Assembly (NCBI RefSeq): GCF_028712425.1
Contig: NZ_JAQTQD010000009.1
Coordinates: 1-64,000 of the forward strand
Direction of reading: 5' to 3'
Length of the DNA stretch: 64,000 nucleotides
Source: Methanoregula sp.
Lineage (GTDB): Archaea > Halobacteriota > Methanomicrobia > Methanomicrobiales > Methanospirillaceae
Translations under genes and position numbers: made by a program
Notes under the pieces: model-generated
Told to the model about the DNA's origin: nothing
The model's database searches: none
The model's input: only the letters and a program-made list of their open reading frames with translations
Part shown: positions 1-64,000 of the stretch, piece by piece
Layout of the letters: each line of letters begins with the position of its first letter
How positions within the stretch are numbered: the stretch's first letter is position 1

Positions 1-169
1 CGATCTTTTATTTGTCTCCTTACTAGTTGAGCACACATCTTGGTATGGAGACAATGTACCTTAGATCTTTTGGTCATTCGCCGTTCTCTTTTCTCTCGTT
101 CAAAGCATTTCTACAGAGCAAAATTTTGTAACCAAGCTTGGCAATTATAATTTTTCAAAACAGGATCAG

Positions 170-2008
170 ATGAGAATAATTCAAGCTCTCAATAGCAGAA
201 AATCAATCGAATCGCTGGTCTTAAATAAAGAACGAGAGCTACAGCAAAAATCCCTCATTATCAGAGATCAACGAAAAGAAATCCGGATGACAGAAGCATT
301 TTCTCTTAAGGCAAAAGATCCAAACAGCAGGATACCAGAGGGGGGTATTGTGAAATTCTCTTCTGATGGAATTACACGGGTTTTTAACGCCCAAGGCGAA
401 CAGATTCTTGACGTGAGGGATAGCAATGCTCAGATGGTGATGACACCCTCTGGAAAAATGATTCCCGCGACTCATGTGTTTTCAGTGCCTGAGGACGTCA
501 TCGTGTATAACTCAGGAAATCGTGATTACTATATCCGGGATGAAAAAATCCTGTTCATCAAGGATTTTGGGGACGAAAAGGACGGAGATTTGGTTAATAA
601 AATCCAAGGTTTGCCCGGACCGTTAGGGAATACCTGGGTAGCATATGCAGAAAGCGATTCAATCACGAATCCGGCTATTCTTACATCCCAATTGGTTGTC
701 CCTCATAGTCCGTCAACTTCTGTAAATATCTTATTCAATGGCCTGCAACCAGAGGATGGATCGTATATCGTTCAGCCTGTTGTTGCATTTAATTATAATC
801 AACATAATGGTAATGGATTACGGTGGCAAAACCAATGGACCGGCGCTTCATGGTTATGCGATGAATCTGTTACATGTGATCACGGAGATCCAGTTCTTGC
901 TGTTAATGAGGGGGATACTATTAATGGTGCTGTTGGTCGAGTCCCTCTTCCGGGACCAATTCCTGATTTATGGGTAATTACAACTACCGATATCACGTCA
1001 GGACAATCCACAACATATCTGAAATTCTATAAAACTACCAGTCCGAGCCAGGTTGTCACTACTTATGAGATAATTGAGGGTTACTTAGATCGGCTTAAAA
1101 TATCCGATACACCTTTTACAAATATTGTGGCAAGAGATACCTCATTTAATTCAATCCCACTTACAATGCACGGGCAGTACCATCTCCTTGATCACCCTCA
1201 TTTGACAGGGCTGTACGTTGATACTTCTCAGTCACCATCAAAAATTACAATTTTTACTGACTATTCATTTTCAATTACCACAACTACTGAAGGAAATGGT
1301 GAAATAAAACCAACAGAAGGAGAAATTATTCCTTCTGGGATTTACTCAATAAAAACAAATGAGGATAAAGAATTTACAATAACTCCAAATTCCGGATACA
1401 TAATCGATAATGTCCTTGTAGACGGACAATCAAAAGGGCCTCTATCCACATACTCATTTAGACTTGTAAATCCTGAAGATATGAAAGACCATACAATCTC
1501 CGCTATCTTCAAGGAGAAGACCCTCCCCGCCATCGTCCCGCTCTGCCAGGCCGGCGAAGCATTTGATGCAACCCTCTATCCACAAGGCTGGCCGCAGTCC
1601 GATCCAATGACATTCACCTGCGACTGGGACGGCAACGGACGGGTGTACGTATCCGGCAGCAGTTCGGAGCTCATCGGTACGCATGCCGATGACGGGTTCA
1701 CAGTTGATACACCAAATGGAATCCAGTTCGATGCCGAAGGCCATTACGCACATCAGCATGCGCCGTTGGATATTACCGAGGGCATGAACAGTGGATCAAA
1801 CACCCTTACCCTCATTGTCAGGAATTATATGGGATTATCCATGAGTTACGGATCTTCAACCGGAATTGGAACCGATCAAGTACCGTATATCGTTGAGATT
1901 AATGATCCGTCAATGGCGGCTACAATGCGTTCAATCGTGTCAACGACACCGCAATTCACCCCGAACAGTACCTCACTTGAAGGAGCCGCATTTACGGAAA
2001 ACGCATGA
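170..2008 (+). CDS. Hypothetical protein, InlB B-repeat-like segment in the middle
   Basis: 612-aa ORF, AT-rich 5' two thirds; segment FSITTTTEGNGEIKPTEGEIIPSG...YIIDNVLVDGQSKG resembles Listeria-Bacteroides (InlB B) repeats. Confidence 0.6.
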   Translation: MRIIQALNSRKSIESLVLNKERELQQKSLIIRDQRKEIRMTEAFSLKAKDPNSRIPEGGIVKFSSDGITRVFNAQGEQILDVRDSNAQMVMTPSGKMIPATHVFSVPEDVIVYNSGNRDYYIRDEKILFIKDFGDEKDGDLVNKIQGLPGPLGNTWVAYAESDSITNPAILTSQLVVPHSPSTSVNILFNGLQPEDGSYIVQPVVAFNYNQHNGNGLRWQNQWTGASWLCDESVTCDHGDPVLAVNEGDTINGAVGRVPLPGPIPDLWVITTTDITSGQSTTYLKFYKTTSPSQVVTTYEIIEGYLDRLKISDTPFTNIVARDTSFNSIPLTMHGQYHLLDHPHLTGLYVDTSQSPSKITIFTDYSFSITTTTEGNGEIKPTEGEIIPSGIYSIKTNEDKEFTITPNSGYIIDNVLVDGQSKGPLSTYSFRLVNPEDMKDHTISAIFKEKTLPAIVPLCQAGEAFDATLYPQGWPQSDPMTFTCDWDGNGRVYVSGSSSELIGTHADDGFTVDTPNGIQFDAEGHYAHQHAPLDITEGMNSGSNTLTLIVRNYMGLSMSYGSSTGIGTDQVPYIVEINDPSMAATMRSIVSTTPQFTPNSTSLEGAAFTENA

Positions 2009-2097
2009 ACGGCATAATGATTGGTGGAGACAAAAATCTTTTTTCGTCATTTTTTATGAACACCCTTGGGGCAATGGTGAAATCGCCCCTCAAGATC

Positions 2098-2166
2098 TCA
2101 CGTCCCAAAACTCCCGAGCTTAACCTGGATCGTCGAGTCAACGAAATCGATCCTTCAGTGCAGGCC
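2098..2166 (-). pseudogene. Decayed duplicate of the purF 3' end
   Basis: Minus strand reads IDFVDSTIQVKLGSFGT*, matching the purF C-terminus VDFVDATYQTKLGSYEA*; nucleotide similarity to 2250-2312. Confidence 0.7.
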
Positions 2167-2249
2167 TTTAACTACCATTATTCAGGATTATCTTCGATTT
2201 TTTCAAGATTGTTACAAGTCCAATAGCTGCCGAAAGTGATTACGAAAAG

Positions 2250-3671
2250 TCACGCCTCATAACTCCCGAGCTTGGTCTGGTACGTAGCGTCCACGAAATC
2301 CACGTTGCAGGTCTTCGCCTGCTCGCCTTCGATAGGGAGCGGGTAACAACCGGTCAGGCAGCCAAGGCAGAGGTTCTCGCCGTCGAGCCCGGTCGCCCTG
2401 ATCAGGCCCTCGAGCGAGATGTGGTGGAGGGTGGTTGCGGTGATGCTCTTCCTCACTTCCTCCTCGGTCCGGTTGTGGGCGATGAGCTCTTCCCGCGTGG
2501 GGAAGTCCGTGCCAAGGTAACAGGGAGCCTTGATGGCAGGCGAGCCGACCCGCATATGGATCTCCCGTGCACCGGCATCCCTGACAATGCCGATGATCCG
2601 CTTCGATGTCGTGCCCCGGACAATGCTGTCATCGACAAGGACAACCGACTTGTCTTTTAGGTGCGCCCGGATCGGGTTGAGTTTCATCCGCACTGCCCGC
2701 TCACGTTCCTTCTGCGTAGGCATGATGAAGGTCCTCCCGATGTACCGGTTCTTCATCATGCACTCGACGAACGGTATCTTCGAGCCCTCGGCATACCCGA
2801 TCGCGTGTGCGGTCCCGGAGTCGGGGACCGAGGATACCGAGTCCGCTTTCACCGGGTCCTCTTCATACAGGGTTTTTCCGATCCTGCGCCGCACATCGTA
2901 CACCAGCACACCGTCGATGATCGAGTCGGCCCGGGCAAAGTAGATGTACTCAAAGACGCAGTGCGCACAACGACCGGCCACTGCCACCTGCATGCACCGG
3001 ATCCCCTCCGGATCGATCCGGATGAGCTCCCCGGGTTTTATATCCCGGAGAAACTTTGCGGAAAGGGCATCCATGGCAACGCTCTCGGAGGCAAGCATGT
3101 ACCCGTTCTCGGTCTTCCCGATGCCGATGGGCTTGATCCCGAGCGGGTCGCGGAAGCCGTACAGGATCCCGTCGATCATGATGATAGTGGCGTACGACCC
3201 CACGAGCTTGTGCATGCAGGTCCTGACCGCGTCCTCGACCGACCCTGAGTTGCTCAGGGCGTTGATTAAGATCTTTGCGATGATCTCCGTGTCTGTGGTG
3301 GTGATGAAGATCTGGCCCGAACGTTCATACCCGGCCCGGAGCTCGCTTGTATTGATCAGGTTCCCGTTGTGGGCAATGGAGATGAAATGATCCTGGAACC
3401 GGAAGTTCAGGGGCTGGATATTTTCCGGAAGGTTCTGACCTGTTGTCGGGTACCGGACATGACCGATCCCGGTCGTCCCTTTCAGGTCATTTAAAACAGG
3501 AGGAGAAAAGATCTCGGCAACCAGACCGTTTCCCTTGAATTTATGGAGGCTGGTGCCGTCAAACGTGGAGATCCCGGCGCTCTCCTGCCCGCGGTGCTGG
3601 AGAGCATACAGGGCATAATAGAGCTGGATTGAGACACCGCCAGCATCCACGATGCCAACGATTCCACACAT
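2250..3671 (-). CDS. purF: Amidophosphoribosyltransferase
   Basis: MCGIVGIVD N-terminal Ntn amidotransferase start; PRTase motif VVLVDDSIVRGTT; full length 473 aa. Confidence 0.97.
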   Translation of the reverse strand: MCGIVGIVDAGGVSIQLYYALYALQHRGQESAGISTFDGTSLHKFKGNGLVAEIFSPPVLNDLKGTTGIGHVRYPTTGQNLPENIQPLNFRFQDHFISIAHNGNLINTSELRAGYERSGQIFITTTDTEIIAKILINALSNSGSVEDAVRTCMHKLVGSYATIIMIDGILYGFRDPLGIKPIGIGKTENGYMLASESVAMDALSAKFLRDIKPGELIRIDPEGIRCMQVAVAGRCAHCVFEYIYFARADSIIDGVLVYDVRRRIGKTLYEEDPVKADSVSSVPDSGTAHAIGYAEGSKIPFVECMMKNRYIGRTFIMPTQKERERAVRMKLNPIRAHLKDKSVVLVDDSIVRGTTSKRIIGIVRDAGAREIHMRVGSPAIKAPCYLGTDFPTREELIAHNRTEEEVRKSITATTLHHISLEGLIRATGLDGENLCLGCLTGCYPLPIEGEQAKTCNVDFVDATYQTKLGSYEA

Positions 3672-3683
3672 GGTACAACCCTG

Positions 3684-3866
3684 TTAATGCGTCGGGATTT
3701 TTGGTTTTTTCGTATCCCACTTGTGGCTTGTGATCTTCGTGCTCTTGCCAAAGCCGCAGGAAGAGCAGACTTTCTTGTTGGCGTGGAACGAGATCTTCCC
3801 GCAGCGCCGGCAGGCGATGTGAGTGAACTTGTTCCGCTTACCCATTGATGGAGTGCCTTTTGACAT
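3684..3866 (-). CDS. rpl37e: 50S ribosomal protein L37e
   Basis: [43 protein letters not shown], characteristic zinc-ribbon L37e. Confidence 0.96.
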
Positions 3867-3877
3867 GTCGTTTCACC

Positions 3878-4117
<240 letters not shown>

Positions 4118-4285
4118 TTACCATCGCTCTGGAGTAATATATGTGTGCGAGCGGATCACTTAAACATACCGTAGATCCCAGCATAGCAATAAAATTTCCT
4201 GCGCTGGCGTCCCCGGGCAGAGGTACGAAAAACGGCCGGTATGCAAATTTTTTTCATGCCTCCGCTCTGAATGATGTGCAGAACG

Positions 4286-4783
4286 ATGAAAAAAATTGTC
4301 GTAAAGAAACGCCACTCGATCCGTAAGAGCCAGGCGCAGGATCTGCTCGCCCGCTTATCGGAGCAGATCGGCCCTTCGGCAAAGCTGTTCAGCGCCGATA
4401 TGATCGAAGTCCTCGAGACCACGGCGAATGTCTCGCTCTACATGGTGAACAAGAAGCCGGTGCTGATGGCAACGGATGCGTGGGTCTTTCCTACGCTCAA
4501 AGGGGCGGTGCAGTACCCGTTCCCCGAGCGCCGTGTTGTTGTGGATGCCGGCGCAATCCCGTACGTGGTGAACGGTGCCGACATCATGCGCCCGGGGATC
4601 GTCTCGTGCACGGACGACGTGAAGGAAGGCATGCCGGTCCAGATCGTGGACGAGCGGCACGGTAAGGCGCTGGCCATCGGAATTGCCCTCTTTGATGCGC
4701 CCGGGTTGCGTGCAGCAACGACAGGAAAGATGGTGAAAAAGTTCCACCACGTCGGTGACGAGATCTGGAACATGGAAATATGA
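4286..4783 (+). CDS. PUA domain RNA-binding protein (MCT-1/Tma20-like)
   Basis: MKKIVVKKRHSIRKS... with C-terminal PUA fold (VVVDAGAIPYVVNGADIMRPGI); internal ATG preferred over the 4271 start. Confidence 0.85.
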   Translation: MKKIVVKKRHSIRKSQAQDLLARLSEQIGPSAKLFSADMIEVLETTANVSLYMVNKKPVLMATDAWVFPTLKGAVQYPFPERRVVVDAGAIPYVVNGADIMRPGIVSCTDDVKEGMPVQIVDERHGKALAIGIALFDAPGLRAATTGKMVKKFHHVGDEIWNMEI

Positions 4784-4906
4784 GCCGGATCAGGATCCGG
4801 CGGGCCTGCGGAAAAACGGCCGATTTGCTCTTTTTTTCCCAAAAAATCCCTTACCGGCGGGCTCTGAATAGATACTATTAAATAAATTCCTTCATTAAGT
4901 TTTTTT

Positions 4907-5269
4907 ATGGTTAAGATCATAGACACCCTCCTTGGAAAAAGCGCCTCCCACGCGGACGACGAATACATGGAACTGGACCTTGCGTCGTACGAGGAACACG
5001 GCAGCGGTCCGGCCCTTCTTGTGAAGATTGCAACGATCAGCGACCTCAAGGACACGCCCCGTGTCAAGGATGAAGTCTACTCCGGTAACATTGTCATCGT
5101 GGACATCTCCCGGCTGAAGATGGACAAGATCTCGTACGAGCGTGTCTTAAAAGACTTAAAGGAAGTTGCAAAGGACGTCAACGGGGATATCATCGGCCTT
5201 GGCGACCAGCGCTATGTTGTCTTAACGCCCATGTCGGTGAAGATCTCCCGCGACAAGATCGGTGGATAA
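4907..5269 (+). CDS. sepF: Cell division protein SepF (archaeal)
   Basis: MVKIIDTLLGK...DYMELDL-like N-terminal amphipathic region and SepF core VYSGNIVIVDISRLK...GDIIGLGDQRYVVLTP. Confidence 0.85.
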   Translation: MVKIIDTLLGKSASHADDEYMELDLASYEEHGSGPALLVKIATISDLKDTPRVKDEVYSGNIVIVDISRLKMDKISYERVLKDLKEVAKDVNGDIIGLGDQRYVVLTPMSVKISRDKIGG

Positions 5270-5798
5270 TCGCGTGGAGAGAAAAGTCCCGGGACCGTGT
5301 CCAAGCTGCAATACTGAAATCGATTATCTCTACAAGACAGAGAATATTCCCTATTTTTCCGATATCCTCATCATCTCCGCCATCTGCCCGTCCTGCGGGT
5401 ACAGGTTCGTGGATACCCAGCTCCTGAAGCACGGCGAGCCGGCACGGTACACGCTCGCCGTGGAGAAGGAAGACGACCTCGCAGTCCGCGTTGTGAGGAG
5501 CATGAGCGCCAGCATCGAGATCCCCGAGCTTGGCGTCCGCATCGACCCCGGCCCCCAGTGCCAGGGATTTGTCTCGAACGTTGAGGGCGTGCTCGACCGG
5601 ATCGAGGAGGTTGTCAAGGGCGCTTTGAGATGGGGAACCGATGTGGAGAAGGAGAACGCTGCGGAGCTTCTCGCGGATATTGCCCGGGTGAAGGCCGGGC
5701 TGTACCCGATTACGTTGATCATTGAGGACCCGGGCGGGAACAGCGGGATCGAGAGCGAGCGGGTGACAAAGGAGAAGTACGAGCCGGAAGAGGAATAG
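5262..5798 (+). CDS. ZPR1 zinc-finger domain protein
   Basis: CPSCNTEIDYLYKTENIPYFSDILIISAICPSCGYR, ZPR1-type Cys4 zinc finger; overlaps the sepF end. Confidence 0.85.
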   Translation: MDNRVERKVPGPCPSCNTEIDYLYKTENIPYFSDILIISAICPSCGYRFVDTQLLKHGEPARYTLAVEKEDDLAVRVVRSMSASIEIPELGVRIDPGPQCQGFVSNVEGVLDRIEEVVKGALRWGTDVEKENAAELLADIARVKAGLYPITLIIEDPGGNSGIESERVTKEKYEPEEE

Positions 5799-5907
5799 TC
5801 TTTCAACTTTTTTTGATTTTTTTAAATCGCACACTGTATTCTGTGCGTTTTTTCATAGTTTCAGGGCCCTTACTTGACTATAAAAGCGATAATTCAAGGC
5901 ACCATTA

Positions 5908-6615
5908 ATGTATATTGATACTGGAATAATTCCTATGAAATTGGCTCAACAAGTACTGTACGCAATTGATGATGCAGGGGCGAACAAGTTTGAGTCTGCT
6001 TTACTACACGCATGCATAGCAATTGACACAACCTCAAAACGACTTACTCTCGCAAAAACAAAGGTTCGGGATAGATATGTTGCTTGTCTTCGTAACTACT
6101 ATTGGATTTTGGAGCCAATGCTCGGACCAGGAATTAATTTGGTCGAAACAAAATTTGAAAACATACAATCGAAAAATAATTGTTCGCCCGACTTAGCTGA
6201 GATTATTTACGAAATTTTCCGTTGCTCCCATGCTCATGGTGATGAAGTTCCTATTGCGTTTTCTGTTACCCCAACTACAGATTCTGAATGTTCCAGATGG
6301 ATTTTGGGAAATGGAGAAATACATATGCCGGATCGGATAATATGGGCTCTTCTTTCAGTAGCTGTTTTTTCGAGGGTCAACGCAAGTGAAAAGTCTGACG
6401 GAAATTATTATCTCTCGCTTGGCGATCACCGCTTTCTTCTTCGTGAATGGTGGGGGCGAGAAGATGATTTTCGCGTTATTGCCGCCCAATATAATCAGAC
6501 AAGAGTCACGCTTGACAAACTCGGTAGATTAGAAAAAGGTAATGAAAATCCTGCGCTCGACAAGACTATGAATTTAGAAATAATCCAGCCTTATGCCACA
6601 CAAAGGCGCACTTAA
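5908..6615 (+). CDS. Hypothetical protein, possible HEPN-like motif
   Basis: 235-aa AT-rich ORF, mostly helical composition, RCSHAH (R-x4-H) motif. Confidence 0.6.
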   Translation: MYIDTGIIPMKLAQQVLYAIDDAGANKFESALLHACIAIDTTSKRLTLAKTKVRDRYVACLRNYYWILEPMLGPGINLVETKFENIQSKNNCSPDLAEIIYEIFRCSHAHGDEVPIAFSVTPTTDSECSRWILGNGEIHMPDRIIWALLSVAVFSRVNASEKSDGNYYLSLGDHRFLLREWWGREDDFRVIAAQYNQTRVTLDKLGRLEKGNENPALDKTMNLEIIQPYATQRRT

Positions 6616-6707
6616 GCACTATCCTTGGTAATGCAATTCCCACTTGCGATATCTCGTAATACCCTCCTATATTTTTCCTCCGGGTAATACGTCATCATCG
6701 CCTCACA

Positions 6708-6753
6708 GGGGATGCCCACGCGGCGGGGGCAGAGCCCCCAAGAGCGTCAAACC
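6708..6753 (+). repeat. 46-bp direct repeat, copy 1
   Basis: ggggatgcccacgcggcgggggcagagcccccaagagcgtcaaacc; 45/46 identical to 7792-7837; contains hairpin gggggc/gccccc. Confidence 0.9.
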
Positions 6754-6952
6754 AATTCTAAAAAAATTTCCAGACCGGCGGTTCTCATTATTAATCTAAC
6801 CTCATCAATCTTGCAAATATAAATAATACTGTATCTTACAATAACAATGGAAATTTTCCGGCACATTCACATCGTCACGCCGCTATTCCCAGAACACCAC
6901 TCAAAGAGCACCTGCCCATGATCACCAGCACAAATCACCAAACGGATCATTC

Positions 6953-7378
6953 ATGAAACGCGGCCGGCCATCCACAACCGGAATCAACGATGCCGTTGCC
7001 ATCGCAAAGAAACGCGGCTGCGTGATGAGAGTAACGTACTCTTCCGACAGCGTCTGCGATTTTTTTATCCGGACCGTAACGCACGTGACCTTTGTCCGGC
7101 TCATTCGTATTGAAAAGATCATTGCGCCCGCGAGCGAGATCGAGCACAAGTACCGCGAGATCATTGCCGAGCTCCGGCTGTTCCCACAATCACTGCAGAT
7201 TAAAAGGGAGCTCTGGGTCTACAACAAGTACGGAACGTATCGTTTCTTCCGGCTGACTGATGATGGTCTGGAAGAGAGCCAGCAGAGTGGGGAGCCGGCC
7301 AAAAACGGCGAACCAGAACCCGATGCTAAGCCAGAAGGGGGGAACAATAAGGAAACCCCTGCGACGCCTCCGTCGTAG
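6953..7378 (+). CDS. Hypothetical protein
   Basis: 141-aa ORF with basic N-terminus and Pro/Glu-rich C-terminal tail, lying between two direct repeats. Confidence 0.55.
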   Translation: MKRGRPSTTGINDAVAIAKKRGCVMRVTYSSDSVCDFFIRTVTHVTFVRLIRIEKIIAPASEIEHKYREIIAELRLFPQSLQIKRELWVYNKYGTYRFFRLTDDGLEESQQSGEPAKNGEPEPDAKPEGGNNKETPATPPS

Positions 7379-7481
7379 ATAGTATTCTCCCCCCTGAAAA
7401 AACACCCTATCGGAGATGTTCCCCCGAAGATCCCGTATCGGGGATTCTACGTCGGAGAATTCTGACTCGACAAAACCCCTT

Positions 7482-7538
7482 AGGACTAAGTACCCCAAAA
7501 AGCAGGACTAAATCGCGAAAATACAGGACTAAGTACCC
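7482..7538 (+). repeat. Short direct repeats of aggactaagtacccc
   Basis: aggactaagtacccc at 7482-7496 and 7524-7538, with partial copy aggactaa at 7504-7511. Confidence 0.75.
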
Positions 7539-7791
7539 CCTTTTTCCATTTTTTACGTCGATAAAAAAAGACGCAAATAGCGCTAATACAGCCGCGAAAG
7601 TCGGGTCCGGACGGACTGGGGGATGTGGTTTTGGAAGAAACAGGGGGTCCGGATCGAGTCTGTCAACGGGAGAGACGCCCCCCCTTGCGCCATCCCGCCC
7701 CCATGGGGGCGTGGGCGCCGGTGATATCTCCGTATTACCTTCATGCGATCCACTCTGTTGTTGACAGGTAATGCAGAGGCATCGCCATGCG

Positions 7792-7837
7792 GGGGATGCC
7801 CACGCGGCGGGGGCGGAGCCCCCAAGAGCGTCAAACC
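7792..7837 (+). repeat. 46-bp direct repeat, copy 2
   Basis: ggggatgcccacgcggcgggggcggagcccccaagagcgtcaaacc; see 6708-6753. Confidence 0.9.
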
Positions 7838-8012
7838 TCTGTAAAATTTCAGAAAATTTTTCTTAACGAGTGATCATATTTTTTCTCAATCTTAATCGCA
7901 ATTTTTTTTTTAAAATTATTTTTGAAATGGAAATAATCTAATTATTCCAACCCGATCAAATCATCAATCTTCATCGTCCGGCAAACAATACAATCACACA
8001 AAGGAGTTCCCC

Positions 8013-8426
8013 ATGCCCCACCCCCTCACCTCAACCTGGCGCTGCCGGCTTGTCGGCGCCTTCCTGACCTGGCTCGTACCATTTGTCTGCGCCATCCCGT
8101 TCTACGGCCCGGATGGTCTCCTGATCGACCAGCAGCTCTTCAAGTCGCTGATGATCGTGGTCGGATCGATCACGGCAGCGATCCTGATCGTCCGGCTCTT
8201 CCGCACAATCGAGCGCAATTACATTCGCGAAGCGATCATTACCGGCATTGTCTGGCTGCTCGCCAACTGGGTGCTGGACCTTATTGTGCTCGTTGGCCTG
8301 CTGGGCATGACGCTGCCGGATTATGCTACGCAGATCGGGCTGCGGTATCTGGTGATCCCGGTGATGGTGATTGTGGCCGGGGTTGTGGCGGAGGAGACGG
8401 GGAAGGGAAAAACAGGAGATGTGTAA
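8013..8426 (+). CDS. Small integral membrane protein
   Basis: 137 aa with four hydrophobic helices. Confidence 0.7.
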   Translation: MPHPLTSTWRCRLVGAFLTWLVPFVCAIPFYGPDGLLIDQQLFKSLMIVVGSITAAILIVRLFRTIERNYIREAIITGIVWLLANWVLDLIVLVGLLGMTLPDYATQIGLRYLVIPVMVIVAGVVAEETGKGKTGDV

Positions 8427-8438
8427 GGTTTTACACAT
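8419..8438. terminator. Bidirectional hairpin between convergent genes
   Basis: atgtgtaa-ggtt-ttacacat, perfect 8-bp stem containing both stop codons, followed by t-rich sequence. Confidence 0.5.
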
Positions 8439-8946
8439 TTTTCGCGGTTTTATCCGACCCTCCCGCACCTTTCCTGCGGTACTCCTCCAGCGACTTCTTC
8501 ATCTCATTGATGACCGAACCTTTCATCTCTGTCTCAATCTCCGTCTTCCTCAATGCCCCGTAATGCAGGAGGAAGAGGAGCGCGATGAAGAGCACCGATA
8601 CTGCGATGATCGTCCAGGGATTGATCTCGAGGATACCCAGCAGAATGATCTCGCGTAACACGGAGACAATGCCGACTTCGATCATGATGTCAACAGCTAT
8701 CCGGTGTTCCCTGAGATAGATGATGAGGAGCCGGTAGATCTCGACCAGTACGAGGACATAGATGAGTTCCGCTGCAATTGCCCTGAACTCAAGGGGTTGC
8801 CAGAGGGATAATATCAGGCTTGCAATCACCTTCAGCATCAGGACGAAGAGCACAACGCAAATCCCAATAACGATAACGTCCTGGATATTCTCCAGCAATC
8901 GCCGGAAAATATCATGGATCCTTGTGTATAATACTTCCACGGCCAT
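8431..8946 (-). CDS. PsiE-family (phosphate-starvation-inducible-like) membrane protein
   Basis: 171 aa, four TM helices with IDIMIEVGIVSVLREIILLG-type PsiE core. Confidence 0.75.
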   Translation of the reverse strand: MAVEVLYTRIHDIFRRLLENIQDVIVIGICVVLFVLMLKVIASLILSLWQPLEFRAIAAELIYVLVLVEIYRLLIIYLREHRIAVDIMIEVGIVSVLREIILLGILEINPWTIIAVSVLFIALLFLLHYGALRKTEIETEMKGSVINEMKKSLEEYRRKGAGGSDKTAKNV

Positions 8947-9056
8947 AGCAAAAATTAAGGTTTTTTCAAAAAAATATTTGAATTTTACGGGGGAGAATAC
9001 CGCAGCCGGTTACAGACAGGACGGAAAGCAAACCAGGGAAAATCACTTAAAATTCA

Positions 9057-9195
9057 GATCTCTTTCTGGTACATCACCACGTCAAGGACCTTCCCGGACT
9101 TCTCCCGATATTTTTCAGGTGCGCACACTTCAAGAAGCCGGCCTTCTCCATCAGCCGGATGCTTATTGTATGAATGCATTACGATCGGGAGAGGC
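9057..9195 (-). pseudogene. Remnant of GNAT acetyltransferase C-terminus (copy A)
   Basis: Minus strand SIRLMEKAGFLKCAHLKNI..., 1-nt deletion, then GKVLDVVMYQKEI*; closely similar to 10239-10370. Confidence 0.7.
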
Positions 9196-9241
9196 GGTCA
9201 TATTCCGCCATGGCCACGATCGAAGAAAACAGTGCGAAAAA

Positions 9242-9820
9242 TTATTTCTGGTGGATCTGCCTGATGAACCACGCGATGTTCTCGCCCAGCTGTTTCATCG
9301 TGTCGATCCCTTCCTCATCGGACTCGACATCGCCGGGTTGTAAGCCCTTGGCATTGTTCCAGTACCGGGAGCCGGCACTGAACATGCCGCTGATGCCGAA
9401 GTAGTGGTTGATGCAGTCCACGGCGCAAACCGCCCCGGACCGGCGCTCGGCCGCGATACCGGCACCGACCTTCTGCCGGAACAGGTCGCCGTTCGCCTTG
9501 GCAACGAAAAACGCCCGGTCCATGAAGGCCTTGATCTCCGGTGTCACACCGGAGAAGTACGTGGGCGTCCCGATGATGATGGCATCGGCTTTTACCATCT
9601 TCGTGATGCACTCGTTCACCATGTCGTTGTCCTGGATGCACTGCCGGTCAGCGTTCTCGAAGCATTTCCCGCAGGCCGTGCAGGGCCGGACATTCGTCCC
9701 GCCGATCTGGACCAGTTCGGTTGTGATACCTTCCTTCTCGATGGCGTCCAGCGTGTGCCGGATCAGCCGGTACGTGTTCCCGTCCCTGTTGGGGCTACCA
9801 TTGAATGCGATGACGTTCAT
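9242..9820 (-). CDS. Flavodoxin-family protein (NADPH-dependent FMN reductase/iron-sulfur flavoprotein-like)
   Basis: MNVIAFNGSPNRDGNTYRLI...CTACGKCFENADRQCIQDND...IIIGTPTYFSGVTPEIKAFMDR. Confidence 0.85.
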   Translation of the reverse strand: MNVIAFNGSPNRDGNTYRLIRHTLDAIEKEGITTELVQIGGTNVRPCTACGKCFENADRQCIQDNDMVNECITKMVKADAIIIGTPTYFSGVTPEIKAFMDRAFFVAKANGDLFRQKVGAGIAAERRSGAVCAVDCINHYFGISGMFSAGSRYWNNAKGLQPGDVESDEEGIDTMKQLGENIAWFIRQIHQK

Positions 9821-9894
9821 TCTCGTGTCTCCTTCCTCTTCCGGTATAACATCGGTAGTCTGGATATTAGAGTAACCGGTTACCGTGATGGTAC

Positions 9895-10068
9895 CGGGTT
9901 TCCTGAAGGGTATCGTGCCTGTTCGGTGTAACCCTCCGGATCTTCATCCTCTCCGACTGCCTGCTCTCCCCCGGTGTCCCGGCCGCCCTGCTCCCGGTTC
10001 TGAACCTCGTCGCCTTCCTTGTTTCCCTTGCCGGGATCTGTCTCGTTATCCGCGAGAAGACTGCGTAA
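9895..10068 (+). pseudogene. C-terminal remnant of a small membrane protein paralogous to 54555-54803
   Basis: Plus strand CLFGVTLRIFILSD...LPVLNLVAFLVSLAGICLVIREKTA*, versus YLFGVTFLLFALFDY...IVNLVAVLAALTGMYLVLQDT; upstream part frameshifted. Confidence 0.6.
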
Positions 10069-10097
10069 ACAAATTAGATCAAAAAATTCCGGGGATT

Positions 10098-10234
10098 TCA
10101 GGTGATTTCCAGCTTCCCGAGCCACGCCCCCGGCTCCTTCACAACCGTACCCACAACCTTCGCCCTTTCGCTATCTTCATGATGCACGTCACGCTTTTCT
10201 CAGGCGCAATGTTCACTTATCCCATGCCCATGGT
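10098..10234 (-). pseudogene. Decayed duplicate of the purM 3' end
   Basis: Minus strand MGMG*VNIAPEKSVTCIMKIAKG-(fs)-AKVVGTVVKEPGAWLGKLEIT*, versus PurM MGMGFAYVVPEKSVACVLKMVKGAKVVGEVVKEPGAWLGEMEIT*. Confidence 0.85.
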
Positions 10235-10238
10235 AAAT

Positions 10239-10385
10239 TTAAATCTCCTTCTGGTACATCACTACGTCAAGGACCTTCCCGAACTTCTCGCCAATATTTT
10301 TCAGGTGTGCACACTTCGAAAAGCCGGCCTTCTCCATCAGCCGGATGCTTGCCCGGTTATCCCCGCAGATGTTCCCGGGTGAGTC
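10239..10385 (-). pseudogene. Remnant of GNAT acetyltransferase C-terminus (copy B)
   Basis: Minus strand PGNICGDNRASIRLMEKAGFSKCAHLKNIGEKFGKVLDVVMYQKEI*; no N-terminal domain upstream. Confidence 0.75.
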
Positions 10386-10661
10386 GGGGAACGTGATTGG
10401 GTTTCATTTTGATTAACCAATTTGAGTCCAAAATATTAGTTTATGTCACAAAACAAAATAAAAAAATTAATAATAAAAAAGATCCTATTAAATTTGATCA
10501 GGACGATACCAAAGACAGTCGCCACCTGATATAACAAAAAAAGCTGAGCTCACCAAGCGACGAAACTGTGTTGAGCCCGCCTTGCCCGTAGGCATGGAAC
10601 AATTCACTTCTGTACTGAAGAAGATTGTGGTCATGCCTCTAAAATCAAATCAAAGAGAGGA

Positions 10662-12485
10662 ATGGAACACATGATCACCAGACTTTCTCTATTCCGAGGT
10701 ATCATTGCGTTATTAATTGTGACATGTATTATGTCCGCAGTCAGTGCTGCTAACACAACAAATGCAACGTATTTCAGTGAGATCACTTCGAAGGATAAAT
10801 TATCAACGACCGGATTTGAAGCGATTCAACAAAATCAAACTGAATGTCCTTCCCCCTCAATTACTGGGAGGCTCCTGATTTGTCGCTCCAATGAAAGCGT
10901 TATCGCTGTATATGATAGACACGGGAGAAAAATATTTACTGCCGAGGATTTGAAAAAAGGAGCATCTGAGAATGTCCTATCTCAATTTTCAACACATGTT
11001 AACGAGAGAGTATATGGCTCAAATCTTGTTGAACGTGCAATTAATGGCCAATTTGATCAGGTTAAGATAACCTTTGAACAGTACTTATCGTATATCGAAA
11101 CCGGTTGTTGGGATCCTCCCACCCCTGCTGGATGGGCATTCATTGGAGATGAGGAAGATACTTCCATGTATTGGGAACCTGACGATTGGTCTTCAGAATC
11201 TCACTCAGATTACCATGCTGCAGTATTCTTCAGTCATTATGGACATCGAAGTGGAATTCAAACCACCCTTGATGCCTCTGGAGGACAGTATATACGTATA
11301 GCAGTTGGGCCCAAGGGAGATAACCCGTTAGAAATATTCCTTGATGACATTCTCATTGGAAATATAACTGATAATTTCTCGATTCAGCAATTTGATATTT
11401 CCAGCCAATCCTGGACAACAACAAGTATTTTAAAGATAGTTGCTGCCGGAGGAAGTGAGGAGTGGGGTACTGGTTCTCTGGTAGAGAACATATCCTTGAT
11501 GGCGAGTGACTCCCTTAGTGACCCGGTATCTTTGTTTGATGGCAATCCCCTTTTTGGGAATGCCCCGCTTAATGTATCATTCACGGATACTTCTACCGGA
11601 TCACCAACATCGTGGAACTGGTCATTTGGAGATGGCGGGATATCAACACTGCAGAACCCGTCTCATGTATATACAATGGCCGGAACCTACACTGTGAGCC
11701 TGACAGCAACGAACGCTGCCGGAAGCAATACAACAGTTCGCTCTGGATATGTGAATGTGACGGCCCCGGCACAAACAGCGTTCTATGTATATGCTGAAGG
11801 AGTCGGGATGTATCATAGCACGCAAAACGATCTGAGTCTGGGGAACCAAACCCCGGGACATTTCTATAATCTCATCAATGGTCAATGCGGGTCTGTCGAT
11901 ACTGAAAAATGCTGGTATGGGCGGGGGATATATCTCGATGACAATGCCGGTTCAGTTCATTGGAGTGCCGCCGAACAGGCAAGCAGCTATGCCGATAATG
12001 CGGATTTCTCTGTATTTGTCGGGCACGGATGGAATAACGGGATAGTCTTCGGCACACAGAATTCCGCTCTGGAATTATCCCGTTCAAATATGCAGTTTGG
12101 GGGCAACCGGGCGAAATGGGTGACGTTCTTTGCCTGCGATGTGCTCAACCAGAGCAGCCAAAGCAACTGGGAATCTGTATTTAACGGCGTGCACATCGTG
12201 AACGGGTTCGATACGCATGGGTTGTTGTACGATGGACAGGGAACGAAGTATGCGCAAAAATTGACGGGTGACGGAGCAGAAGATCGAAAACCAATCCGTA
12301 CTGCTTGGAGAGAGACACTTCAGGAAACTATCAACAAAGAATACATCAAGGGGGCTTACATGTGGGCAAATCCCTGCGGTAGTGATTACCTTCCGGGTTT
12401 CGGTGATTATTGTTCCGCTCCAACAAAGGGCGGTCAGGGAGATTACGACATAACGTGGCGGAACTTCAATTGTACAATTTCCTAA
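10662..12485 (+). CDS. Exported PKD-domain protein with C-terminal DUF6345-like/clan-CD-like domain
   Basis: Signal peptide (LFRGIIALLIVTCIMSAVSA); PKD domain PLNVSFTDTSTGSPTSWNWSFGDGGISTLQNPSHVYTMAGTYTVSLTATNAAGS; C-terminal VFVGHG...VTFFACD. Confidence 0.8.
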   Translation: MEHMITRLSLFRGIIALLIVTCIMSAVSAANTTNATYFSEITSKDKLSTTGFEAIQQNQTECPSPSITGRLLICRSNESVIAVYDRHGRKIFTAEDLKKGASENVLSQFSTHVNERVYGSNLVERAINGQFDQVKITFEQYLSYIETGCWDPPTPAGWAFIGDEEDTSMYWEPDDWSSESHSDYHAAVFFSHYGHRSGIQTTLDASGGQYIRIAVGPKGDNPLEIFLDDILIGNITDNFSIQQFDISSQSWTTTSILKIVAAGGSEEWGTGSLVENISLMASDSLSDPVSLFDGNPLFGNAPLNVSFTDTSTGSPTSWNWSFGDGGISTLQNPSHVYTMAGTYTVSLTATNAAGSNTTVRSGYVNVTAPAQTAFYVYAEGVGMYHSTQNDLSLGNQTPGHFYNLINGQCGSVDTEKCWYGRGIYLDDNAGSVHWSAAEQASSYADNADFSVFVGHGWNNGIVFGTQNSALELSRSNMQFGGNRAKWVTFFACDVLNQSSQSNWESVFNGVHIVNGFDTHGLLYDGQGTKYAQKLTGDGAEDRKPIRTAWRETLQETINKEYIKGAYMWANPCGSDYLPGFGDYCSAPTKGGQGDYDITWRNFNCTIS

Positions 12486-12498
12486 TGAGGTGAAAGCT

Positions 12499-13494
12499 AT
12501 GAAAAAAGAATATGTTATCGGATTATGCCTGATCTTAGTAATTGCAGGAATTAGTGGATTTGTTCTTTGGCTTCAGCCATCAAGTAATCCTCAAAAAGGA
12601 CTAACCAATGACTCTCTTCAAGAACAATTCCAGAGCATATCCGGGGAAGTGGCGGGAGGATCGTTATCCTATAAAATCGATTTCAACACCAAGAAACCAA
12701 ATTCACCGGAAAAGATCGAAGTCTATAAGACGGTTCAGCCGAAGGTAACGAAAACCGATGCTATTGCGTTGGCACAAAAATTTAATATTACAGATTTTGC
12801 TGATATCAAGGAAGGTGATGAAAAAATATCAGTTTCTTCGAAAGACATGAGGTATTGTTTGCAGCTTTTTAAAACTGGTGGAATGTCCTATAGCGATTAT
12901 AAACGATCCGACACACCAAATGGAATTGACATTGCGGAAAACCTCCCTTCCGATGAAGAAGCTAAAAAGATTGCCACATTGTTCCTGAAAGAAAGAGGTC
13001 TATTACCCGATGGTGCGAAAATGGGGGGAGTTATCCATGAGAAAGCGTATAAATCAAACAAGAGCAGCGAATTAAAAACGGTTGTCTGGGAAGATATCCT
13101 CGTCTATTACACCCGCGAGCTCAACGGCATGAAAGTCGAGGGAACCCAGTTCGAAGTGGAAGTTGGGGGGCATGGCGATATCATCCGGTTCTTCTCCAAC
13201 TGGAAGGAATACGAGTCTGTCGGGGAGTATCCAATCAAAACCCGGGATTCTTCAGTCGAGACCCTGAAACAGAAAGGGATTTCAGCCGCAGCCGGTCCGG
13301 ATAAACCCGACACCATCACCATCGATGAAATATACCTGGCATATGAGACAAACGCTGTTGCGTACAAAGAGGAGTATCTGGAGCCTGTCTGGGTATTCAA
13401 AGGAGAAGCATTGAAGAACGGAACTTCACTCGGGCCGGTAAAGGAATTTGTTCCGGCACTTACTGATGCCTCAAAGAAATCCCTCTCATCATAA
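12499..13494 (+). CDS. Exported/membrane-anchored hypothetical protein
   Basis: N-terminal TM MKKEYVIGLCLILVIAGISGFVLWL; gaggtga RBS before ATG at 12499; coupled to the preceding ORF. Confidence 0.7.
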   Translation: MKKEYVIGLCLILVIAGISGFVLWLQPSSNPQKGLTNDSLQEQFQSISGEVAGGSLSYKIDFNTKKPNSPEKIEVYKTVQPKVTKTDAIALAQKFNITDFADIKEGDEKISVSSKDMRYCLQLFKTGGMSYSDYKRSDTPNGIDIAENLPSDEEAKKIATLFLKERGLLPDGAKMGGVIHEKAYKSNKSSELKTVVWEDILVYYTRELNGMKVEGTQFEVEVGGHGDIIRFFSNWKEYESVGEYPIKTRDSSVETLKQKGISAAAGPDKPDTITIDEIYLAYETNAVAYKEEYLEPVWVFKGEALKNGTSLGPVKEFVPALTDASKKSLSS

Positions 13495-13532
13495 TTTTTT
13501 ACACCGATTCTCAGTGTAACAAAGGAATCACC

Positions 13533-14197
13533 ATGAACAACCGGATTCCAGTGTTGGTAATTACAGCGATACTCGTCATTACCGTTGTTTTCGCGTACGT
13601 CTGGATTTCCGGACCATCAGAGCAAAAGGGATCAATAACTATTGAAAAATCATTTATGAATAATTCTAATAAATTGGCCTTTGCGAATTCAAGCCTCATT
13701 TTTTCCCCCGGAGATAAGAGGTGATATCCAAACCTTTCAGAGAAATATTCAATCGATCTCGAATGGTGGGGATTCGATCCGTATTTTTCTGAAATTGATC
13801 TTATTGCAGTTGGTATCCATAATGCAAGTGTGATCAAGGAACTCCAAGGAAAAGAAATCGGGAATTAGAGGATTCATATTTTCAATGATACAGAGATTGA
13901 ATCTACCCGATCAGAAGTCAGAGCATATTTAATGGAGCTCTATAAAAACCGGAATACCGGATTGGGCCTTTTGGCATGGATAATCACGGTTCAATTGTAA
14001 ATCCAACAGGGTCCTATGTAGAGTTGTGGGTATACAAAATGACTGAAGAAAATAAAAAAAAGGATAAAACAATGATGAAGGGGTGGAAGATTCTCGTCTA
14101 TCCGGTCTCTCCGCCGAGACCGGAAAGCAGAAATTCCTCGAGCAATGCCTCTCCGATACCACTCTAATAATTGCACCGACAAAAAGAGAATTGTAAG
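13533..14197 (+). pseudogene. Multiply frameshifted exported hypothetical protein
   Basis: Starts MNNRIPVLVITAILVITVVFAYVWISG...; reading continues in other frames (YSIDLEWWGFDPYFSEIDLIAVGIHNASVIKELQGKEIGN* ... GSIVNPTGSYVELWVYKM ... ETGKQKFLEQCLSDTTLIIAPTKREL*). Confidence 0.7.
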
Positions 14198-14208
14198 AAA
14201 AAGATACC

Positions 14209-15324
14209 CTAAGTAATCTCCATCTCCCCAAGCCACGCCCCCGGCTCCTTCACAACCTCGCCGACAACCTTCGCCCCTTTCACCATCTTCAGCACGCACG
14301 CAACGCTCTTCTCCGGCACCACGTACGCGAAGCCCATGCCCATGTTGAACGTGCGGTACATCTCCTCGTCCGCAATGTCGCCTTTCTTCTGGATCCAGTC
14401 AAAGACCTCGGGAGGCTTGATCGGGTTGTCGAAGACGAAGCCGTAGTTCGAAAGCCGCTTGAAGTTCAGGAGGCCGCCACCGGTCACGTGGCACATGCCG
14501 TGCACCGTGCACTTCGCGGTCACCTTCAGCACTTCACTGTAGATCCGGGTCGGGGTAAGGAGCTCGGCGCCGAGCGTCTTTTTGTTCTTCAGCTTCTCAT
14601 CATAGCTCCCGTACTTCTCGACAACCCGGCGGGCGAGCGAGAGGCCGTTGCTGTGGATGCCGGTCGAGGGAACGCCGACAATCTTGTTGCCGGGCCGGAT
14701 CTTCTCGCCCGTGATGATCTTCTTCTTGTCCTGCACGCCAAGACAGGCACCGGCAAGGTCGAGGCCGTGGACAAGGCCGCGGAGCGACGCGGTCTCGCCG
14801 CCTACGATGTCGATGTTCGCCTGCTTTGCGCCCTCGTTCAAACCCTTGCCGATCTGGGCCATCTTCTCCATCGAGAGTTTGTCGGTCGCGATATAGTCCA
14901 CGAACGAGACCGGCTCCATGTTCATCACGTAGAGGTCGTTTACGTTCATCGCGATGCAGTCGATGCCGACCGTTGTCCAGTCCTCCTGCTGGTCGGCAAC
15001 GAGCATTTTTGTGCCCACGCCATCCGTGGTCAGGGCGAGAGCAAGCGGGCCGAAGTCGATGAGGCCGGCAAAGTGGCCGACAGCGCCCATCATCGCGTAT
15101 TTCCCCTTGCGCCGGTACTTCAGGTTCCTGATGAGGGCCTTGATCGCTGTTGCCTCAAGATCGATGTCCACGCCGGCCTGGGCATAAGCGCTCTTTGCCG
15201 GGGCGGTCCTCGCCGGCATTTTCTTCGCAGCCGGCTTTTTTCCTGCCGGTTTCGGCTTCTTTGCTATCGTTTGCTTGACGGTCATCTTCTTTGCCGCAGG
15301 CTTCTTTGCCATTGTCTTACTCAT
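14209..15324 (-). CDS. purM: Phosphoribosylformylglycinamidine cyclo-ligase with Lys/Ala/Pro-rich N-terminal tail
   Basis: AYAQAGVDIDLEATAIKAL...TTDGVGTKMLVA...HVTGGGLLNF...; ATG at 15324 overlaps the lysC stop (ATGAGTAA). Confidence 0.93.
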   Translation of the reverse strand: MSKTMAKKPAAKKMTVKQTIAKKPKPAGKKPAAKKMPARTAPAKSAYAQAGVDIDLEATAIKALIRNLKYRRKGKYAMMGAVGHFAGLIDFGPLALALTTDGVGTKMLVADQQEDWTTVGIDCIAMNVNDLYVMNMEPVSFVDYIATDKLSMEKMAQIGKGLNEGAKQANIDIVGGETASLRGLVHGLDLAGACLGVQDKKKIITGEKIRPGNKIVGVPSTGIHSNGLSLARRVVEKYGSYDEKLKNKKTLGAELLTPTRIYSEVLKVTAKCTVHGMCHVTGGGLLNFKRLSNYGFVFDNPIKPPEVFDWIQKKGDIADEEMYRTFNMGMGFAYVVPEKSVACVLKMVKGAKVVGEVVKEPGAWLGEMEIT

Positions 15325-16729
15325 CGCTTGCCTCCGAGAGCTGGAACTCGTCGTGGAGCACACGGCAGGCACGCGGCCCGTCACTCTGGCTCACGACAAA
15401 GGAGATGTTCGCCTCGCTCGATCCCTGCGAGATCATCATCACGTTCACGCCGGCCTTCCCGAGCGCCGTGAAGATCCGGCCACCGGTGCCGGGCGCCCCG
15501 GCCATGCCGGCCCCGACAACGGCAACCGCACAGACATCGTGGTTGTGGGAGACCTGCCGGACAATCCCTTCCTTTGCCAGTTCCGAAAGTGCCTTCACCG
15601 CAGCTGAGACATGCGTCTCGTCCACGATGAGCGAGATGTTCGCCTCGCTTGACCCCTGCGAGATCATCATCACGTTCACCTCGTTGTCGGCAAGGATGGA
15701 GAAGATCGATTTTGCAACCCCGGGCCTCCCGATCATCTGGGCGCCGCAGATGTTGATGGCCGCAACCTTCTCGATGTATGTCAGGGCCTTGACAACCCGG
15801 TGGTCGCGTTTCCCGGTCCGGACAATGACCGTGCCGGGATGGGACGGATTGAAGGTGTTCTTGACCCGCACGAGGATGCCTTTCCTCATCGCCGGCTCGA
15901 TCGAGCGGGGGTGCATGACCTTGGCCCCGAAGTACGAGAGCTCCATCACCTCGAGGTACGAGAGCGAGAGCATGACCCGGGCATCGTTGATCACGCGGGG
16001 ATCGCAGGTCATGATCCCGTCCACGTCGGTCCAGATCCAGATCTCGTCTGCGTCGATGCCGGCGCCGATGATGGAAGCCGAGTAGTCCGAGCCGCTCCGG
16101 CCGAGCGTGGTCAGGATGCCTTCCCGGGTGCAGCCCATGAACCCCGTAATCACCGGGATCTCCTTGCCAAGGAGCGGGCCGATCCGGCGCTTGATCCGCT
16201 CATCGCTCTCCGGGAGGGCGGTGGACTCGCCGTGCTGGGGGGTGGTGAGGATGCCTGCCTCGCAGCCGTCCATCACCGATGAGGAGATGCCCCGCTGCCT
16301 GATTGCGGCGGAGAGGATCGGGGCGAGGAGCCGTTCGCCGAACGAGATGATATAGTCCTTTGAGCGGGGAGTGAGTTCCCGCAGGTTGTAGATCGCATTC
16401 AGGATGTTCTCGAGCCGGATGAGGTTCTCCTCCATCGCAGCCCCGACCTCAGCGACATGGTCGGGCGCTGCTCCTTCGAGCGTGGCGATGTGGCGTTTAG
16501 AGAGCGACTGGATCAGCGAGGCGATCGCACTGTTGTCCTTTGCCGTCGGGAGGGCGGTCGCGACCTCGATGAGCTGGTCGGTCACGCCACGCTGGGCCGA
16601 TACGACCACGGCAAGTTCGTCTCCCGCTTTATGGTGTTGTTCTAAAATATCGACAACCTGCCCGATACGTTGTGCATCGGCAACGGATGTCCCGCCGAAT
16701 TTCATTAAGAGTTTCATGCTCTTGCTCAC
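15317..16729 (-). CDS. lysC: Aspartate kinase
   Basis: KFGGTSVADAQRI, GRSGSDYSASIIGAGIDADEIWIWTDVDGIMTCDPR, two ACT domains with VMMISQGSSEANIS repeats. Confidence 0.95.
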   Translation of the reverse strand: MSKSMKLLMKFGGTSVADAQRIGQVVDILEQHHKAGDELAVVVSAQRGVTDQLIEVATALPTAKDNSAIASLIQSLSKRHIATLEGAAPDHVAEVGAAMEENLIRLENILNAIYNLRELTPRSKDYIISFGERLLAPILSAAIRQRGISSSVMDGCEAGILTTPQHGESTALPESDERIKRRIGPLLGKEIPVITGFMGCTREGILTTLGRSGSDYSASIIGAGIDADEIWIWTDVDGIMTCDPRVINDARVMLSLSYLEVMELSYFGAKVMHPRSIEPAMRKGILVRVKNTFNPSHPGTVIVRTGKRDHRVVKALTYIEKVAAINICGAQMIGRPGVAKSIFSILADNEVNVMMISQGSSEANISLIVDETHVSAAVKALSELAKEGIVRQVSHNHDVCAVAVVGAGMAGAPGTGGRIFTALGKAGVNVMMISQGSSEANISFVVSQSDGPRACRVLHDEFQLSEASDE

Positions 16730-16781
16730 TCGTGCTTTTTGCTATTTATTTATCTAACTATACGATCCACTCTGTAATAAG

Positions 16782-18425
16782 ATGCGTGCAGATGAGGTCA
16801 CAGACTGCCATGTTCTGGTGATTGGCAGCGGCGGTGCGGGAGTCCGGGCCGCGATTGAGGCATCGCAGTACGGGGAGACGGTCCTCATCTCCAAGACCAT
16901 CGTGGGAAAAGGCGGGTGCACCACGATGGCGGAAGGCGGGTACAATGCGGTGCTCCGGGACGTGGACACCTGCGGGGGACACCTTGAGGACACGATGAAG
17001 GGCGGGGCGTTCTTAAACGATCCGCAGCTTGCCGACATCCTGGCACGCGAAGCCCCGCTCCGTATGGGCGACCTCGTGAAGTGGGGGGCCGTCTTCGATT
17101 TCACGGACACGGACGAGGTTGCCCAGCGGCCGTTCGGGGGCCAGCGGTTCCCCCGGACCTGTTATGCGGGCGACCGGACCGGCCACGAGATGATGATGAC
17201 ACTCGTTGACCGGCCCTCGTTTGTGATGGAGCACGCAAAGAATGTCACAGTCCTGCAGGAATACACGGTCATCGACCTGTTGAAAGACGGGGATTCGGTC
17301 ATCGGGGCACTGGCGCTGGACGAGAAAGGCAACATCGTTGTCATGAAGGCGGACAGCACGGTCCTTGCCACCGGTGGCGGGACGCGGGTGTACGACATCT
17401 CCACCAACTCGTCGAGCGGCACGGGCGACGGGTACGCGATGGGGTACCGGACCGGCGCGGAACTGATCGACATGGAGATGGTCCAGTTCCACCCGACCGG
17501 CGCAATCATTCCGTACGATGCCCGGGGCCGGCTCGTGACCGAGGCGGTAAGGGGCGAGGGCGGGGTGCTGAAGAACGTATACGGCGAGCGGTTCATGAAG
17601 ACCTACGACCCGGCACGGATGGAACTCTCCACCCGCGACGTGGTGGCCCGTGCCATTGCAGCCGAGATCCAGAAAGGCCGGGGCACAAAGAATGGAGGAG
17701 TGTATCTCGATGTCACGCACCTCTCCCGCGAGCAGATCGAGACCCGCCTTCCCGTGATGCTCGAACAATTCCTCAAATTCGGCGTGGACATCCGGACAAC
17801 CCCGATGGAGGTCGCCCCGACAGCCCACCACATAATGGGCGGCCTCCGGATCACGCCCGAGTGCCGGACCACCCTCCCCGGCCTCTTTGCCTGCGGCGAG
17901 GTCTCCGGGGGAGTGCACGGCGCCAACCGGCTTGGCGGCAATGCCCTTGCCGAGACGCAGGTCTTCGGGAAACGTGCCGGAGAGGCGGCCGGGAAGGCCC
18001 CGGTGCGGAAGAAGAGTGTGGACGAGCGACAGGTGGATGCCTGCCGGAAGCGGCTCAATGCATTCCTGTCGGGCAGCACGAACCCGGCACAGGTCCGGAC
18101 GAAGCTCCAGCTCGCGATGTGGGAAGGGGCCGGGATCTTCCGGACCGCGGTAGCGCTCGAAGAGACGCTGCACACGATCCGTCACCTCCAGACCATGAAC
18201 CTGAAGGCCGCGTCGGCACAGAACCTTGCCGAGTGCTGCATTGTCCAGAACATGTGCCTGACGGCCTCGCTCATCTGCCGGTCCGCCCTGCTCCGCACGG
18301 AGTCCCGGGGGGCCCATGTGAGGACGGACGTTGCAAAGACCCACGAGCCGGAGAACTCACCGTTCGGCCACACCTTCGTCTCGCTCACCCGCGAAGGGAT
18401 TGAGACAAAGGAGGTGAAGGCATGA
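16782..18425 (+). CDS. tfrA: Thiol:fumarate reductase (CoM/CoB) flavoprotein subunit A
   Basis: FAD-binding GSGGAGVRAAIEA; HPTGAIIPYDARGRLVTEAVRGEGG; HHIMGGLRI; paired with TfrB-type partner. Confidence 0.88.
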   Translation: MRADEVTDCHVLVIGSGGAGVRAAIEASQYGETVLISKTIVGKGGCTTMAEGGYNAVLRDVDTCGGHLEDTMKGGAFLNDPQLADILAREAPLRMGDLVKWGAVFDFTDTDEVAQRPFGGQRFPRTCYAGDRTGHEMMMTLVDRPSFVMEHAKNVTVLQEYTVIDLLKDGDSVIGALALDEKGNIVVMKADSTVLATGGGTRVYDISTNSSSGTGDGYAMGYRTGAELIDMEMVQFHPTGAIIPYDARGRLVTEAVRGEGGVLKNVYGERFMKTYDPARMELSTRDVVARAIAAEIQKGRGTKNGGVYLDVTHLSREQIETRLPVMLEQFLKFGVDIRTTPMEVAPTAHHIMGGLRITPECRTTLPGLFACGEVSGGVHGANRLGGNALAETQVFGKRAGEAAGKAPVRKKSVDERQVDACRKRLNAFLSGSTNPAQVRTKLQLAMWEGAGIFRTAVALEETLHTIRHLQTMNLKAASAQNLAECCIVQNMCLTASLICRSALLRTESRGAHVRTDVAKTHEPENSPFGHTFVSLTREGIETKEVKA

Positions 18426-19879
18426 AGGAGCTGACGGTCACCATCCGCCGGTTCGATCCGGAGACGGACAAGGAGCCCCGGTACGTGACCTACCGCGTGA
18501 AGGTGAACGACGGCGCCCGCGTCCTGAACGTGCTGCACGCGATCCACGACTCCATCGACCCCACGCTCTCATACCGCTACTCCTGCGCCTCAGGGCAGTG
18601 CGGCTCGTGCGCCGTGCGGGTGAATGGCGAGCCGGTGCTGGCCTGCATGGAAGAGGCAAAAGACAACATGAAGATCGAGCCGCTAAACCTCGACGTGAAA
18701 AAGGACCTCGTGACAGACCTCGTCCCCCGGCTCGAACAGATCGCTTCGCTCATCCCGAAGACGGAGACCGTGATGCCGAAGAAGGCGGACATCGATGCGA
18801 TGAAGCCCTTGAAGGACTGCATCGAGTGCCTTTGTTGCGTCTCGGTCTGCCCGGCCGTTGACGTCACGAAGTTCGTGGGCCCGACGGCCATGCGCCAGCA
18901 GATGCGGCTCGTGCTCGACCCCCGCGACAGTGGCGACCGGATCAGCGACGCGGTCCGGGACGGGCTCTTTACCTGCACTACCTGCCAGGCCTGCTGGAAG
19001 GTCTGCCCGAAAGAGATCCAGACACCGGCAAAAGCGATCGAGAAACTCCGGGCCCACGCGAACCGCCGCGGGTTCACGCTGCCCCGGCACAAGGAAGTGG
19101 CGGCGATGGTGCAGGAGACCGGGCGGAGCATTCCCCGAACTTCCGAGTCGTTCCTGGAAAAAGTTCCCGATGTCATTGAGCCGGACGGTCCCGTGAAGGC
19201 AACGGTCGGGCTCTTCATCGGCTGCGTATACAACCTCCGGCAGCAGCAGTCAGCCCTCGATGCAATGGAGGTTCTGAAGAGAAACGGCATCCGGGTTATC
19301 ATCCCGAAAGAGCAGGTCTGCTGCGGCTCGCCGCTCATCAGGACCGGCCAGCTTGGATACATCGACGAGCTGAAGCGCCGGAATATTGAGACCTTCACCT
19401 CCCGGAAGATCGATACCGTCCTCACCATGTGTGCCGGCTGCGGCAGCACGCTCAAGCACGATTACGAGACGCCCTTTACGGTCATCGACATCAACGAGCT
19501 CCTGACAAAATACGGGATCGAGCCACCGGCAAAACTCCCGATCAAAGCAACTTATCACGACCCCTGCCACCTGATGCGGGGACAGGGCGTGAAAGACGAG
19601 CCCCGTCAGCTGATCCGGCAGGTCGTCGACCTTGTGGAGATGCCGGCGATCTGCTGTGGTTCCGGTGGTGGCGTCCGGTCCGGGATGCCGGACGAGGCTG
19701 CTGCTCTCGGGAAGAAGCGGGGCGAGGAGATTAAAAAGACCGGTGCCGAGATCGTTATCACCTCCTGCCCGTTCTGCGAGTTCCACATTGCCGGCCACAC
19801 GGACAAACCGGTCAAGAATATTATGACAGTGCTGCTCGAAGGCTACCGCGAGAAGGACCGGAAGAACGCGGAAAACTAA
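18422..19879 (+). CDS. tfrB: Thiol:fumarate reductase iron-sulfur subunit B
   Basis: N-terminal 2Fe-2S SdhB-type (CASGQCGSCAVRVNG), two 4Fe-4S clusters, C-terminal CCG domains (GCVYNLR..., CCGSGGGVRSG); ATGA overlap with tfrA. Confidence 0.9.
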   Translation: MKELTVTIRRFDPETDKEPRYVTYRVKVNDGARVLNVLHAIHDSIDPTLSYRYSCASGQCGSCAVRVNGEPVLACMEEAKDNMKIEPLNLDVKKDLVTDLVPRLEQIASLIPKTETVMPKKADIDAMKPLKDCIECLCCVSVCPAVDVTKFVGPTAMRQQMRLVLDPRDSGDRISDAVRDGLFTCTTCQACWKVCPKEIQTPAKAIEKLRAHANRRGFTLPRHKEVAAMVQETGRSIPRTSESFLEKVPDVIEPDGPVKATVGLFIGCVYNLRQQQSALDAMEVLKRNGIRVIIPKEQVCCGSPLIRTGQLGYIDELKRRNIETFTSRKIDTVLTMCAGCGSTLKHDYETPFTVIDINELLTKYGIEPPAKLPIKATYHDPCHLMRGQGVKDEPRQLIRQVVDLVEMPAICCGSGGGVRSGMPDEAAALGKKRGEEIKKTGAEIVITSCPFCEFHIAGHTDKPVKNIMTVLLEGYREKDRKNAEN

Positions 19880-19957
19880 TCCTTCCATTGCACCTTTGAC
19901 CCGGCTCCTCAGCGCTGAGATTCATCGTCACGGTTTTCCGGAAATTTCCGGTACCAA

Positions 19958-20785
19958 ATGCATAAATTTTCAGCCTGCGTTTTTCAGTACATGAAGGTCA
20001 TTATCCCTCTCGTCATTCTCCATGTCATCGGCTGCATTGCCGCCGGGTGTAGCGCTCCCCCGCACAGCACGGCTCCGGCCACGACGGTTATTCCGCAGGA
20101 GACCCGCCCGCACTACGTCATCGGGGTCGATGCAGATCTCCCGCCTTTCTCGGTGCAGGACAGTTCCGGGAACTTCTCCGGCTTCGATATCGATGCCACC
20201 CGACGGGTTGCAGAGATCGAAGGGTTCGATGTGACCTTCGTGGCAATCCCCTGGGACAGCGCCATCTCCACCTTTGAGAGCGGGAAGATCGATATGATCT
20301 GGTCGGGCATGACGGTCTCACCCGAACGGAGCGCCCTCGTTTACTTCTCGGTCCCGTACTACCGCGTGACACGGAGCATTGCAGTCCGCGAGGGATCCGG
20401 GTTGACGATGCAGGATTTTAATCAGGGGAAGATCCGGATCGGGGCACAGATGGGATCGACCGAGCAGGAATGGGTTGAAGTGAACCTTATCGATACCGGC
20501 AGGATGCCGGTGGCAAACCTCTCCCTCTACCCGGACATCTCCGGCGTAACGGGTGCTCTCGTCAACGGCACAGTTGACGCCACCCTTGTCCAGGCCCCGA
20601 CGCAGGCCCGCGCTGTCGAGGGAAAACCGCTGGTCATCATCGGGAACACCATGGACGAAGACACGTACGCAGTTGCAGTCCGGAACAGCGATACCCGCCT
20701 GCAGGCGACAATCGACCACGGGCTTGGCATCCTGATGAAGGACCCCGCGTGGCAGGAGATGAAGGCAAAACACGGACTGCAGTAG
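19958..20785 (+). CDS. Extracellular solute-binding protein family 3 (lipoprotein)
   Basis: Lipobox IAAGCSAPP; YVIGVDADLPPFSVQDSSGNFSGFDIDATRRVAEIEGF, SBP_bac_3 signature. Confidence 0.88.
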   Translation: MHKFSACVFQYMKVIIPLVILHVIGCIAAGCSAPPHSTAPATTVIPQETRPHYVIGVDADLPPFSVQDSSGNFSGFDIDATRRVAEIEGFDVTFVAIPWDSAISTFESGKIDMIWSGMTVSPERSALVYFSVPYYRVTRSIAVREGSGLTMQDFNQGKIRIGAQMGSTEQEWVEVNLIDTGRMPVANLSLYPDISGVTGALVNGTVDATLVQAPTQARAVEGKPLVIIGNTMDEDTYAVAVRNSDTRLQATIDHGLGILMKDPAWQEMKAKHGLQ

Positions 20786-20956
20786 GAGGTAGAACCCGGG
20801 GTACGGGTATTCTCACGATCAGCCCCATTTTTCACCCTGTTTTTTTCAGTCATCCCCGGACAACGGGACTTTTCGCGGGTTCACCCTTTCCCACAGGCCC
20901 ATGTGCCGCTCGCCGGCAGCGAAAGGGATATACTGCACAGAAGAAATGGATTACTG

Positions 20957-23900
20957 ATGCCGGACAGCATTCGCGTCCTCTATGTTGATGACGAGCGCGA
21001 CCTGCTTGAGGTAGGAAAACTCTTTCTTGAGGAGAGCGGGGAATTTTCAGTCACGACCATTGTCTCGCCGAATGCAGCCCTGGATCTCCTCCAAAAGGAG
21101 CATTTCGACGCGATTGTCTCGGATTACCAGATGGATGAACTGGATGGGATCCGGTTCTTGCAGGCTGCCCGCGAGCGGTTCCCTATCGTCCCCTTCATCC
21201 TCTTCACCGGAAGAGGGCGTGAAGAGGTTGTAATCCAGGCCCTCAACAACGGCGCCGATTTCTATCTCCAGAAAGGCGGAGATCCCGACGCGCAGTTCGC
21301 GGAGCTCGCCCACAAGATACGGCAGGCTGTCCGGACAAAACAGGCGGAGCAGTCCCTTGCAGAAAACCGGGATTATCTCGAGCGGATCTATACCTCTGTC
21401 CAGGGGGGGATCCTCATCATTGATGCAAAAACCCACGAAATCCTGGACCTGAACCCTGCGGCCGAGAAAATGATGGGGAGGACAAAGGACCAGATCATTA
21501 GCAGGATCTGCCACCAGTTTATCTGCCCGGCAGAACAGGGCCGGTGCCCGATCACGGACCTGCACCAGCCGGTGGACAACTCCGAGCGTATTCTCCTGAC
21601 TGCTGACGGTAAGAAACGTGACATCATCAAGTATGTGGTCCCGTTCAATCTCCACGGCCGGGAATGTTTGCTGGAGACCTTCCTTGACAATACCGAGCGG
21701 AAACAGGCAACGGATAATCTGAAGGCGGCATACGAGAAGCTGACCATCGCCGAAGAGGAACTCCGGCAGAATTACGAAGCGCTCAGCAAAAAAGAGCAGG
21801 CGCTCAGGGAGCGCGAAACGCAGCTGGCAGAGACCAACACCTACCTCTCCAGCGTCATCTCGTATGCGGCAAACCCGATCGTGATTTGGGATGTCAATTC
21901 ACGCATCACCGGGTTCAACAAGGCGTTTGAGAAGCTGACCGGTTTTGCTGAATCGAACGTGCTGGGGCGCGACTTTGATATCCTGTTCCCCGATGAGTCG
22001 CGCAAGAGCTCCCTTGATCTCGTCTGTCGTGCGCTGTTTGGCGAGAAATGGGAGGGCGTCGAGGTCCCGGTCAAGACAATCCATGGCGCGACCCGGACGG
22101 TAATCTGGAACTCGGCAAACATCTATGCCGAAGACGGGGTCACCCCGCTCGCCACTGTCGCGATGGGGACCGACATCACGGAACGGAAGATCACAGAGCA
22201 GGAACTGCTCGCAAGGAACAAGGAGCTCCATGAGGCGTACGACAGGGTTGCACGGGCAGAGGAAGAACTCCGGCAGAATTATGAACAAGTGAGCGCAACC
22301 GAGGAGGAGCTCCGGTCGAATTACGAGATGCTCGCCCACCAGGAACAGGCACTCAGGGAGAGCGAGGAAAAGTTTCGCACACTGGTAGAGACGTCCCCGG
22401 ACGTCATCTGGGAAGTTGATCTCGAGGGAACGCTCCGGTATGTCAGTCCCACGGTGACAAGCCTGACAGGGTACTCACCGGAGGAGATGGTGGGAAAGAC
22501 TATCATCGGGATTGTGGAGGAAGAGGCACGGCCCCGCCTTATGAAGGAGATAGAACGGGCCATTTCATCAGACGGGCCTATCCTCCCCATGCAGTTCCCT
22601 GCCCGTCATCGCGACGGTGACATCTTCACGGTCGAGATCCGCGTGGCCCGGCTTACCGGCCCCGGGGGAAAAATTGCCGGGTTCCGCGGGGTTGCCGTGG
22701 ATGTCACGGAGCGCAGGAAAACCGAGGACGCCATAAAAGCGAGCGAAGAAAAGTTCCGCGCACTGGTCGAGAGTTCGCTTGACGGTATTGCGATAACGGA
22801 CTTTTCGGGAATCCTGCTCTTTTCCAACGCCGCTGCCGGCCGCATTGTCGATGCTGACGATTACCCGGCCCTCATCGGGAAGAAGAACATCCTCGAATAT
22901 ATCGCTCCCGCACACCAGCCTGCGGTGCTCCGCGACTTTAGCCAGGTGATGGAGGGCAGGGATGCCTATCTTGTCACCTACCAGCTTATCACCGAGAAAG
23001 GGAGGATGATCTGGGCCGAGTGCATCGGGAGGAAAATTACATTCGGGAAAACCCCGGCAATGCTGGTCTCCTTCCGGGACATCACGGAACGAAAGAACGC
23101 TGAGGAGACGCTTAAAGACAGCGAGGAGTTTGTCAACACCATTGTAGAGAATATCCCGGATATGATCTTTGTCAAGGATGCCGTGGACCTCCGGTTTGTG
23201 CGGTTCAACAGGGCCGGTGAGGAACTGCTGGGATATTCGCGGGAAAACCTCTACGGGAAGAACGATTACGACTTTTTCCCCAAAGAGGAGGCGGACTTCT
23301 TTACGGAAAAAGATCGGGAAGTCCTGCGAAGCGGCACAGTAGTGGATATTCCCGAAGAGGTCATCCAGACAAAGAACAAGGGGGAGCGGATCCTGCACAC
23401 AAAGAAGATCCCCGTCCTCGATCGGGACGGCAATGTCCGGTATCTCCTGGGGATCTCGGAAGACATCACCGAAAGCCGTCGGGCCGACGAGATACTCCGC
23501 GAGTCCGAGAAGAAATTTGCCACGGTCTTTCAGAACAATCCCGTTCCCCTCACCCTTACATCGGCAGATGGCGGAATGATTGCCGATGTCAATGAAGCGT
23601 TCTTAAGCAGTACCGGGTACCTGCGGGAAGAAGTGATCGGAAAAACCGCCAGGGAGCTGGGGCTTTTTGTCAACCAGGATGACATTACCAGGCTGGTGAC
23701 AGAACTCCGTACAAAGCACCAGGTCAGTGGAATGGACATTTCCTGCCGGACGAAGAATGGCGAGATCCGTATCTGCCGGTTCTCCTCCCGTGTCATCATG
23801 ATGGGCAGCACACCCCATGTTATCTCAACCGTTGAGGACGTTTCAGAGCGCTTGAAAACCGAAGAAGCGCTTCAGCAGGCAAACAAGAAACTCCACCTTC

Positions 23901-24526
23901 TCTCCAGCATCACCCGGCACGATATCAAGAACCAGCTCATAACCCTTGATGGATACGTCAGCCTCCTGAACAAAAAGAGGCCCGCCGGATGCGAGCTGGA
24001 GATTGCCCGGATCCACAAGGTGAGTAAAGAGATCACAGCCATGATCCAGTTCACCAAGGATTACCAGCAGGTGGGGATCGCAAGTCCGGTCTGGACGGAT
24101 CTCAGGGCCCTGGTGGATGCTGCTGAAAAGGGGATTGCCCCGGGGGGTGTCACGGTGATGAACGATATCCCGGCCGGGACCGAAGTCTATGCCGATCCGC
24201 TCATCGCAAAGGTCTTCTTCAACTTAATGGACAATGCCGTGCGCCACGGGGGCAGTGTTAAAAACATCCGGTTCTCCCTCATGACATGCAATGGGGAGAC
24301 CTGCATCACGTGTGAAGATGATGGCAACGGTGTTAATCCGGATATGAAAAAGAAACTTTTCCGGAAAGGATTTGGGAAGAACCAAGGCTTTGGGCTGTTC
24401 CTCTCCCGCGAGGTCCTCGATATCACCGGCATCTCCATCCAGGAGACCGGCGAACCGGGCAGCGGGGCGCGCTTCGAGATGACCGTCCCGAAAGAATCGG
24501 TCCGGACTGTTGCTGTGCAGGAGTGA
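20957..24526 (+). CDS. Receiver-multi-PAS sensor histidine kinase
   Basis: N-terminal receiver (VLYVDDERDLLEVGK, VSDYQMDELDG), several PAS/PAC units, C-terminal SSITRHDIKNQL and HATPase NLMDNAVRHGG...DDGNGV. Confidence 0.92.
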   Translation: MPDSIRVLYVDDERDLLEVGKLFLEESGEFSVTTIVSPNAALDLLQKEHFDAIVSDYQMDELDGIRFLQAARERFPIVPFILFTGRGREEVVIQALNNGADFYLQKGGDPDAQFAELAHKIRQAVRTKQAEQSLAENRDYLERIYTSVQGGILIIDAKTHEILDLNPAAEKMMGRTKDQIISRICHQFICPAEQGRCPITDLHQPVDNSERILLTADGKKRDIIKYVVPFNLHGRECLLETFLDNTERKQATDNLKAAYEKLTIAEEELRQNYEALSKKEQALRERETQLAETNTYLSSVISYAANPIVIWDVNSRITGFNKAFEKLTGFAESNVLGRDFDILFPDESRKSSLDLVCRALFGEKWEGVEVPVKTIHGATRTVIWNSANIYAEDGVTPLATVAMGTDITERKITEQELLARNKELHEAYDRVARAEEELRQNYEQVSATEEELRSNYEMLAHQEQALRESEEKFRTLVETSPDVIWEVDLEGTLRYVSPTVTSLTGYSPEEMVGKTIIGIVEEEARPRLMKEIERAISSDGPILPMQFPARHRDGDIFTVEIRVARLTGPGGKIAGFRGVAVDVTERRKTEDAIKASEEKFRALVESSLDGIAITDFSGILLFSNAAAGRIVDADDYPALIGKKNILEYIAPAHQPAVLRDFSQVMEGRDAYLVTYQLITEKGRMIWAECIGRKITFGKTPAMLVSFRDITERKNAEETLKDSEEFVNTIVENIPDMIFVKDAVDLRFVRFNRAGEELLGYSRENLYGKNDYDFFPKEEADFFTEKDREVLRSGTVVDIPEEVIQTKNKGERILHTKKIPVLDRDGNVRYLLGISEDITESRRADEILRESEKKFATVFQNNPVPLTLTSADGGMIADVNEAFLSSTGYLREEVIGKTARELGLFVNQDDITRLVTELRTKHQVSGMDISCRTKNGEIRICRFSSRVIMMGSTPHVISTVEDVSERLKTEEALQQANKKLHLLSSITRHDIKNQLITLDGYVSLLNKKRPAGCELEIARIHKVSKEITAMIQFTKDYQQVGIASPVWTDLRALVDAAEKGIAPGGVTVMNDIPAGTEVYADPLIAKVFFNLMDNAVRHGGSVKNIRFSLMTCNGETCITCEDDGNGVNPDMKKKLFRKGFGKNQGFGLFLSREVLDITGISIQETGEPGSGARFEMTVPKESVRTVAVQE

Positions 24527-24584
24527 CCGTCCGACTTCTGCACCGAAACGAAAAAAGTCAGCGGCTTTGAGGCGACTGCCCCCG

Positions 24585-25733
24585 TTACTGCCCTGCCAGG
24601 TACCCGAAGGCTTCAAGCGCTGCTTTCGCGCCTTCTCCTGCTGCAATGATGATCTGTTTGCTCTTCGCGTTGGTCACATCGCCGGCCGCGAAGATGCCGG
24701 GGATGCTCGTCCGGCCGTTGATGTCCACGATGATCTCTTTTCTCTCGTTCAGGTCAAGGAGACCTTCGACCATTTCCGTGTTCGGGACCCAGCCGGTATC
24801 GACAAAGAGGCCGTCAATCGCGATCTGCTGCTCAGCACCATTGGCATCGCAGATGGTGATGCCTGACAGGAAGGTGTCGCCATGGAACGCCGTGACCTGA
24901 GTATCCGTGTGCACGGTGATGTTTTGTATCCCACCCAGTTTTTCCGAATAGACCGAATCGGCCCGGACAGCGCCCCGGGCAATCAGGCTCACGGACAATG
25001 CTATCCTGCTCATCTCGATAGCGGTCTGGACTCCTGCATTGCCACCGCCGACAACCGCGACCTTCTTTCCCTTGTAGAGCGGGCCGTCGCAGGTGGCACA
25101 GACCGAGAGACCGCGTCCCAGGAACTTCTCCTCACCCGGCACCCCGAGGTTCCTGTGGTGGTTGCCCTGCGTGAGGATGAGTGCCCGGGCCCGGTGGGTC
25201 TTTCCCGCAGCGGTCTTAATAGCAAAGTCCTGCTGCTCCCGCGTAACCGAGGTGACGCGGTCCAGTTCCAGCCGGATGTCGAGCGTTTTCACCTGCTCCT
25301 CGAACTTCTTCATCAGGTCCTCGCCCGTGATCATCCGGTAGCCCATGTAATTCTCGATAGCCCACGACTCCAGCGCCTGCCCGCCGATGTTTTCGCTGAT
25401 GATCAGGGTGCTGAGCATCTTTCTCGCACAATAGACTCCTGCCGTAAGGCCTGCCGGGCCGGCCCCGACGATCAGGACGTCATACCTGTCGGGGGCCTCT
25501 TCCTTCCCGAAGAGTTCTGTCAGGCGCTCGGCATCGAACCCGACGATCACTTCGTCATCCACGGTAATGACCGGGACCCCCCGCTGGCCGGAGATCTCGA
25601 TCATTTTTTGTGCCTGGACGGGATCGGCACCAACATCAATGCTCTCGTACGGTACGCCGTACTTGTCGAGGAACGCCTTGGCCATCCGGCAGTAGGGGCA
25701 GTTCTGGGTCGAGTAGACCGTTACGCGGGTCAT
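24585..25733 (-). CDS. Glutaredoxin-thioredoxin reductase fusion
   Basis: N-terminal VTVYSTQNCPYCRMAKAFLDKYGVPYESIDV glutaredoxin; then VLIVGAGPAGLTAGVYCAR...CATCDGPL...GGGNAGVQTAIEM...GIFAAGDV. Confidence 0.93.
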   Translation of the reverse strand: MTRVTVYSTQNCPYCRMAKAFLDKYGVPYESIDVGADPVQAQKMIEISGQRGVPVITVDDEVIVGFDAERLTELFGKEEAPDRYDVLIVGAGPAGLTAGVYCARKMLSTLIISENIGGQALESWAIENYMGYRMITGEDLMKKFEEQVKTLDIRLELDRVTSVTREQQDFAIKTAAGKTHRARALILTQGNHHRNLGVPGEEKFLGRGLSVCATCDGPLYKGKKVAVVGGGNAGVQTAIEMSRIALSVSLIARGAVRADSVYSEKLGGIQNITVHTDTQVTAFHGDTFLSGITICDANGAEQQIAIDGLFVDTGWVPNTEMVEGLLDLNERKEIIVDINGRTSIPGIFAAGDVTNAKSKQIIIAAGEGAKAALEAFGYLAGQ

Positions 25734-25841
25734 TATGCCGGAAAGGGTTTCGGAATAATATAAACATATTGACGGCGGCAGGGCGCGGGATCGCGGCCGT
25801 CCTTATCGCAACCTTCTTTTTGCACAAGTCCCAATACACCT

Positions 25842-27209
25842 TTGGATACATCCATGGACTCCGCCTGTTCCGTTCCGGGGATGAGGAGATACGCCCTTTT
25901 CTTTCTTGTAACGCTTCTCGTTCTCTCCATCCACGTGACAGGGGCAGATCCCTCCCCTGCGCCAGACCCGGCACTATACCTCAACTTCAACGAGGAGGGA
26001 GGGATGATGGCTCTCGATGCCTCGGGCCATTACAACCCCGGCATTATCATGGGGGCCGACCGGACCCGGTCCGGGATGTGCTGGGGAGCGCTCCTCTTCA
26101 ATGGCACGGGAGAGTATGTCAGCATCCCGTACACGGAGCGGAACCACCCCCAACAGAACATCACGGTCTCGACATGGTTTTACGTTGACTCGCACAATCC
26201 GCAGACACTTGTCTCCAGTTACCAGGACGGCGGGTACTGGCTGGGATTCGGTGACGGAAACGACCTGTGGTGGACTGTCAATACCGGTCGCTCGGGACCC
26301 GTCTCCGTTCCGGTCCTTCATGAGGGAATTGCACTCCGCCAGTGGCATCACGTGACGGGCACTTATGACGGCACATCCGCGAAGATCTACCTGGACGGCT
26401 CCCTCCGTAACCGGGCCAATGCATCCGGTCCCATCCACTACGAGTACCAGAACTCCATTCTCCTCGGGACGGATGCCGGGGAGGGACAGGCACCGGACAC
26501 CGCCTGCCCGCGTTTCCTGAGAGGCGGGCTCGACGATGTCCGGATCTACGATGCGGCACTGACGTATTCCGAGGTTATGGAAGACCGGTTCCGCTGTTCC
26601 GCCGAGCCGGGAAAGATCCCGCGTGCTTTAGAGAACGAAACGTTCGCCCTCCCGTCCTGCCTCTCCAGTTCCGGGTCGCTCGTGCTTACTGAAGGGCAAT
26701 CTGCTACGAGGACCCTCCTCTTCTCCGATATCGCGGAGAACGGGACCTGGTCCGTGTCCGTGCCGCCGGGTTCGGTCCTGGTCGTCAAGGCACGCGATCT
26801 CTATTCCTCGTTGTACCCGGATGCCTGGTATGTTGAGATCGCTGACGGGGACCAGCGCATTGACCGGTCGGTTGCCTTTCCGAGCACCAACAATGCACCG
26901 ACAGACGGGGTGATTCCCTCCGGGAACGCCGTGGTCACGATCCGGTACTTTGACGGCAAGTACCGCTTCCCGGCCAGTGTCGAGGTGACGTTCGAATCCC
27001 GTGCTGCACCTCCCCTTCCCGTCCAGGTCATCCCGAAAAACATCCTTGCAAACACCGGGATCGTGATTTATTCTGCGTCGTGGGCAACCCTGATTGCCGT
27101 GCTGGTTGTCGTTGTCTGGCTGCACCGGAGAAAGGTTGCACGAAAGGCAGCCGCTGAAAAAGAGGGACCCTGTAATATGCCGGAAGAAACCGGAGAAAAA
27201 GAAGAGTAA
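25842..27209 (+). CDS. Exported LamG-domain membrane-anchored protein
   Basis: Signal peptide; LamG fold LYLNFNEEGGMMALDASGHYNPGIIMG...GRSGP...VTGTYDGTSAKIYLDGSLRN...; C-terminal TM and basic tail; internal start at 25881 likely. Confidence 0.8.
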   Translation: MDTSMDSACSVPGMRRYALFFLVTLLVLSIHVTGADPSPAPDPALYLNFNEEGGMMALDASGHYNPGIIMGADRTRSGMCWGALLFNGTGEYVSIPYTERNHPQQNITVSTWFYVDSHNPQTLVSSYQDGGYWLGFGDGNDLWWTVNTGRSGPVSVPVLHEGIALRQWHHVTGTYDGTSAKIYLDGSLRNRANASGPIHYEYQNSILLGTDAGEGQAPDTACPRFLRGGLDDVRIYDAALTYSEVMEDRFRCSAEPGKIPRALENETFALPSCLSSSGSLVLTEGQSATRTLLFSDIAENGTWSVSVPPGSVLVVKARDLYSSLYPDAWYVEIADGDQRIDRSVAFPSTNNAPTDGVIPSGNAVVTIRYFDGKYRFPASVEVTFESRAAPPLPVQVIPKNILANTGIVIYSASWATLIAVLVVVVWLHRRKVARKAAAEKEGPCNMPEETGEKEE

Positions 27210-27213
27210 TCCC

Positions 27214-27717
27214 TTACAGGGTAATTTCCTTAAACTGCTTACCGAAAACCCCACAGATCGGGCACTTGTCGGGGACTTTACCAAGCTCGATGTTGCCGCA
27301 GACCGGGCAGAGGAACACCTTCTCCCGCCCGATGTCATGGCCGGCTTTGATGGCAAGAAGAGCCTTCTTGTAGAGTGCTGCATGGACCTGCTCGGCTTTC
27401 ATCGCGTGCGTGAACGCCAGGACCGCATCGGTCTTCTTCTCGGCCTCGGCTTCCTTGACGAATCCGGGGTACATGGACTCGTACTCGTGTGTCTCTCCCC
27501 CGATTGAACCTTCGAGGTTGGCTGCCGTTGTGCCGACAGCGGACATGACTTTTAACAGCTTCTTTGCATGGATGGCCTCGGCTTCGGAGGCTGCTAAAAA
27601 GAGCGTGGCGACACCCTTGAATCCCTCCTCAGCGGCTTTCTCGGAGAATGCCTTGTACTTGCGGTTCGCCTGCGATTCGCCGGCATACGCCTCCTTTGCA
27701 TTATCGATGGTTGCCAT
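27214..27717 (-). CDS. Rubrerythrin
   Basis: Ferritin-like helices with EAEAIHAKKLL and C-terminal rubredoxin-like CPVCGNIELGKVPDKCPICG. Confidence 0.93.
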   Translation of the reverse strand: MATIDNAKEAYAGESQANRKYKAFSEKAAEEGFKGVATLFLAASEAEAIHAKKLLKVMSAVGTTAANLEGSIGGETHEYESMYPGFVKEAEAEKKTDAVLAFTHAMKAEQVHAALYKKALLAIKAGHDIGREKVFLCPVCGNIELGKVPDKCPICGVFGKQFKEITL

Positions 27718-27873
27718 AGGGGAGGATATAGAAACCGGTTCACATAAAGATTCTTTATGCGGCAGGGTGCCACGAAAGAGATTATTCCTGGTGAAATAAT
27801 TTAAAATGTATAAAATACAATCCTATGGTCATATCATGATCCGGGCGTCCATGAGGGTGATGGCATAAGAAAG

Positions 27874-28527
27874 ATGAAAGATATCCCGGCGCTTGATCGC
27901 CCCCGGGAAAAGATTGCCCGGAAGGGTGCAGTAGCCCTCACGGACGCTGAACTCGTGGAGGCTATCCTCGGGAGGGGGACACGGCAGCGGGATGTCAGGG
28001 AGATCGCCCGGGACATCTGCGGCCTGCTGAAAGATCGGGAGCCGATCCGGTACGATGAGATCTGTGCAATCGATGGGATCGGGCCGACAAAAGCCTCACA
28101 GATCCTGGCCTGCTTTGAGATCGGGAGGCGGTACTATTCAAAGGACCATGATACTGCCCGGGTGACGCGACCTGAAGACATCCTCCCTCTCGTCGCCCAC
28201 CTGCGGGACAAGCGGCAGGAGCACTTCTGCTGCATCACGCTCAACGGGGCGGGGGAGGTTTTGGGAAACCGCGTCATCACCATCGGCCTCTTAAACCACA
28301 GCCTCGTCCACCCGCGGGAGGTCTTTTCTGACGCGATCCTGGACCGGGCAGCCTCGATCATCTGCGTCCACAACCATCCCTCGGGTTCCCTTGAGCCAAG
28401 CTCGCAGGACATCGCCATCACTGCCCAGCTGAAGGAGGCGGGAGCTCTTGTGGGCATCCAGCTCATCGACCACCTCATTGTCACGAAAACGGGGCACCTG
28501 AGCATGCGGGAACGCGGGCTTGTGTAA
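27874..28527 (+). CDS. radC: RadC-family (JAB/MPN) protein
   Basis: UPF0758 N-terminus RPREKIARKGAVALTDAELVEAILGRGTR; JAB motif EVFSDAILDRAASIICVHNHPSGSLEPSSQD. Confidence 0.93.
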   Translation: MKDIPALDRPREKIARKGAVALTDAELVEAILGRGTRQRDVREIARDICGLLKDREPIRYDEICAIDGIGPTKASQILACFEIGRRYYSKDHDTARVTRPEDILPLVAHLRDKRQEHFCCITLNGAGEVLGNRVITIGLLNHSLVHPREVFSDAILDRAASIICVHNHPSGSLEPSSQDIAITAQLKEAGALVGIQLIDHLIVTKTGHLSMRERGLV

Positions 28528-28562
28528 TGCGGAATGTTCCCTGAAATAAGAGGATAATCAAT

Positions 28563-29156
28563 TCAGGGATTGAACGCTTTTCCAAAGGCCTGGCCTTTAT
28601 TGTATGCGGCATCCAGCAGTTCCGGGTGCCGGGTGACATCGACGAGGGTGTCCATGTCGTTAATGAGAAGCTCGTCTGCGTAGCGGCAGTCAATGATATC
28701 AAAGAACGCCTTTGTCGTGAGCCGGGCGCCGACAAACGTCTCCGGGATCTTCATGCCGGAGATGCAGATGAAGAGCGCCCGCCTTGTCGCCCGTTTCTCA
28801 GCGGGAACGAGCGGTTCTTTCCGGAGATACTTGGCCATGTAGAAGACCTGGCACCGGTCCATGAAGGACTTGAGCTTGCCGGGGATGCCCATGCACATGA
28901 TCGGCATTGCGATGATGATGCCGTCCGCATCCCGGATCTTCGGGTAGAGCTCCTGCATGTCGTCGTCCATGGTGCAGGTCTCATGGTCTTTGCAGAAGAA
29001 CATCTCCTGGCAGTCCTCGAAACAGAGGGTTGCAAGGCTGACCTTCTCGACTGTGCAGCCTGCGTCTTCTGCCCCCTGGAGCGCCCGGTCGAGCAAACGG
29101 GCAGTATTTCCTTCAGTGAGCGGGCTCCCGAGGAACCCGATGATCCGGCCGGCCAT
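28563..29156 (-). CDS. Flavodoxin-family protein
   Basis: IIGFLGSPLTEGNTARLLDRALQGAEDAGC...DGIIIAMPIMCMGIPGKLKSFMDR. Confidence 0.85.
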   Translation of the reverse strand: MAGRIIGFLGSPLTEGNTARLLDRALQGAEDAGCTVEKVSLATLCFEDCQEMFFCKDHETCTMDDDMQELYPKIRDADGIIIAMPIMCMGIPGKLKSFMDRCQVFYMAKYLRKEPLVPAEKRATRRALFICISGMKIPETFVGARLTTKAFFDIIDCRYADELLINDMDTLVDVTRHPELLDAAYNKGQAFGKAFNP

Positions 29157-29278
29157 ACTACAACTGGAGGAAAAGAGGACATATAGTTTTGCAAAAACTC
29201 CCTTTCAGCCCCGTCGGAAACCTACGCCCGTGACTGGCATCAACACAACCCATATATATCATTCCGCCTGAGTGAAGT

Positions 29279-29521
29279 TTGGTGGTCCTTTTGACCGAAC
29301 AGAAAACCTACAATGCCGGCCAGAAAGTAGGGCCTGGCAAATATGTCTGCATCGACTGCGGAAAAGAGCTGACGCTCGACAAGAGCGAGCAGGACCTCCG
29401 GAAGTGTCCGGCCTGTGCCTGCGAAGAGTACCAGTGCTTCCCGATGACGCACATCCGCCCGGACATCAAGTCCGCGGATGATGTCAAGAACCCGCCCAAG
29501 CGGGGAAAGAGCAACATTTAA
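29279..29521 (+). CDS. Zinc-ribbon protein
   Basis: [37 protein letters not shown]-like ccatatatatc about 27 nt upstream; non-ATG start. Confidence 0.7.
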
Positions 29522-29624
29522 TCCCATATTTTCTTTTCGCACCGACCGTGTGAACGCTGGTGCCCTGCCGGGAATCGCCGGCATGAAGATGCGTACCAGG
29601 ACCAGGCAGGATCATGGAGACAGC

Positions 29625-29750
29625 ATGGTGAATGTTTCAAAGGAAGGACAGGTCTTCAAGTGCGAGATCTGTGGTAACGTTGTTGTGGTGAAAGAGGCAG
29701 GCGGTGGAGAACTGATCTGCTGCGGCGAACCCATGGTTTTGGAGGAGTAA
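29625..29750 (+). CDS. Desulforedoxin/desulfoferrodoxin N-terminal-like FeCys4 protein
   Basis: [28 protein letters not shown]. Confidence 0.85.
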
Positions 29751-29753
29751 ACA

Positions 29754-30191
29754 ATGGTAGTGAAGAAAAAAATTGTCAGAAAAACCCCCGCAAAGAAGCC
29801 GGTGGCAAAGAAAGTCCCGGTAAAAAAGCCGGCGGTGAAGGCAGCTGCGGGAAGGGGACTGAAGAAGCTTGAGACGAAGATTGGCAAGGTGCCGAAGTTC
29901 TTCAAGGAACTGACCACGAACGAGCCCGAGATGTTCAAGATGGTGATGCGGTTTGAGGAGCACATCTGGGACGACGGGGCGATCTCGAAGAAGACCAAGA
30001 AGCTGATTGCCATCGCGATCGCTGCGGCCCTCCGGGACCAGCACGCGGTCCGCGCCCAGCTGGCCGGCGCCGCAAACCTTGGCGTCACCAAGAGAGAGAT
30101 CGAGGAGGCACTCCGCGTCACGTTCCTCCTCTCGGGCATGCCCGCCTACGTGTACGGCAAGGCCCAGCTTGATGAAGTTATGAAGAAGTAA
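29754..30191 (+). CDS. Carboxymuconolactone decarboxylase/AhpD-like protein with Lys/Ala/Pro-rich N-terminal tail
   Basis: TKKLIAIAIAAALRDQHAVRAQLAGAANLGVTKREIEEAL; N-terminal VVKKKIVRKTPAKKPVAKKVPVKKPAVKAA. Confidence 0.85.
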   Translation: MVVKKKIVRKTPAKKPVAKKVPVKKPAVKAAAGRGLKKLETKIGKVPKFFKELTTNEPEMFKMVMRFEEHIWDDGAISKKTKKLIAIAIAAALRDQHAVRAQLAGAANLGVTKREIEEALRVTFLLSGMPAYVYGKAQLDEVMKK

Positions 30192-30283
30192 CAACCTTTT
30201 TTCGGTTTTTTATCCGGCAGATTCCCCCCTCTTCCGGAATCGCGGGGTTCATCTCTTCCCGGGACAATCCGGTACGGAAGACC

Positions 30284-30937
30284 ATGGCAGAGAAGATCCC
30301 GGGAACAGATGACGCCGGCAAAAAACCGATCCTGACCGATCCGCCCTTCTATCTCAAGGAGTTCGAACAGTCATACCGCTACATCATCGACGAGTACGCG
30401 GTTGCACCAAAAGATATCGCCATCTTCATGCCCTGTGCTGTCAGAAAACCGTACAGTGCAAGCCCGAGCCACCAGTAGATCCGGATGGTCATCTCGCAGG
30501 TCTTTTCAGAGCCCCAGTACCATATCGTCATCTTCGGCACCTGCGGGATCGTCCCTGCTGAGCTCGAGGAGATGTACCCATACGCCCACTACAAGTACAT
30601 GCTCGGGAAATGCAAAGACAAAAAGGTCCTGGACGACTTCCTCCGTATCGAGACCGACCGGGTGGCAGCATACCTGGAAAAGACACGGGACACGTACACG
30701 TACCGGATCGCGTACTGTATCGGGCTCTTCCGCGAGGCGCTCATCCGCGGATCGGAAAAGTCCGGCGTGAAGATCGACCTGCTCCTTCCCACCCGGGACA
30801 TGATCGACAAGATCATTGAGGAGGGGGACTGTGTCTTTGAGGAGGGCAGCCTCTCGATGGGCGAGTACCTGGGTGAGTTCACCGACGAGCTTATCCGGTT
30901 CCGGAATGCGCATTGCGGGCAGGCCCGGAAGGACTGA
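30284..30937 (+). pseudogene. DUF5591/ArcS-like ORF interrupted by an in-frame TAG at 30476-30478
   Basis: 30284-30478 (FMPCAVRKPYSASPSHQ*) and 30485-30937 (IRMVISQVF...IVIFGTCGIVPAELEEMYPYAHYKYMLGKC...) are in the same frame and form one continuous domain. Confidence 0.65.
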
Positions 30938-31002
30938 GCACACACGGATGCCTCCCGACAGCATCCAATTGTTTTTGAACACGGATGACCTAGAACACAG
31001 TA

Positions 31003-31617
31003 ATGACAATCAAGGTCCTTGCCTTTGCCGGGAGCCCGCGCCGGCACGGGAACTCAGAGACGCTGCTCGACTGGGTGCTTGCCCCGATGGCAATGGACCC
31101 GGAGGTAGCAGTAGAGAAAGTCCCGCTCACCGAGGCGAACATCAACATCTGCCGGGGGTGCAATGCCTGCGAGAAGCTGAACAAGTGCGTCCAGCGCGAC
31201 GGGATGGACACCTATCACGATAAAATCGTCGACGCGGATATTATTCTCCTCTCTTCGCCGATCTTCTGCATGGGGATCGCTTCCCTGCCCAAGGCACTCA
31301 TCGACCGGATGCAGGTCTTCCGGTCCCGGAAATTCGTGCTCAAACTCCCGGTTGTCCCACCTGAACGGAGAGGAAAGCGCCTCGGGGTGTTCCTCTCAAC
31401 TGCCGGCCAGGACTGGCCCCATGTCTTCGATGCCGCCATCCCTTCCGTCAAGTGCTTCTACCATGTCATCGACATAAAAGACGCAGACATCAGCTACCTC
31501 ATGATCAATAACGTGGACGAGAAGGGCGCAATCGAGAAACACCCGACAGCAAAAGGCGATGCCGAGAAGCTCGGGAAAGCCATGCTCGCCGAGATCAAAA
31601 CACGGCTCGCTGCATAA
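31003..31617 (+). CDS. Flavodoxin-family protein
   Basis: VLAFAGSPRRHGNSETLLDWVL...NICRGCNACEKLNKCVQRDGM...LLSSPIFCMGIASLPKALIDRMQ. Confidence 0.88.
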   Translation: MTIKVLAFAGSPRRHGNSETLLDWVLAPMAMDPEVAVEKVPLTEANINICRGCNACEKLNKCVQRDGMDTYHDKIVDADIILLSSPIFCMGIASLPKALIDRMQVFRSRKFVLKLPVVPPERRGKRLGVFLSTAGQDWPHVFDAAIPSVKCFYHVIDIKDADISYLMINNVDEKGAIEKHPTAKGDAEKLGKAMLAEIKTRLAA

Positions 31618-31624
31618 GGATACC

Positions 31625-32296
31625 ATGACCGTCACTGTTCTCGGGATATCGGGGAGCCCGCGCCGGCACGGAAACACCGAGACGCTGCTCGACAGTTTCC
31701 TGGACGGGGCAAAAGCCGCGGGTGCTGCAGTGGAGAAGGTTGTCTTAAAGGACCTCGATTACTCGGCCTGCCGGGGGTGCAATGCCTGCCACAAGGACGG
31801 CAACTGCATCGTGAAAGACGATGCCGTCCCGCTCTTCGAGAAGATGATGGCCACCGATATCGTGGCGGTGGCATCGCCGATCTACAGCATGGGGATAACG
31901 GCCCAGCTCAAGGGGTTCATCGACCGGGGGCAGTACCTCTGGGCGCGGCGGTTCGTGACGAAAACGCTGGAGTTCTCCCCGGAGCACCTGGCCCGGCACA
32001 AGGGGATCTTCATCTCCACGGCGGGGCAGAACTGGGACCATGTCTTTGACGGGGCATACCCTTCCCTCACGGCCCTCTTCCACGATGCGGGGTTCGACTA
32101 CTATGACAATATCGTGGCCAACAACATGGACGAACACAAGGGGATCAAAAACCACCCGTCGGCCCTGAAAGAGGCATTCGACAAGGGGCAGAACGTCGTT
32201 GCCTTGTTAAAAGATATAAACAAAGAGAGAGGAGTGCTCAGATCAGCATCCAGAGATGGTAGTACGCAGCAACGAGCGTACCGAATGCTGCGATAA
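31625..32296 (+). CDS. Flavodoxin-family protein (tandem paralogue)
   Basis: VLGISGSPRRHGNTETLLDSFL...ACRGCNACHKDGNCIVKDD...VAVASPIYSMGITAQLKGFIDRGQ. Confidence 0.88.
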   Translation: MTVTVLGISGSPRRHGNTETLLDSFLDGAKAAGAAVEKVVLKDLDYSACRGCNACHKDGNCIVKDDAVPLFEKMMATDIVAVASPIYSMGITAQLKGFIDRGQYLWARRFVTKTLEFSPEHLARHKGIFISTAGQNWDHVFDGAYPSLTALFHDAGFDYYDNIVANNMDEHKGIKNHPSALKEAFDKGQNVVALLKDINKERGVLRSASRDGSTQQRAYRMLR

Positions 32297-32900
32297 TGAG
32301 CACGAAGAAGATGGGAATACTCCACGCAAACACTTTTCTCCCGTCGAGAATGCTGATCGGCAGGAGGTTGAACGCGGCGATCATCGCATTGATCTGCACG
32401 CCGGCAATGCCGATCATGGCAAGGAGGCTGCCGCTTAACAGCCCGGCTTTCCCTCCGGCAAGGAAGAAGAGGGCTGCAAAGACGACGCAGAGGAGGAGGT
32501 TCACAACCGGCCCGGCTGCCGAGATGATCCCGTTCTCCCGTTTCGTCAGGGGGCGCCCGTCCCGCGAATAGATGACCGTTGCACCCGGTGCCGCAAAGAC
32601 AAAGCCGGCCAGCGCCGCCATGATAACCGCAACAAGGAGCATGGTGTTGTCCTTGACAAACTCCGTCCAGTAACCGAACCGGATCGCCACGAACTTGTGC
32701 GCCATCTCGTGGAGAATGAAACCGATCCCGACTGTCAGAAGAGAGATCCCGAAATATATCAGGGCCGTGACCGGGCTGATGGCATTAAAGGAGCCCATGA
32801 GGCCATACGGGGTGATGTTGATGATGGTAAACGATACTGCAATGGCTATCCAGGCAATAAAGAGATCCGCTTCTTCGCGCCGGCTGATACGTTCGAGCAT
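32238..32900 (-). CDS. M50-family site-2-type metalloprotease-like membrane protein
   Basis: Multiple TMs with HEMAHKFVAIRFG (HExxH) and NLLPISILDGRKV; start chosen at MLERISRREEADLF. Confidence 0.85.
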   Translation of the reverse strand: MLERISRREEADLFIAWIAIAVSFTIINITPYGLMGSFNAISPVTALIYFGISLLTVGIGFILHEMAHKFVAIRFGYWTEFVKDNTMLLVAVIMAALAGFVFAAPGATVIYSRDGRPLTKRENGIISAAGPVVNLLLCVVFAALFFLAGGKAGLLSGSLLAMIGIAGVQINAMIAAFNLLPISILDGRKVFAWSIPIFFVLIIAAFGTLVAAYYHLWMLI

Positions 32901-32996
32901 GGTGACACCGGGATTCGTAGTTTTAGTCCCGTACGTTCTTTGGCGTCCCGCTTCGTAAGCATTACGTTTATGCAAAAGAGAAGAAGAGTACATGGT

Positions 32997-33281
32997 ATGT
33001 CCCTCGATCATGTCCGTAACGAGATCGCGAAGGTGGACCGGGATATCATCGCACTCATCGCGAAACGGCAGGAGCTGGCCAAAAGCGTTGCGGCCATCAA
33101 GATACGTGAAGGGATCGCCATCCATGACGGGAAACGAACCGCCGAAGTCTTACAAACTGTCTTTGAGCAGGCCGTCGAGAACCGGATCGATCCCGTTGCC
33201 GTCCAGAAGATATTCGAGATCCTCATCGCCATGAGCGAGGAGCGCCAGCGGGAGTGCTCCGGGGACGGCAACCTGCCGTGA
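32997..33281 (+). CDS. Chorismate mutase (AroQ type)
   Basis: MSLDHVRNEIAKVDRDIIALIAKRQELAKSVAAIKIREGIAIHDGKRTAEVLQ. Confidence 0.88.
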   Translation: MSLDHVRNEIAKVDRDIIALIAKRQELAKSVAAIKIREGIAIHDGKRTAEVLQTVFEQAVENRIDPVAVQKIFEILIAMSEERQRECSGDGNLP

Positions 33282-33332
33282 CCTCCCGGAGGCCGGGCAG
33301 GACTTTTTCATTTACCAAAAAAGAGATGATGA

Positions 33333-34916
33333 TTAGTAATACCGGTAGATCAGCCCGGCAATGCTCCCGAGATCGATCCCTACCGATGTTCCGTTGACTG
33401 TATCCGAGATCGGTACGTTGTTGACGTACTCAGCAAAGACAAGCCGCTTCCCGCTTTTAGTATCAACATAACCGGCAAGACCTTTTGATATCAGGATGTT
33501 CCGGCCTTCATTCAGGGGGTCCGGGTAGCTGTAGGTACCTGTCTTCGCGTATACGCGTCCGCAGGCCGGATTGCCGGGTGCACAGTGCTGGACAGTCGAG
33601 CCATCGACACCGAGGATCGGCTGGGCCCTGATATACTGGTCGGCATACGGCCGCTTGCTCACCAGAGTCAGCAGCTGTGCCACAGCAGACGGTGAGACAA
33701 AGTCCACGCGATCTCCTCCGGCGCCGTCGCCAAGCGACAGGGCAGTCGTATCGAGGCCCAAGGACCGGAGGACCCTGCCTTCTTTCAGCATCCCGTCATA
33801 ATAAGCGGTCTTGTTGTCGGCAAGGGCCAGCAGCATGACGTAGTAGTTGGCATGCATGTTCTGTGAAACCTTGAGTGTCAGCTTCACATCCTCGGAAAGG
33901 GGCGGGGAGGTGAGTTCTGCCACTTTCTTTGCACCTGTGTAACTTCCTTCTGCCGGGAGTTTTACTGCCGGGTTGTCACCGGTCACCGGCGCGGTTACTG
34001 TGATGCCCTGCCGTTGTAAGGCCTCGATGAAGAGCGAGCGGGAGAATGCGGCAGGGTCCAGGATGGCGGCCGACTTGTTGACCGTACCAGCATCAGCGGC
34101 GATCGTCCCGACGAGCGTGATGGTGCCTAGGGGCACTTCCCCGGTATCGAGCAGAGTTTTTGACCCGGCCGGCCCGGTGGTTGCCTGGTTGTCAAATTTG
34201 TACAACGATGTCTGCGGGCGCATGACTACGGTCGGTGCGGTCCCGGGCGCACCCGGCGTAATGCTGAGGTCAACGATGTTCTCGTTGATGACGATCGGGG
34301 AGAGGAGAGCCATGACATCACCCTGGTAATTCTCAAACAGGCGGTCATCGATGACCACATCGGATACCTTCGTGATGCCGGCAGCCTTCACCTGCCGGGC
34401 AAGGTCGTTGAGACCTGATACGGGGTCGGTCTTTGTCAGGAGCGCGCCCGATTCGCTGTGATCGCTGTCTGTGAACTCGATAGTCCCATCGGGAAGCGTT
34501 CTCCCGCCCATGGTCGGGTCGCCACTTGCTACGAGGACGAGATTCCCGTCAAGGTTCCCGTTCGTGTCAGCCTTCCCCACAGCATAGACCGGGGTCTTGA
34601 ACCGGTAGTCCGGGCCAAGGGCTTCAAGCACGGCGGCTGACGAGAAGAGCTTTGTTGTCGATGCCGGGATAAACATCCTGTCGGCATTCTTTGCGTACAG
34701 TGTCTGGCCGGTTGATGGGTCGACAACAATGAGCCCCCAGCTCGCGTGGGAATACTGGAGCGCCGAGGTGATCGCGGAAAGGTCTTTTTCGAACCCGGAT
34801 TGGCTGGTTGTTGCAGGGTTTGCGGTACCGGAGCATCCCGCTGCTGCAATAAGCAGGACAAGCAGGAGGCCCATGGACAAGCCGGTCAGGTACCGGTCGT
34901 GCAGTTCTGGAGACAT
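33333..34916 (-). CDS. D-alanyl-D-alanine carboxypeptidase/endopeptidase (PBP4, S13 family) lipoprotein
   Basis: Lipobox IAAAGCSG; SxxK FIPASTTKLFSSAAVLEALGPDYRFKT; SxN LKVSQNMHANYY (SQN); KTG YAKTGTYSYPDPLNEG. Confidence 0.93.
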   Translation of the reverse strand: MSPELHDRYLTGLSMGLLLVLLIAAAGCSGTANPATTSQSGFEKDLSAITSALQYSHASWGLIVVDPSTGQTLYAKNADRMFIPASTTKLFSSAAVLEALGPDYRFKTPVYAVGKADTNGNLDGNLVLVASGDPTMGGRTLPDGTIEFTDSDHSESGALLTKTDPVSGLNDLARQVKAAGITKVSDVVIDDRLFENYQGDVMALLSPIVINENIVDLSITPGAPGTAPTVVMRPQTSLYKFDNQATTGPAGSKTLLDTGEVPLGTITLVGTIAADAGTVNKSAAILDPAAFSRSLFIEALQRQGITVTAPVTGDNPAVKLPAEGSYTGAKKVAELTSPPLSEDVKLTLKVSQNMHANYYVMLLALADNKTAYYDGMLKEGRVLRSLGLDTTALSLGDGAGGDRVDFVSPSAVAQLLTLVSKRPYADQYIRAQPILGVDGSTVQHCAPGNPACGRVYAKTGTYSYPDPLNEGRNILISKGLAGYVDTKSGKRLVFAEYVNNVPISDTVNGTSVGIDLGSIAGLIYRYY

Positions 34917-35077
34917 GACATCAGACTGTATCTCTTCTGCAATCTATCATAAATTATATGAAATGATTTTTTGCCATTTCCGATGAGAAAATTCTATTTC
35001 TGTCGAGAATTATGTCTTTTTTCAGGGATAAACCGATTATTTTATCATTATTTAATTTAATGATCAGGTGATTTATC

Positions 35078-36268
35078 ATGCCCGGCAAGAGCACATTTCT
35101 CTTCATTGTAATCGTCATCGCACTCCTCCTCGCTGCAGGGTGCGCCCAGTCCCAGCAGGCATCCTCAAGACAACCGCCTGCCACGGCGGCTCCGACCGCG
35201 ACAACTCCTTCTGTCACGATCACCGTCCCGTTCGGGCCCATCCCGGTCGAGAGCATGAACGGTGTCAACATTGCCTACGAACTCGAGTTTTCCGGTATGG
35301 AGAACATGTCCTTTGTGCCGGAGAAGGTCGAGGTCATCGACGCAGCCACCGGCAAGGTCCTGTACTCGCCGAACGCTTCGGTACTTGCCAAATTATCCCA
35401 TCGCGCCTCCGTCCCGCCGCCGACAGCAGCCGAGATGCAGAATGGTACCGCCAGGATTACCAAACCCCGGATCTCCGTCTGGTTCGTAATCAGCCCCGAC
35501 GCAGTGCCGGAACGGCTCACGCACCGGGTCACGCTGAACAGGACCGCCGACAATCTCACAGCACTCACCCTTACCGGAGGGGACGTCATGGTGCAAAAGA
35601 ACCTCAAACCGGTTGTTGTCGACTCCCCGGTCCGGGGCCCCGGCTGGGCAGTCCTGGAGACGACCTCCCCTATGGTCCACCACGTTACAAGCCAGATCAC
35701 CATGTCCGGCGTCACCCGCGTCCCCCAGCGGTACGCACAGGACTTCCTCTATCTCGACCCGGTTACCGGGAAGGCATACCATGACGACATGACCATCGCC
35801 CGGAACTTTTACGGCTTCGAAAAAGAACTTTTTGCCGTCAGTAACGGGACCGTTTCCTATGCCCGGGACGGCATCCCGGACATCGAGATCACCACGCAGA
35901 AACCGGCTCCCTCCTTTGACACTGCGCTGGGGAACGGGGTTGTCATTGACCTCGGAAACAACAAGTACGCATGTTACGGCCACATGGTCAACGGGTCCGT
36001 CCGGGTAAAGACGGGCGATACTGTTACGACAGGACAGGTGATCGGCCTGATGGGCAACACCGGCAACTCCGATGCCCCGCACCTCCACTTCCAGGTCATC
36101 ACGGGCAGCTCGTCACCCCTGGGTGGCGAGGGTTACCCCATCGTGTACCGTTCATTCGCCATCACCGGTACATTCGACGAAGATGCTATTGTCGGCATGT
36201 CCTTTGCCACACCAATCCCCCAGCAGGAACGAATCATGGAGAACGATGTCATTGTGAGTTTTCCATGA
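35078..36268 (+). CDS. M23-family (LytM-like) peptidase lipoprotein
   Basis: Lipobox LLAAGCAQS; YACYGHMVNGSVRVKTGDTVTTGQVIGLMGNTGNSDAPHLHFQV. Confidence 0.88.
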   Translation: MPGKSTFLFIVIVIALLLAAGCAQSQQASSRQPPATAAPTATTPSVTITVPFGPIPVESMNGVNIAYELEFSGMENMSFVPEKVEVIDAATGKVLYSPNASVLAKLSHRASVPPPTAAEMQNGTARITKPRISVWFVISPDAVPERLTHRVTLNRTADNLTALTLTGGDVMVQKNLKPVVVDSPVRGPGWAVLETTSPMVHHVTSQITMSGVTRVPQRYAQDFLYLDPVTGKAYHDDMTIARNFYGFEKELFAVSNGTVSYARDGIPDIEITTQKPAPSFDTALGNGVVIDLGNNKYACYGHMVNGSVRVKTGDTVTTGQVIGLMGNTGNSDAPHLHFQVITGSSSPLGGEGYPIVYRSFAITGTFDEDAIVGMSFATPIPQQERIMENDVIVSFP

Positions 36269-36327
36269 ACCCGCAGGCTAAACACACTGTTGTTCGTGCG
36301 GAGAGAAAATCTAAGGGGGAATCCAGA

Positions 36328-37896
36328 ATGTCAGCGACGTTGCGGTTCCTTCCTGTTTTCCTCGTACTGGCGGCAGTGCTTGCCGCAGGGTGCACACAGC
36401 AGGGGTCTGCCCCGCAGCAGGTAACGGCACCGGCCATCACGCCCGCAGGAGCGGGCCAAGCGGCGGACGCAAGCCAGCTCATCCCGCAGTTCGATGCCTA
36501 TGCAGAGAAGACGTTCAACCAGAGCGGTGTCGTGGGAATGGCGGTTGCCATTGTCAAAGACGACAAGGTCGTCTATCTCCGAACTTTTGGCGTGAAGAAT
36601 GCAACAACGAAAGAACCGGTTGGCCCGGACACCCGGTTCCAGCTTGCCTCCATCTCCAAATCCGTGACCGGGACCATGATCGCGGAGATGGTCGGGAACG
36701 GCGAACTCTCGTGGGACGATACGATCGTGTCGGTGAATCCCGCGTTCCGGCTCTCCGACCCGTACGTCACAGAGCACGTCACGTTCCGGGATCTTATGTC
36801 GCACCGCTCGGGCCTGCCGGAGTACGGTGCCGACGATCTCCAGAATGACCTGAAGTACTCCCGGCAGGAGATCATGGACCGGCTCCCGTACCTCGGACTT
36901 ACCGGCGCGTTCCGCTCATCGTACGCCTATTCCAATATCGGGATTACGATCACGGGAGTGACTGCGGCGATGAAAGCCAAAAAAACCTATGAGGATCTCG
37001 TTGCCGAGCGGATCTTCACTCCGGCTGGTATGTACAACACGAGCGCCCGGTTCAGAGACTTTATCGCATCACCAGACCGCGTGGAGCTGTACCCGATGCA
37101 AGAGGGGACTCCGGTTGCCGGGCCACCCGTGGACGATGACATCAACTCTCCGGCCGGCGGAGTGAGTTCCACGATCAATGACATGGTACGGTACGCCCGC
37201 CTGCAGGCAAATGGTGGTTCCCTTGACGGGAAACAGGTTGTCAATGCCAGCACCCTTAGGGAGTCACACTCGCCCCAGTACATCAAGAGTTATTCCGGGG
37301 CCGCGATGACCGGCTCCGGCATGGGCTGGAACACCTTCCTGGACGGCGGCCGCAGTCGTATTGAGAAGGACGGTATGTTCTCCCAGGGCACAGCCACGAT
37401 CATCACGGTCTGGCCCGAAGAGAAGATGGCGCTTGTTGTCTTAACCAACAAATTCCCGGAAGGCAATGTCGTTGCAGGGAGTCTCAGCAATGCCTGGAAC
37501 AACCTGTATTACAACGGCAGGATAGGGAAGGACTGGTATGCCGTGGCACAACAGGAACTGCAGGCATTTTTCGACAGCATGGCACACGAAACGCAGCAGA
37601 AACCGGTGAACCCGCAGCCACACCGCGACCTGAAGTATTACACCGGGTCCTACACGAAGGACTATTACGGTACGGCGAGGGTCGTGGAAGAGTCAGGTAT
37701 TCTCCAGGTGTACCCGCCGGGCCACAGCACGACGCCGTTCGCCCTTGAACCATATGACGGCGACGCGTTCCGCGAAGAGATCTCGGGGGTCCTCGTGAAG
37801 TTCAGCGCCGGAACCGGTGCAAATGCCACAGGTGTCTGGTTCACGCGCTACGAGGCGCCCGGGCGGAGCGGGGCATTTATCCGGGCCGGCATGTAA
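36328..37896 (+). CDS. Serine hydrolase, beta-lactamase/S12 family lipoprotein
   Basis: Lipobox VLAAGCTQQ; FQLASISKSVTGTMIAEMV (SxxK), SYAYSNIG (YSN), FRDLMSHRSGLP. Confidence 0.92.
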   Translation: MSATLRFLPVFLVLAAVLAAGCTQQGSAPQQVTAPAITPAGAGQAADASQLIPQFDAYAEKTFNQSGVVGMAVAIVKDDKVVYLRTFGVKNATTKEPVGPDTRFQLASISKSVTGTMIAEMVGNGELSWDDTIVSVNPAFRLSDPYVTEHVTFRDLMSHRSGLPEYGADDLQNDLKYSRQEIMDRLPYLGLTGAFRSSYAYSNIGITITGVTAAMKAKKTYEDLVAERIFTPAGMYNTSARFRDFIASPDRVELYPMQEGTPVAGPPVDDDINSPAGGVSSTINDMVRYARLQANGGSLDGKQVVNASTLRESHSPQYIKSYSGAAMTGSGMGWNTFLDGGRSRIEKDGMFSQGTATIITVWPEEKMALVVLTNKFPEGNVVAGSLSNAWNNLYYNGRIGKDWYAVAQQELQAFFDSMAHETQQKPVNPQPHRDLKYYTGSYTKDYYGTARVVEESGILQVYPPGHSTTPFALEPYDGDAFREEISGVLVKFSAGTGANATGVWFTRYEAPGRSGAFIRAGM

Positions 37897-37903
37897 CCAT
37901 CTC

Positions 37904-38542
37904 TCATTTCCCGAACCTTTTTTCCCTGTTCCCACCAGACCATGCCTTCAGGATATCGAGATCACGCTTCTTCGTCGCCCTGCTCAGCGCCTGGGCCCGG
38001 GTCAGCATCCGTTCCTGGAGGAAATCATACTCGCAGACGATCCGTGAATTCCGGAGCAGGGTTGCACGGATCGGGTGGTGCCGGAAGATCACGTCCTCTT
38101 GCCGGCTGACATACCATTCTACTCTCCGGAACGTGAGCCAGTCGAGCTTCATGGCCAGCGTTGCATGGAACTGGAAATCTTCGGCAGGGACGAGATCGTA
38201 ATCCCGCAGCGAACAGTACGGTGCAAGGGCCTGCGACATGGCGTAGCGGAACTGCTTCAGGGTTTCGTCAGGGGTGACTGTGACATAGACTACCCGCGTA
38301 TCGCCAAAAACACCATACCCCCCAAGCTCGTAGTTCGGAACCTTCCGTACTCCCGAGCAGGTCCGGGTGAAATCCGCCACCAGCCGATCTTCGTTGTCCG
38401 TTGAAAATGGACCCGCAAGGGTGATGTGGGGTGCGATCAGGTAGTTTTCAAGCCGGAACTGATCCCTGAGGCGGTTGGAGAGATCGCTGATCTGCTGTTT
38501 CACCGGCCCCATCAGGCGGATGTCGATAAGGTAGCGGGTCAT
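37904..38542 (-). CDS. 2'-5' RNA ligase/cyclic phosphodiesterase family protein
   Basis: Two HxT motifs: APHITLAGPF and FQFHATLAMK. Confidence 0.82.
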   Translation of the reverse strand: MTRYLIDIRLMGPVKQQISDLSNRLRDQFRLENYLIAPHITLAGPFSTDNEDRLVADFTRTCSGVRKVPNYELGGYGVFGDTRVVYVTVTPDETLKQFRYAMSQALAPYCSLRDYDLVPAEDFQFHATLAMKLDWLTFRRVEWYVSRQEDVIFRHHPIRATLLRNSRIVCEYDFLQERMLTRAQALSRATKKRDLDILKAWSGGNREKRFGK

Positions 38543-38610
38543 GCCCCCGGGCTCCCCCTGTCGTGCATTCTTTCAGACGGAACTGCTGTCATGAGAAAAA
38601 TGGCGGAGGA

Positions 38611-39573
38611 TTACCCGAACCATCCGAGGAATACGACGATGCCAAGTGCAACCAGGACGAGCCCGATGACAAGCCGGAGGGAGCGCTTGTGTCCAGTCCT
38701 CCAGCTGTCCGCCTTCTCCATGGACATGCCATATGCCGCAAGGAGTGTCACAAGGACGAGCGGCAGGACGAAGATGATATTGTAGAGGAGGAGATATGGC
38801 AGGCCATCATAGAATGTCAGGCTCCGGCTTATCAGGGCAAGAATGCTGATGTAGATGCCTCCGGTACAGGAGAAACCGAGAAGACCGGCAAGGATGCCGA
38901 GCACGAACGCTGCGGGAATGGATGCGAGCCGGATATACTGCGCCATCAGGCCCTTGCCAGACTCAGAGACAGAGAGGAAGAACGTCTCCCTGTTCCGGAT
39001 TACATCCGAGAGGGTGATGACACCAAGGATTACGGCAACCGCTGCACCGAGAAGCGAGAAGGCCTTTGAGAGCCCGGCAAGTGTAACGAAGGAGAAGATC
39101 CCGATGCCCATAAGGAGATGGAAGAGGAAGACTGCTGCGATGTACGAGCCGCCGATGAGGAGGATGCGCCGCCGGTTCGCTGCTGCTGCAATGGAGATGA
39201 GAAGGAAGACAAGAACGGAGAGGGCACAGGGATTGAGGCTGTCGATGAGGGCCGGGAGAACCACCATCTGGGGTGTCAGTGCAGTGGGCTCCGTGCAGGC
39301 CGGTTCCGGAGCCGTCTTAACGGGAGGGGTAGTGCATGAGAGATGCTGCTCCTTTTCAAGAAGGATCCGTTCTTCAAGATGTGCAATGATTTGTGCATCG
39401 CCCGCCAGCACCGTGTTGCCGATCACGACGAGCGGGATCCCCGCGTTCTTCAGCCCGTACTGCCGGCTCATCGCCGCAAACGTTTGCAGGTTGGTCTGGT
39501 TATGCCAGATCTCCAGTTCCTCGACATCGAGCTCCGGGTATTTCTGCCGGAGGGATGCAAGAACAGGCTTCAC
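38611..39573 (-). CDS. Thioredoxin-fold plus DsbD/CcdA-like membrane protein (second half of putative frameshift fusion)
   Basis: Called start (GTG) lies after the CPHC active site; upstream in-frame reading AIYFFGEECPHCENVKPV continues to the A10 run; PALIDSLNPCALSVLVFLL CcdA-like. Confidence 0.8.
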   Translation of the reverse strand: MKPVLASLRQKYPELDVEELEIWHNQTNLQTFAAMSRQYGLKNAGIPLVVIGNTVLAGDAQIIAHLEERILLEKEQHLSCTTPPVKTAPEPACTEPTALTPQMVVLPALIDSLNPCALSVLVFLLISIAAAANRRRILLIGGSYIAAVFLFHLLMGIGIFSFVTLAGLSKAFSLLGAAVAVILGVITLSDVIRNRETFFLSVSESGKGLMAQYIRLASIPAAFVLGILAGLLGFSCTGGIYISILALISRSLTFYDGLPYLLLYNIIFVLPLVLVTLLAAYGMSMEKADSWRTGHKRSLRLVIGLVLVALGIVVFLGWFG

Positions 39574-39686
39574 ATTTTCGCAATGCGGGCATTCCTCGCC
39601 AAAGAAATAAATTGCACGGATCGCGCCGCCAGGAGAAGAAAGGGGGGTGCCGGAACCGGCACCGTTACCCGGCGAAGAGGGATTAT

Positions 39687-40085
39687 TCAGGTTTTTTTTT
39701 TGAGATATTCCTGGATGAGCCCCTCGAATCTCTCCGGGATCTCCGGTTCACCCGTGAGGACGACTTTGCCGATAATGACCTGCGGGACAGAAGCATACTT
39801 TACCCCTGCGGCGATGTTTGCCTTCTGGTACAGGGCATAATTGGTCTGGTTATGCCAGACCTCAAGGATCCGGATATCGGCGTCCGGGTATTTCCTGCTC
39901 ATATTCTGGACAAACGGGATCACGTTATGGCAGTAGACGCATTCTTCTCCATAGAAAAAGTATATCGTGTCCGTGGCCCTGATGCCGCTGTCGTTCAGTG
40001 CGACGGTGCTGGTAAAAATGAGGGCGGCACTGGCCACAACAACAAGGGCCAAGACTGCGATGACGATCTTTATGACCTTATCCAT
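39687..40085 (-). CDS. Membrane-anchored thioredoxin-fold protein (first half of putative frameshift fusion)
   Basis: N-terminal TM, IYFFYGEECVYCHNVIPFVQNM; ends LKKKT* immediately after an A10 run. Confidence 0.85.
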   Translation of the reverse strand: MDKVIKIVIAVLALVVVASAALIFTSTVALNDSGIRATDTIYFFYGEECVYCHNVIPFVQNMSRKYPDADIRILEVWHNQTNYALYQKANIAAGVKYASVPQVIIGKVVLTGEPEIPERFEGLIQEYLKKKT

Positions 40086-40146
40086 GACTCAAATTCCTTA
40101 ACCTATTGTACTATTCCACTTGGTAATAATGCCTCTTTTAAAAAAA

Positions 40147-41019
40147 TCAGGAGCGGGAGATCATCGTCCCGACACCGTCATTCGTGAAGAGTTCGAGGAC
40201 AAGGTTGTGCTCGGTGTTCCCGTTGATGATGTGGGCAAAGCTGACACCATTCTCCACCGCTTTCATCACCGACTGGACCTTCGGGATCATACCCTCGCCA
40301 ATGGCACCGGACTTCTGGAGATCGTTTGCCTCGCGGATGGTGAGTTTCCGGAAGACCTTTGTCCTGCCCTTGTCCATCACACCGTCCACGTCGGTCATGT
40401 TGATGAGCTTGTACGCGTTCAGGGCAATCGCGATGTCTCCGGCCGCGGTATCGGCATTGATGTTCAGGTTGCCCCCGTGCCGGTCAATGGCAATCGGTGA
40501 AATCACCGGGATATACCCGGTATCAAGGAGGGTATTCAGGAGCGCCGGGTCGATCTGTTCGATCTCGCCGACATGCCCGAGGTCCACCTCTTTCTGGATG
40601 CCACCGATATCGACTTTCTGGAGCTCCATCTTCCTCGCCAGGATGATGTTCCCGTCGCTGCCCGAGAGCCCGACACCGCGGGCACCGCACTTGGCGATCA
40701 GGGATACTATGTTGGCATTGATCTTCCCGACCAGCACCATCTGGGCGATCTCCAGCGTCTCGGCATCGGTCACCCGGAGGCCGCCGACAAAGACAGACTC
40801 CTTGCCCATCTGCTTCATCTTCTCGCTGATCTCCGGCCCGCCGCCATGGACGAGAACGACACGAATCCCCACGTAATGGAGGAGGACCGCGTCCCGGATC
40901 GCGTTCTCCAGCACCACGGGATCCACCATGGCATGGCCGCCGAGCTTGATGACAATCGTCTTGTTATGGAACTGCTGGATGTAGGGCAGCGCCTCCATGA
41001 GGACATCTTCGCGCTTCAT
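40147..41019 (-). CDS. argB: Acetylglutamate kinase
   Basis: [14 protein letters not shown]...[18 protein letters not shown]...[17 protein letters not shown] at 41019 overlaps the argJ stop. Confidence 0.96.
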
Positions 41020-42176
41020 GTTGTATACTTCCCGTTGATCTCTACGTATTTTTCGGTGAGGTCGCAGCCCCACGCGGTCGCCTCTGATTTTCCGGCCGCA
41101 AGGTCGAGGATGAAGACCACTTTTTTTCCGCCCATCGCGTTCTTCGCGGCAGCGAGATCCGCGATGATCTCGCCGGATTTCACCAGCGGGTGCTGCTTTT
41201 TACCGCCATCGCTGATCCAGAGCGAGATCGCGTCCGGATCGAACTTCACGTCGGCCCGACCAGCTGCGGCCACCACGCGGCCCCAGTTGGGATCTTCGCC
41301 ATAGACCGCGGTCTTGACGAGCGGCGACTCGATGACTGTGCGGGCGACTTTCTCTGCTTCATCTTCCTTCCTGGCTCCCGTAACGGTGATCTGGAGCAGC
41401 TTGGAGGCACCTTCGCCATCGCGGGCGATCTGTTCGGCCAGTATCCGGCAGCATTCTTCGAGCGCTCCCGAGAACTCCTTTGCGCCGACCTTTCCGGCCT
41501 CACCGGTGGCTGTGCAGAGGGCGATATCGTTCGTGCTCGTGTCACCATCGACGACAACACGGTTGAACGACCGCCGGGTTGCCTGCTTCAGGGCGCTTTT
41601 GAGCTGCTCTGCATCGACCTTCGCATCGGTGTAGAGGAAGGCGAGCATGGTCCCCATGTTCGGCGCGATCATCCCGCTCCCCTTGCAGATCCCCCCGACC
41701 GAGAAACCTTCTTTCTCCACGAGAGCGTACTTGGGGAAGGTGTCAGTGGTCATGATCGCCCGGGCTGCCATAATCTCTGCCTCCTCGGTACGGTTGATCT
41801 TCGGCGCAACTTCCTCGCACTGGTGTTGGATAAGGGGGAGATCGAGATACCGCCCGATAACGCCGGTGCTCGCAACGCCGATCCGAGACGGTTTCTTGCC
41901 AAGCACTTCCCCGGCATATTCCGTCATGGTCACGGCGTCCGCGTAGCCGCGTTTGCCTGTGTACGCATTGGCACACCCGCTGTTGACAATGACGGCCTCG
42001 AGTTTTCCGGCCTTGATCTGCTTCCGCATCAGCTGGATCGGGGCTGCCTTCACCAGGTTCTCAGTGAAGACGCCCGCCGCTGTTCCTTCTGCTTCGATGA
42101 GTGCAAGGCCGTACTTTCCTTCCTTCATGCCCCAGGCGTTTACCCCGGGGACTGCGCAGATACTCTGGTATGACAT
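41016..42176 (-). CDS. argJ: Bifunctional ornithine acetyltransferase/N-acetylglutamate synthase
   Basis: [31 protein letters not shown]-like [25 protein letters not shown]. Confidence 0.96.
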
Positions 42177-42189
42177 CTCTTGACCTCCC

Positions 42190-43176
42190 TTACGGAAGCA
42201 TCCCGGCGCCGGTCAGGCCGTCATTTTCCTTGAATCCGCACATCAGGTTCATGTTCTGGATCGCCTGGCCGCTTGCCCCTTTGACCAGGTTGTCGATTGC
42301 GGAGCAGGCAACAACCCGCGTCCCCTCGCTCTCGACCATCACGTCGCAGAAGTTGCTGCCCCGGACTGCGGCAAGGATGGGTTTCTGGTACCGGACAAAG
42401 TACTCGTTCTTGTAGAAGTCGCGGTAGAGCTTCTCCACCTCTTTTTGCTCCATTGGCTCGTTTAAGAGAATATGCGCCGTTGTCAGGATACCCCGGTTGA
42501 CGGGGACAAGATGAGGGGTGAAATACACGTTTGCCTTCGAGCCGAGGAACGCCATCTCCTGCTTCATCTCTGCGAGGTGCCGGTGACTCGTCCACTTGTA
42601 GGGCCCGACATTGTCGCCCACGTTGGGATAATGTGTTGTTGCGGAGGGATTGTCGCCCGCCCCGCTCACGCCGGTCTTGGAATCGAAGATTACGGCGTGG
42701 GCAAGCTTTGCCAGGGGCGCTGCGGCAAGCGTTGCGCCAGTCGGGAAGCAGCCGGGGTTCGAGACGAACTTTGCGTTGATGCTGTCCTTCCGGTGGATCT
42801 CGGGGATGCCATACGGGGCCTTGAAAAAGTCGGTGTGGGGGACACCGTACACCTTCTCGAAGACCTCTTTGGGCAGGCGGTAGTCCGCGCTCAGGTCCAC
42901 GACTTTTATGCCGCGGGAGAGGAGTTTGCCGGCATAGGTCATCCCCGCCGTATGCGGGACGGCGAGGAATGCCACGTCGGCGTCAATGGCATCGGTCTCG
43001 GGATTCGTAAACGTGAGATCGGTGAGCCCTTTCAGCTGGGGATGGATCTGGTCAAGAGGTGTTCCTGCCAGCTTGCGTGACGTGACGCAGGTGACTTCTG
43101 CGGCAGAATGGTGGAAAAGGAGCCGGACCAGCTCCCCCCCGGCATACCCGGATGCTCCGACAATCGCAACTTTCAT
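42190..43176 (-). CDS. argC: N-acetyl-gamma-glutamyl-phosphate reductase
   Basis: [39 protein letters not shown]. Confidence 0.96.
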
Positions 43177-43256
43177 GCCAGTACTATCCGAACGGCAAAA
43201 CTTAAGGCTTGTTAAAACCGGGGAGGGGGCTGTAAAAAAGATATGCACTGATCGTA

Positions 43257-44165
43257 TCAGGCCGTTTTGTGCATATACAGGTTATAGAGCCGCTGCCCGA
43301 GGAGCCCGATCCTGTCGCGATCCTCGAGCCCCTTGACAAGGTCTTCCGGTAAAGCATCCATACCTTTTGCTGCACCGAGATAGGCCCCGCAGATCATGGC
43401 GATGGTATCGGTGTTGCCGCCGGTGTTGGCGGAGACAGTCAAAAGGTCGGGGGGATGGGTATACCGGCTGATAAGGAAGAACGCGATAGGGAGAGTCTGG
43501 TACACCGAGACATCGTTCCCGATCTTTAAGAGTGCGGTCTCGGTCTCCATCCCGTCCCGCTCCAGGTTGAGGGCGTTGCGGATCTTGCCGCCCAAAACCT
43601 CGTCTTCTGCCAAAGCTTTCTGGACGGCACGCTCCACGGGGTCCGGGGATTCATTGAGGGCATGGTAGAGGAGGGTGACGAACGTGGAGATGGCAGCATG
43701 GGCTGCCGGGTGGGAGTGGGTAATGTTGCAGGCCCGGACCGCCCGCTCACAGGCCTCGTTCATATCCGGGAAACCGAGGGCAAAGGGTATTCCTGCCGCA
43801 AGGCACCCCGAGGTTGTGGACTTGACACCTTTCTGCGGGATATCCTCGTTTGCCATCCGTTCGCAGGCAGCAGAGATGGACCCGTCCGGAAACCGGAGGG
43901 CTCCCCTGAGATAGAGTTCCCTCAGGGCATGTGCGTACCGGTCCTCGGTGAATTTCCGGTCGGCAATGAGCGTCCCGACAAGGATCATCAGCTGAGTGTC
44001 ATCGGTATATTGTCCCGCATTCAGCCCTTCGTTGGGGTGGCCTTTGTACGGGCGGCGGTACCCGTACTGCATTTTGTTCAGGTTGGGGGATGCACTTTCA
44101 TTGGGCATGCCAAGCGCATCGCCGATTGCCGCGCCCAGTACACATCCCTTGAATTTTTTCAGCAT
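43257..44165 (-). CDS. ADP-ribosylglycohydrolase family protein
   Basis: [47 protein letters not shown]. Confidence 0.92.
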
Positions 44166-44281
44166 CGATCTTATATTGAAAAATCCGGATAGATAACCCT
44201 TCTTATACTCGCGCCAGCGGTCTTCTTTTCGAAATCCGGGATTTCGGTAAATCGGCTTTCGTCGAACAAACATTCGACAAG

Positions 44282-44290
44282 ATATAAATA
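44282..44290 (+). promoter_or_regulatory. Putative archaeal TATA box for acs
   Basis: atataaata about 40 nt upstream of the acs ATG with aggtgg RBS at 44321-44326. Confidence 0.5.
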
Positions 44291-44329
44291 GGATGTTAGT
44301 CATGATTAATAATGTAAAATAGGTGGCAC

Positions 44330-46222
<1,893 letters not shown>

Positions 46223-46272
46223 AAACACGTATGCACTGAAGGTCGGACAACTCGCAATAAAGGAGGTCATCT

Positions 46273-46857
46273 ATGTCAAATGAAGTAGTAACACAGGTCA
46301 AAAACCTTGATATCACGGCAAACCCGGCACCCCTCGGGCTCCTGGGTTTTGGCATGACAACCGTGCTTTTGAACCTGCACAATGCCGGGTTCTTCGCGTT
46401 GGGATCCATGATCCTCGCGATGGGCATCTTCTACGGGGGGCTGGCACAGATCATCGCGGGTATCGAGGAGTGGAAAAAGAACAACACATTCGGCGCAACA
46501 GCCTTCACATCATACGGGCTGTTCTGGATGACACTCGTCGCCCTCCTCATCCTGCCGAAGATGGGGCTTGCCGAGGCCACTTCGAAAAGTGCGATGGCGG
46601 CATACCTCTTCATGTGGGGGCTTTTCACTGCCGTCATGTTCATTGGTACGCTCAGGGCCAACCGGGCTTTGCAGGCAGTCTTCGCAACACTTGCGATCCT
46701 GTTCTTCCTGCTCGCGCTTGGCGATGCAACGGGGAGCGAGACCATCACAAGGATCGCCGGGTACGAGGGCATCCTCTGCGGGTTCCTGGCAATCTACGCC
46801 GGCCTTGCGCAGGTGCTCAACGAGATGTACAAGAAAACCGTTGCCCCGCTCGGGTAA
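46273..46857 (+). CDS. GPR1/FUN34/YaaH (SatP) family acetate transporter
   Basis: [24 protein letters not shown] (NPAPLGLxxF signature), six TMs; directly downstream of acs. Confidence 0.93.
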
Positions 46858-46934
46858 CACTGCCCCATTTCTTTTCCCTTTTATTATCCGCTAAAAACCA
46901 GTAAGCCACAATTGACCGGGCCGGAATTTGAAAG

Positions 46935-48044
46935 TTAGTCCTGTCCCTGCTGGCGGACCTTCTTCCGCTGGGCGATACGGTACCCGCAGATCACCTGGAT
47001 CGAGTCCCCGAACTCCCGGTCAAGCGCCGGGTCACCGGAATCCACCAGCAACTCGGGAATGTCCTGCAGCTTGTGCGGTGTTGCGACAACAATGACATGC
47101 CCGACCCCCGCCCGCCGCACGATCGCGGGGCTGATCTGCTGGTTGCCCCTGCCCAGGATGAATCCCTGTGCACCGATGGGGCTGATGATGATCCGCACGT
47201 CCTTCTCGCGTTCTGTCAGGCGGAGGAGGACCTGCTCATCAGCATCAGATACAATGAGCCTCCCGTTCCTGACCACATCAACACCAAGCAGGGTCTTTTG
47301 ATGCCCCAGGTAGCGCACGATCGCATCCGTTGTTGTCCCTGCCCCGATGATGTAGAGAGCCCCCGGCAGCATCACCTCCTGCATGAACTGGGCGATCTCC
47401 CTTTTTGTCCGTTCCTCGTCCGGCTGCTCGTACACCTGTTTTGAGACCGCGACCATCCCGCGGATCACGGGAGTCCGGGCAATTCCGAACAGCCGTGTGT
47501 CCAGCGTCCCTGCCCGGTACGCCTCTTCGTCAACGTCCATGACCTCGGAATCCCGCAGGGCAGCCTTGTCAAGTCCTGCAACGAGTTCCGCGGCAGCGTC
47601 GGGATTTACGGCAAAGACCCCGGAGTACATCTTCACTCCCGCCGGGATGCCGAGCATCGGTACATCCCGACCGGCAACCGAGAAGATATCGCGGGCTGTG
47701 CCGTCGCCCCCGCAGAAGAGGATGAGATCGACCCCGGTTTTCAGGAATGCTTTTGCAGCGGCCCGGGTATCATCAGATGTTGTGTCACTCCCCGGCGTGT
47801 ACACTATTTCGTAATTCTCCAGGCCCGAGGCAGTAAGGACGGCCTCTCCCATAGCCCCGGCACAGGTTAGAAAAGCGAGATCTTTTTTCCCGTGTAATTG
47901 TTCAAGTGCCCGCTGTGCCCGCTCCCCGGCATGCGGTACGGCCCCGCGCCGCTTTGCCTCCTCCACGTTCCCGTCGGTGCCCTTCAGCCCCACCGACCCG
48001 CCCATCCCGGCAACCGGGTTGACGATGAAGCCGATCCGTTTCAT
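46935..48044 (-). CDS. ATP-NAD kinase family protein
   Basis: IGFIVNPVAGMGGSVGLKGTDG; LILFCGGDGTARDI; VLGIPAGVKMYSGVFAV. Confidence 0.9.
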   Translation of the reverse strand: MKRIGFIVNPVAGMGGSVGLKGTDGNVEEAKRRGAVPHAGERAQRALEQLHGKKDLAFLTCAGAMGEAVLTASGLENYEIVYTPGSDTTSDDTRAAAKAFLKTGVDLILFCGGDGTARDIFSVAGRDVPMLGIPAGVKMYSGVFAVNPDAAAELVAGLDKAALRDSEVMDVDEEAYRAGTLDTRLFGIARTPVIRGMVAVSKQVYEQPDEERTKREIAQFMQEVMLPGALYIIGAGTTTDAIVRYLGHQKTLLGVDVVRNGRLIVSDADEQVLLRLTEREKDVRIIISPIGAQGFILGRGNQQISPAIVRRAGVGHVIVVATPHKLQDIPELLVDSGDPALDREFGDSIQVICGYRIAQRKKVRQQGQD

Positions 48045-48067
48045 GAAAAAAGGTGATGGTCCCGGGA

Positions 48068-49426
48068 TTATTGAATCTTGGGGATCCGGCCGATAGCCTC
48101 TTTGATCAATTCGTCCGGGTACTCGTAGTCTACCAGCTGGCCGGCATAGTATGCATCGTAAGCCGACATATCGAAGTTGCCATGCCCGGAGCAGTTGAAG
48201 AGGATGGTCTTCTCCTCACCGGTCTTTTTACACTTGATAGCCTCATCGATGGCACACCTCACTGCATGGGAGGTCTCCGGTGCAACGATGATCCCTTCGG
48301 TACGCGAGAATATCTGACCTGCCTCGAACGCCTCGCTCTGGTGGCAGGAGATCGCCCGCATCACGCCATCGTGTACCAGGCGGGATACAATCGGGGAATC
48401 TCCATGATAGCGAAGGCCCCCGGCATGGATAGACGGCGGTACGAAGTCATGGCCGAGCGTGAACATCTTCAGGAGCGGTGTTAAACCTGCAACATCACCG
48501 AAGTCATACATAAACGCGCCTTTTGTCAGTGTCGGGCATGATGCTGGTTCGACCCCGATGATGTCGACGTCCTTGTGCTTCCCGGTCATCTTGTCGCCCG
48601 CGAACGGGAAGCCGATACCGCCGAAGTTCGATCCGCCGCCAACGCAGCCGATAACGACATCGGGATAGTCATCCACCATCGCGAGCTGTTCGCGGCACTC
48701 CTGCCCGATGATCGTCTGGTGGAGGCAGACATGGTTCAGCACCGACCCGAGCGCGTAGTTGGTGTTGTCGTGGGTTGCCGCGTCCTCGACCGCCTCGGAG
48801 ATCGCGATGCCCAGGGCACCGGGAGTCTCGGGATCCTTTTCAAGCACTGCTTTGCCGGAGTTTGTCTTCATGCTCGGGCTCGGGATGCACTCCGCTCCCC
48901 AGACCTGCATCATGGACTTGCGGTAAGGCTTCTGGGTGTAGCTCGACCTGACCATGTAGACCGTGCACTCGAGATCGTAGAGCATCGTGGCGAAAGCCAA
49001 AGCGGAACCCCATTGCCCTGCACCGGTCTCGGTCGCAATCCGCTCAATCCCGGCCTTCATGTTATAGTAGGCCTGCGGCACCGAGGTGTTGGTCTTGTGG
49101 CTCCCGGCCGGGCTGACCCCTTCCCACTTGTAATAGATCTTTGCCGGGGTCTTGAGATACTTCTCCAGCCGGAAGGCCCGGTACAGGGGACTTGGCCTCC
49201 AGAGCCGGAGCACGTCCTGCACCTCTCCCGGAATATCGATATACCGGTCTGTACTCACTTCCTGTTTGATCAGTTCCATCGGGAAGATCGCTTTCAGGTC
49301 ATCGGGTCCAACCGGCTTATGCGTGGCCGGGTGGAGCGGCGGGTCGAGGGGAGTGGGCAGGTCCGCCTGGACATTGTACCACCGTCTGGGCATCTGCTCT
49401 TCATCGAGCAGTATCTTTGTCTGCAT
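48068..49426 (-). CDS. TrpB-like pyridoxal-phosphate-dependent enzyme (TrpB2)
   Basis: [21 protein letters not shown] (PLP Lys), [15 protein letters not shown]; TrpB2-type N-terminus. Confidence 0.92.
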
Positions 49427-49865
49427 AGTACAGTGGTTGTCGTGTACAAATATATACATTATGGTACAATTTTGTTTATTGGAGCATTATTAAGTGCGAT
49501 GGGGTTCGGGAGCTTGAATTGTAACCAGGGAGATTTTTCTTCTTTGTGTTAGAAATATATAACATTGGGAGAAAATGTTAGAAGTGTACAACAATTTCCT
49601 CAGAAAACGCGGTCGGGAATTCCATTCACTGACGGAATTAAAAAAAATCCACCGGAAAAGAGTTATGGAGATCACACTAACGGTAATACCACGTTCTTCC
49701 TGCTCTTGCAGATCGCCTGTTCAGGCAGGTGCCTGCGAGCGGAATAATTCAGGAGCATCCGGGAAACAGATCAAAAAGCATATCTCTGTCAACATTGAAG
49801 TGTTGACGGAAATATTTCAAGGATTATAGTTAAACCATTCTTAGCACAAACAGTACAGGTGAAGC

Positions 49866-50534
49866 ATGACACATTCTATTATTGACATCCTCTTCCGACC
49901 CGGCCAGTTCTTTTCGGGTCTTGATATAGAAAAAGAGCGTATGACCCTGCCGCTGCTCATCCTCCTTGCCGGGGGCATTACCGCCGCGGCGTACGGGTAC
50001 CTGATTGGCGGGGTAACTGCGCAGATGATGGGGGGCGCCATGGCCGGGCTTGACACGATTGTCCTTTTGTCATCCGTAATCGGTGCATTCCTCGGAGTCT
50101 TCATCTTCTGGATCATCTGGGCTGCTCTCATGTTTGGCATATCCATGGTATTCAAGGGATCCGGCAGTTTTTCCGGTACCTTAATGGTCATCGGGTACGG
50201 CTACCTCCCCCAGGTTATCGGCACCGTCATTACCCTCATAGCAGCAATCGAGTACGTGCCGAAGATCGTTGTCCCGAAGATTACCTCCGCCATGATGCAG
50301 GACCCGGCGGCAGTGCAACAGGTAACAGCATCACTCATGAAAGACCCGGCCATGGTGGAGCTGACCCAGATCTCAGCCCTTGTCACCATTGTCTTCCTCC
50401 TCTGGAGCGCGAACATCTGGATCTTCGGCATCCAGAACGCACGAAAACTGGCGGTACGGGACGCCGCCATCTGCGTTGGCATTCCGGTCATTGCCTGGAT
50501 CTTCTACATGATTTATACGCTTGGAGTATCGTAA
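49866..50534 (+). CDS. Yip1-domain membrane protein
   Basis: Five TM helices, IDILFRPGQFFSGLDIEKERMTLPLLILL; co-oriented with the ABC exporter genes. Confidence 0.75.
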   Translation: MTHSIIDILFRPGQFFSGLDIEKERMTLPLLILLAGGITAAAYGYLIGGVTAQMMGGAMAGLDTIVLLSSVIGAFLGVFIFWIIWAALMFGISMVFKGSGSFSGTLMVIGYGYLPQVIGTVITLIAAIEYVPKIVVPKITSAMMQDPAAVQQVTASLMKDPAMVELTQISALVTIVFLLWSANIWIFGIQNARKLAVRDAAICVGIPVIAWIFYMIYTLGVS

Positions 50535-51716
50535 ATGAGAATCAGCCAGATCATCACCTCACTCTTTGTCGCCCTGCTGGTAAGCCTGGCAGTCGGTGTT
50601 GCCAGCGGAGCGTACACGAATATCAACGAAGACCCGGTCTCCGGAACCTACTACACCGGAAAGGTCTATGTTGCCGAGACGGTCTTCGAACCCGGGACCT
50701 TTTTTACCGGGGATAAAGGGACTGTAACCTACAAGATCACCAACGGCAACGCCAACACCAGCATCAAGCTGAACCACGCGATCTTCCGGGACAGCACCTT
50801 CTCCCTGCTGAGCGGCAACTACGATACTACCTCAACACTCGGCCCGCTCCAGACCCGGCCGTTCACCTTCTCCATCGTGGCTAATGGGGCTGCGGGAGAT
50901 TACTATCCGACCTTTTCCGTCAGCCTGTACGATTCCGACCTCAATCATAAGACGCTGCTCCAGATCGACAACACGCCCCTTGAACTGACGGTTGTCGACA
51001 AGCCCGATGCCTTCACGCAGGGGAAGAAGAAGACAATCGATCTGCAGGTGGCAAACCCGCGGAAGAACAATGTGAGAAATGTCATCCTCACTGCAACCGG
51101 TGCCGGTATAACGGCAAACCCTGAACGGATATTTATCGGCGACCTTGCAGCTGCGGCAAAAATCCCGGTCAATGTCTCCATCACCCCGGACCAGGAGACC
51201 ACGCTCATCCTCCACCTGACCTACAACAACGGCGACAACCCCCATGACGTGACCCTGGAGATCCCCATCACGTTCGGGCATGACAAGAAACAGGCAGACC
51301 CGGTCATGAGCAACATCCAGGTGACGCCGGAGGGGATGAGCTACCGGGTAACGGGTGACGTGACCAATGCAGGGCTCGAGACGGCAAATGCCGTCATGGT
51401 GACTGCCCTCCCACCGGCGATCCCTGAAGACCCGTACAAGACCTATGTTGTCCAGGCGCTCAAGCCGGACGATTTCGGGAGCTTCGAGATCACGTTCTCG
51501 ACCGATGGCACCGTTGAAAGCGTCCCTGTCCAGATCTCGTTCAAGGACAACGACGGGAACATCTACACCTCGGTCCAGGACATCACTGTTCCCAACGGCA
51601 GGCTCGCCGCCGTGAAGGACAACGGCCCGCCGCTCGTCCCCATCATCGCAGCACTTGTCGTCGTCGCAATCTTTGTCGGCGGATGGTACTTCTACCTCAG
51701 GAAGAAGAAACAGTGA
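50535..51716 (+). CDS. COG1361-like S-layer-domain membrane-anchored protein
   Basis: Signal peptide, CARDB-like beta domains, C-terminal single TM LVPIIAALVVVAIFVGGWYFYLRKKKQ. Confidence 0.78.
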   Translation: MRISQIITSLFVALLVSLAVGVASGAYTNINEDPVSGTYYTGKVYVAETVFEPGTFFTGDKGTVTYKITNGNANTSIKLNHAIFRDSTFSLLSGNYDTTSTLGPLQTRPFTFSIVANGAAGDYYPTFSVSLYDSDLNHKTLLQIDNTPLELTVVDKPDAFTQGKKKTIDLQVANPRKNNVRNVILTATGAGITANPERIFIGDLAAAAKIPVNVSITPDQETTLILHLTYNNGDNPHDVTLEIPITFGHDKKQADPVMSNIQVTPEGMSYRVTGDVTNAGLETANAVMVTALPPAIPEDPYKTYVVQALKPDDFGSFEITFSTDGTVESVPVQISFKDNDGNIYTSVQDITVPNGRLAAVKDNGPPLVPIIAALVVVAIFVGGWYFYLRKKKQ

Positions 51717-52402
51717 CGACAACAGAAGACGACCAGCCGGTCATGGTCTTCTCGGACGTGGCCAAGGTGTACCCCCTCCCGGCCGGGGACGTCCGGGCAC
51801 TGGACGGTGTCTCGTTCCAGGTGGACCGGGGCGAGTTCATCTCCATCATGGGCCCCTCCGGGTCCGGCAAGTCCACGCTCCTCAACCTCATGGGGTGCCT
51901 TGACACGCCCACGGAAGGGGACATCTGGATCAGCGGCACCCGCATCCGGGACATGGCGGACACGGAACTCACTGCCCTGCGACGGGACCGGATCGGGTTT
52001 ATCTTCCAGTACTTCAACCTCTTCCCGCTCTTAAATATCATCGAGAACGTCACGTTCCCCATGATGCTGAAGAGCGGGAGGGGTGTGGACCCGGAGCGGG
52101 GAAAGGACGTGCTCCGCGCCGTCCAGCTGGATGAGAAACTCTTCACCCACACGCCCACGGAACTCTCCGGCGGCCAGCAGCAGCGCGTGGCCATTGCCCG
52201 GGCGCTCATCAACAACCCCGACATCCTCCTCTGCGATGAACCGACTGGCAACCTCGACTCGAAGACCGGTGCCGGCATCATGGAGCTGATGACCGAACTC
52301 AACCGGAACGGGACAACCATTATCATGGTCACCCATGACCAGAACATCGCCGATTATTCGCGGCGGACCATCCGGATCTCCGACGGGAGGATCGTCTCAT
52401 GA
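51713..52402 (+). CDS. ABC transporter ATP-binding protein (MacB/LolD type)
   Basis: Walker A GPSGSGKST, signature LSGGQQQRVAIARAL, Walker B DILLCDEPTGNLD; GTGA overlap with the previous gene. Confidence 0.95.
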   Translation: MTTTEDDQPVMVFSDVAKVYPLPAGDVRALDGVSFQVDRGEFISIMGPSGSGKSTLLNLMGCLDTPTEGDIWISGTRIRDMADTELTALRRDRIGFIFQYFNLFPLLNIIENVTFPMMLKSGRGVDPERGKDVLRAVQLDEKLFTHTPTELSGGQQQRVAIARALINNPDILLCDEPTGNLDSKTGAGIMELMTELNRNGTTIIMVTHDQNIADYSRRTIRISDGRIVS

Positions 52403-53589
52403 TCTTCTGGGAGATCGCAAAGAGAAACATTCGGATCCACTTCCTCCGGTCAACCCTTGCCATGCTCGGCATCGTGATCGGGGTTGTTGCCATTGCCTCG
52501 ATGGGGATCCTCGGCAACAGCATGGTCTCCATGGTCTCCGACAGCCTCTCATCGGTAGGCGACAGCGTCATCGTGTACCCGTATACCGGAGGAGGCGGGG
52601 GATTCGGTGGGGGAAGCGGGAGCTCCGAAAACCTGAAGATAACCGACCAGCAGTTCCAGCAGATCAAACGGGTGGTTGCACCGGGCGTTGCGATACCGGT
52701 CCACTCTTCTTCGGAACGCATGAAAGTCGGGGTGAGCAAGGACTACATTGTTGCATCCGTGTACGGGGTCGATCCCCAGCACCTCAAGGACCTCAACTTC
52801 GAGCTGACAGCAGGAAGCCTCAGCAATGCCAATTCCGGGTGCCTTGTCGGGTCCGCGTTTGCCAAGGACAACAACATCAAGGTGGGATCGCGGATCTCGA
52901 TGGGGACGGACGGTTCGAAAGGAACGCTCCGCGTCACCGGTATCATCAAGGAACGGGGCATGAGTTTCGATATCAGCACGGACAACGCCGTCATCGCCAC
53001 CCAGGACTGGTTCGAAGGGACCTACAATACCGGGAAATATTATGACCAGATCGTGGTCAAGGTAAAACGCGACCAGGACACCGCCAATGTCAAGACCATC
53101 ATCGAGAAACAGATGAACAAGCGGGACAAGGTCGTGATGGTCATTGACAGCAAGGCAACCCTTGCCACCATCTACGAGACGTTTGGTGCGATCACCTCGT
53201 TCGTCACAGCAATCGGCGGGATCTCGATGATCGTTGCCGGGGTCTCGATCTTCAACATCATGATGATGTCGGTCAACGAGCGGATCAAGGAGATCGGGAT
53301 CATGCGGAGCATCGGCACCCAGAAGAAAGAGGTGATGAGCATGTTCGTGTACGAGGCTGCCATCATCGGGGTCATCGGCAGCGTTGTCGGGGGAATCCTC
53401 AGCCTCATCGCCGGCTACGGCATCAGCGCCCTGATGCTCCAGTCAACGAAATACCTCTGGACCCTCTCGACCGTGTCGTCAATTGCCGGGGGCGTTGGTT
53501 TCGGTATCGTGGTCTGCCTTGCCTGCGGGCTCTACCCGGCATGGCAGGCAGCAAACTTAAACCCCATCGATGCGCTCCGGCACGAGTGA
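52399..53589 (+). CDS. ABC transporter permease (MacB/FtsX type)
   Basis: MacB_PCD domain plus FtsX C-terminus (SVNERIKEIGIMRSIGTQKKEV); ATGA overlap. Confidence 0.94.
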   Translation: MIFWEIAKRNIRIHFLRSTLAMLGIVIGVVAIASMGILGNSMVSMVSDSLSSVGDSVIVYPYTGGGGGFGGGSGSSENLKITDQQFQQIKRVVAPGVAIPVHSSSERMKVGVSKDYIVASVYGVDPQHLKDLNFELTAGSLSNANSGCLVGSAFAKDNNIKVGSRISMGTDGSKGTLRVTGIIKERGMSFDISTDNAVIATQDWFEGTYNTGKYYDQIVVKVKRDQDTANVKTIIEKQMNKRDKVVMVIDSKATLATIYETFGAITSFVTAIGGISMIVAGVSIFNIMMMSVNERIKEIGIMRSIGTQKKEVMSMFVYEAAIIGVIGSVVGGILSLIAGYGISALMLQSTKYLWTLSTVSSIAGGVGFGIVVCLACGLYPAWQAANLNPIDALRHE

Positions 53590-53636
53590 GTGGCATCACC
53601 TGAACCTTTTTTTCTTTCGGCACACTACGGTATGCT

Positions 53637-54491
53637 ATGCAACCGGCGGTGTCTGACCCTGACTGGAACGAGATCTGGAAAGAGCGGCAGCGCCTGCAGG
53701 AGACCTCGAAAATTGAGGGCGATCCTTCCCATAACTGGGACAAGAAAGAGAACGCGGAACGGTACGATGCAAACGCCCGGAGCGAGTACGATGACCGGGT
53801 GCAGAGGACGATCGCCTTCCTCCCGCTCTCCCGAAATGCCCGGGTGCTCGACATCGGTGCCGGCCCGGGGATCCTCGCCCTGCCCCTTGCCCCGCTCGTC
53901 CGCGATGTGACGGCGGTAGAGCCCGGCGCCGGGATGGTCGAAGTCTTAAAAAAGCATGCTGAACGGGACGGGATCCGGAATATCGCGTGCGTGCAGAAGA
54001 CCTGGGAAGAGGTCGATCCTGCCCGCGACCTCGCGCCCCCGTACGACATCGTCATCGCGTCGCTCTCGCTGACCATGCACGACATCCGCGAAGCGCTCGC
54101 GAAGATGGATGCCGCTTCCTCGGGCTCGGTCCACCTCTTCTGGTTTGCCGATATGCCCTTCTGGGAACGGATGAACTCCGACCTCTGGATGCCGCTGCAC
54201 GGCCGGCAGTATTACCCGGGGCCGAAGGCCGACTGCCTCTTTGGCGTCCTGAGCCAGATGGGGATCTTCCCGGACGTGACGATGATGCCGATGGGAAAGG
54301 AGTACCGGTTTTTAAGCCGGGACGAGATGATGGCATTTTTTACAAAACGGTTCGGGGCGGCAACACCGGCACAGAAGAAAACGATTGAGGACTATATCGC
54401 ACCGATGATCCGTGCAGAGGGGCACGAGGTCGTTATTTCCGGGATGTCAACGCTGGCACACGTGCGGTGGAAGAAGCACCAGAGCGGGTAA
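53637..54491 (+). CDS. Class I SAM-dependent methyltransferase
   Basis: ARVLDIGAGPGILALPLAPLVRDVTAVEPGAGM. Confidence 0.92.
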   Translation: MQPAVSDPDWNEIWKERQRLQETSKIEGDPSHNWDKKENAERYDANARSEYDDRVQRTIAFLPLSRNARVLDIGAGPGILALPLAPLVRDVTAVEPGAGMVEVLKKHAERDGIRNIACVQKTWEEVDPARDLAPPYDIVIASLSLTMHDIREALAKMDAASSGSVHLFWFADMPFWERMNSDLWMPLHGRQYYPGPKADCLFGVLSQMGIFPDVTMMPMGKEYRFLSRDEMMAFFTKRFGAATPAQKKTIEDYIAPMIRAEGHEVVISGMSTLAHVRWKKHQSG

Positions 54492-54554
54492 TCACCTCTC
54501 GGTTCTGCGAGACCAGCGAATCTTTTTATACCATAATCAGGGTTATGGATCATC

Positions 54555-54803
54555 ATGGCACTATCACTGGTTGTAACCCCGGTTGCCATGCTCCTTGAGC
54601 TGGTCATCTGTGTCCTTGGATTGTATGTGGGCTATACAAAGAAGAAGTCCTACGGGTACCTCTTTGGAGTGACGTTCCTCCTGTTTGCCCTGTTCGACTA
54701 TCTTGGCCAGGCCGGCCTGAACGCTGACAGTCTTGCCATCGTGAACCTGGTGGCCGTCCTCGCCGCTCTGACTGGGATGTATCTTGTGCTTCAGGATACG
54801 TGA
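54555..54803 (+). CDS. Small three-TM membrane protein
   Basis: 82 aa hydrophobic; decayed paralogue at 9895-10068. Confidence 0.7.
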   Translation: MALSLVVTPVAMLLELVICVLGLYVGYTKKKSYGYLFGVTFLLFALFDYLGQAGLNADSLAIVNLVAVLAALTGMYLVLQDT

Positions 54804-54975
54804 CAGGCGATTTCCTTTTTTCATGCGTTCTCCAACAGGGTGGATCCGTTCAATCGCATTTTTGGAGATCATGAATGCGGTTGGCCGCTCGCAGTGCGAT
54901 CCTGTTCAGATTTTTTTGATTTTTTTCCGGTTTGAAAAATTTTCAGCGCGAAAATAATCCGGAATGAAAACCTTC

Positions 54976-55090
54976 CCCTGCCCGACCCCCCTTGGCTTCG
55001 CATGGAGGGTTTATTGGGCATCCTTACGTCGCAGATTCCACAGGAAATTATGGTGTTTTTTGCCTACCTGAAAAGGGGGGTCGGGCAGGG
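54976..55090. repeat. Long inverted repeat in intergenic region
   Basis: Perfect 18-bp arms ccctgcccgacccccctt (54976-54993) and aaggggggtcgggcaggg (55073-55090); imperfect AT-rich arms extend outward. Confidence 0.85.
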
Positions 55091-55362
55091 TAAAACCGGA
55101 AAAAAACGATCGCGTTTGAAAATTTTTTTGAAATTTTTTCCGGTTTTTCCGGCGTACTGAAAGGATTTAGCGACTCAATCGGGTACCAGGGGGCTCCGTT
55201 TCAATCCCCTGCTGCATCCCCCTACTCATATACCGGGCACGGTTTTTCCCAGACGGATAATCGAAGGTTCATACAATTTTAGTAATCCTGGTTGTGATCG
55301 CCCATGCCTGACACAAGGGGATCATTTTATGGTCCGGAATACGAATCACTCCCTGTCATACC

Positions 55363-56583
55363 ATGTCAGCGAAACTCCAGCTCCTTATCCTCATGCTCGC
55401 ACTGACTGCAATCCTCGTTGCAGGTTGTACCCAGCCGGCTCCCGCTTCAGGATCCACGGCCACGGCCCTGAACATGACCGTTCCGTTTGCACCGGTCCCG
55501 GTCCCTGCCGGGAGCGGGATGCAGCTTGCCTATGAACTCGAACTCGTCCCGGCAGATGGCAGGGTGCCAGTTGTCGAAAAGGTAGAAGTGTTCGATGCTG
55601 CTACCAAAACTGTCCTTTTCACTGCAGACGGGGACCTGCTTGCTGCGCTCTACCACCCGGCTGCCGTCCCACCCCCGACACCCGCGGAGCTCCAGGATGG
55701 GACGGGAAAAGTTCCCATGCCCCGCGTATCTGTCTGGTTTGTCGTTAAGCCGGATGCCGTACCGGACCGGCTTGTCCACCGGGTCACCCTGAACCGTTCG
55801 GCTTCCGGCCTGCCTCCGGAGACAGTCACCGGCGGTGAAGTTGCTGTGCGTAAAGATGCTGCACCGGTTGTCATCGGGGCCCCGATGTCCGGCCCGGGCT
55901 GGATGGCCATGGAGACAACATCGCCCTTCACCCACCACTTCTCTGCCCAGATCACGATAGGCGGCGTGACCCGGGTTCCCCAGCGGTACGCCCAGGACTG
56001 GATCCTTCTGGACCCGGTAACAGGAGCGGCCGCGAAGGGCAATTTCACGCTTGCCCGTAACTATTTCGGGTTCGGGAAGGAACTCTATGCCGGGGCGGAC
56101 GGGACGGTTGTCGCAGCCCTGGATGGCCTGCCGGATATCGAGACGATCTACTCGGCCCCGCCGGCAACCCTTGACACTGCTGCCGGAAACTTCGTGATCA
56201 TCGATGTCGGGAACAAGAAATACGCATGCTATGCCCACATGGTGAACGGGTCCGTCCGGGTGAAACCCGGCGATGTTGTCAAGGAAGGGCAGGTGATCGG
56301 TCTCATGGGTAACAGCGGGAACTCCGATATCCCGCACCTCCATTTCCAGGTCGTGACGGACACGCCGTCATTCCTGGGTGCAGAGGGATATCCCCACGTG
56401 TTCCGCTCGTTCGATTCCCAGGGCGGGGTCCACATCAACCGGGCCATAGAACGGCAGGCCAGCCCCGGCTATACCATGACACAACTCTGGTCAGAGATGG
56501 GAGAATTCGCGGAATATCTGAAAACTCCGGTCCCCCGGCAGAACATGCTGCCGGAGAACAACGAGATCGTCAGGTTCCCCTGA
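55363..56583 (+). CDS. M23-family peptidase lipoprotein (paralogue of 35078-36268)
   Basis: Lipobox ILVAGCTQ; YACYAHMVNGSVRVKPGDVVKEGQVIGLMGNSGNSDIPHLHFQV; collinear with the 35078 protein throughout. Confidence 0.88.
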   Translation: MSAKLQLLILMLALTAILVAGCTQPAPASGSTATALNMTVPFAPVPVPAGSGMQLAYELELVPADGRVPVVEKVEVFDAATKTVLFTADGDLLAALYHPAAVPPPTPAELQDGTGKVPMPRVSVWFVVKPDAVPDRLVHRVTLNRSASGLPPETVTGGEVAVRKDAAPVVIGAPMSGPGWMAMETTSPFTHHFSAQITIGGVTRVPQRYAQDWILLDPVTGAAAKGNFTLARNYFGFGKELYAGADGTVVAALDGLPDIETIYSAPPATLDTAAGNFVIIDVGNKKYACYAHMVNGSVRVKPGDVVKEGQVIGLMGNSGNSDIPHLHFQVVTDTPSFLGAEGYPHVFRSFDSQGGVHINRAIERQASPGYTMTQLWSEMGEFAEYLKTPVPRQNMLPENNEIVRFP

Positions 56584-56739
56584 CCGGCTTTTCCTTTTTT
56601 TCACCAGTGCGATCGGGCTGCGGGAGGGAGTAGGGAGCCCGGGAGTGCGACAACTCCCCCGCATCTATTTCCCGGGTACTATCTCTGTTCCCGCAATGCT
56701 GATAATCTAAGAATCCAATAATCTAAGTCGTGAGCATCA

Positions 56740-56955
56740 ATGCCTGACACAACGCTGGTCAAGGTATCATCCAAGGGGCTCGTTACCCTTCCGAAAAAAA
56801 TCCGGACAGATCTCGGGATCGAAGACGGCGATTACCTGACCATCTCCTCGGATAAGGACAAGATCATCTTCCGGAAAGCCAGGATCGAGATCGATTACGA
56901 GAACCCGGACGATGCGTGGAAGGAACACGCACACCGAAGGCTGGCGCATGACTGA
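56740..56955 (+). CDS. AbrB/MazE/SpoVT-family DNA-binding protein (orphan antitoxin-like)
   Basis: LVKVSSKGLVTLPKKIRTDLGIEDGDYLTISSDKDKIIFRK. Confidence 0.85.
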   Translation: MPDTTLVKVSSKGLVTLPKKIRTDLGIEDGDYLTISSDKDKIIFRKARIEIDYENPDDAWKEHAHRRLAHD

Positions 56956-57436
56956 GCCGGCATCATACTGCCGGTCCGGGCACCCGCTCTCATGCCTCGG
57001 GGATCCGATGCCTGTGTTCTCCGCCCGGATGTCAACAGAACGTTGCTGTACATTACCTCACCAATTCCCGTCGTAAAACCTTGATCTGTTCCGGAACAAT
57101 TACCGTGTTTTTCCTTTTCATAGCCTCTGCCAAAATGGGGGGGTGAGGCAAAACTCGTACAACGGGGCACGATACGTGCTCCGTTTCATCAGAAACGGTG
57201 CTTGAGAAGAACCAACCGGTTCTTCAAGGGGCCGGAATTTTTACCCCGTGGAGAGGGGGGTGGGGAGAGTGGGTTATCGACGGAGGGGGAATATGGGGAG
57301 GGAATCCCCCCGCCCCGGTTGTTCGTCTGCTGTACAATTCTTCAGGCTAATGCCGCCACGGTGTCCGCCAAGGCCTCGACTTTGCTCCGGATCCCTTGAG
57401 GGAATGAGGGTGCAGGAGAGCCGGAAAATTTAAGGG

Positions 57437-58009
57437 TCAAACAGATTCTCTTCTTTTCACTTGTTTATGCCGTTTGTTATAGCGGGGTAGCATTTTCAGA
57501 CATTGGATAACTTCCTGATCAGAAGTTACACCATAAACACGGTCATCAGGAATATCAGGATAGCGGGTCCGAGAGTCAATTTTCTGATCGGCAAGTTTTC
57601 CGCTCCATCCATCAACCCGACACGCAATTATCAGCCGATTTAAAGCCCAGGCATTTGCCATCTCTGCCAGAGTACCGGCCCCCCCGCCAATTGCAATGAC
57701 CGCATCCGCATTCGCGACAATTAGATTTCGTGCGAGATCCAGACCGGTAGGTATACAAATATCGACATAGACATTCGCATCACCAGGATCACTGCCGGGA
57801 AGAATTCCGATGATATCACCATGTTTGTAACGAGGGGAGTTTCGTGCTCCTTTTGATGCCGCTTCCATTACACCCCCGAGACCTCCTGTTACCAACCGGT
57901 ATCCATTATCAATAAGACTCCGCCCAATCTTTTCGGCGAGAAGATACTTTTCTGAATCCTCCCGAATGTTTGCATCCCCGATAACGGCAATTGATTTTTG
58001 TTCCTTCAT
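57437..58009 (-). CDS. LOG/SLOG family protein (TIGR00725-like)
   Basis: SIAVIGDANIREDSEKYLLAEKIGRSLIDNGYRLVTGGLGGVMEAASKGA...ADAVIAIGGGAGTLAEMANAWALNRLIIA. Confidence 0.88.
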   Translation of the reverse strand: MKEQKSIAVIGDANIREDSEKYLLAEKIGRSLIDNGYRLVTGGLGGVMEAASKGARNSPRYKHGDIIGILPGSDPGDANVYVDICIPTGLDLARNLIVANADAVIAIGGGAGTLAEMANAWALNRLIIACRVDGWSGKLADQKIDSRTRYPDIPDDRVYGVTSDQEVIQCLKMLPRYNKRHKQVKRRESV

Positions 58010-58680
58010 GAAATCCTACGCTCCGTTTTGAATGAATACTCCGCATTTTTAAACTGAATTTCGGCATTGTCAGAATTCACTGATAGAACAATGCCGTTAA
58101 GGAATTCTATGGCCTTGACATGTTTCCCAAATATGGTGAACACTAAAGGGAACAATGTTATGTCGTGAGCAACGACAACAAGCAGGTCTCCGGGCTGAAC
58201 AGCAGGGTACTTCAGTAATTTACCCAATACCTCGTCTGTATACTTCCGGGGATTCCAGATAGTATCCTCCGGCAGCTCGGATCGCAGCCATTGTTGAATT
58301 AGTCCCTGCCATCCGAATTCATTTCTCAGTTTAACGAGATTATTCAGGTTCACAACAGGACTTTTTATCTCAGGCTCACACCCGAGAACCCTTGTCTGAT
58401 TTAAAGAAGAGAACCCTTCCTGTATTGAGCAGGCTGTCATCTCACACCGTTTTGCGACAGTGTGCCCGAGGAGCAACTGTTTTTTGGGAGCAACCTGCCT
58501 GATGGATTTACCGAATTCCCGTGCCATCTGGACACCCTCAGGATTAATTCCAATGGTATCACGCAGATGATCGGGAATACCACCGAATGAGTCCCTTTTT
58601 GAATGACGTATAAGGACAATCGTTTTTTCATTAAGGGGGGCCTCATCGAGAAGATCAAGAACATAGGCGCCAGCTTTCAT
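58006..58680 (-). CDS. Histidine phosphatase family protein
   Basis: TIVLIRHSKRDSFGG (RHS catalytic motif) and LLVVVAHDITLF; ATGA overlaps on both sides. Confidence 0.82.
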   Translation of the reverse strand: MKAGAYVLDLLDEAPLNEKTIVLIRHSKRDSFGGIPDHLRDTIGINPEGVQMAREFGKSIRQVAPKKQLLLGHTVAKRCEMTACSIQEGFSSLNQTRVLGCEPEIKSPVVNLNNLVKLRNEFGWQGLIQQWLRSELPEDTIWNPRKYTDEVLGKLLKYPAVQPGDLLVVVAHDITLFPLVFTIFGKHVKAIEFLNGIVLSVNSDNAEIQFKNAEYSFKTERRIS

Positions 58681-61600
58681 ACCCAACCTCCATTCGTTAC
58701 ACCGTCGGTTTTCTTAAGCGGGGTTTTTCTTATTATCTGACCGATAATATCCTCGCGCATCAAACGGGTACCGGTATTTTTTTCTCCGGTGGGTTCATAG
58801 AAATACAACTTTTTGTCGATAAAGACCGGGTGGTGTGCCATCTCGACCATGGGAATCATGAAGGCCCAGTCTTCTGCATAGGGAATCCAGGTATCCCCGA
58901 TTTTCATGTATGACTCAGGAATCGAATCAAACAGGAATTTCCTGAACGATCTCAGGTGCTGCCAGACATTCCCGCCGCGGGCTCCCCGGGGATTCGTGAA
59001 CATTGCTTTGTAATCACACCATTTGTCGGTTCGAATCATGGACCCGACGGTGAGATCGGCTCCATCATCGTACACCTTCCTGAGCTGACCGATAATATCG
59101 GTCCCTATCAGCGCGTCATCGGCATCCAAAGTAATGATGACACTTTCCGGGTTCGAACAGATATCCCGAATTGCGATGAGGTTGTTTTCCATAGATGTGA
59201 GAGAATTCCCGTTGAAGAATACCCGGGCCCCCTCTCCGAGTGCAGGGGCCAGGATTTCACTGATGTATTCAGGGATGGGATTGGACGATCCAGCATCGAT
59301 GAAGACAATCCCGAAGCAATGGTCCTGTTGCCGGGCAACCGAATCCATGCAGCGTCGCATCCTGGAGACCGGGACATCCTTTCCACGGATGATGAAAATA
59401 TACTCGGAATCGAGCGGGATAATCCAGTCAGCAAGTCTGCCCACGAGATCAACAGAATTGTTCTGGATTTCCGGAACGTGATTTCGCTCGATACTCCTGA
59501 CGACATTATACCAGAAATTAATATCGGATTTTTTATCGTTGGGAACATGGACGAAGAAGGTCCGGCAGTCTCCTCCGCGATAGGATTGCCATGACGATTG
59601 TGCCAGTCTGGCATCAAGTGCCCTATGCCAGGGATACTGCAGGGTCCCATCATGTGTCAATCCGTTCGGGAGGGGGAGCACTTCCTCCAGCCGATCTTTG
59701 GCGAGAAGCGAGCATCGTACTTCCGTCCTCCACTTTTCCCCGGCCCTACCTGGAGAATACGGTTCATTCCCGTTTTTTGCTATGTTGAATGATATCGTGA
59801 CTGCCATGGGATCTGACTGGAGAACATCGATCATCTCCCCAAGATAATCATGATCGCGATCCTTGCGTCCGATGAGACAATCGCTGTCCATCTGGAGAAT
59901 GTAATCGCCTTGGCACTGGTCTACCCCGAACAATGACATGAAGGTTGGCTGTCCGTTTTCACATCGCGGGTTTGTGCAGGCAATACCGAACCAGTTTTGA
60001 TAAGTCTCTTCAATGGTCGCAGGATCGTCCGGGACTATCACAAAACGATCGATGACACCTTCGGCTGTAAGGCGCTCCAGCCTTACTTTGAGTTCTGCCA
60101 CATCTGCCGGGGCATACTCCCGGGAGAATGGCCCGGTGAAAGTGTCCGTAATAACGATTTTCTCGAAAAACCTCTGGGGCCCCTCCAGTTGATTGACGAT
60201 ATGGCGGATCTGGAAATCTATGGATTCCCACTCCATTGCACCCGCACGGATGAGGAGCGATACCTTTTCGTCTCTTGGGAGTTGAAGCGGTTTCACCTTA
60301 AGGAGGAGGAAATCGCTTGACGGGCAGAGATTCGGGATATCTGTCGTCCTTACCTCCTCGATTGTTTCAATCTCAAATCCCTGACGGTGTATCTGATGCT
60401 TGTACCATGAGAATGGCCGGTGGCACTCCGTCCGAATTTTACCGGTCTCCCTCATTTTTTTCTGATAGGTAAAGGTTTCCTGGTAATGAGAGTCATCCGG
60501 GATGTCCAGTTTCACATGTGTTTCAGATTCCTTTACAAATGATGAGAAGGGGTTGCAGAGTGCGATAATGGCTTCGCCGTCATCAGAAACCAGCGACCGG
60601 ATATCCTGCAGCACCTCCTCAGCCTCGGAATCGTTGCTTATGGTACAGAGAACCAGGCTGCAGATCACCCGGTCAAATTTTATTTCCTTCTCCTTCAGAA
60701 CTGCCAGCTCTTTTGAACCGATGTAGTGTGCCTTGACAGTCTCTTTACAGTTTCTGGCAAGAACAGTCCGGTCCAGATCATACCCGGTAACCGAAAATCC
60801 CTTTTCCGCCAGGGCTTCTGCTATGGAACCCCGGCCGCACCCATAGTCGAAAATGCTGGAGGGGTTTGCCTCCGATACAAGGCGCACAATGCGCTCATTG
60901 ACAAGATTATTCTTGGTTTTTGTCTTTGTCGATTCGTAAAAATACTCAAATCCGCACAGTTCCGGCAGATTCCCATCGAAGAGCGCGATCGACATCACAT
61001 CAAAGAGGTCTGCCCGGAAATGCCATCGGTACATGAGATATGCCCTCCGGCACATCTGGAGGAACTCGCTGTCATTATACGGGACAATCGAATCACCGAT
61101 ATCCACAAGTTTGAGCGTGCCGTCACTGACAACAAAATTCCGTGGGTGGAAATTCGTGAATGCAATACCGGCATCGCGGCATTCTGCAAGAACGGAGAAT
61201 ATGTCCTGCAGGTACCCTCCCGAATATTCCTCTCCCTTTTCAAAGGAGAGGACAAAAATCAACTCTCCCTCATCCTCGATGATTTCCTTGAGTTGGCACA
61301 TATGACACAAGGCAGGGTTGTTCAGGACCCTGGCCCTGATAACATCAAGCCGCCCGTCCTGAAAATTTGCCCGGCCAGCGTAGAAATATTTGTAGGCATT
61401 CGTGCCATCGGTGAAAACGGCTCCTTCGTGGCCATGCCCGACATAGGACAGAGGTGCCGTGATATCAACAATCTTCTTCTGAACGATTCTTTCAGTGATG
61501 ATCCTTGCCCGATCAACCTGCGCCGGCAGTACATCCTTTGTAAGGGCTGATCGGTAGGTTTTCACATGCCCTTTGAACTGCATGAGGAATCGTCGAAGGT

Positions 61601-63875
61601 CCTGCCCATTCCAGGCCATTCCCTCACGATGCAGGCTCCAGATATTCTTATCCGAATACATTTCTTTAAGTGATTTCAGGAATGTGAGGGCATTCTCTGC
61701 TCCCTGCCCTTGGGAAAATGAATCAGACTGCAACACCTTTTCAATCGAACCGATGAGTCCCTGAATCCGGTATGCGTTCATGACGAATTGGGTGAGCCGC
61801 CCGGTCAGATGGCTATTGAACGAGGTGCAGACCCGGGCGATATCCCCCTCTTCCATTGAAAGTCTGATCCTGCGGGGGATTGAGCCGGTCTCTTCAATTT
61901 TTTTCTCATAGTACTCGTCCATGGCACGGACATATGCACTTCCGTAAAAATCAGCAAGCAGGGAATCAAAGTTCATGACACCCACCGCTTCAGCGGTCCG
62001 TTCCTGCCTGACCGCAAGAGGGAAAATCCCTACCTTGTTTGCCCGAACCCGATTATTGAGAATACACCAGAAGGTATCCCCGCGACGGGCATTCAGCCTC
62101 CCGATCCTGGGAGAGATGTTGGGAAATTCCCGCAGGCATACCGGATTGAGCACAAGGGTATTACCACCTCGCGGGATTATTGATCGGGAACCTGATAGCG
62201 ATCCGCCACAGGTCGAGTGATGCGGAACGGCGACGGGCCGGGTCAGGTTCCTGCCATAACCGATGGCGGGGATCTTCCGGATACTATCCCTGCCTTTGAA
62301 CGGAGGGACCGGCAGTTCGAGGTGGGCCGCATGCTCACTGGAATAATCATAGTAATAATCGGGAAATGCTCTGCTGAGCTCAGCGATTGAATTCCGTGTT
62401 TGAGAGACGGGATAGGCCGACACTGTAGCATCCGATGCGATCATACGCTCCTGCTCTTTCAGCGCGAAGAAGAGATCGAGCAGTTGAACCCGCATTGTGC
62501 TTTGGACCGGGAGCGGTGCATCCCCGGTGATTTTCCCAACGGCAATACTGATCCCCTCACTGCGTAACCGGCCGATGGTATTCTGCAGATCCGCAAGGGA
62601 GAGTTTCACAATTTCATTATCCGTTGTCAGATACTCAAGACGGATATCGTCATCGAGGATCCAGACCACAGAACCCGGTATCTGCCGTGCCTCCTTGTAG
62701 AGGTAATGGTGAAGGACGGTTCTTCCCGATGAGATCCCTTTTCGCTGCTCTTCATCCTGCAGATAGGATCCGAATGTTCCCTTGTCGCACTCTTCATCAA
62801 TGGTTCTGCTGCTGATACACACACAGTTCAGCGACCGGTAGTTTTCCGAATCGAGGAGTCGGTCGAGGTCTGGCGTGGATGGCGTGTTATCGCAGACGAT
62901 CACCCGCCGTTGAGCGGAAGAGTTTTTGAAAAACTCCACAAGATCGTCAAGCAGGTGTTGCGTGGAGCTCATCCGTGTTGCAATGAACCCGATGACAACA
63001 GGGATTTGCGATACGACAGGCGCATCTGGGGATTTATGAATGCAATCCGGCAGACTACCTCCAAACCGTCGTTGGGATTCCTCGATAGTACATCCAAAAA
63101 GGTCCCGGGCCCGCTGCCGGAATGCCTCACGCTCCGGTTCGGTCATTCTCGGGGCGTATTTATTGTAGAATCCCGCAAGGCCCTGTTTTTTCCGGGGGGA
63201 TCCGGGCTCCGATAACCGGTTTGTATCGGGAATCGCCCAGTGATGCACCAGATGTTTTCTCACAAATCCGATGCGGCAGGTATCGAGATCGAGCAGCCGT
63301 ATGCAGACATCCCGGTCTGTTGTGCTTTCCAGCGCTTCATCAAATCCCCCGGCATGAAGAAGGGTCGAGAACCTCACGAAGAGATTGGAGCCCTGGACAT
63401 GGGGATTCCGGATGAGAAAATCGTGCGCTAACAGTGTATCAGGGATCGTAAGAGGGATTCCGCTGTCTCCGGTTCTTTCGTGGCGGATGAGACCGGAGAC
63501 AACAACATCACAGCCTTGTGATTCGGCTGTTTTCAGGCATTCCGCGAGATACCCGGGAGACCACTCATCATCATCGTCAAGAATCGCAATCCAGGTCGAT
63601 TCCGGAACAACACCTGCCTGTATGCAGGAATACAGACCGGTGTTTATTGCCCCGGAGAGATTGTCCGTCCTCTTGTTCTTAATAAAATGAATCTCGGGAA
63701 GGATACTGGATGCTTCATGAACCACATCCCGTGTCTGGTTCTCGTGATTGCTATCACAATCGCTAACAACAAGGATGGTATCCGGTTGCTTTGTCTGCTT
63801 GGCGATCGAACCGAGAGCCCGTCTCAGCAATTCAGGCCGGTTCTTCGTTGGAATAAGTACGGCAAGGTGCGGCAT
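58677..63875 (-). CDS. Giant multidomain protein: four GT-A-like glycosyltransferase segments, kinase-like domain, SAM methyltransferase
   Basis: 1732 aa. GT2-type AVLIPTKNRPELLRRALGSI...ILDDDDEWSPGYL; second VWILDDDIRLEYL; kinase-like YVGHGHEGAVFTDGTNAYKYF...FTNFHPRNFVVSDGTLKLVDIGDS; MTase SIFDYGCGRGSIAEALAEKGFSVTGYDLD; further LQMDSDCLIG and ITLDADDALIG. Confidence 0.88.
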   Translation of the reverse strand: MPHLAVLIPTKNRPELLRRALGSIAKQTKQPDTILVVSDCDSNHENQTRDVVHEASSILPEIHFIKNKRTDNLSGAINTGLYSCIQAGVVPESTWIAILDDDDEWSPGYLAECLKTAESQGCDVVVSGLIRHERTGDSGIPLTIPDTLLAHDFLIRNPHVQGSNLFVRFSTLLHAGGFDEALESTTDRDVCIRLLDLDTCRIGFVRKHLVHHWAIPDTNRLSEPGSPRKKQGLAGFYNKYAPRMTEPEREAFRQRARDLFGCTIEESQRRFGGSLPDCIHKSPDAPVVSQIPVVIGFIATRMSSTQHLLDDLVEFFKNSSAQRRVIVCDNTPSTPDLDRLLDSENYRSLNCVCISSRTIDEECDKGTFGSYLQDEEQRKGISSGRTVLHHYLYKEARQIPGSVVWILDDDIRLEYLTTDNEIVKLSLADLQNTIGRLRSEGISIAVGKITGDAPLPVQSTMRVQLLDLFFALKEQERMIASDATVSAYPVSQTRNSIAELSRAFPDYYYDYSSEHAAHLELPVPPFKGRDSIRKIPAIGYGRNLTRPVAVPHHSTCGGSLSGSRSIIPRGGNTLVLNPVCLREFPNISPRIGRLNARRGDTFWCILNNRVRANKVGIFPLAVRQERTAEAVGVMNFDSLLADFYGSAYVRAMDEYYEKKIEETGSIPRRIRLSMEEGDIARVCTSFNSHLTGRLTQFVMNAYRIQGLIGSIEKVLQSDSFSQGQGAENALTFLKSLKEMYSDKNIWSLHREGMAWNGQDLRRFLMQFKGHVKTYRSALTKDVLPAQVDRARIITERIVQKKIVDITAPLSYVGHGHEGAVFTDGTNAYKYFYAGRANFQDGRLDVIRARVLNNPALCHMCQLKEIIEDEGELIFVLSFEKGEEYSGGYLQDIFSVLAECRDAGIAFTNFHPRNFVVSDGTLKLVDIGDSIVPYNDSEFLQMCRRAYLMYRWHFRADLFDVMSIALFDGNLPELCGFEYFYESTKTKTKNNLVNERIVRLVSEANPSSIFDYGCGRGSIAEALAEKGFSVTGYDLDRTVLARNCKETVKAHYIGSKELAVLKEKEIKFDRVICSLVLCTISNDSEAEEVLQDIRSLVSDDGEAIIALCNPFSSFVKESETHVKLDIPDDSHYQETFTYQKKMRETGKIRTECHRPFSWYKHQIHRQGFEIETIEEVRTTDIPNLCPSSDFLLLKVKPLQLPRDEKVSLLIRAGAMEWESIDFQIRHIVNQLEGPQRFFEKIVITDTFTGPFSREYAPADVAELKVRLERLTAEGVIDRFVIVPDDPATIEETYQNWFGIACTNPRCENGQPTFMSLFGVDQCQGDYILQMDSDCLIGRKDRDHDYLGEMIDVLQSDPMAVTISFNIAKNGNEPYSPGRAGEKWRTEVRCSLLAKDRLEEVLPLPNGLTHDGTLQYPWHRALDARLAQSSWQSYRGGDCRTFFVHVPNDKKSDINFWYNVVRSIERNHVPEIQNNSVDLVGRLADWIIPLDSEYIFIIRGKDVPVSRMRRCMDSVARQQDHCFGIVFIDAGSSNPIPEYISEILAPALGEGARVFFNGNSLTSMENNLIAIRDICSNPESVIITLDADDALIGTDIIGQLRKVYDDGADLTVGSMIRTDKWCDYKAMFTNPRGARGGNVWQHLRSFRKFLFDSIPESYMKIGDTWIPYAEDWAFMIPMVEMAHHPVFIDKKLYFYEPTGEKNTGTRLMREDIIGQIIRKTPLKKTDGVTNGGWV

Positions 63876-64000
63876 TGTATCTCACACCGGCTTAATGCGA
63901 CCTGTTTTCAATTGACTGCGGAACGGGGGGTTTTGTATTAACAACCAATCGGGAATTCTGATGGTTCTCGTTCACCGTTTCCACGGCCCTGAGCAAGGGT

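Follow-up and report, generated by a model that had tools for sequence, protein, structure and literature searches.

A horizontally mobile operon encoding a 1732-aa glycosyltransferase, kinase-like and methyltransferase protein in Methanoregula sp., and its rearranged relatives

Two bacterial proteins are the closest described counterparts of the locus analysed here. In E. coli O9a, WbdD is a protein of 708 aa with the order methyltransferase-kinase-coiled coil, the glycosyltransferases (GTs) being carried on a separate protein (PMC3482155). In Klebsiella pneumoniae O7, ORF6 has the order methyltransferase-kinase-coiled coil-GT-GT, with D441 as catalytic Asp and ABC transporter genes in the same cluster, and it shows that polymerisation and termination can be fused in one protein (PMC11231755). 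The statement in a first-pass annotation that no described system of such composition was known must therefore be narrowed, as ORF6 joins a methyltransferase, a kinase and two GT2 modules (PMC11231755). Open-access literature searches returned no match either for the gene combination described below or for TIGR00725, the family of its LOG protein, which does not prove absence.

The window (the whole 64,000-nucleotide stretch of DNA that was analysed) contains most of a four-gene minus-strand operon of Methanoregula sp. encoding a dehydrogenase, a megaprotein, a histidine phosphatase and a LOG/TIGR00725 protein. The first-pass annotation had listed three of these genes, joined by two ATGA overlaps, and re-checking of the window coordinates showed both overlaps to be exact (58677-58680 and 58006-58009); that list of three genes stands but had missed a fourth co-directional gene past the window edge, the dehydrogenase (contig ~64740 to 63892), which stops 16 bases ahead of the megaprotein start. 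The features are as follows.

54704..64000, no strand: part of a ~10.3-kb operon-bearing insertion (gap in a congener, G+C)
57437..58009, minus strand: LOG/TIGR00725 (SLOG cluster 4) protein, 190 aa (Pfam, TIGR00725 score)
58006..58680, minus strand: histidine phosphatase of branch 1, 224 aa (motifs, fused homologues; ATGA overlaps on both sides)
58677..63875, minus strand: megaprotein, 1732 aa (single open frame, full-length relatives)
63066..63875, minus strand: GT1, aa 1-270, DDDDEW motif (Pfam Glycos_transf_2)
61881..63023, minus strand: GT2, aa 285-665, putative GT-A fold, LDDDIR and RGGN/RRGD motifs (motif, context)
61461..61913, minus strand: helical region, aa 655-805 (conserved only in the megaprotein form)
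60906..61463, minus strand: kinase-like domain, aa 805-990 (profile matches to solved protein kinases)
60306..60923, minus strand: SAM-dependent methyltransferase, aa 985-1190, motif I DYGCGRG (Pfam Methyltransf_23)
59406..60293, minus strand: GT3, aa 1195-1490, MDSDC and RGGD motifs (profile, system marker)
58680..59408, minus strand: GT4, aa 1490-1732, LDADDA motif (Pfam Glycos_transf_2, E 7.5e-8)
63892..64000, minus strand: 3' end of the nucleotide-sugar dehydrogenase gene (282 aa), extending to ~64740 outside the window

The 1732-aa ORF is uninterrupted in one frame, and five other genomes conserve it over its whole length (94.5, 63, 63, 61 and 56% identity), so that it is not a chance ORF; the independent full-length relatives also led to a sequencing artefact being dismissed. 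None of the three window proteins has a hydrophobic segment of sufficient length to cross a membrane.

The megaprotein has the order GT1-GT2-helical linker-kinase-like-methyltransferase-GT3-GT4, and support for the domains is uneven, being clear for GT1, GT4 and the methyltransferase, by profile for the kinase-like domain, and weaker for the two other GTs. GT1 and GT4 are GT2-family domains in Pfam, each with a DxD-type motif (best stretch aa 6-143, whole-protein E 4.4e-33); GT1 is elsewhere fused to the dehydrogenase or encoded by its own gene, and GT4 is distantly akin to it (hhalign probability 94%). The Pfam match of GT3 was marginal (E 0.016), and this domain forms a well-conserved family with invariant DxD-type and RGGDxR motifs. 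The second domain (LDDDIR region) gave no Pfam or PDB match and is a putative glycosyltransferase on the strength of its motif and context; it matches part of a Pseudoalteromonas protein (E 7e-43). The helical region had no Pfam match. AlphaFold2 models from a two-sequence input were unusable, with mean pLDDT values of 37.5 (aa 285-990) and 32.8 (aa 1190-1732).

A kinase fold is indicated by profile comparison of the kinase-like domain with solved protein kinases (best E 1e-4 and 8e-6), and its G-loop, Lys, Asn and DxG were invariant across 10 sequences. The HRD Asp is replaced by Asn in eight of the 10 and is kept in two, as it is in G616, a distant methanogen. Specifically, the window protein reads FTNFHPRN, and all full-length relatives read have FTNFHPRN/KN with Asn at this position. 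The methyltransferase matched Pfam Methyltransf_23 (E 4.2e-10) with motif I intact, and SAM motif I was present in all full-length forms examined. The three Asp-bearing relatives had no recognisable SAM motif, and the canonical catalytic Asp and canonical SAM motif occurred together in none of the 11 members examined. The defensible claim is limited to this last statement, and a description as “reciprocal decay” of the two domains was toned down, because members of the split and bacterial types carry Asn in place of the HRD Asp and lack a methyltransferase altogether. These findings bear on a WbdD-like surface-polysaccharide machine, in which the GTs would polymerise, a methyl-phosphate cap added by the kinase and methyltransferase would set the chain length and the phosphatase would edit the cap. 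The kinase, methyltransferase and GT make-up does resemble WbdD/WbdA and especially Klebsiella O7 ORF6 (PMC3482155, PMC11231755), and the phosphatase is genetically tied to the kinase, but the Asn in the window protein and its full-length relatives, the lack of a full capping pair in any member, a kinase lying ahead of the methyltransferase and the failure to recognise a Wzm/Wzt-type ABC transporter gene in the annotated neighbouring loci make such a machine decidedly unlikely. WbdD-like capping within one chain had been suggested in the first-pass annotation; the composition on which this was based is confirmed, but not the catalytic Asp or the pairing of canonical sites.

Of the partner enzymes, the LOG protein matched Pfam LDcluster4 (1.1e-32) and scored 116.9 bits with TIGR00725, above the curated cut-off of 106.9, and retains the LOG-type core Arg and Glu (ARN...GGGAGTLAE). 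To our knowledge, no TIGR00725 member has a tested activity. The phosphatase alone fell below the Pfam cut-off (E 0.053), and its motifs RHS, HTVAKR, CEPE and VAHD were invariant in five copies. A profile of the window-type phosphatase matched fused His_Phos_1 domains (9e-20, 7.5e-13 and 2e-9), and its identity is confirmed by these homologues, which score 6e-17, 9e-17 and 6e-8 in Pfam; the RHx motif and second catalytic His of branch 1 were found through the same homologues and motifs. The dehydrogenase is the upstream neighbour in all mega-form loci extending that far and keeps the catalytic Cys motif GKCVPKD; a fused homologue is of TIGR03026 type (2.9e-46). In five genomes carrying a dehydrogenase-GT1 fusion, GT1 takes the place of the dehydrogenase UDP-binding domain.

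The operon, 4-base overlaps included, was seen again in five genomes drawn from four genera. The LOG gene adjoins the megaprotein in all six testable genomes (those with contigs extending past the megaprotein) and the phosphatase gene in five of six megaprotein contigs, the latter being found in only five of the 10 carrier genomes. Conservation of both genes next to the megaprotein, put forward earlier as a test, was therefore seen in the megaprotein form, but neither the split nor the bacterial forms have the LOG gene. In three distant methanogens (G248, G472 and G616) there are dehydrogenase-GT1 and kinase-GT3-GT4-phosphatase fusions, and in G090 and G112 the parts are separate genes; although the gene boundaries shift, the parts stay collinear in the order dehydrogenase-GT1-[GT2]-kinase-[MTase]-GT3-GT4-phosphatase. 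Since the same partners fuse in differing ways, a shared pathway is suggested, and the proposal that the genes form one unit is upheld by the recurring operon together with the fusions of phosphatase to kinase and GTs. The G616 cluster also has an NTP-transferase and two SDR epimerases, and that of G472 one SDR, suggesting that nucleotide sugars are involved.

The gene set is rare and patchy. The GT3 profile, the best marker of the system, matched 10 of 231 genomes of the order and 8 of 394 of the phylum in a bimodal manner (~1e-113 or better, else none). The operon is horizontally mobile: it sits in a ~10.3-kb insertion (54704 to ~64999) absent from a congener, G181, where the flanks lie ~170 bases apart as an empty site, and G+C is 48-50% at 58-62 kb, lower than the 54-58% of the adjoining sequence. 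Rearranged versions occur on plasmids of Pseudoalteromonas and Salinivibrio, and transfer between domains is apparent from these bacterial copies. Viral contigs scanned with the kinase and GT3 profiles yielded no relatives and phage records nothing beyond a generic GT, on which grounds a provirus was dismissed. The same scans count against an anti-phage or inter-strain conflict locus, in which a nucleotide signal would be sensed or destroyed by the SLOG protein while the glycosylation enzymes modified a target in the phage or the host. Conflict systems often contain SLOG and NADAR domains, the patchy, mobile distribution would fit, and the LOG protein gave a weak PADLOC match to PsyrA (3.4e-5), but the megaprotein matched nothing in PADLOC beyond a generic methyltransferase fold (mad2, 2.2e-8), and a conflict role is considered highly improbable.

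A further explanation is a natural product, either an oligosaccharide or of nucleoside type, that is secreted and for which phosphorylation would shield the producer, the phosphatase would activate the product and N-glycosidases would supply or clear the base, an aminoglycoside-like logic. The N-glycosidases would be LOG here and RibA-NADAR in Pseudoalteromonas, whose operon carries a GTP cyclohydrolase II-NADAR protein, an asparagine-synthase-like enzyme and an arylamine N-acetyltransferase; the one or two radical SAM enzymes borne by relatives, the SDRs, the NTP-transferase and the patchy, plasmid-borne distribution point the same way. However, no resistance or export gene was recognised beside the operon, LOG and NADAR occur in separate lineages, and we know of no such product from methanogens, so that this explanation appears unlikely.

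The reading preferred here, still a tentative one, is a soluble cytoplasmic assembly line, encoded by a horizontally moving gene set, that makes a defined, uronate-containing glycoconjugate. Counting in its favour are the retained collinear order with its varied fusions, the nucleotide-sugar genes added in G616 and G472, the catalytic Cys of the dehydrogenase, the lack of transmembrane segments, the bacterial plasmid copies and the empty site in the congener. The dehydrogenase would make UDP-uronic acid or a related compound, to be used first by GT1, whether fused to it or adjacent, and GT2, GT3 and GT4 would add further residues serially on one polypeptide. The methyltransferase would O-methylate the product, and the kinase-like domain may bind ATP or a phosphorylated intermediate, in Asp-bearing relatives probably phosphorylating it, after which the histidine phosphatase would take a phosphate off that intermediate. 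A step confined to the megaprotein form would be the clearing or processing of a nucleoside monophosphate by the LOG protein, which has no obvious place in the assembly-line scheme. We infer that all GT domains serve one product, and likewise the sequence of the steps, the presence of uronate, the solubility of the product and all substrates; the product may alternatively be a lipid-linked surface glycan. A bolder and doubtful extension is that modular glycoconjugate factories form a so far undescribed family spanning two domains of life, with substrate channelling by a GT in place of the UDP-binding domain of the dehydrogenase, a kinase-like domain without its catalytic Asp acting beside the phosphatase as phospho-intermediate carrier or non-kinase catalyst, and a new class of soluble sugar or sugar-nucleoside metabolites in methanogens and marine bacteria.

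The locus belongs to a rare, mix-and-match family of sugar-assembly gene sets in methanogens and marine bacteria, no description of which was found in the literature searched. If the preferred reading is true, a mobile and recombining set of interchangeable modules for a sugar-based product is common to methanogenic archaea and marine bacteria. The fusions predict consecutively acting enzymes and hence testable intermediates, and the repeated Asp/Asn switch in the kinase-like domain, together with a SAM motif that is lost in the members keeping Asp, is a natural experiment on domain roles.

Among known systems, the window LOG protein shares the SLOG fold family and the core Arg and Glu with LOG phosphoribohydrolases such as BP1253 (PMC6864091), and has GGGAGTLAE in contrast to their PGGxGTxxE. 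The phosphatase resembles branch-1 histidine phosphatases (His_Phos_1) in its RH(S/A), second His, Glu and Arg motifs, with a weak match to the heptose phosphatase Ais/PmrG; unlike these enzymes generally, it is a dedicated partner or fused domain of a kinase/GT protein. The dehydrogenase shares the NAD-binding and central domains and catalytic Cys motif of TIGR03026 UDP-glucose/UDP-ManNAc dehydrogenases but, unlike their three-domain architecture, ends after the central domain, lacking the C-terminal UDP-binding domain. As in WbdD/WbdA of E. coli O9a, a kinase is joined to a SAM methyltransferase and works with multi-GT enzymes, but the order of N-terminal methyltransferase, kinase and ruler is replaced by kinase, methyltransferase and two GTs; we know of no histidine phosphatase or LOG partner of WbdD. 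Klebsiella O7 ORF6 comes closest, as a single large polypeptide with a methyltransferase, an unusual kinase domain and GT2 modules, whereas the window protein has the order GT-GT-kinase-MTase-GT-GT with Asn in the kinase loop and, with no exporter recognised, is flanked by dehydrogenase, phosphatase and LOG genes.

The contig holding the operon (C41) belongs to an archaeal genome of 2.67 Mb, probably of the order Methanomicrobiales given that a Methanogenium MAG is the nearest relative with a name. Re-reading of the sequence bore out, with exact positions, the three minus-strand genes with ATGA overlaps described in the first-pass annotation, and the extended contig (locus L032) revealed a fourth, first in the operon and ending 16 bases ahead of the megaprotein. 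This encodes a member of the UDP-glucose/GDP-mannose dehydrogenase family, which retains the catalytic Cys motif and stops after the central domain, the UDP-binding domain being missing; in five other genomes (G090, G112, G248, G472 and G616) the first glycosyltransferase-type domain, GT1, is fused to the dehydrogenase where the UDP-binding domain would be.

About 64740 to 63892, minus strand: truncated nucleotide-sugar dehydrogenase, upstream of the megaprotein (entry L032:6892-8007, contig 63892-65007)
58677-63875, minus strand: megaprotein, 1732 aa
aa 1-270: GT1, significant Pfam match
aa 285-665: GT2 (domain label), invisible to Pfam
aa 655-805: helical region
aa 805-990: kinase-like domain, profile match to solved protein kinases
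aa 985-1190: methyltransferase, significant Pfam match
aa 1195-1490: GT3, barely detectable with Pfam
aa 1490-1732: GT4, significant Pfam match
58006-58680, minus strand: histidine phosphatase
57437-58009, minus strand: LOG/TIGR00725 protein

Given these Pfam results, the four glycosyltransferases originally proposed become two shown (GT1, GT4) and two putative (GT2, GT3). For the kinase-like domain, matches to solved protein kinases came only from profile searches (E 1e-4 at best with eight sequences, 8e-6 with ten). At the position of its catalytic Asp, the window protein has Asn, as do the remaining full-length forms, the split forms and the two bacterial proteins, and Asp itself stands there in G248, G472 and G616; an intact SAM motif I is confined to full-length forms, so that both canonical sites occur together in 0 of 11 members. 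Since in a WbdD-type cap a phosphate must first be added and then itself be methylated (PMC3482155), precisely that chemistry is unlikely here, barring an Asn form that stays active as a kinase, and the WbdD-like capping first suggested was not upheld. A WbdD-like surface polymer is likewise an unlikely product. The window proteins have no membrane spans and no exporters were recognised among the neighbouring genes, which favours a soluble process. Over all rivals we tentatively prefer a soluble assembly line that would make a defined uronate-containing glycoconjugate.

The strongest evidence that the phosphatase is part of the kinase/GT machine, as anticipated, comes from three distant members of the phylum (G248, G472 and G616), each encoding a protein of about 1100 aa with, in order, a kinase-like domain, a stretch without recognisable SAM motif, GT3, GT4 and a histidine phosphatase, the last matched by the window phosphatase profile at 9e-20, 7.5e-13 and 2e-9. 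The dehydrogenase-GT1 fusion adjoins this protein in all three, and the G616 cluster adds an NTP-transferase and two SDR epimerases. G090 and G112 encode the kinase-like domain and GT3 in genes of their own and have dehydrogenase-GT1 as a fusion. On a short contig of G012, GT3 has a radical SAM protein and another GT for neighbours; these two accompany the G090 and G112 genes also, with an additional radical SAM/SPASM (N-twitch) protein. Two conserved radical SAM proteins (L051:11118-12065 and L051:16188-17030), one with a SPASM/twitch domain ahead of the radical SAM domain, go with split forms and are absent from the megaprotein form.

The bacterial forms were drawn from plasmids. That of Pseudoalteromonas donghaensis (L049:15986-22508) carries GT1-kinase-GT2, then RibA-NADAR (a GTP cyclohydrolase II-NADAR fusion), an asparagine-synthase-like protein and an arylamine N-acetyltransferase, and looks like a small-molecule pathway. 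A small-molecule natural product, a reading that overlaps with the glycoconjugate, is doubtful for the window operon. The Salinivibrio kushneri plasmid encodes GT1, a GT-kinase-GT3-GT4 protein and a radical SAM protein, with adjoining transposases. A conflict system is very improbable.

In a protein-level search covering 232 genomes of the order, full-length relatives with 56-95% identity came from the window's own genus and from three other families. The phosphatase and LOG genes adjoin the megaprotein downstream, with 4-base overlaps, in G159, G093, G086 and G110, in keeping with the initial proposal; G067 has LOG and lacks the phosphatase there, and the G099 contig ends within the megaprotein gene. 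This G099 gene falls into two frames, with the break in the kinase region (L038:2078-4750), through mutation or assembly error. Copies from G067 and G099, of different families, are 91% identical, whereas those from G099 and G110, of one family, are about 50% identical; identity thus out of step with taxonomy points to horizontal transfer. In a GT3 tree the megaprotein form is a single clade separate from the split form; G090 and G086, of the same genus, have different forms. GT3 profile matches were all-or-none: within the order 10 of 231 genomes had one, in a phylum sample 8 of 394, and in another order 2 of 186.

In the congener G181, the left (to 54703) and right (from 65000) flanks lie only about 170 bases apart, giving about 10.3 kb extra in the window genome, and operon G+C is below that of its surroundings. 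The aminotransferase gene beside the operon (L032:8000-8470; alignment ending at contig 65448) is shortened at its 5' end relative to G181, which means that more than one rearrangement took place at this site. Read by eye, the inserted segment left of the operon holds an M23-like peptidase lipoprotein (55363-56583) and a small AbrB-like gene (about 56740-56956). Two other low-G+C stretches (1-2000 and 10001-14000; 43-45% against 53-63% across much of the remaining window) are possibly further acquired segments.

WbdD combines methyltransferase, kinase and coiled coil, with the multi-GT polymerase as a separate protein (PMC3482155). Klebsiella O7 ORF6 holds a methyltransferase, a divergent kinase, a coiled coil and two GT2 modules in one chain and is demonstrated to cap with methyl phosphate (PMC11231755), so fusion of such activities has precedent and the first-pass remark that no described system with this composition was known needs tempering. 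The window system differs from both in domain order, truncated dehydrogenase, dedicated phosphatase, LOG partner and archaeal-bacterial module exchange.
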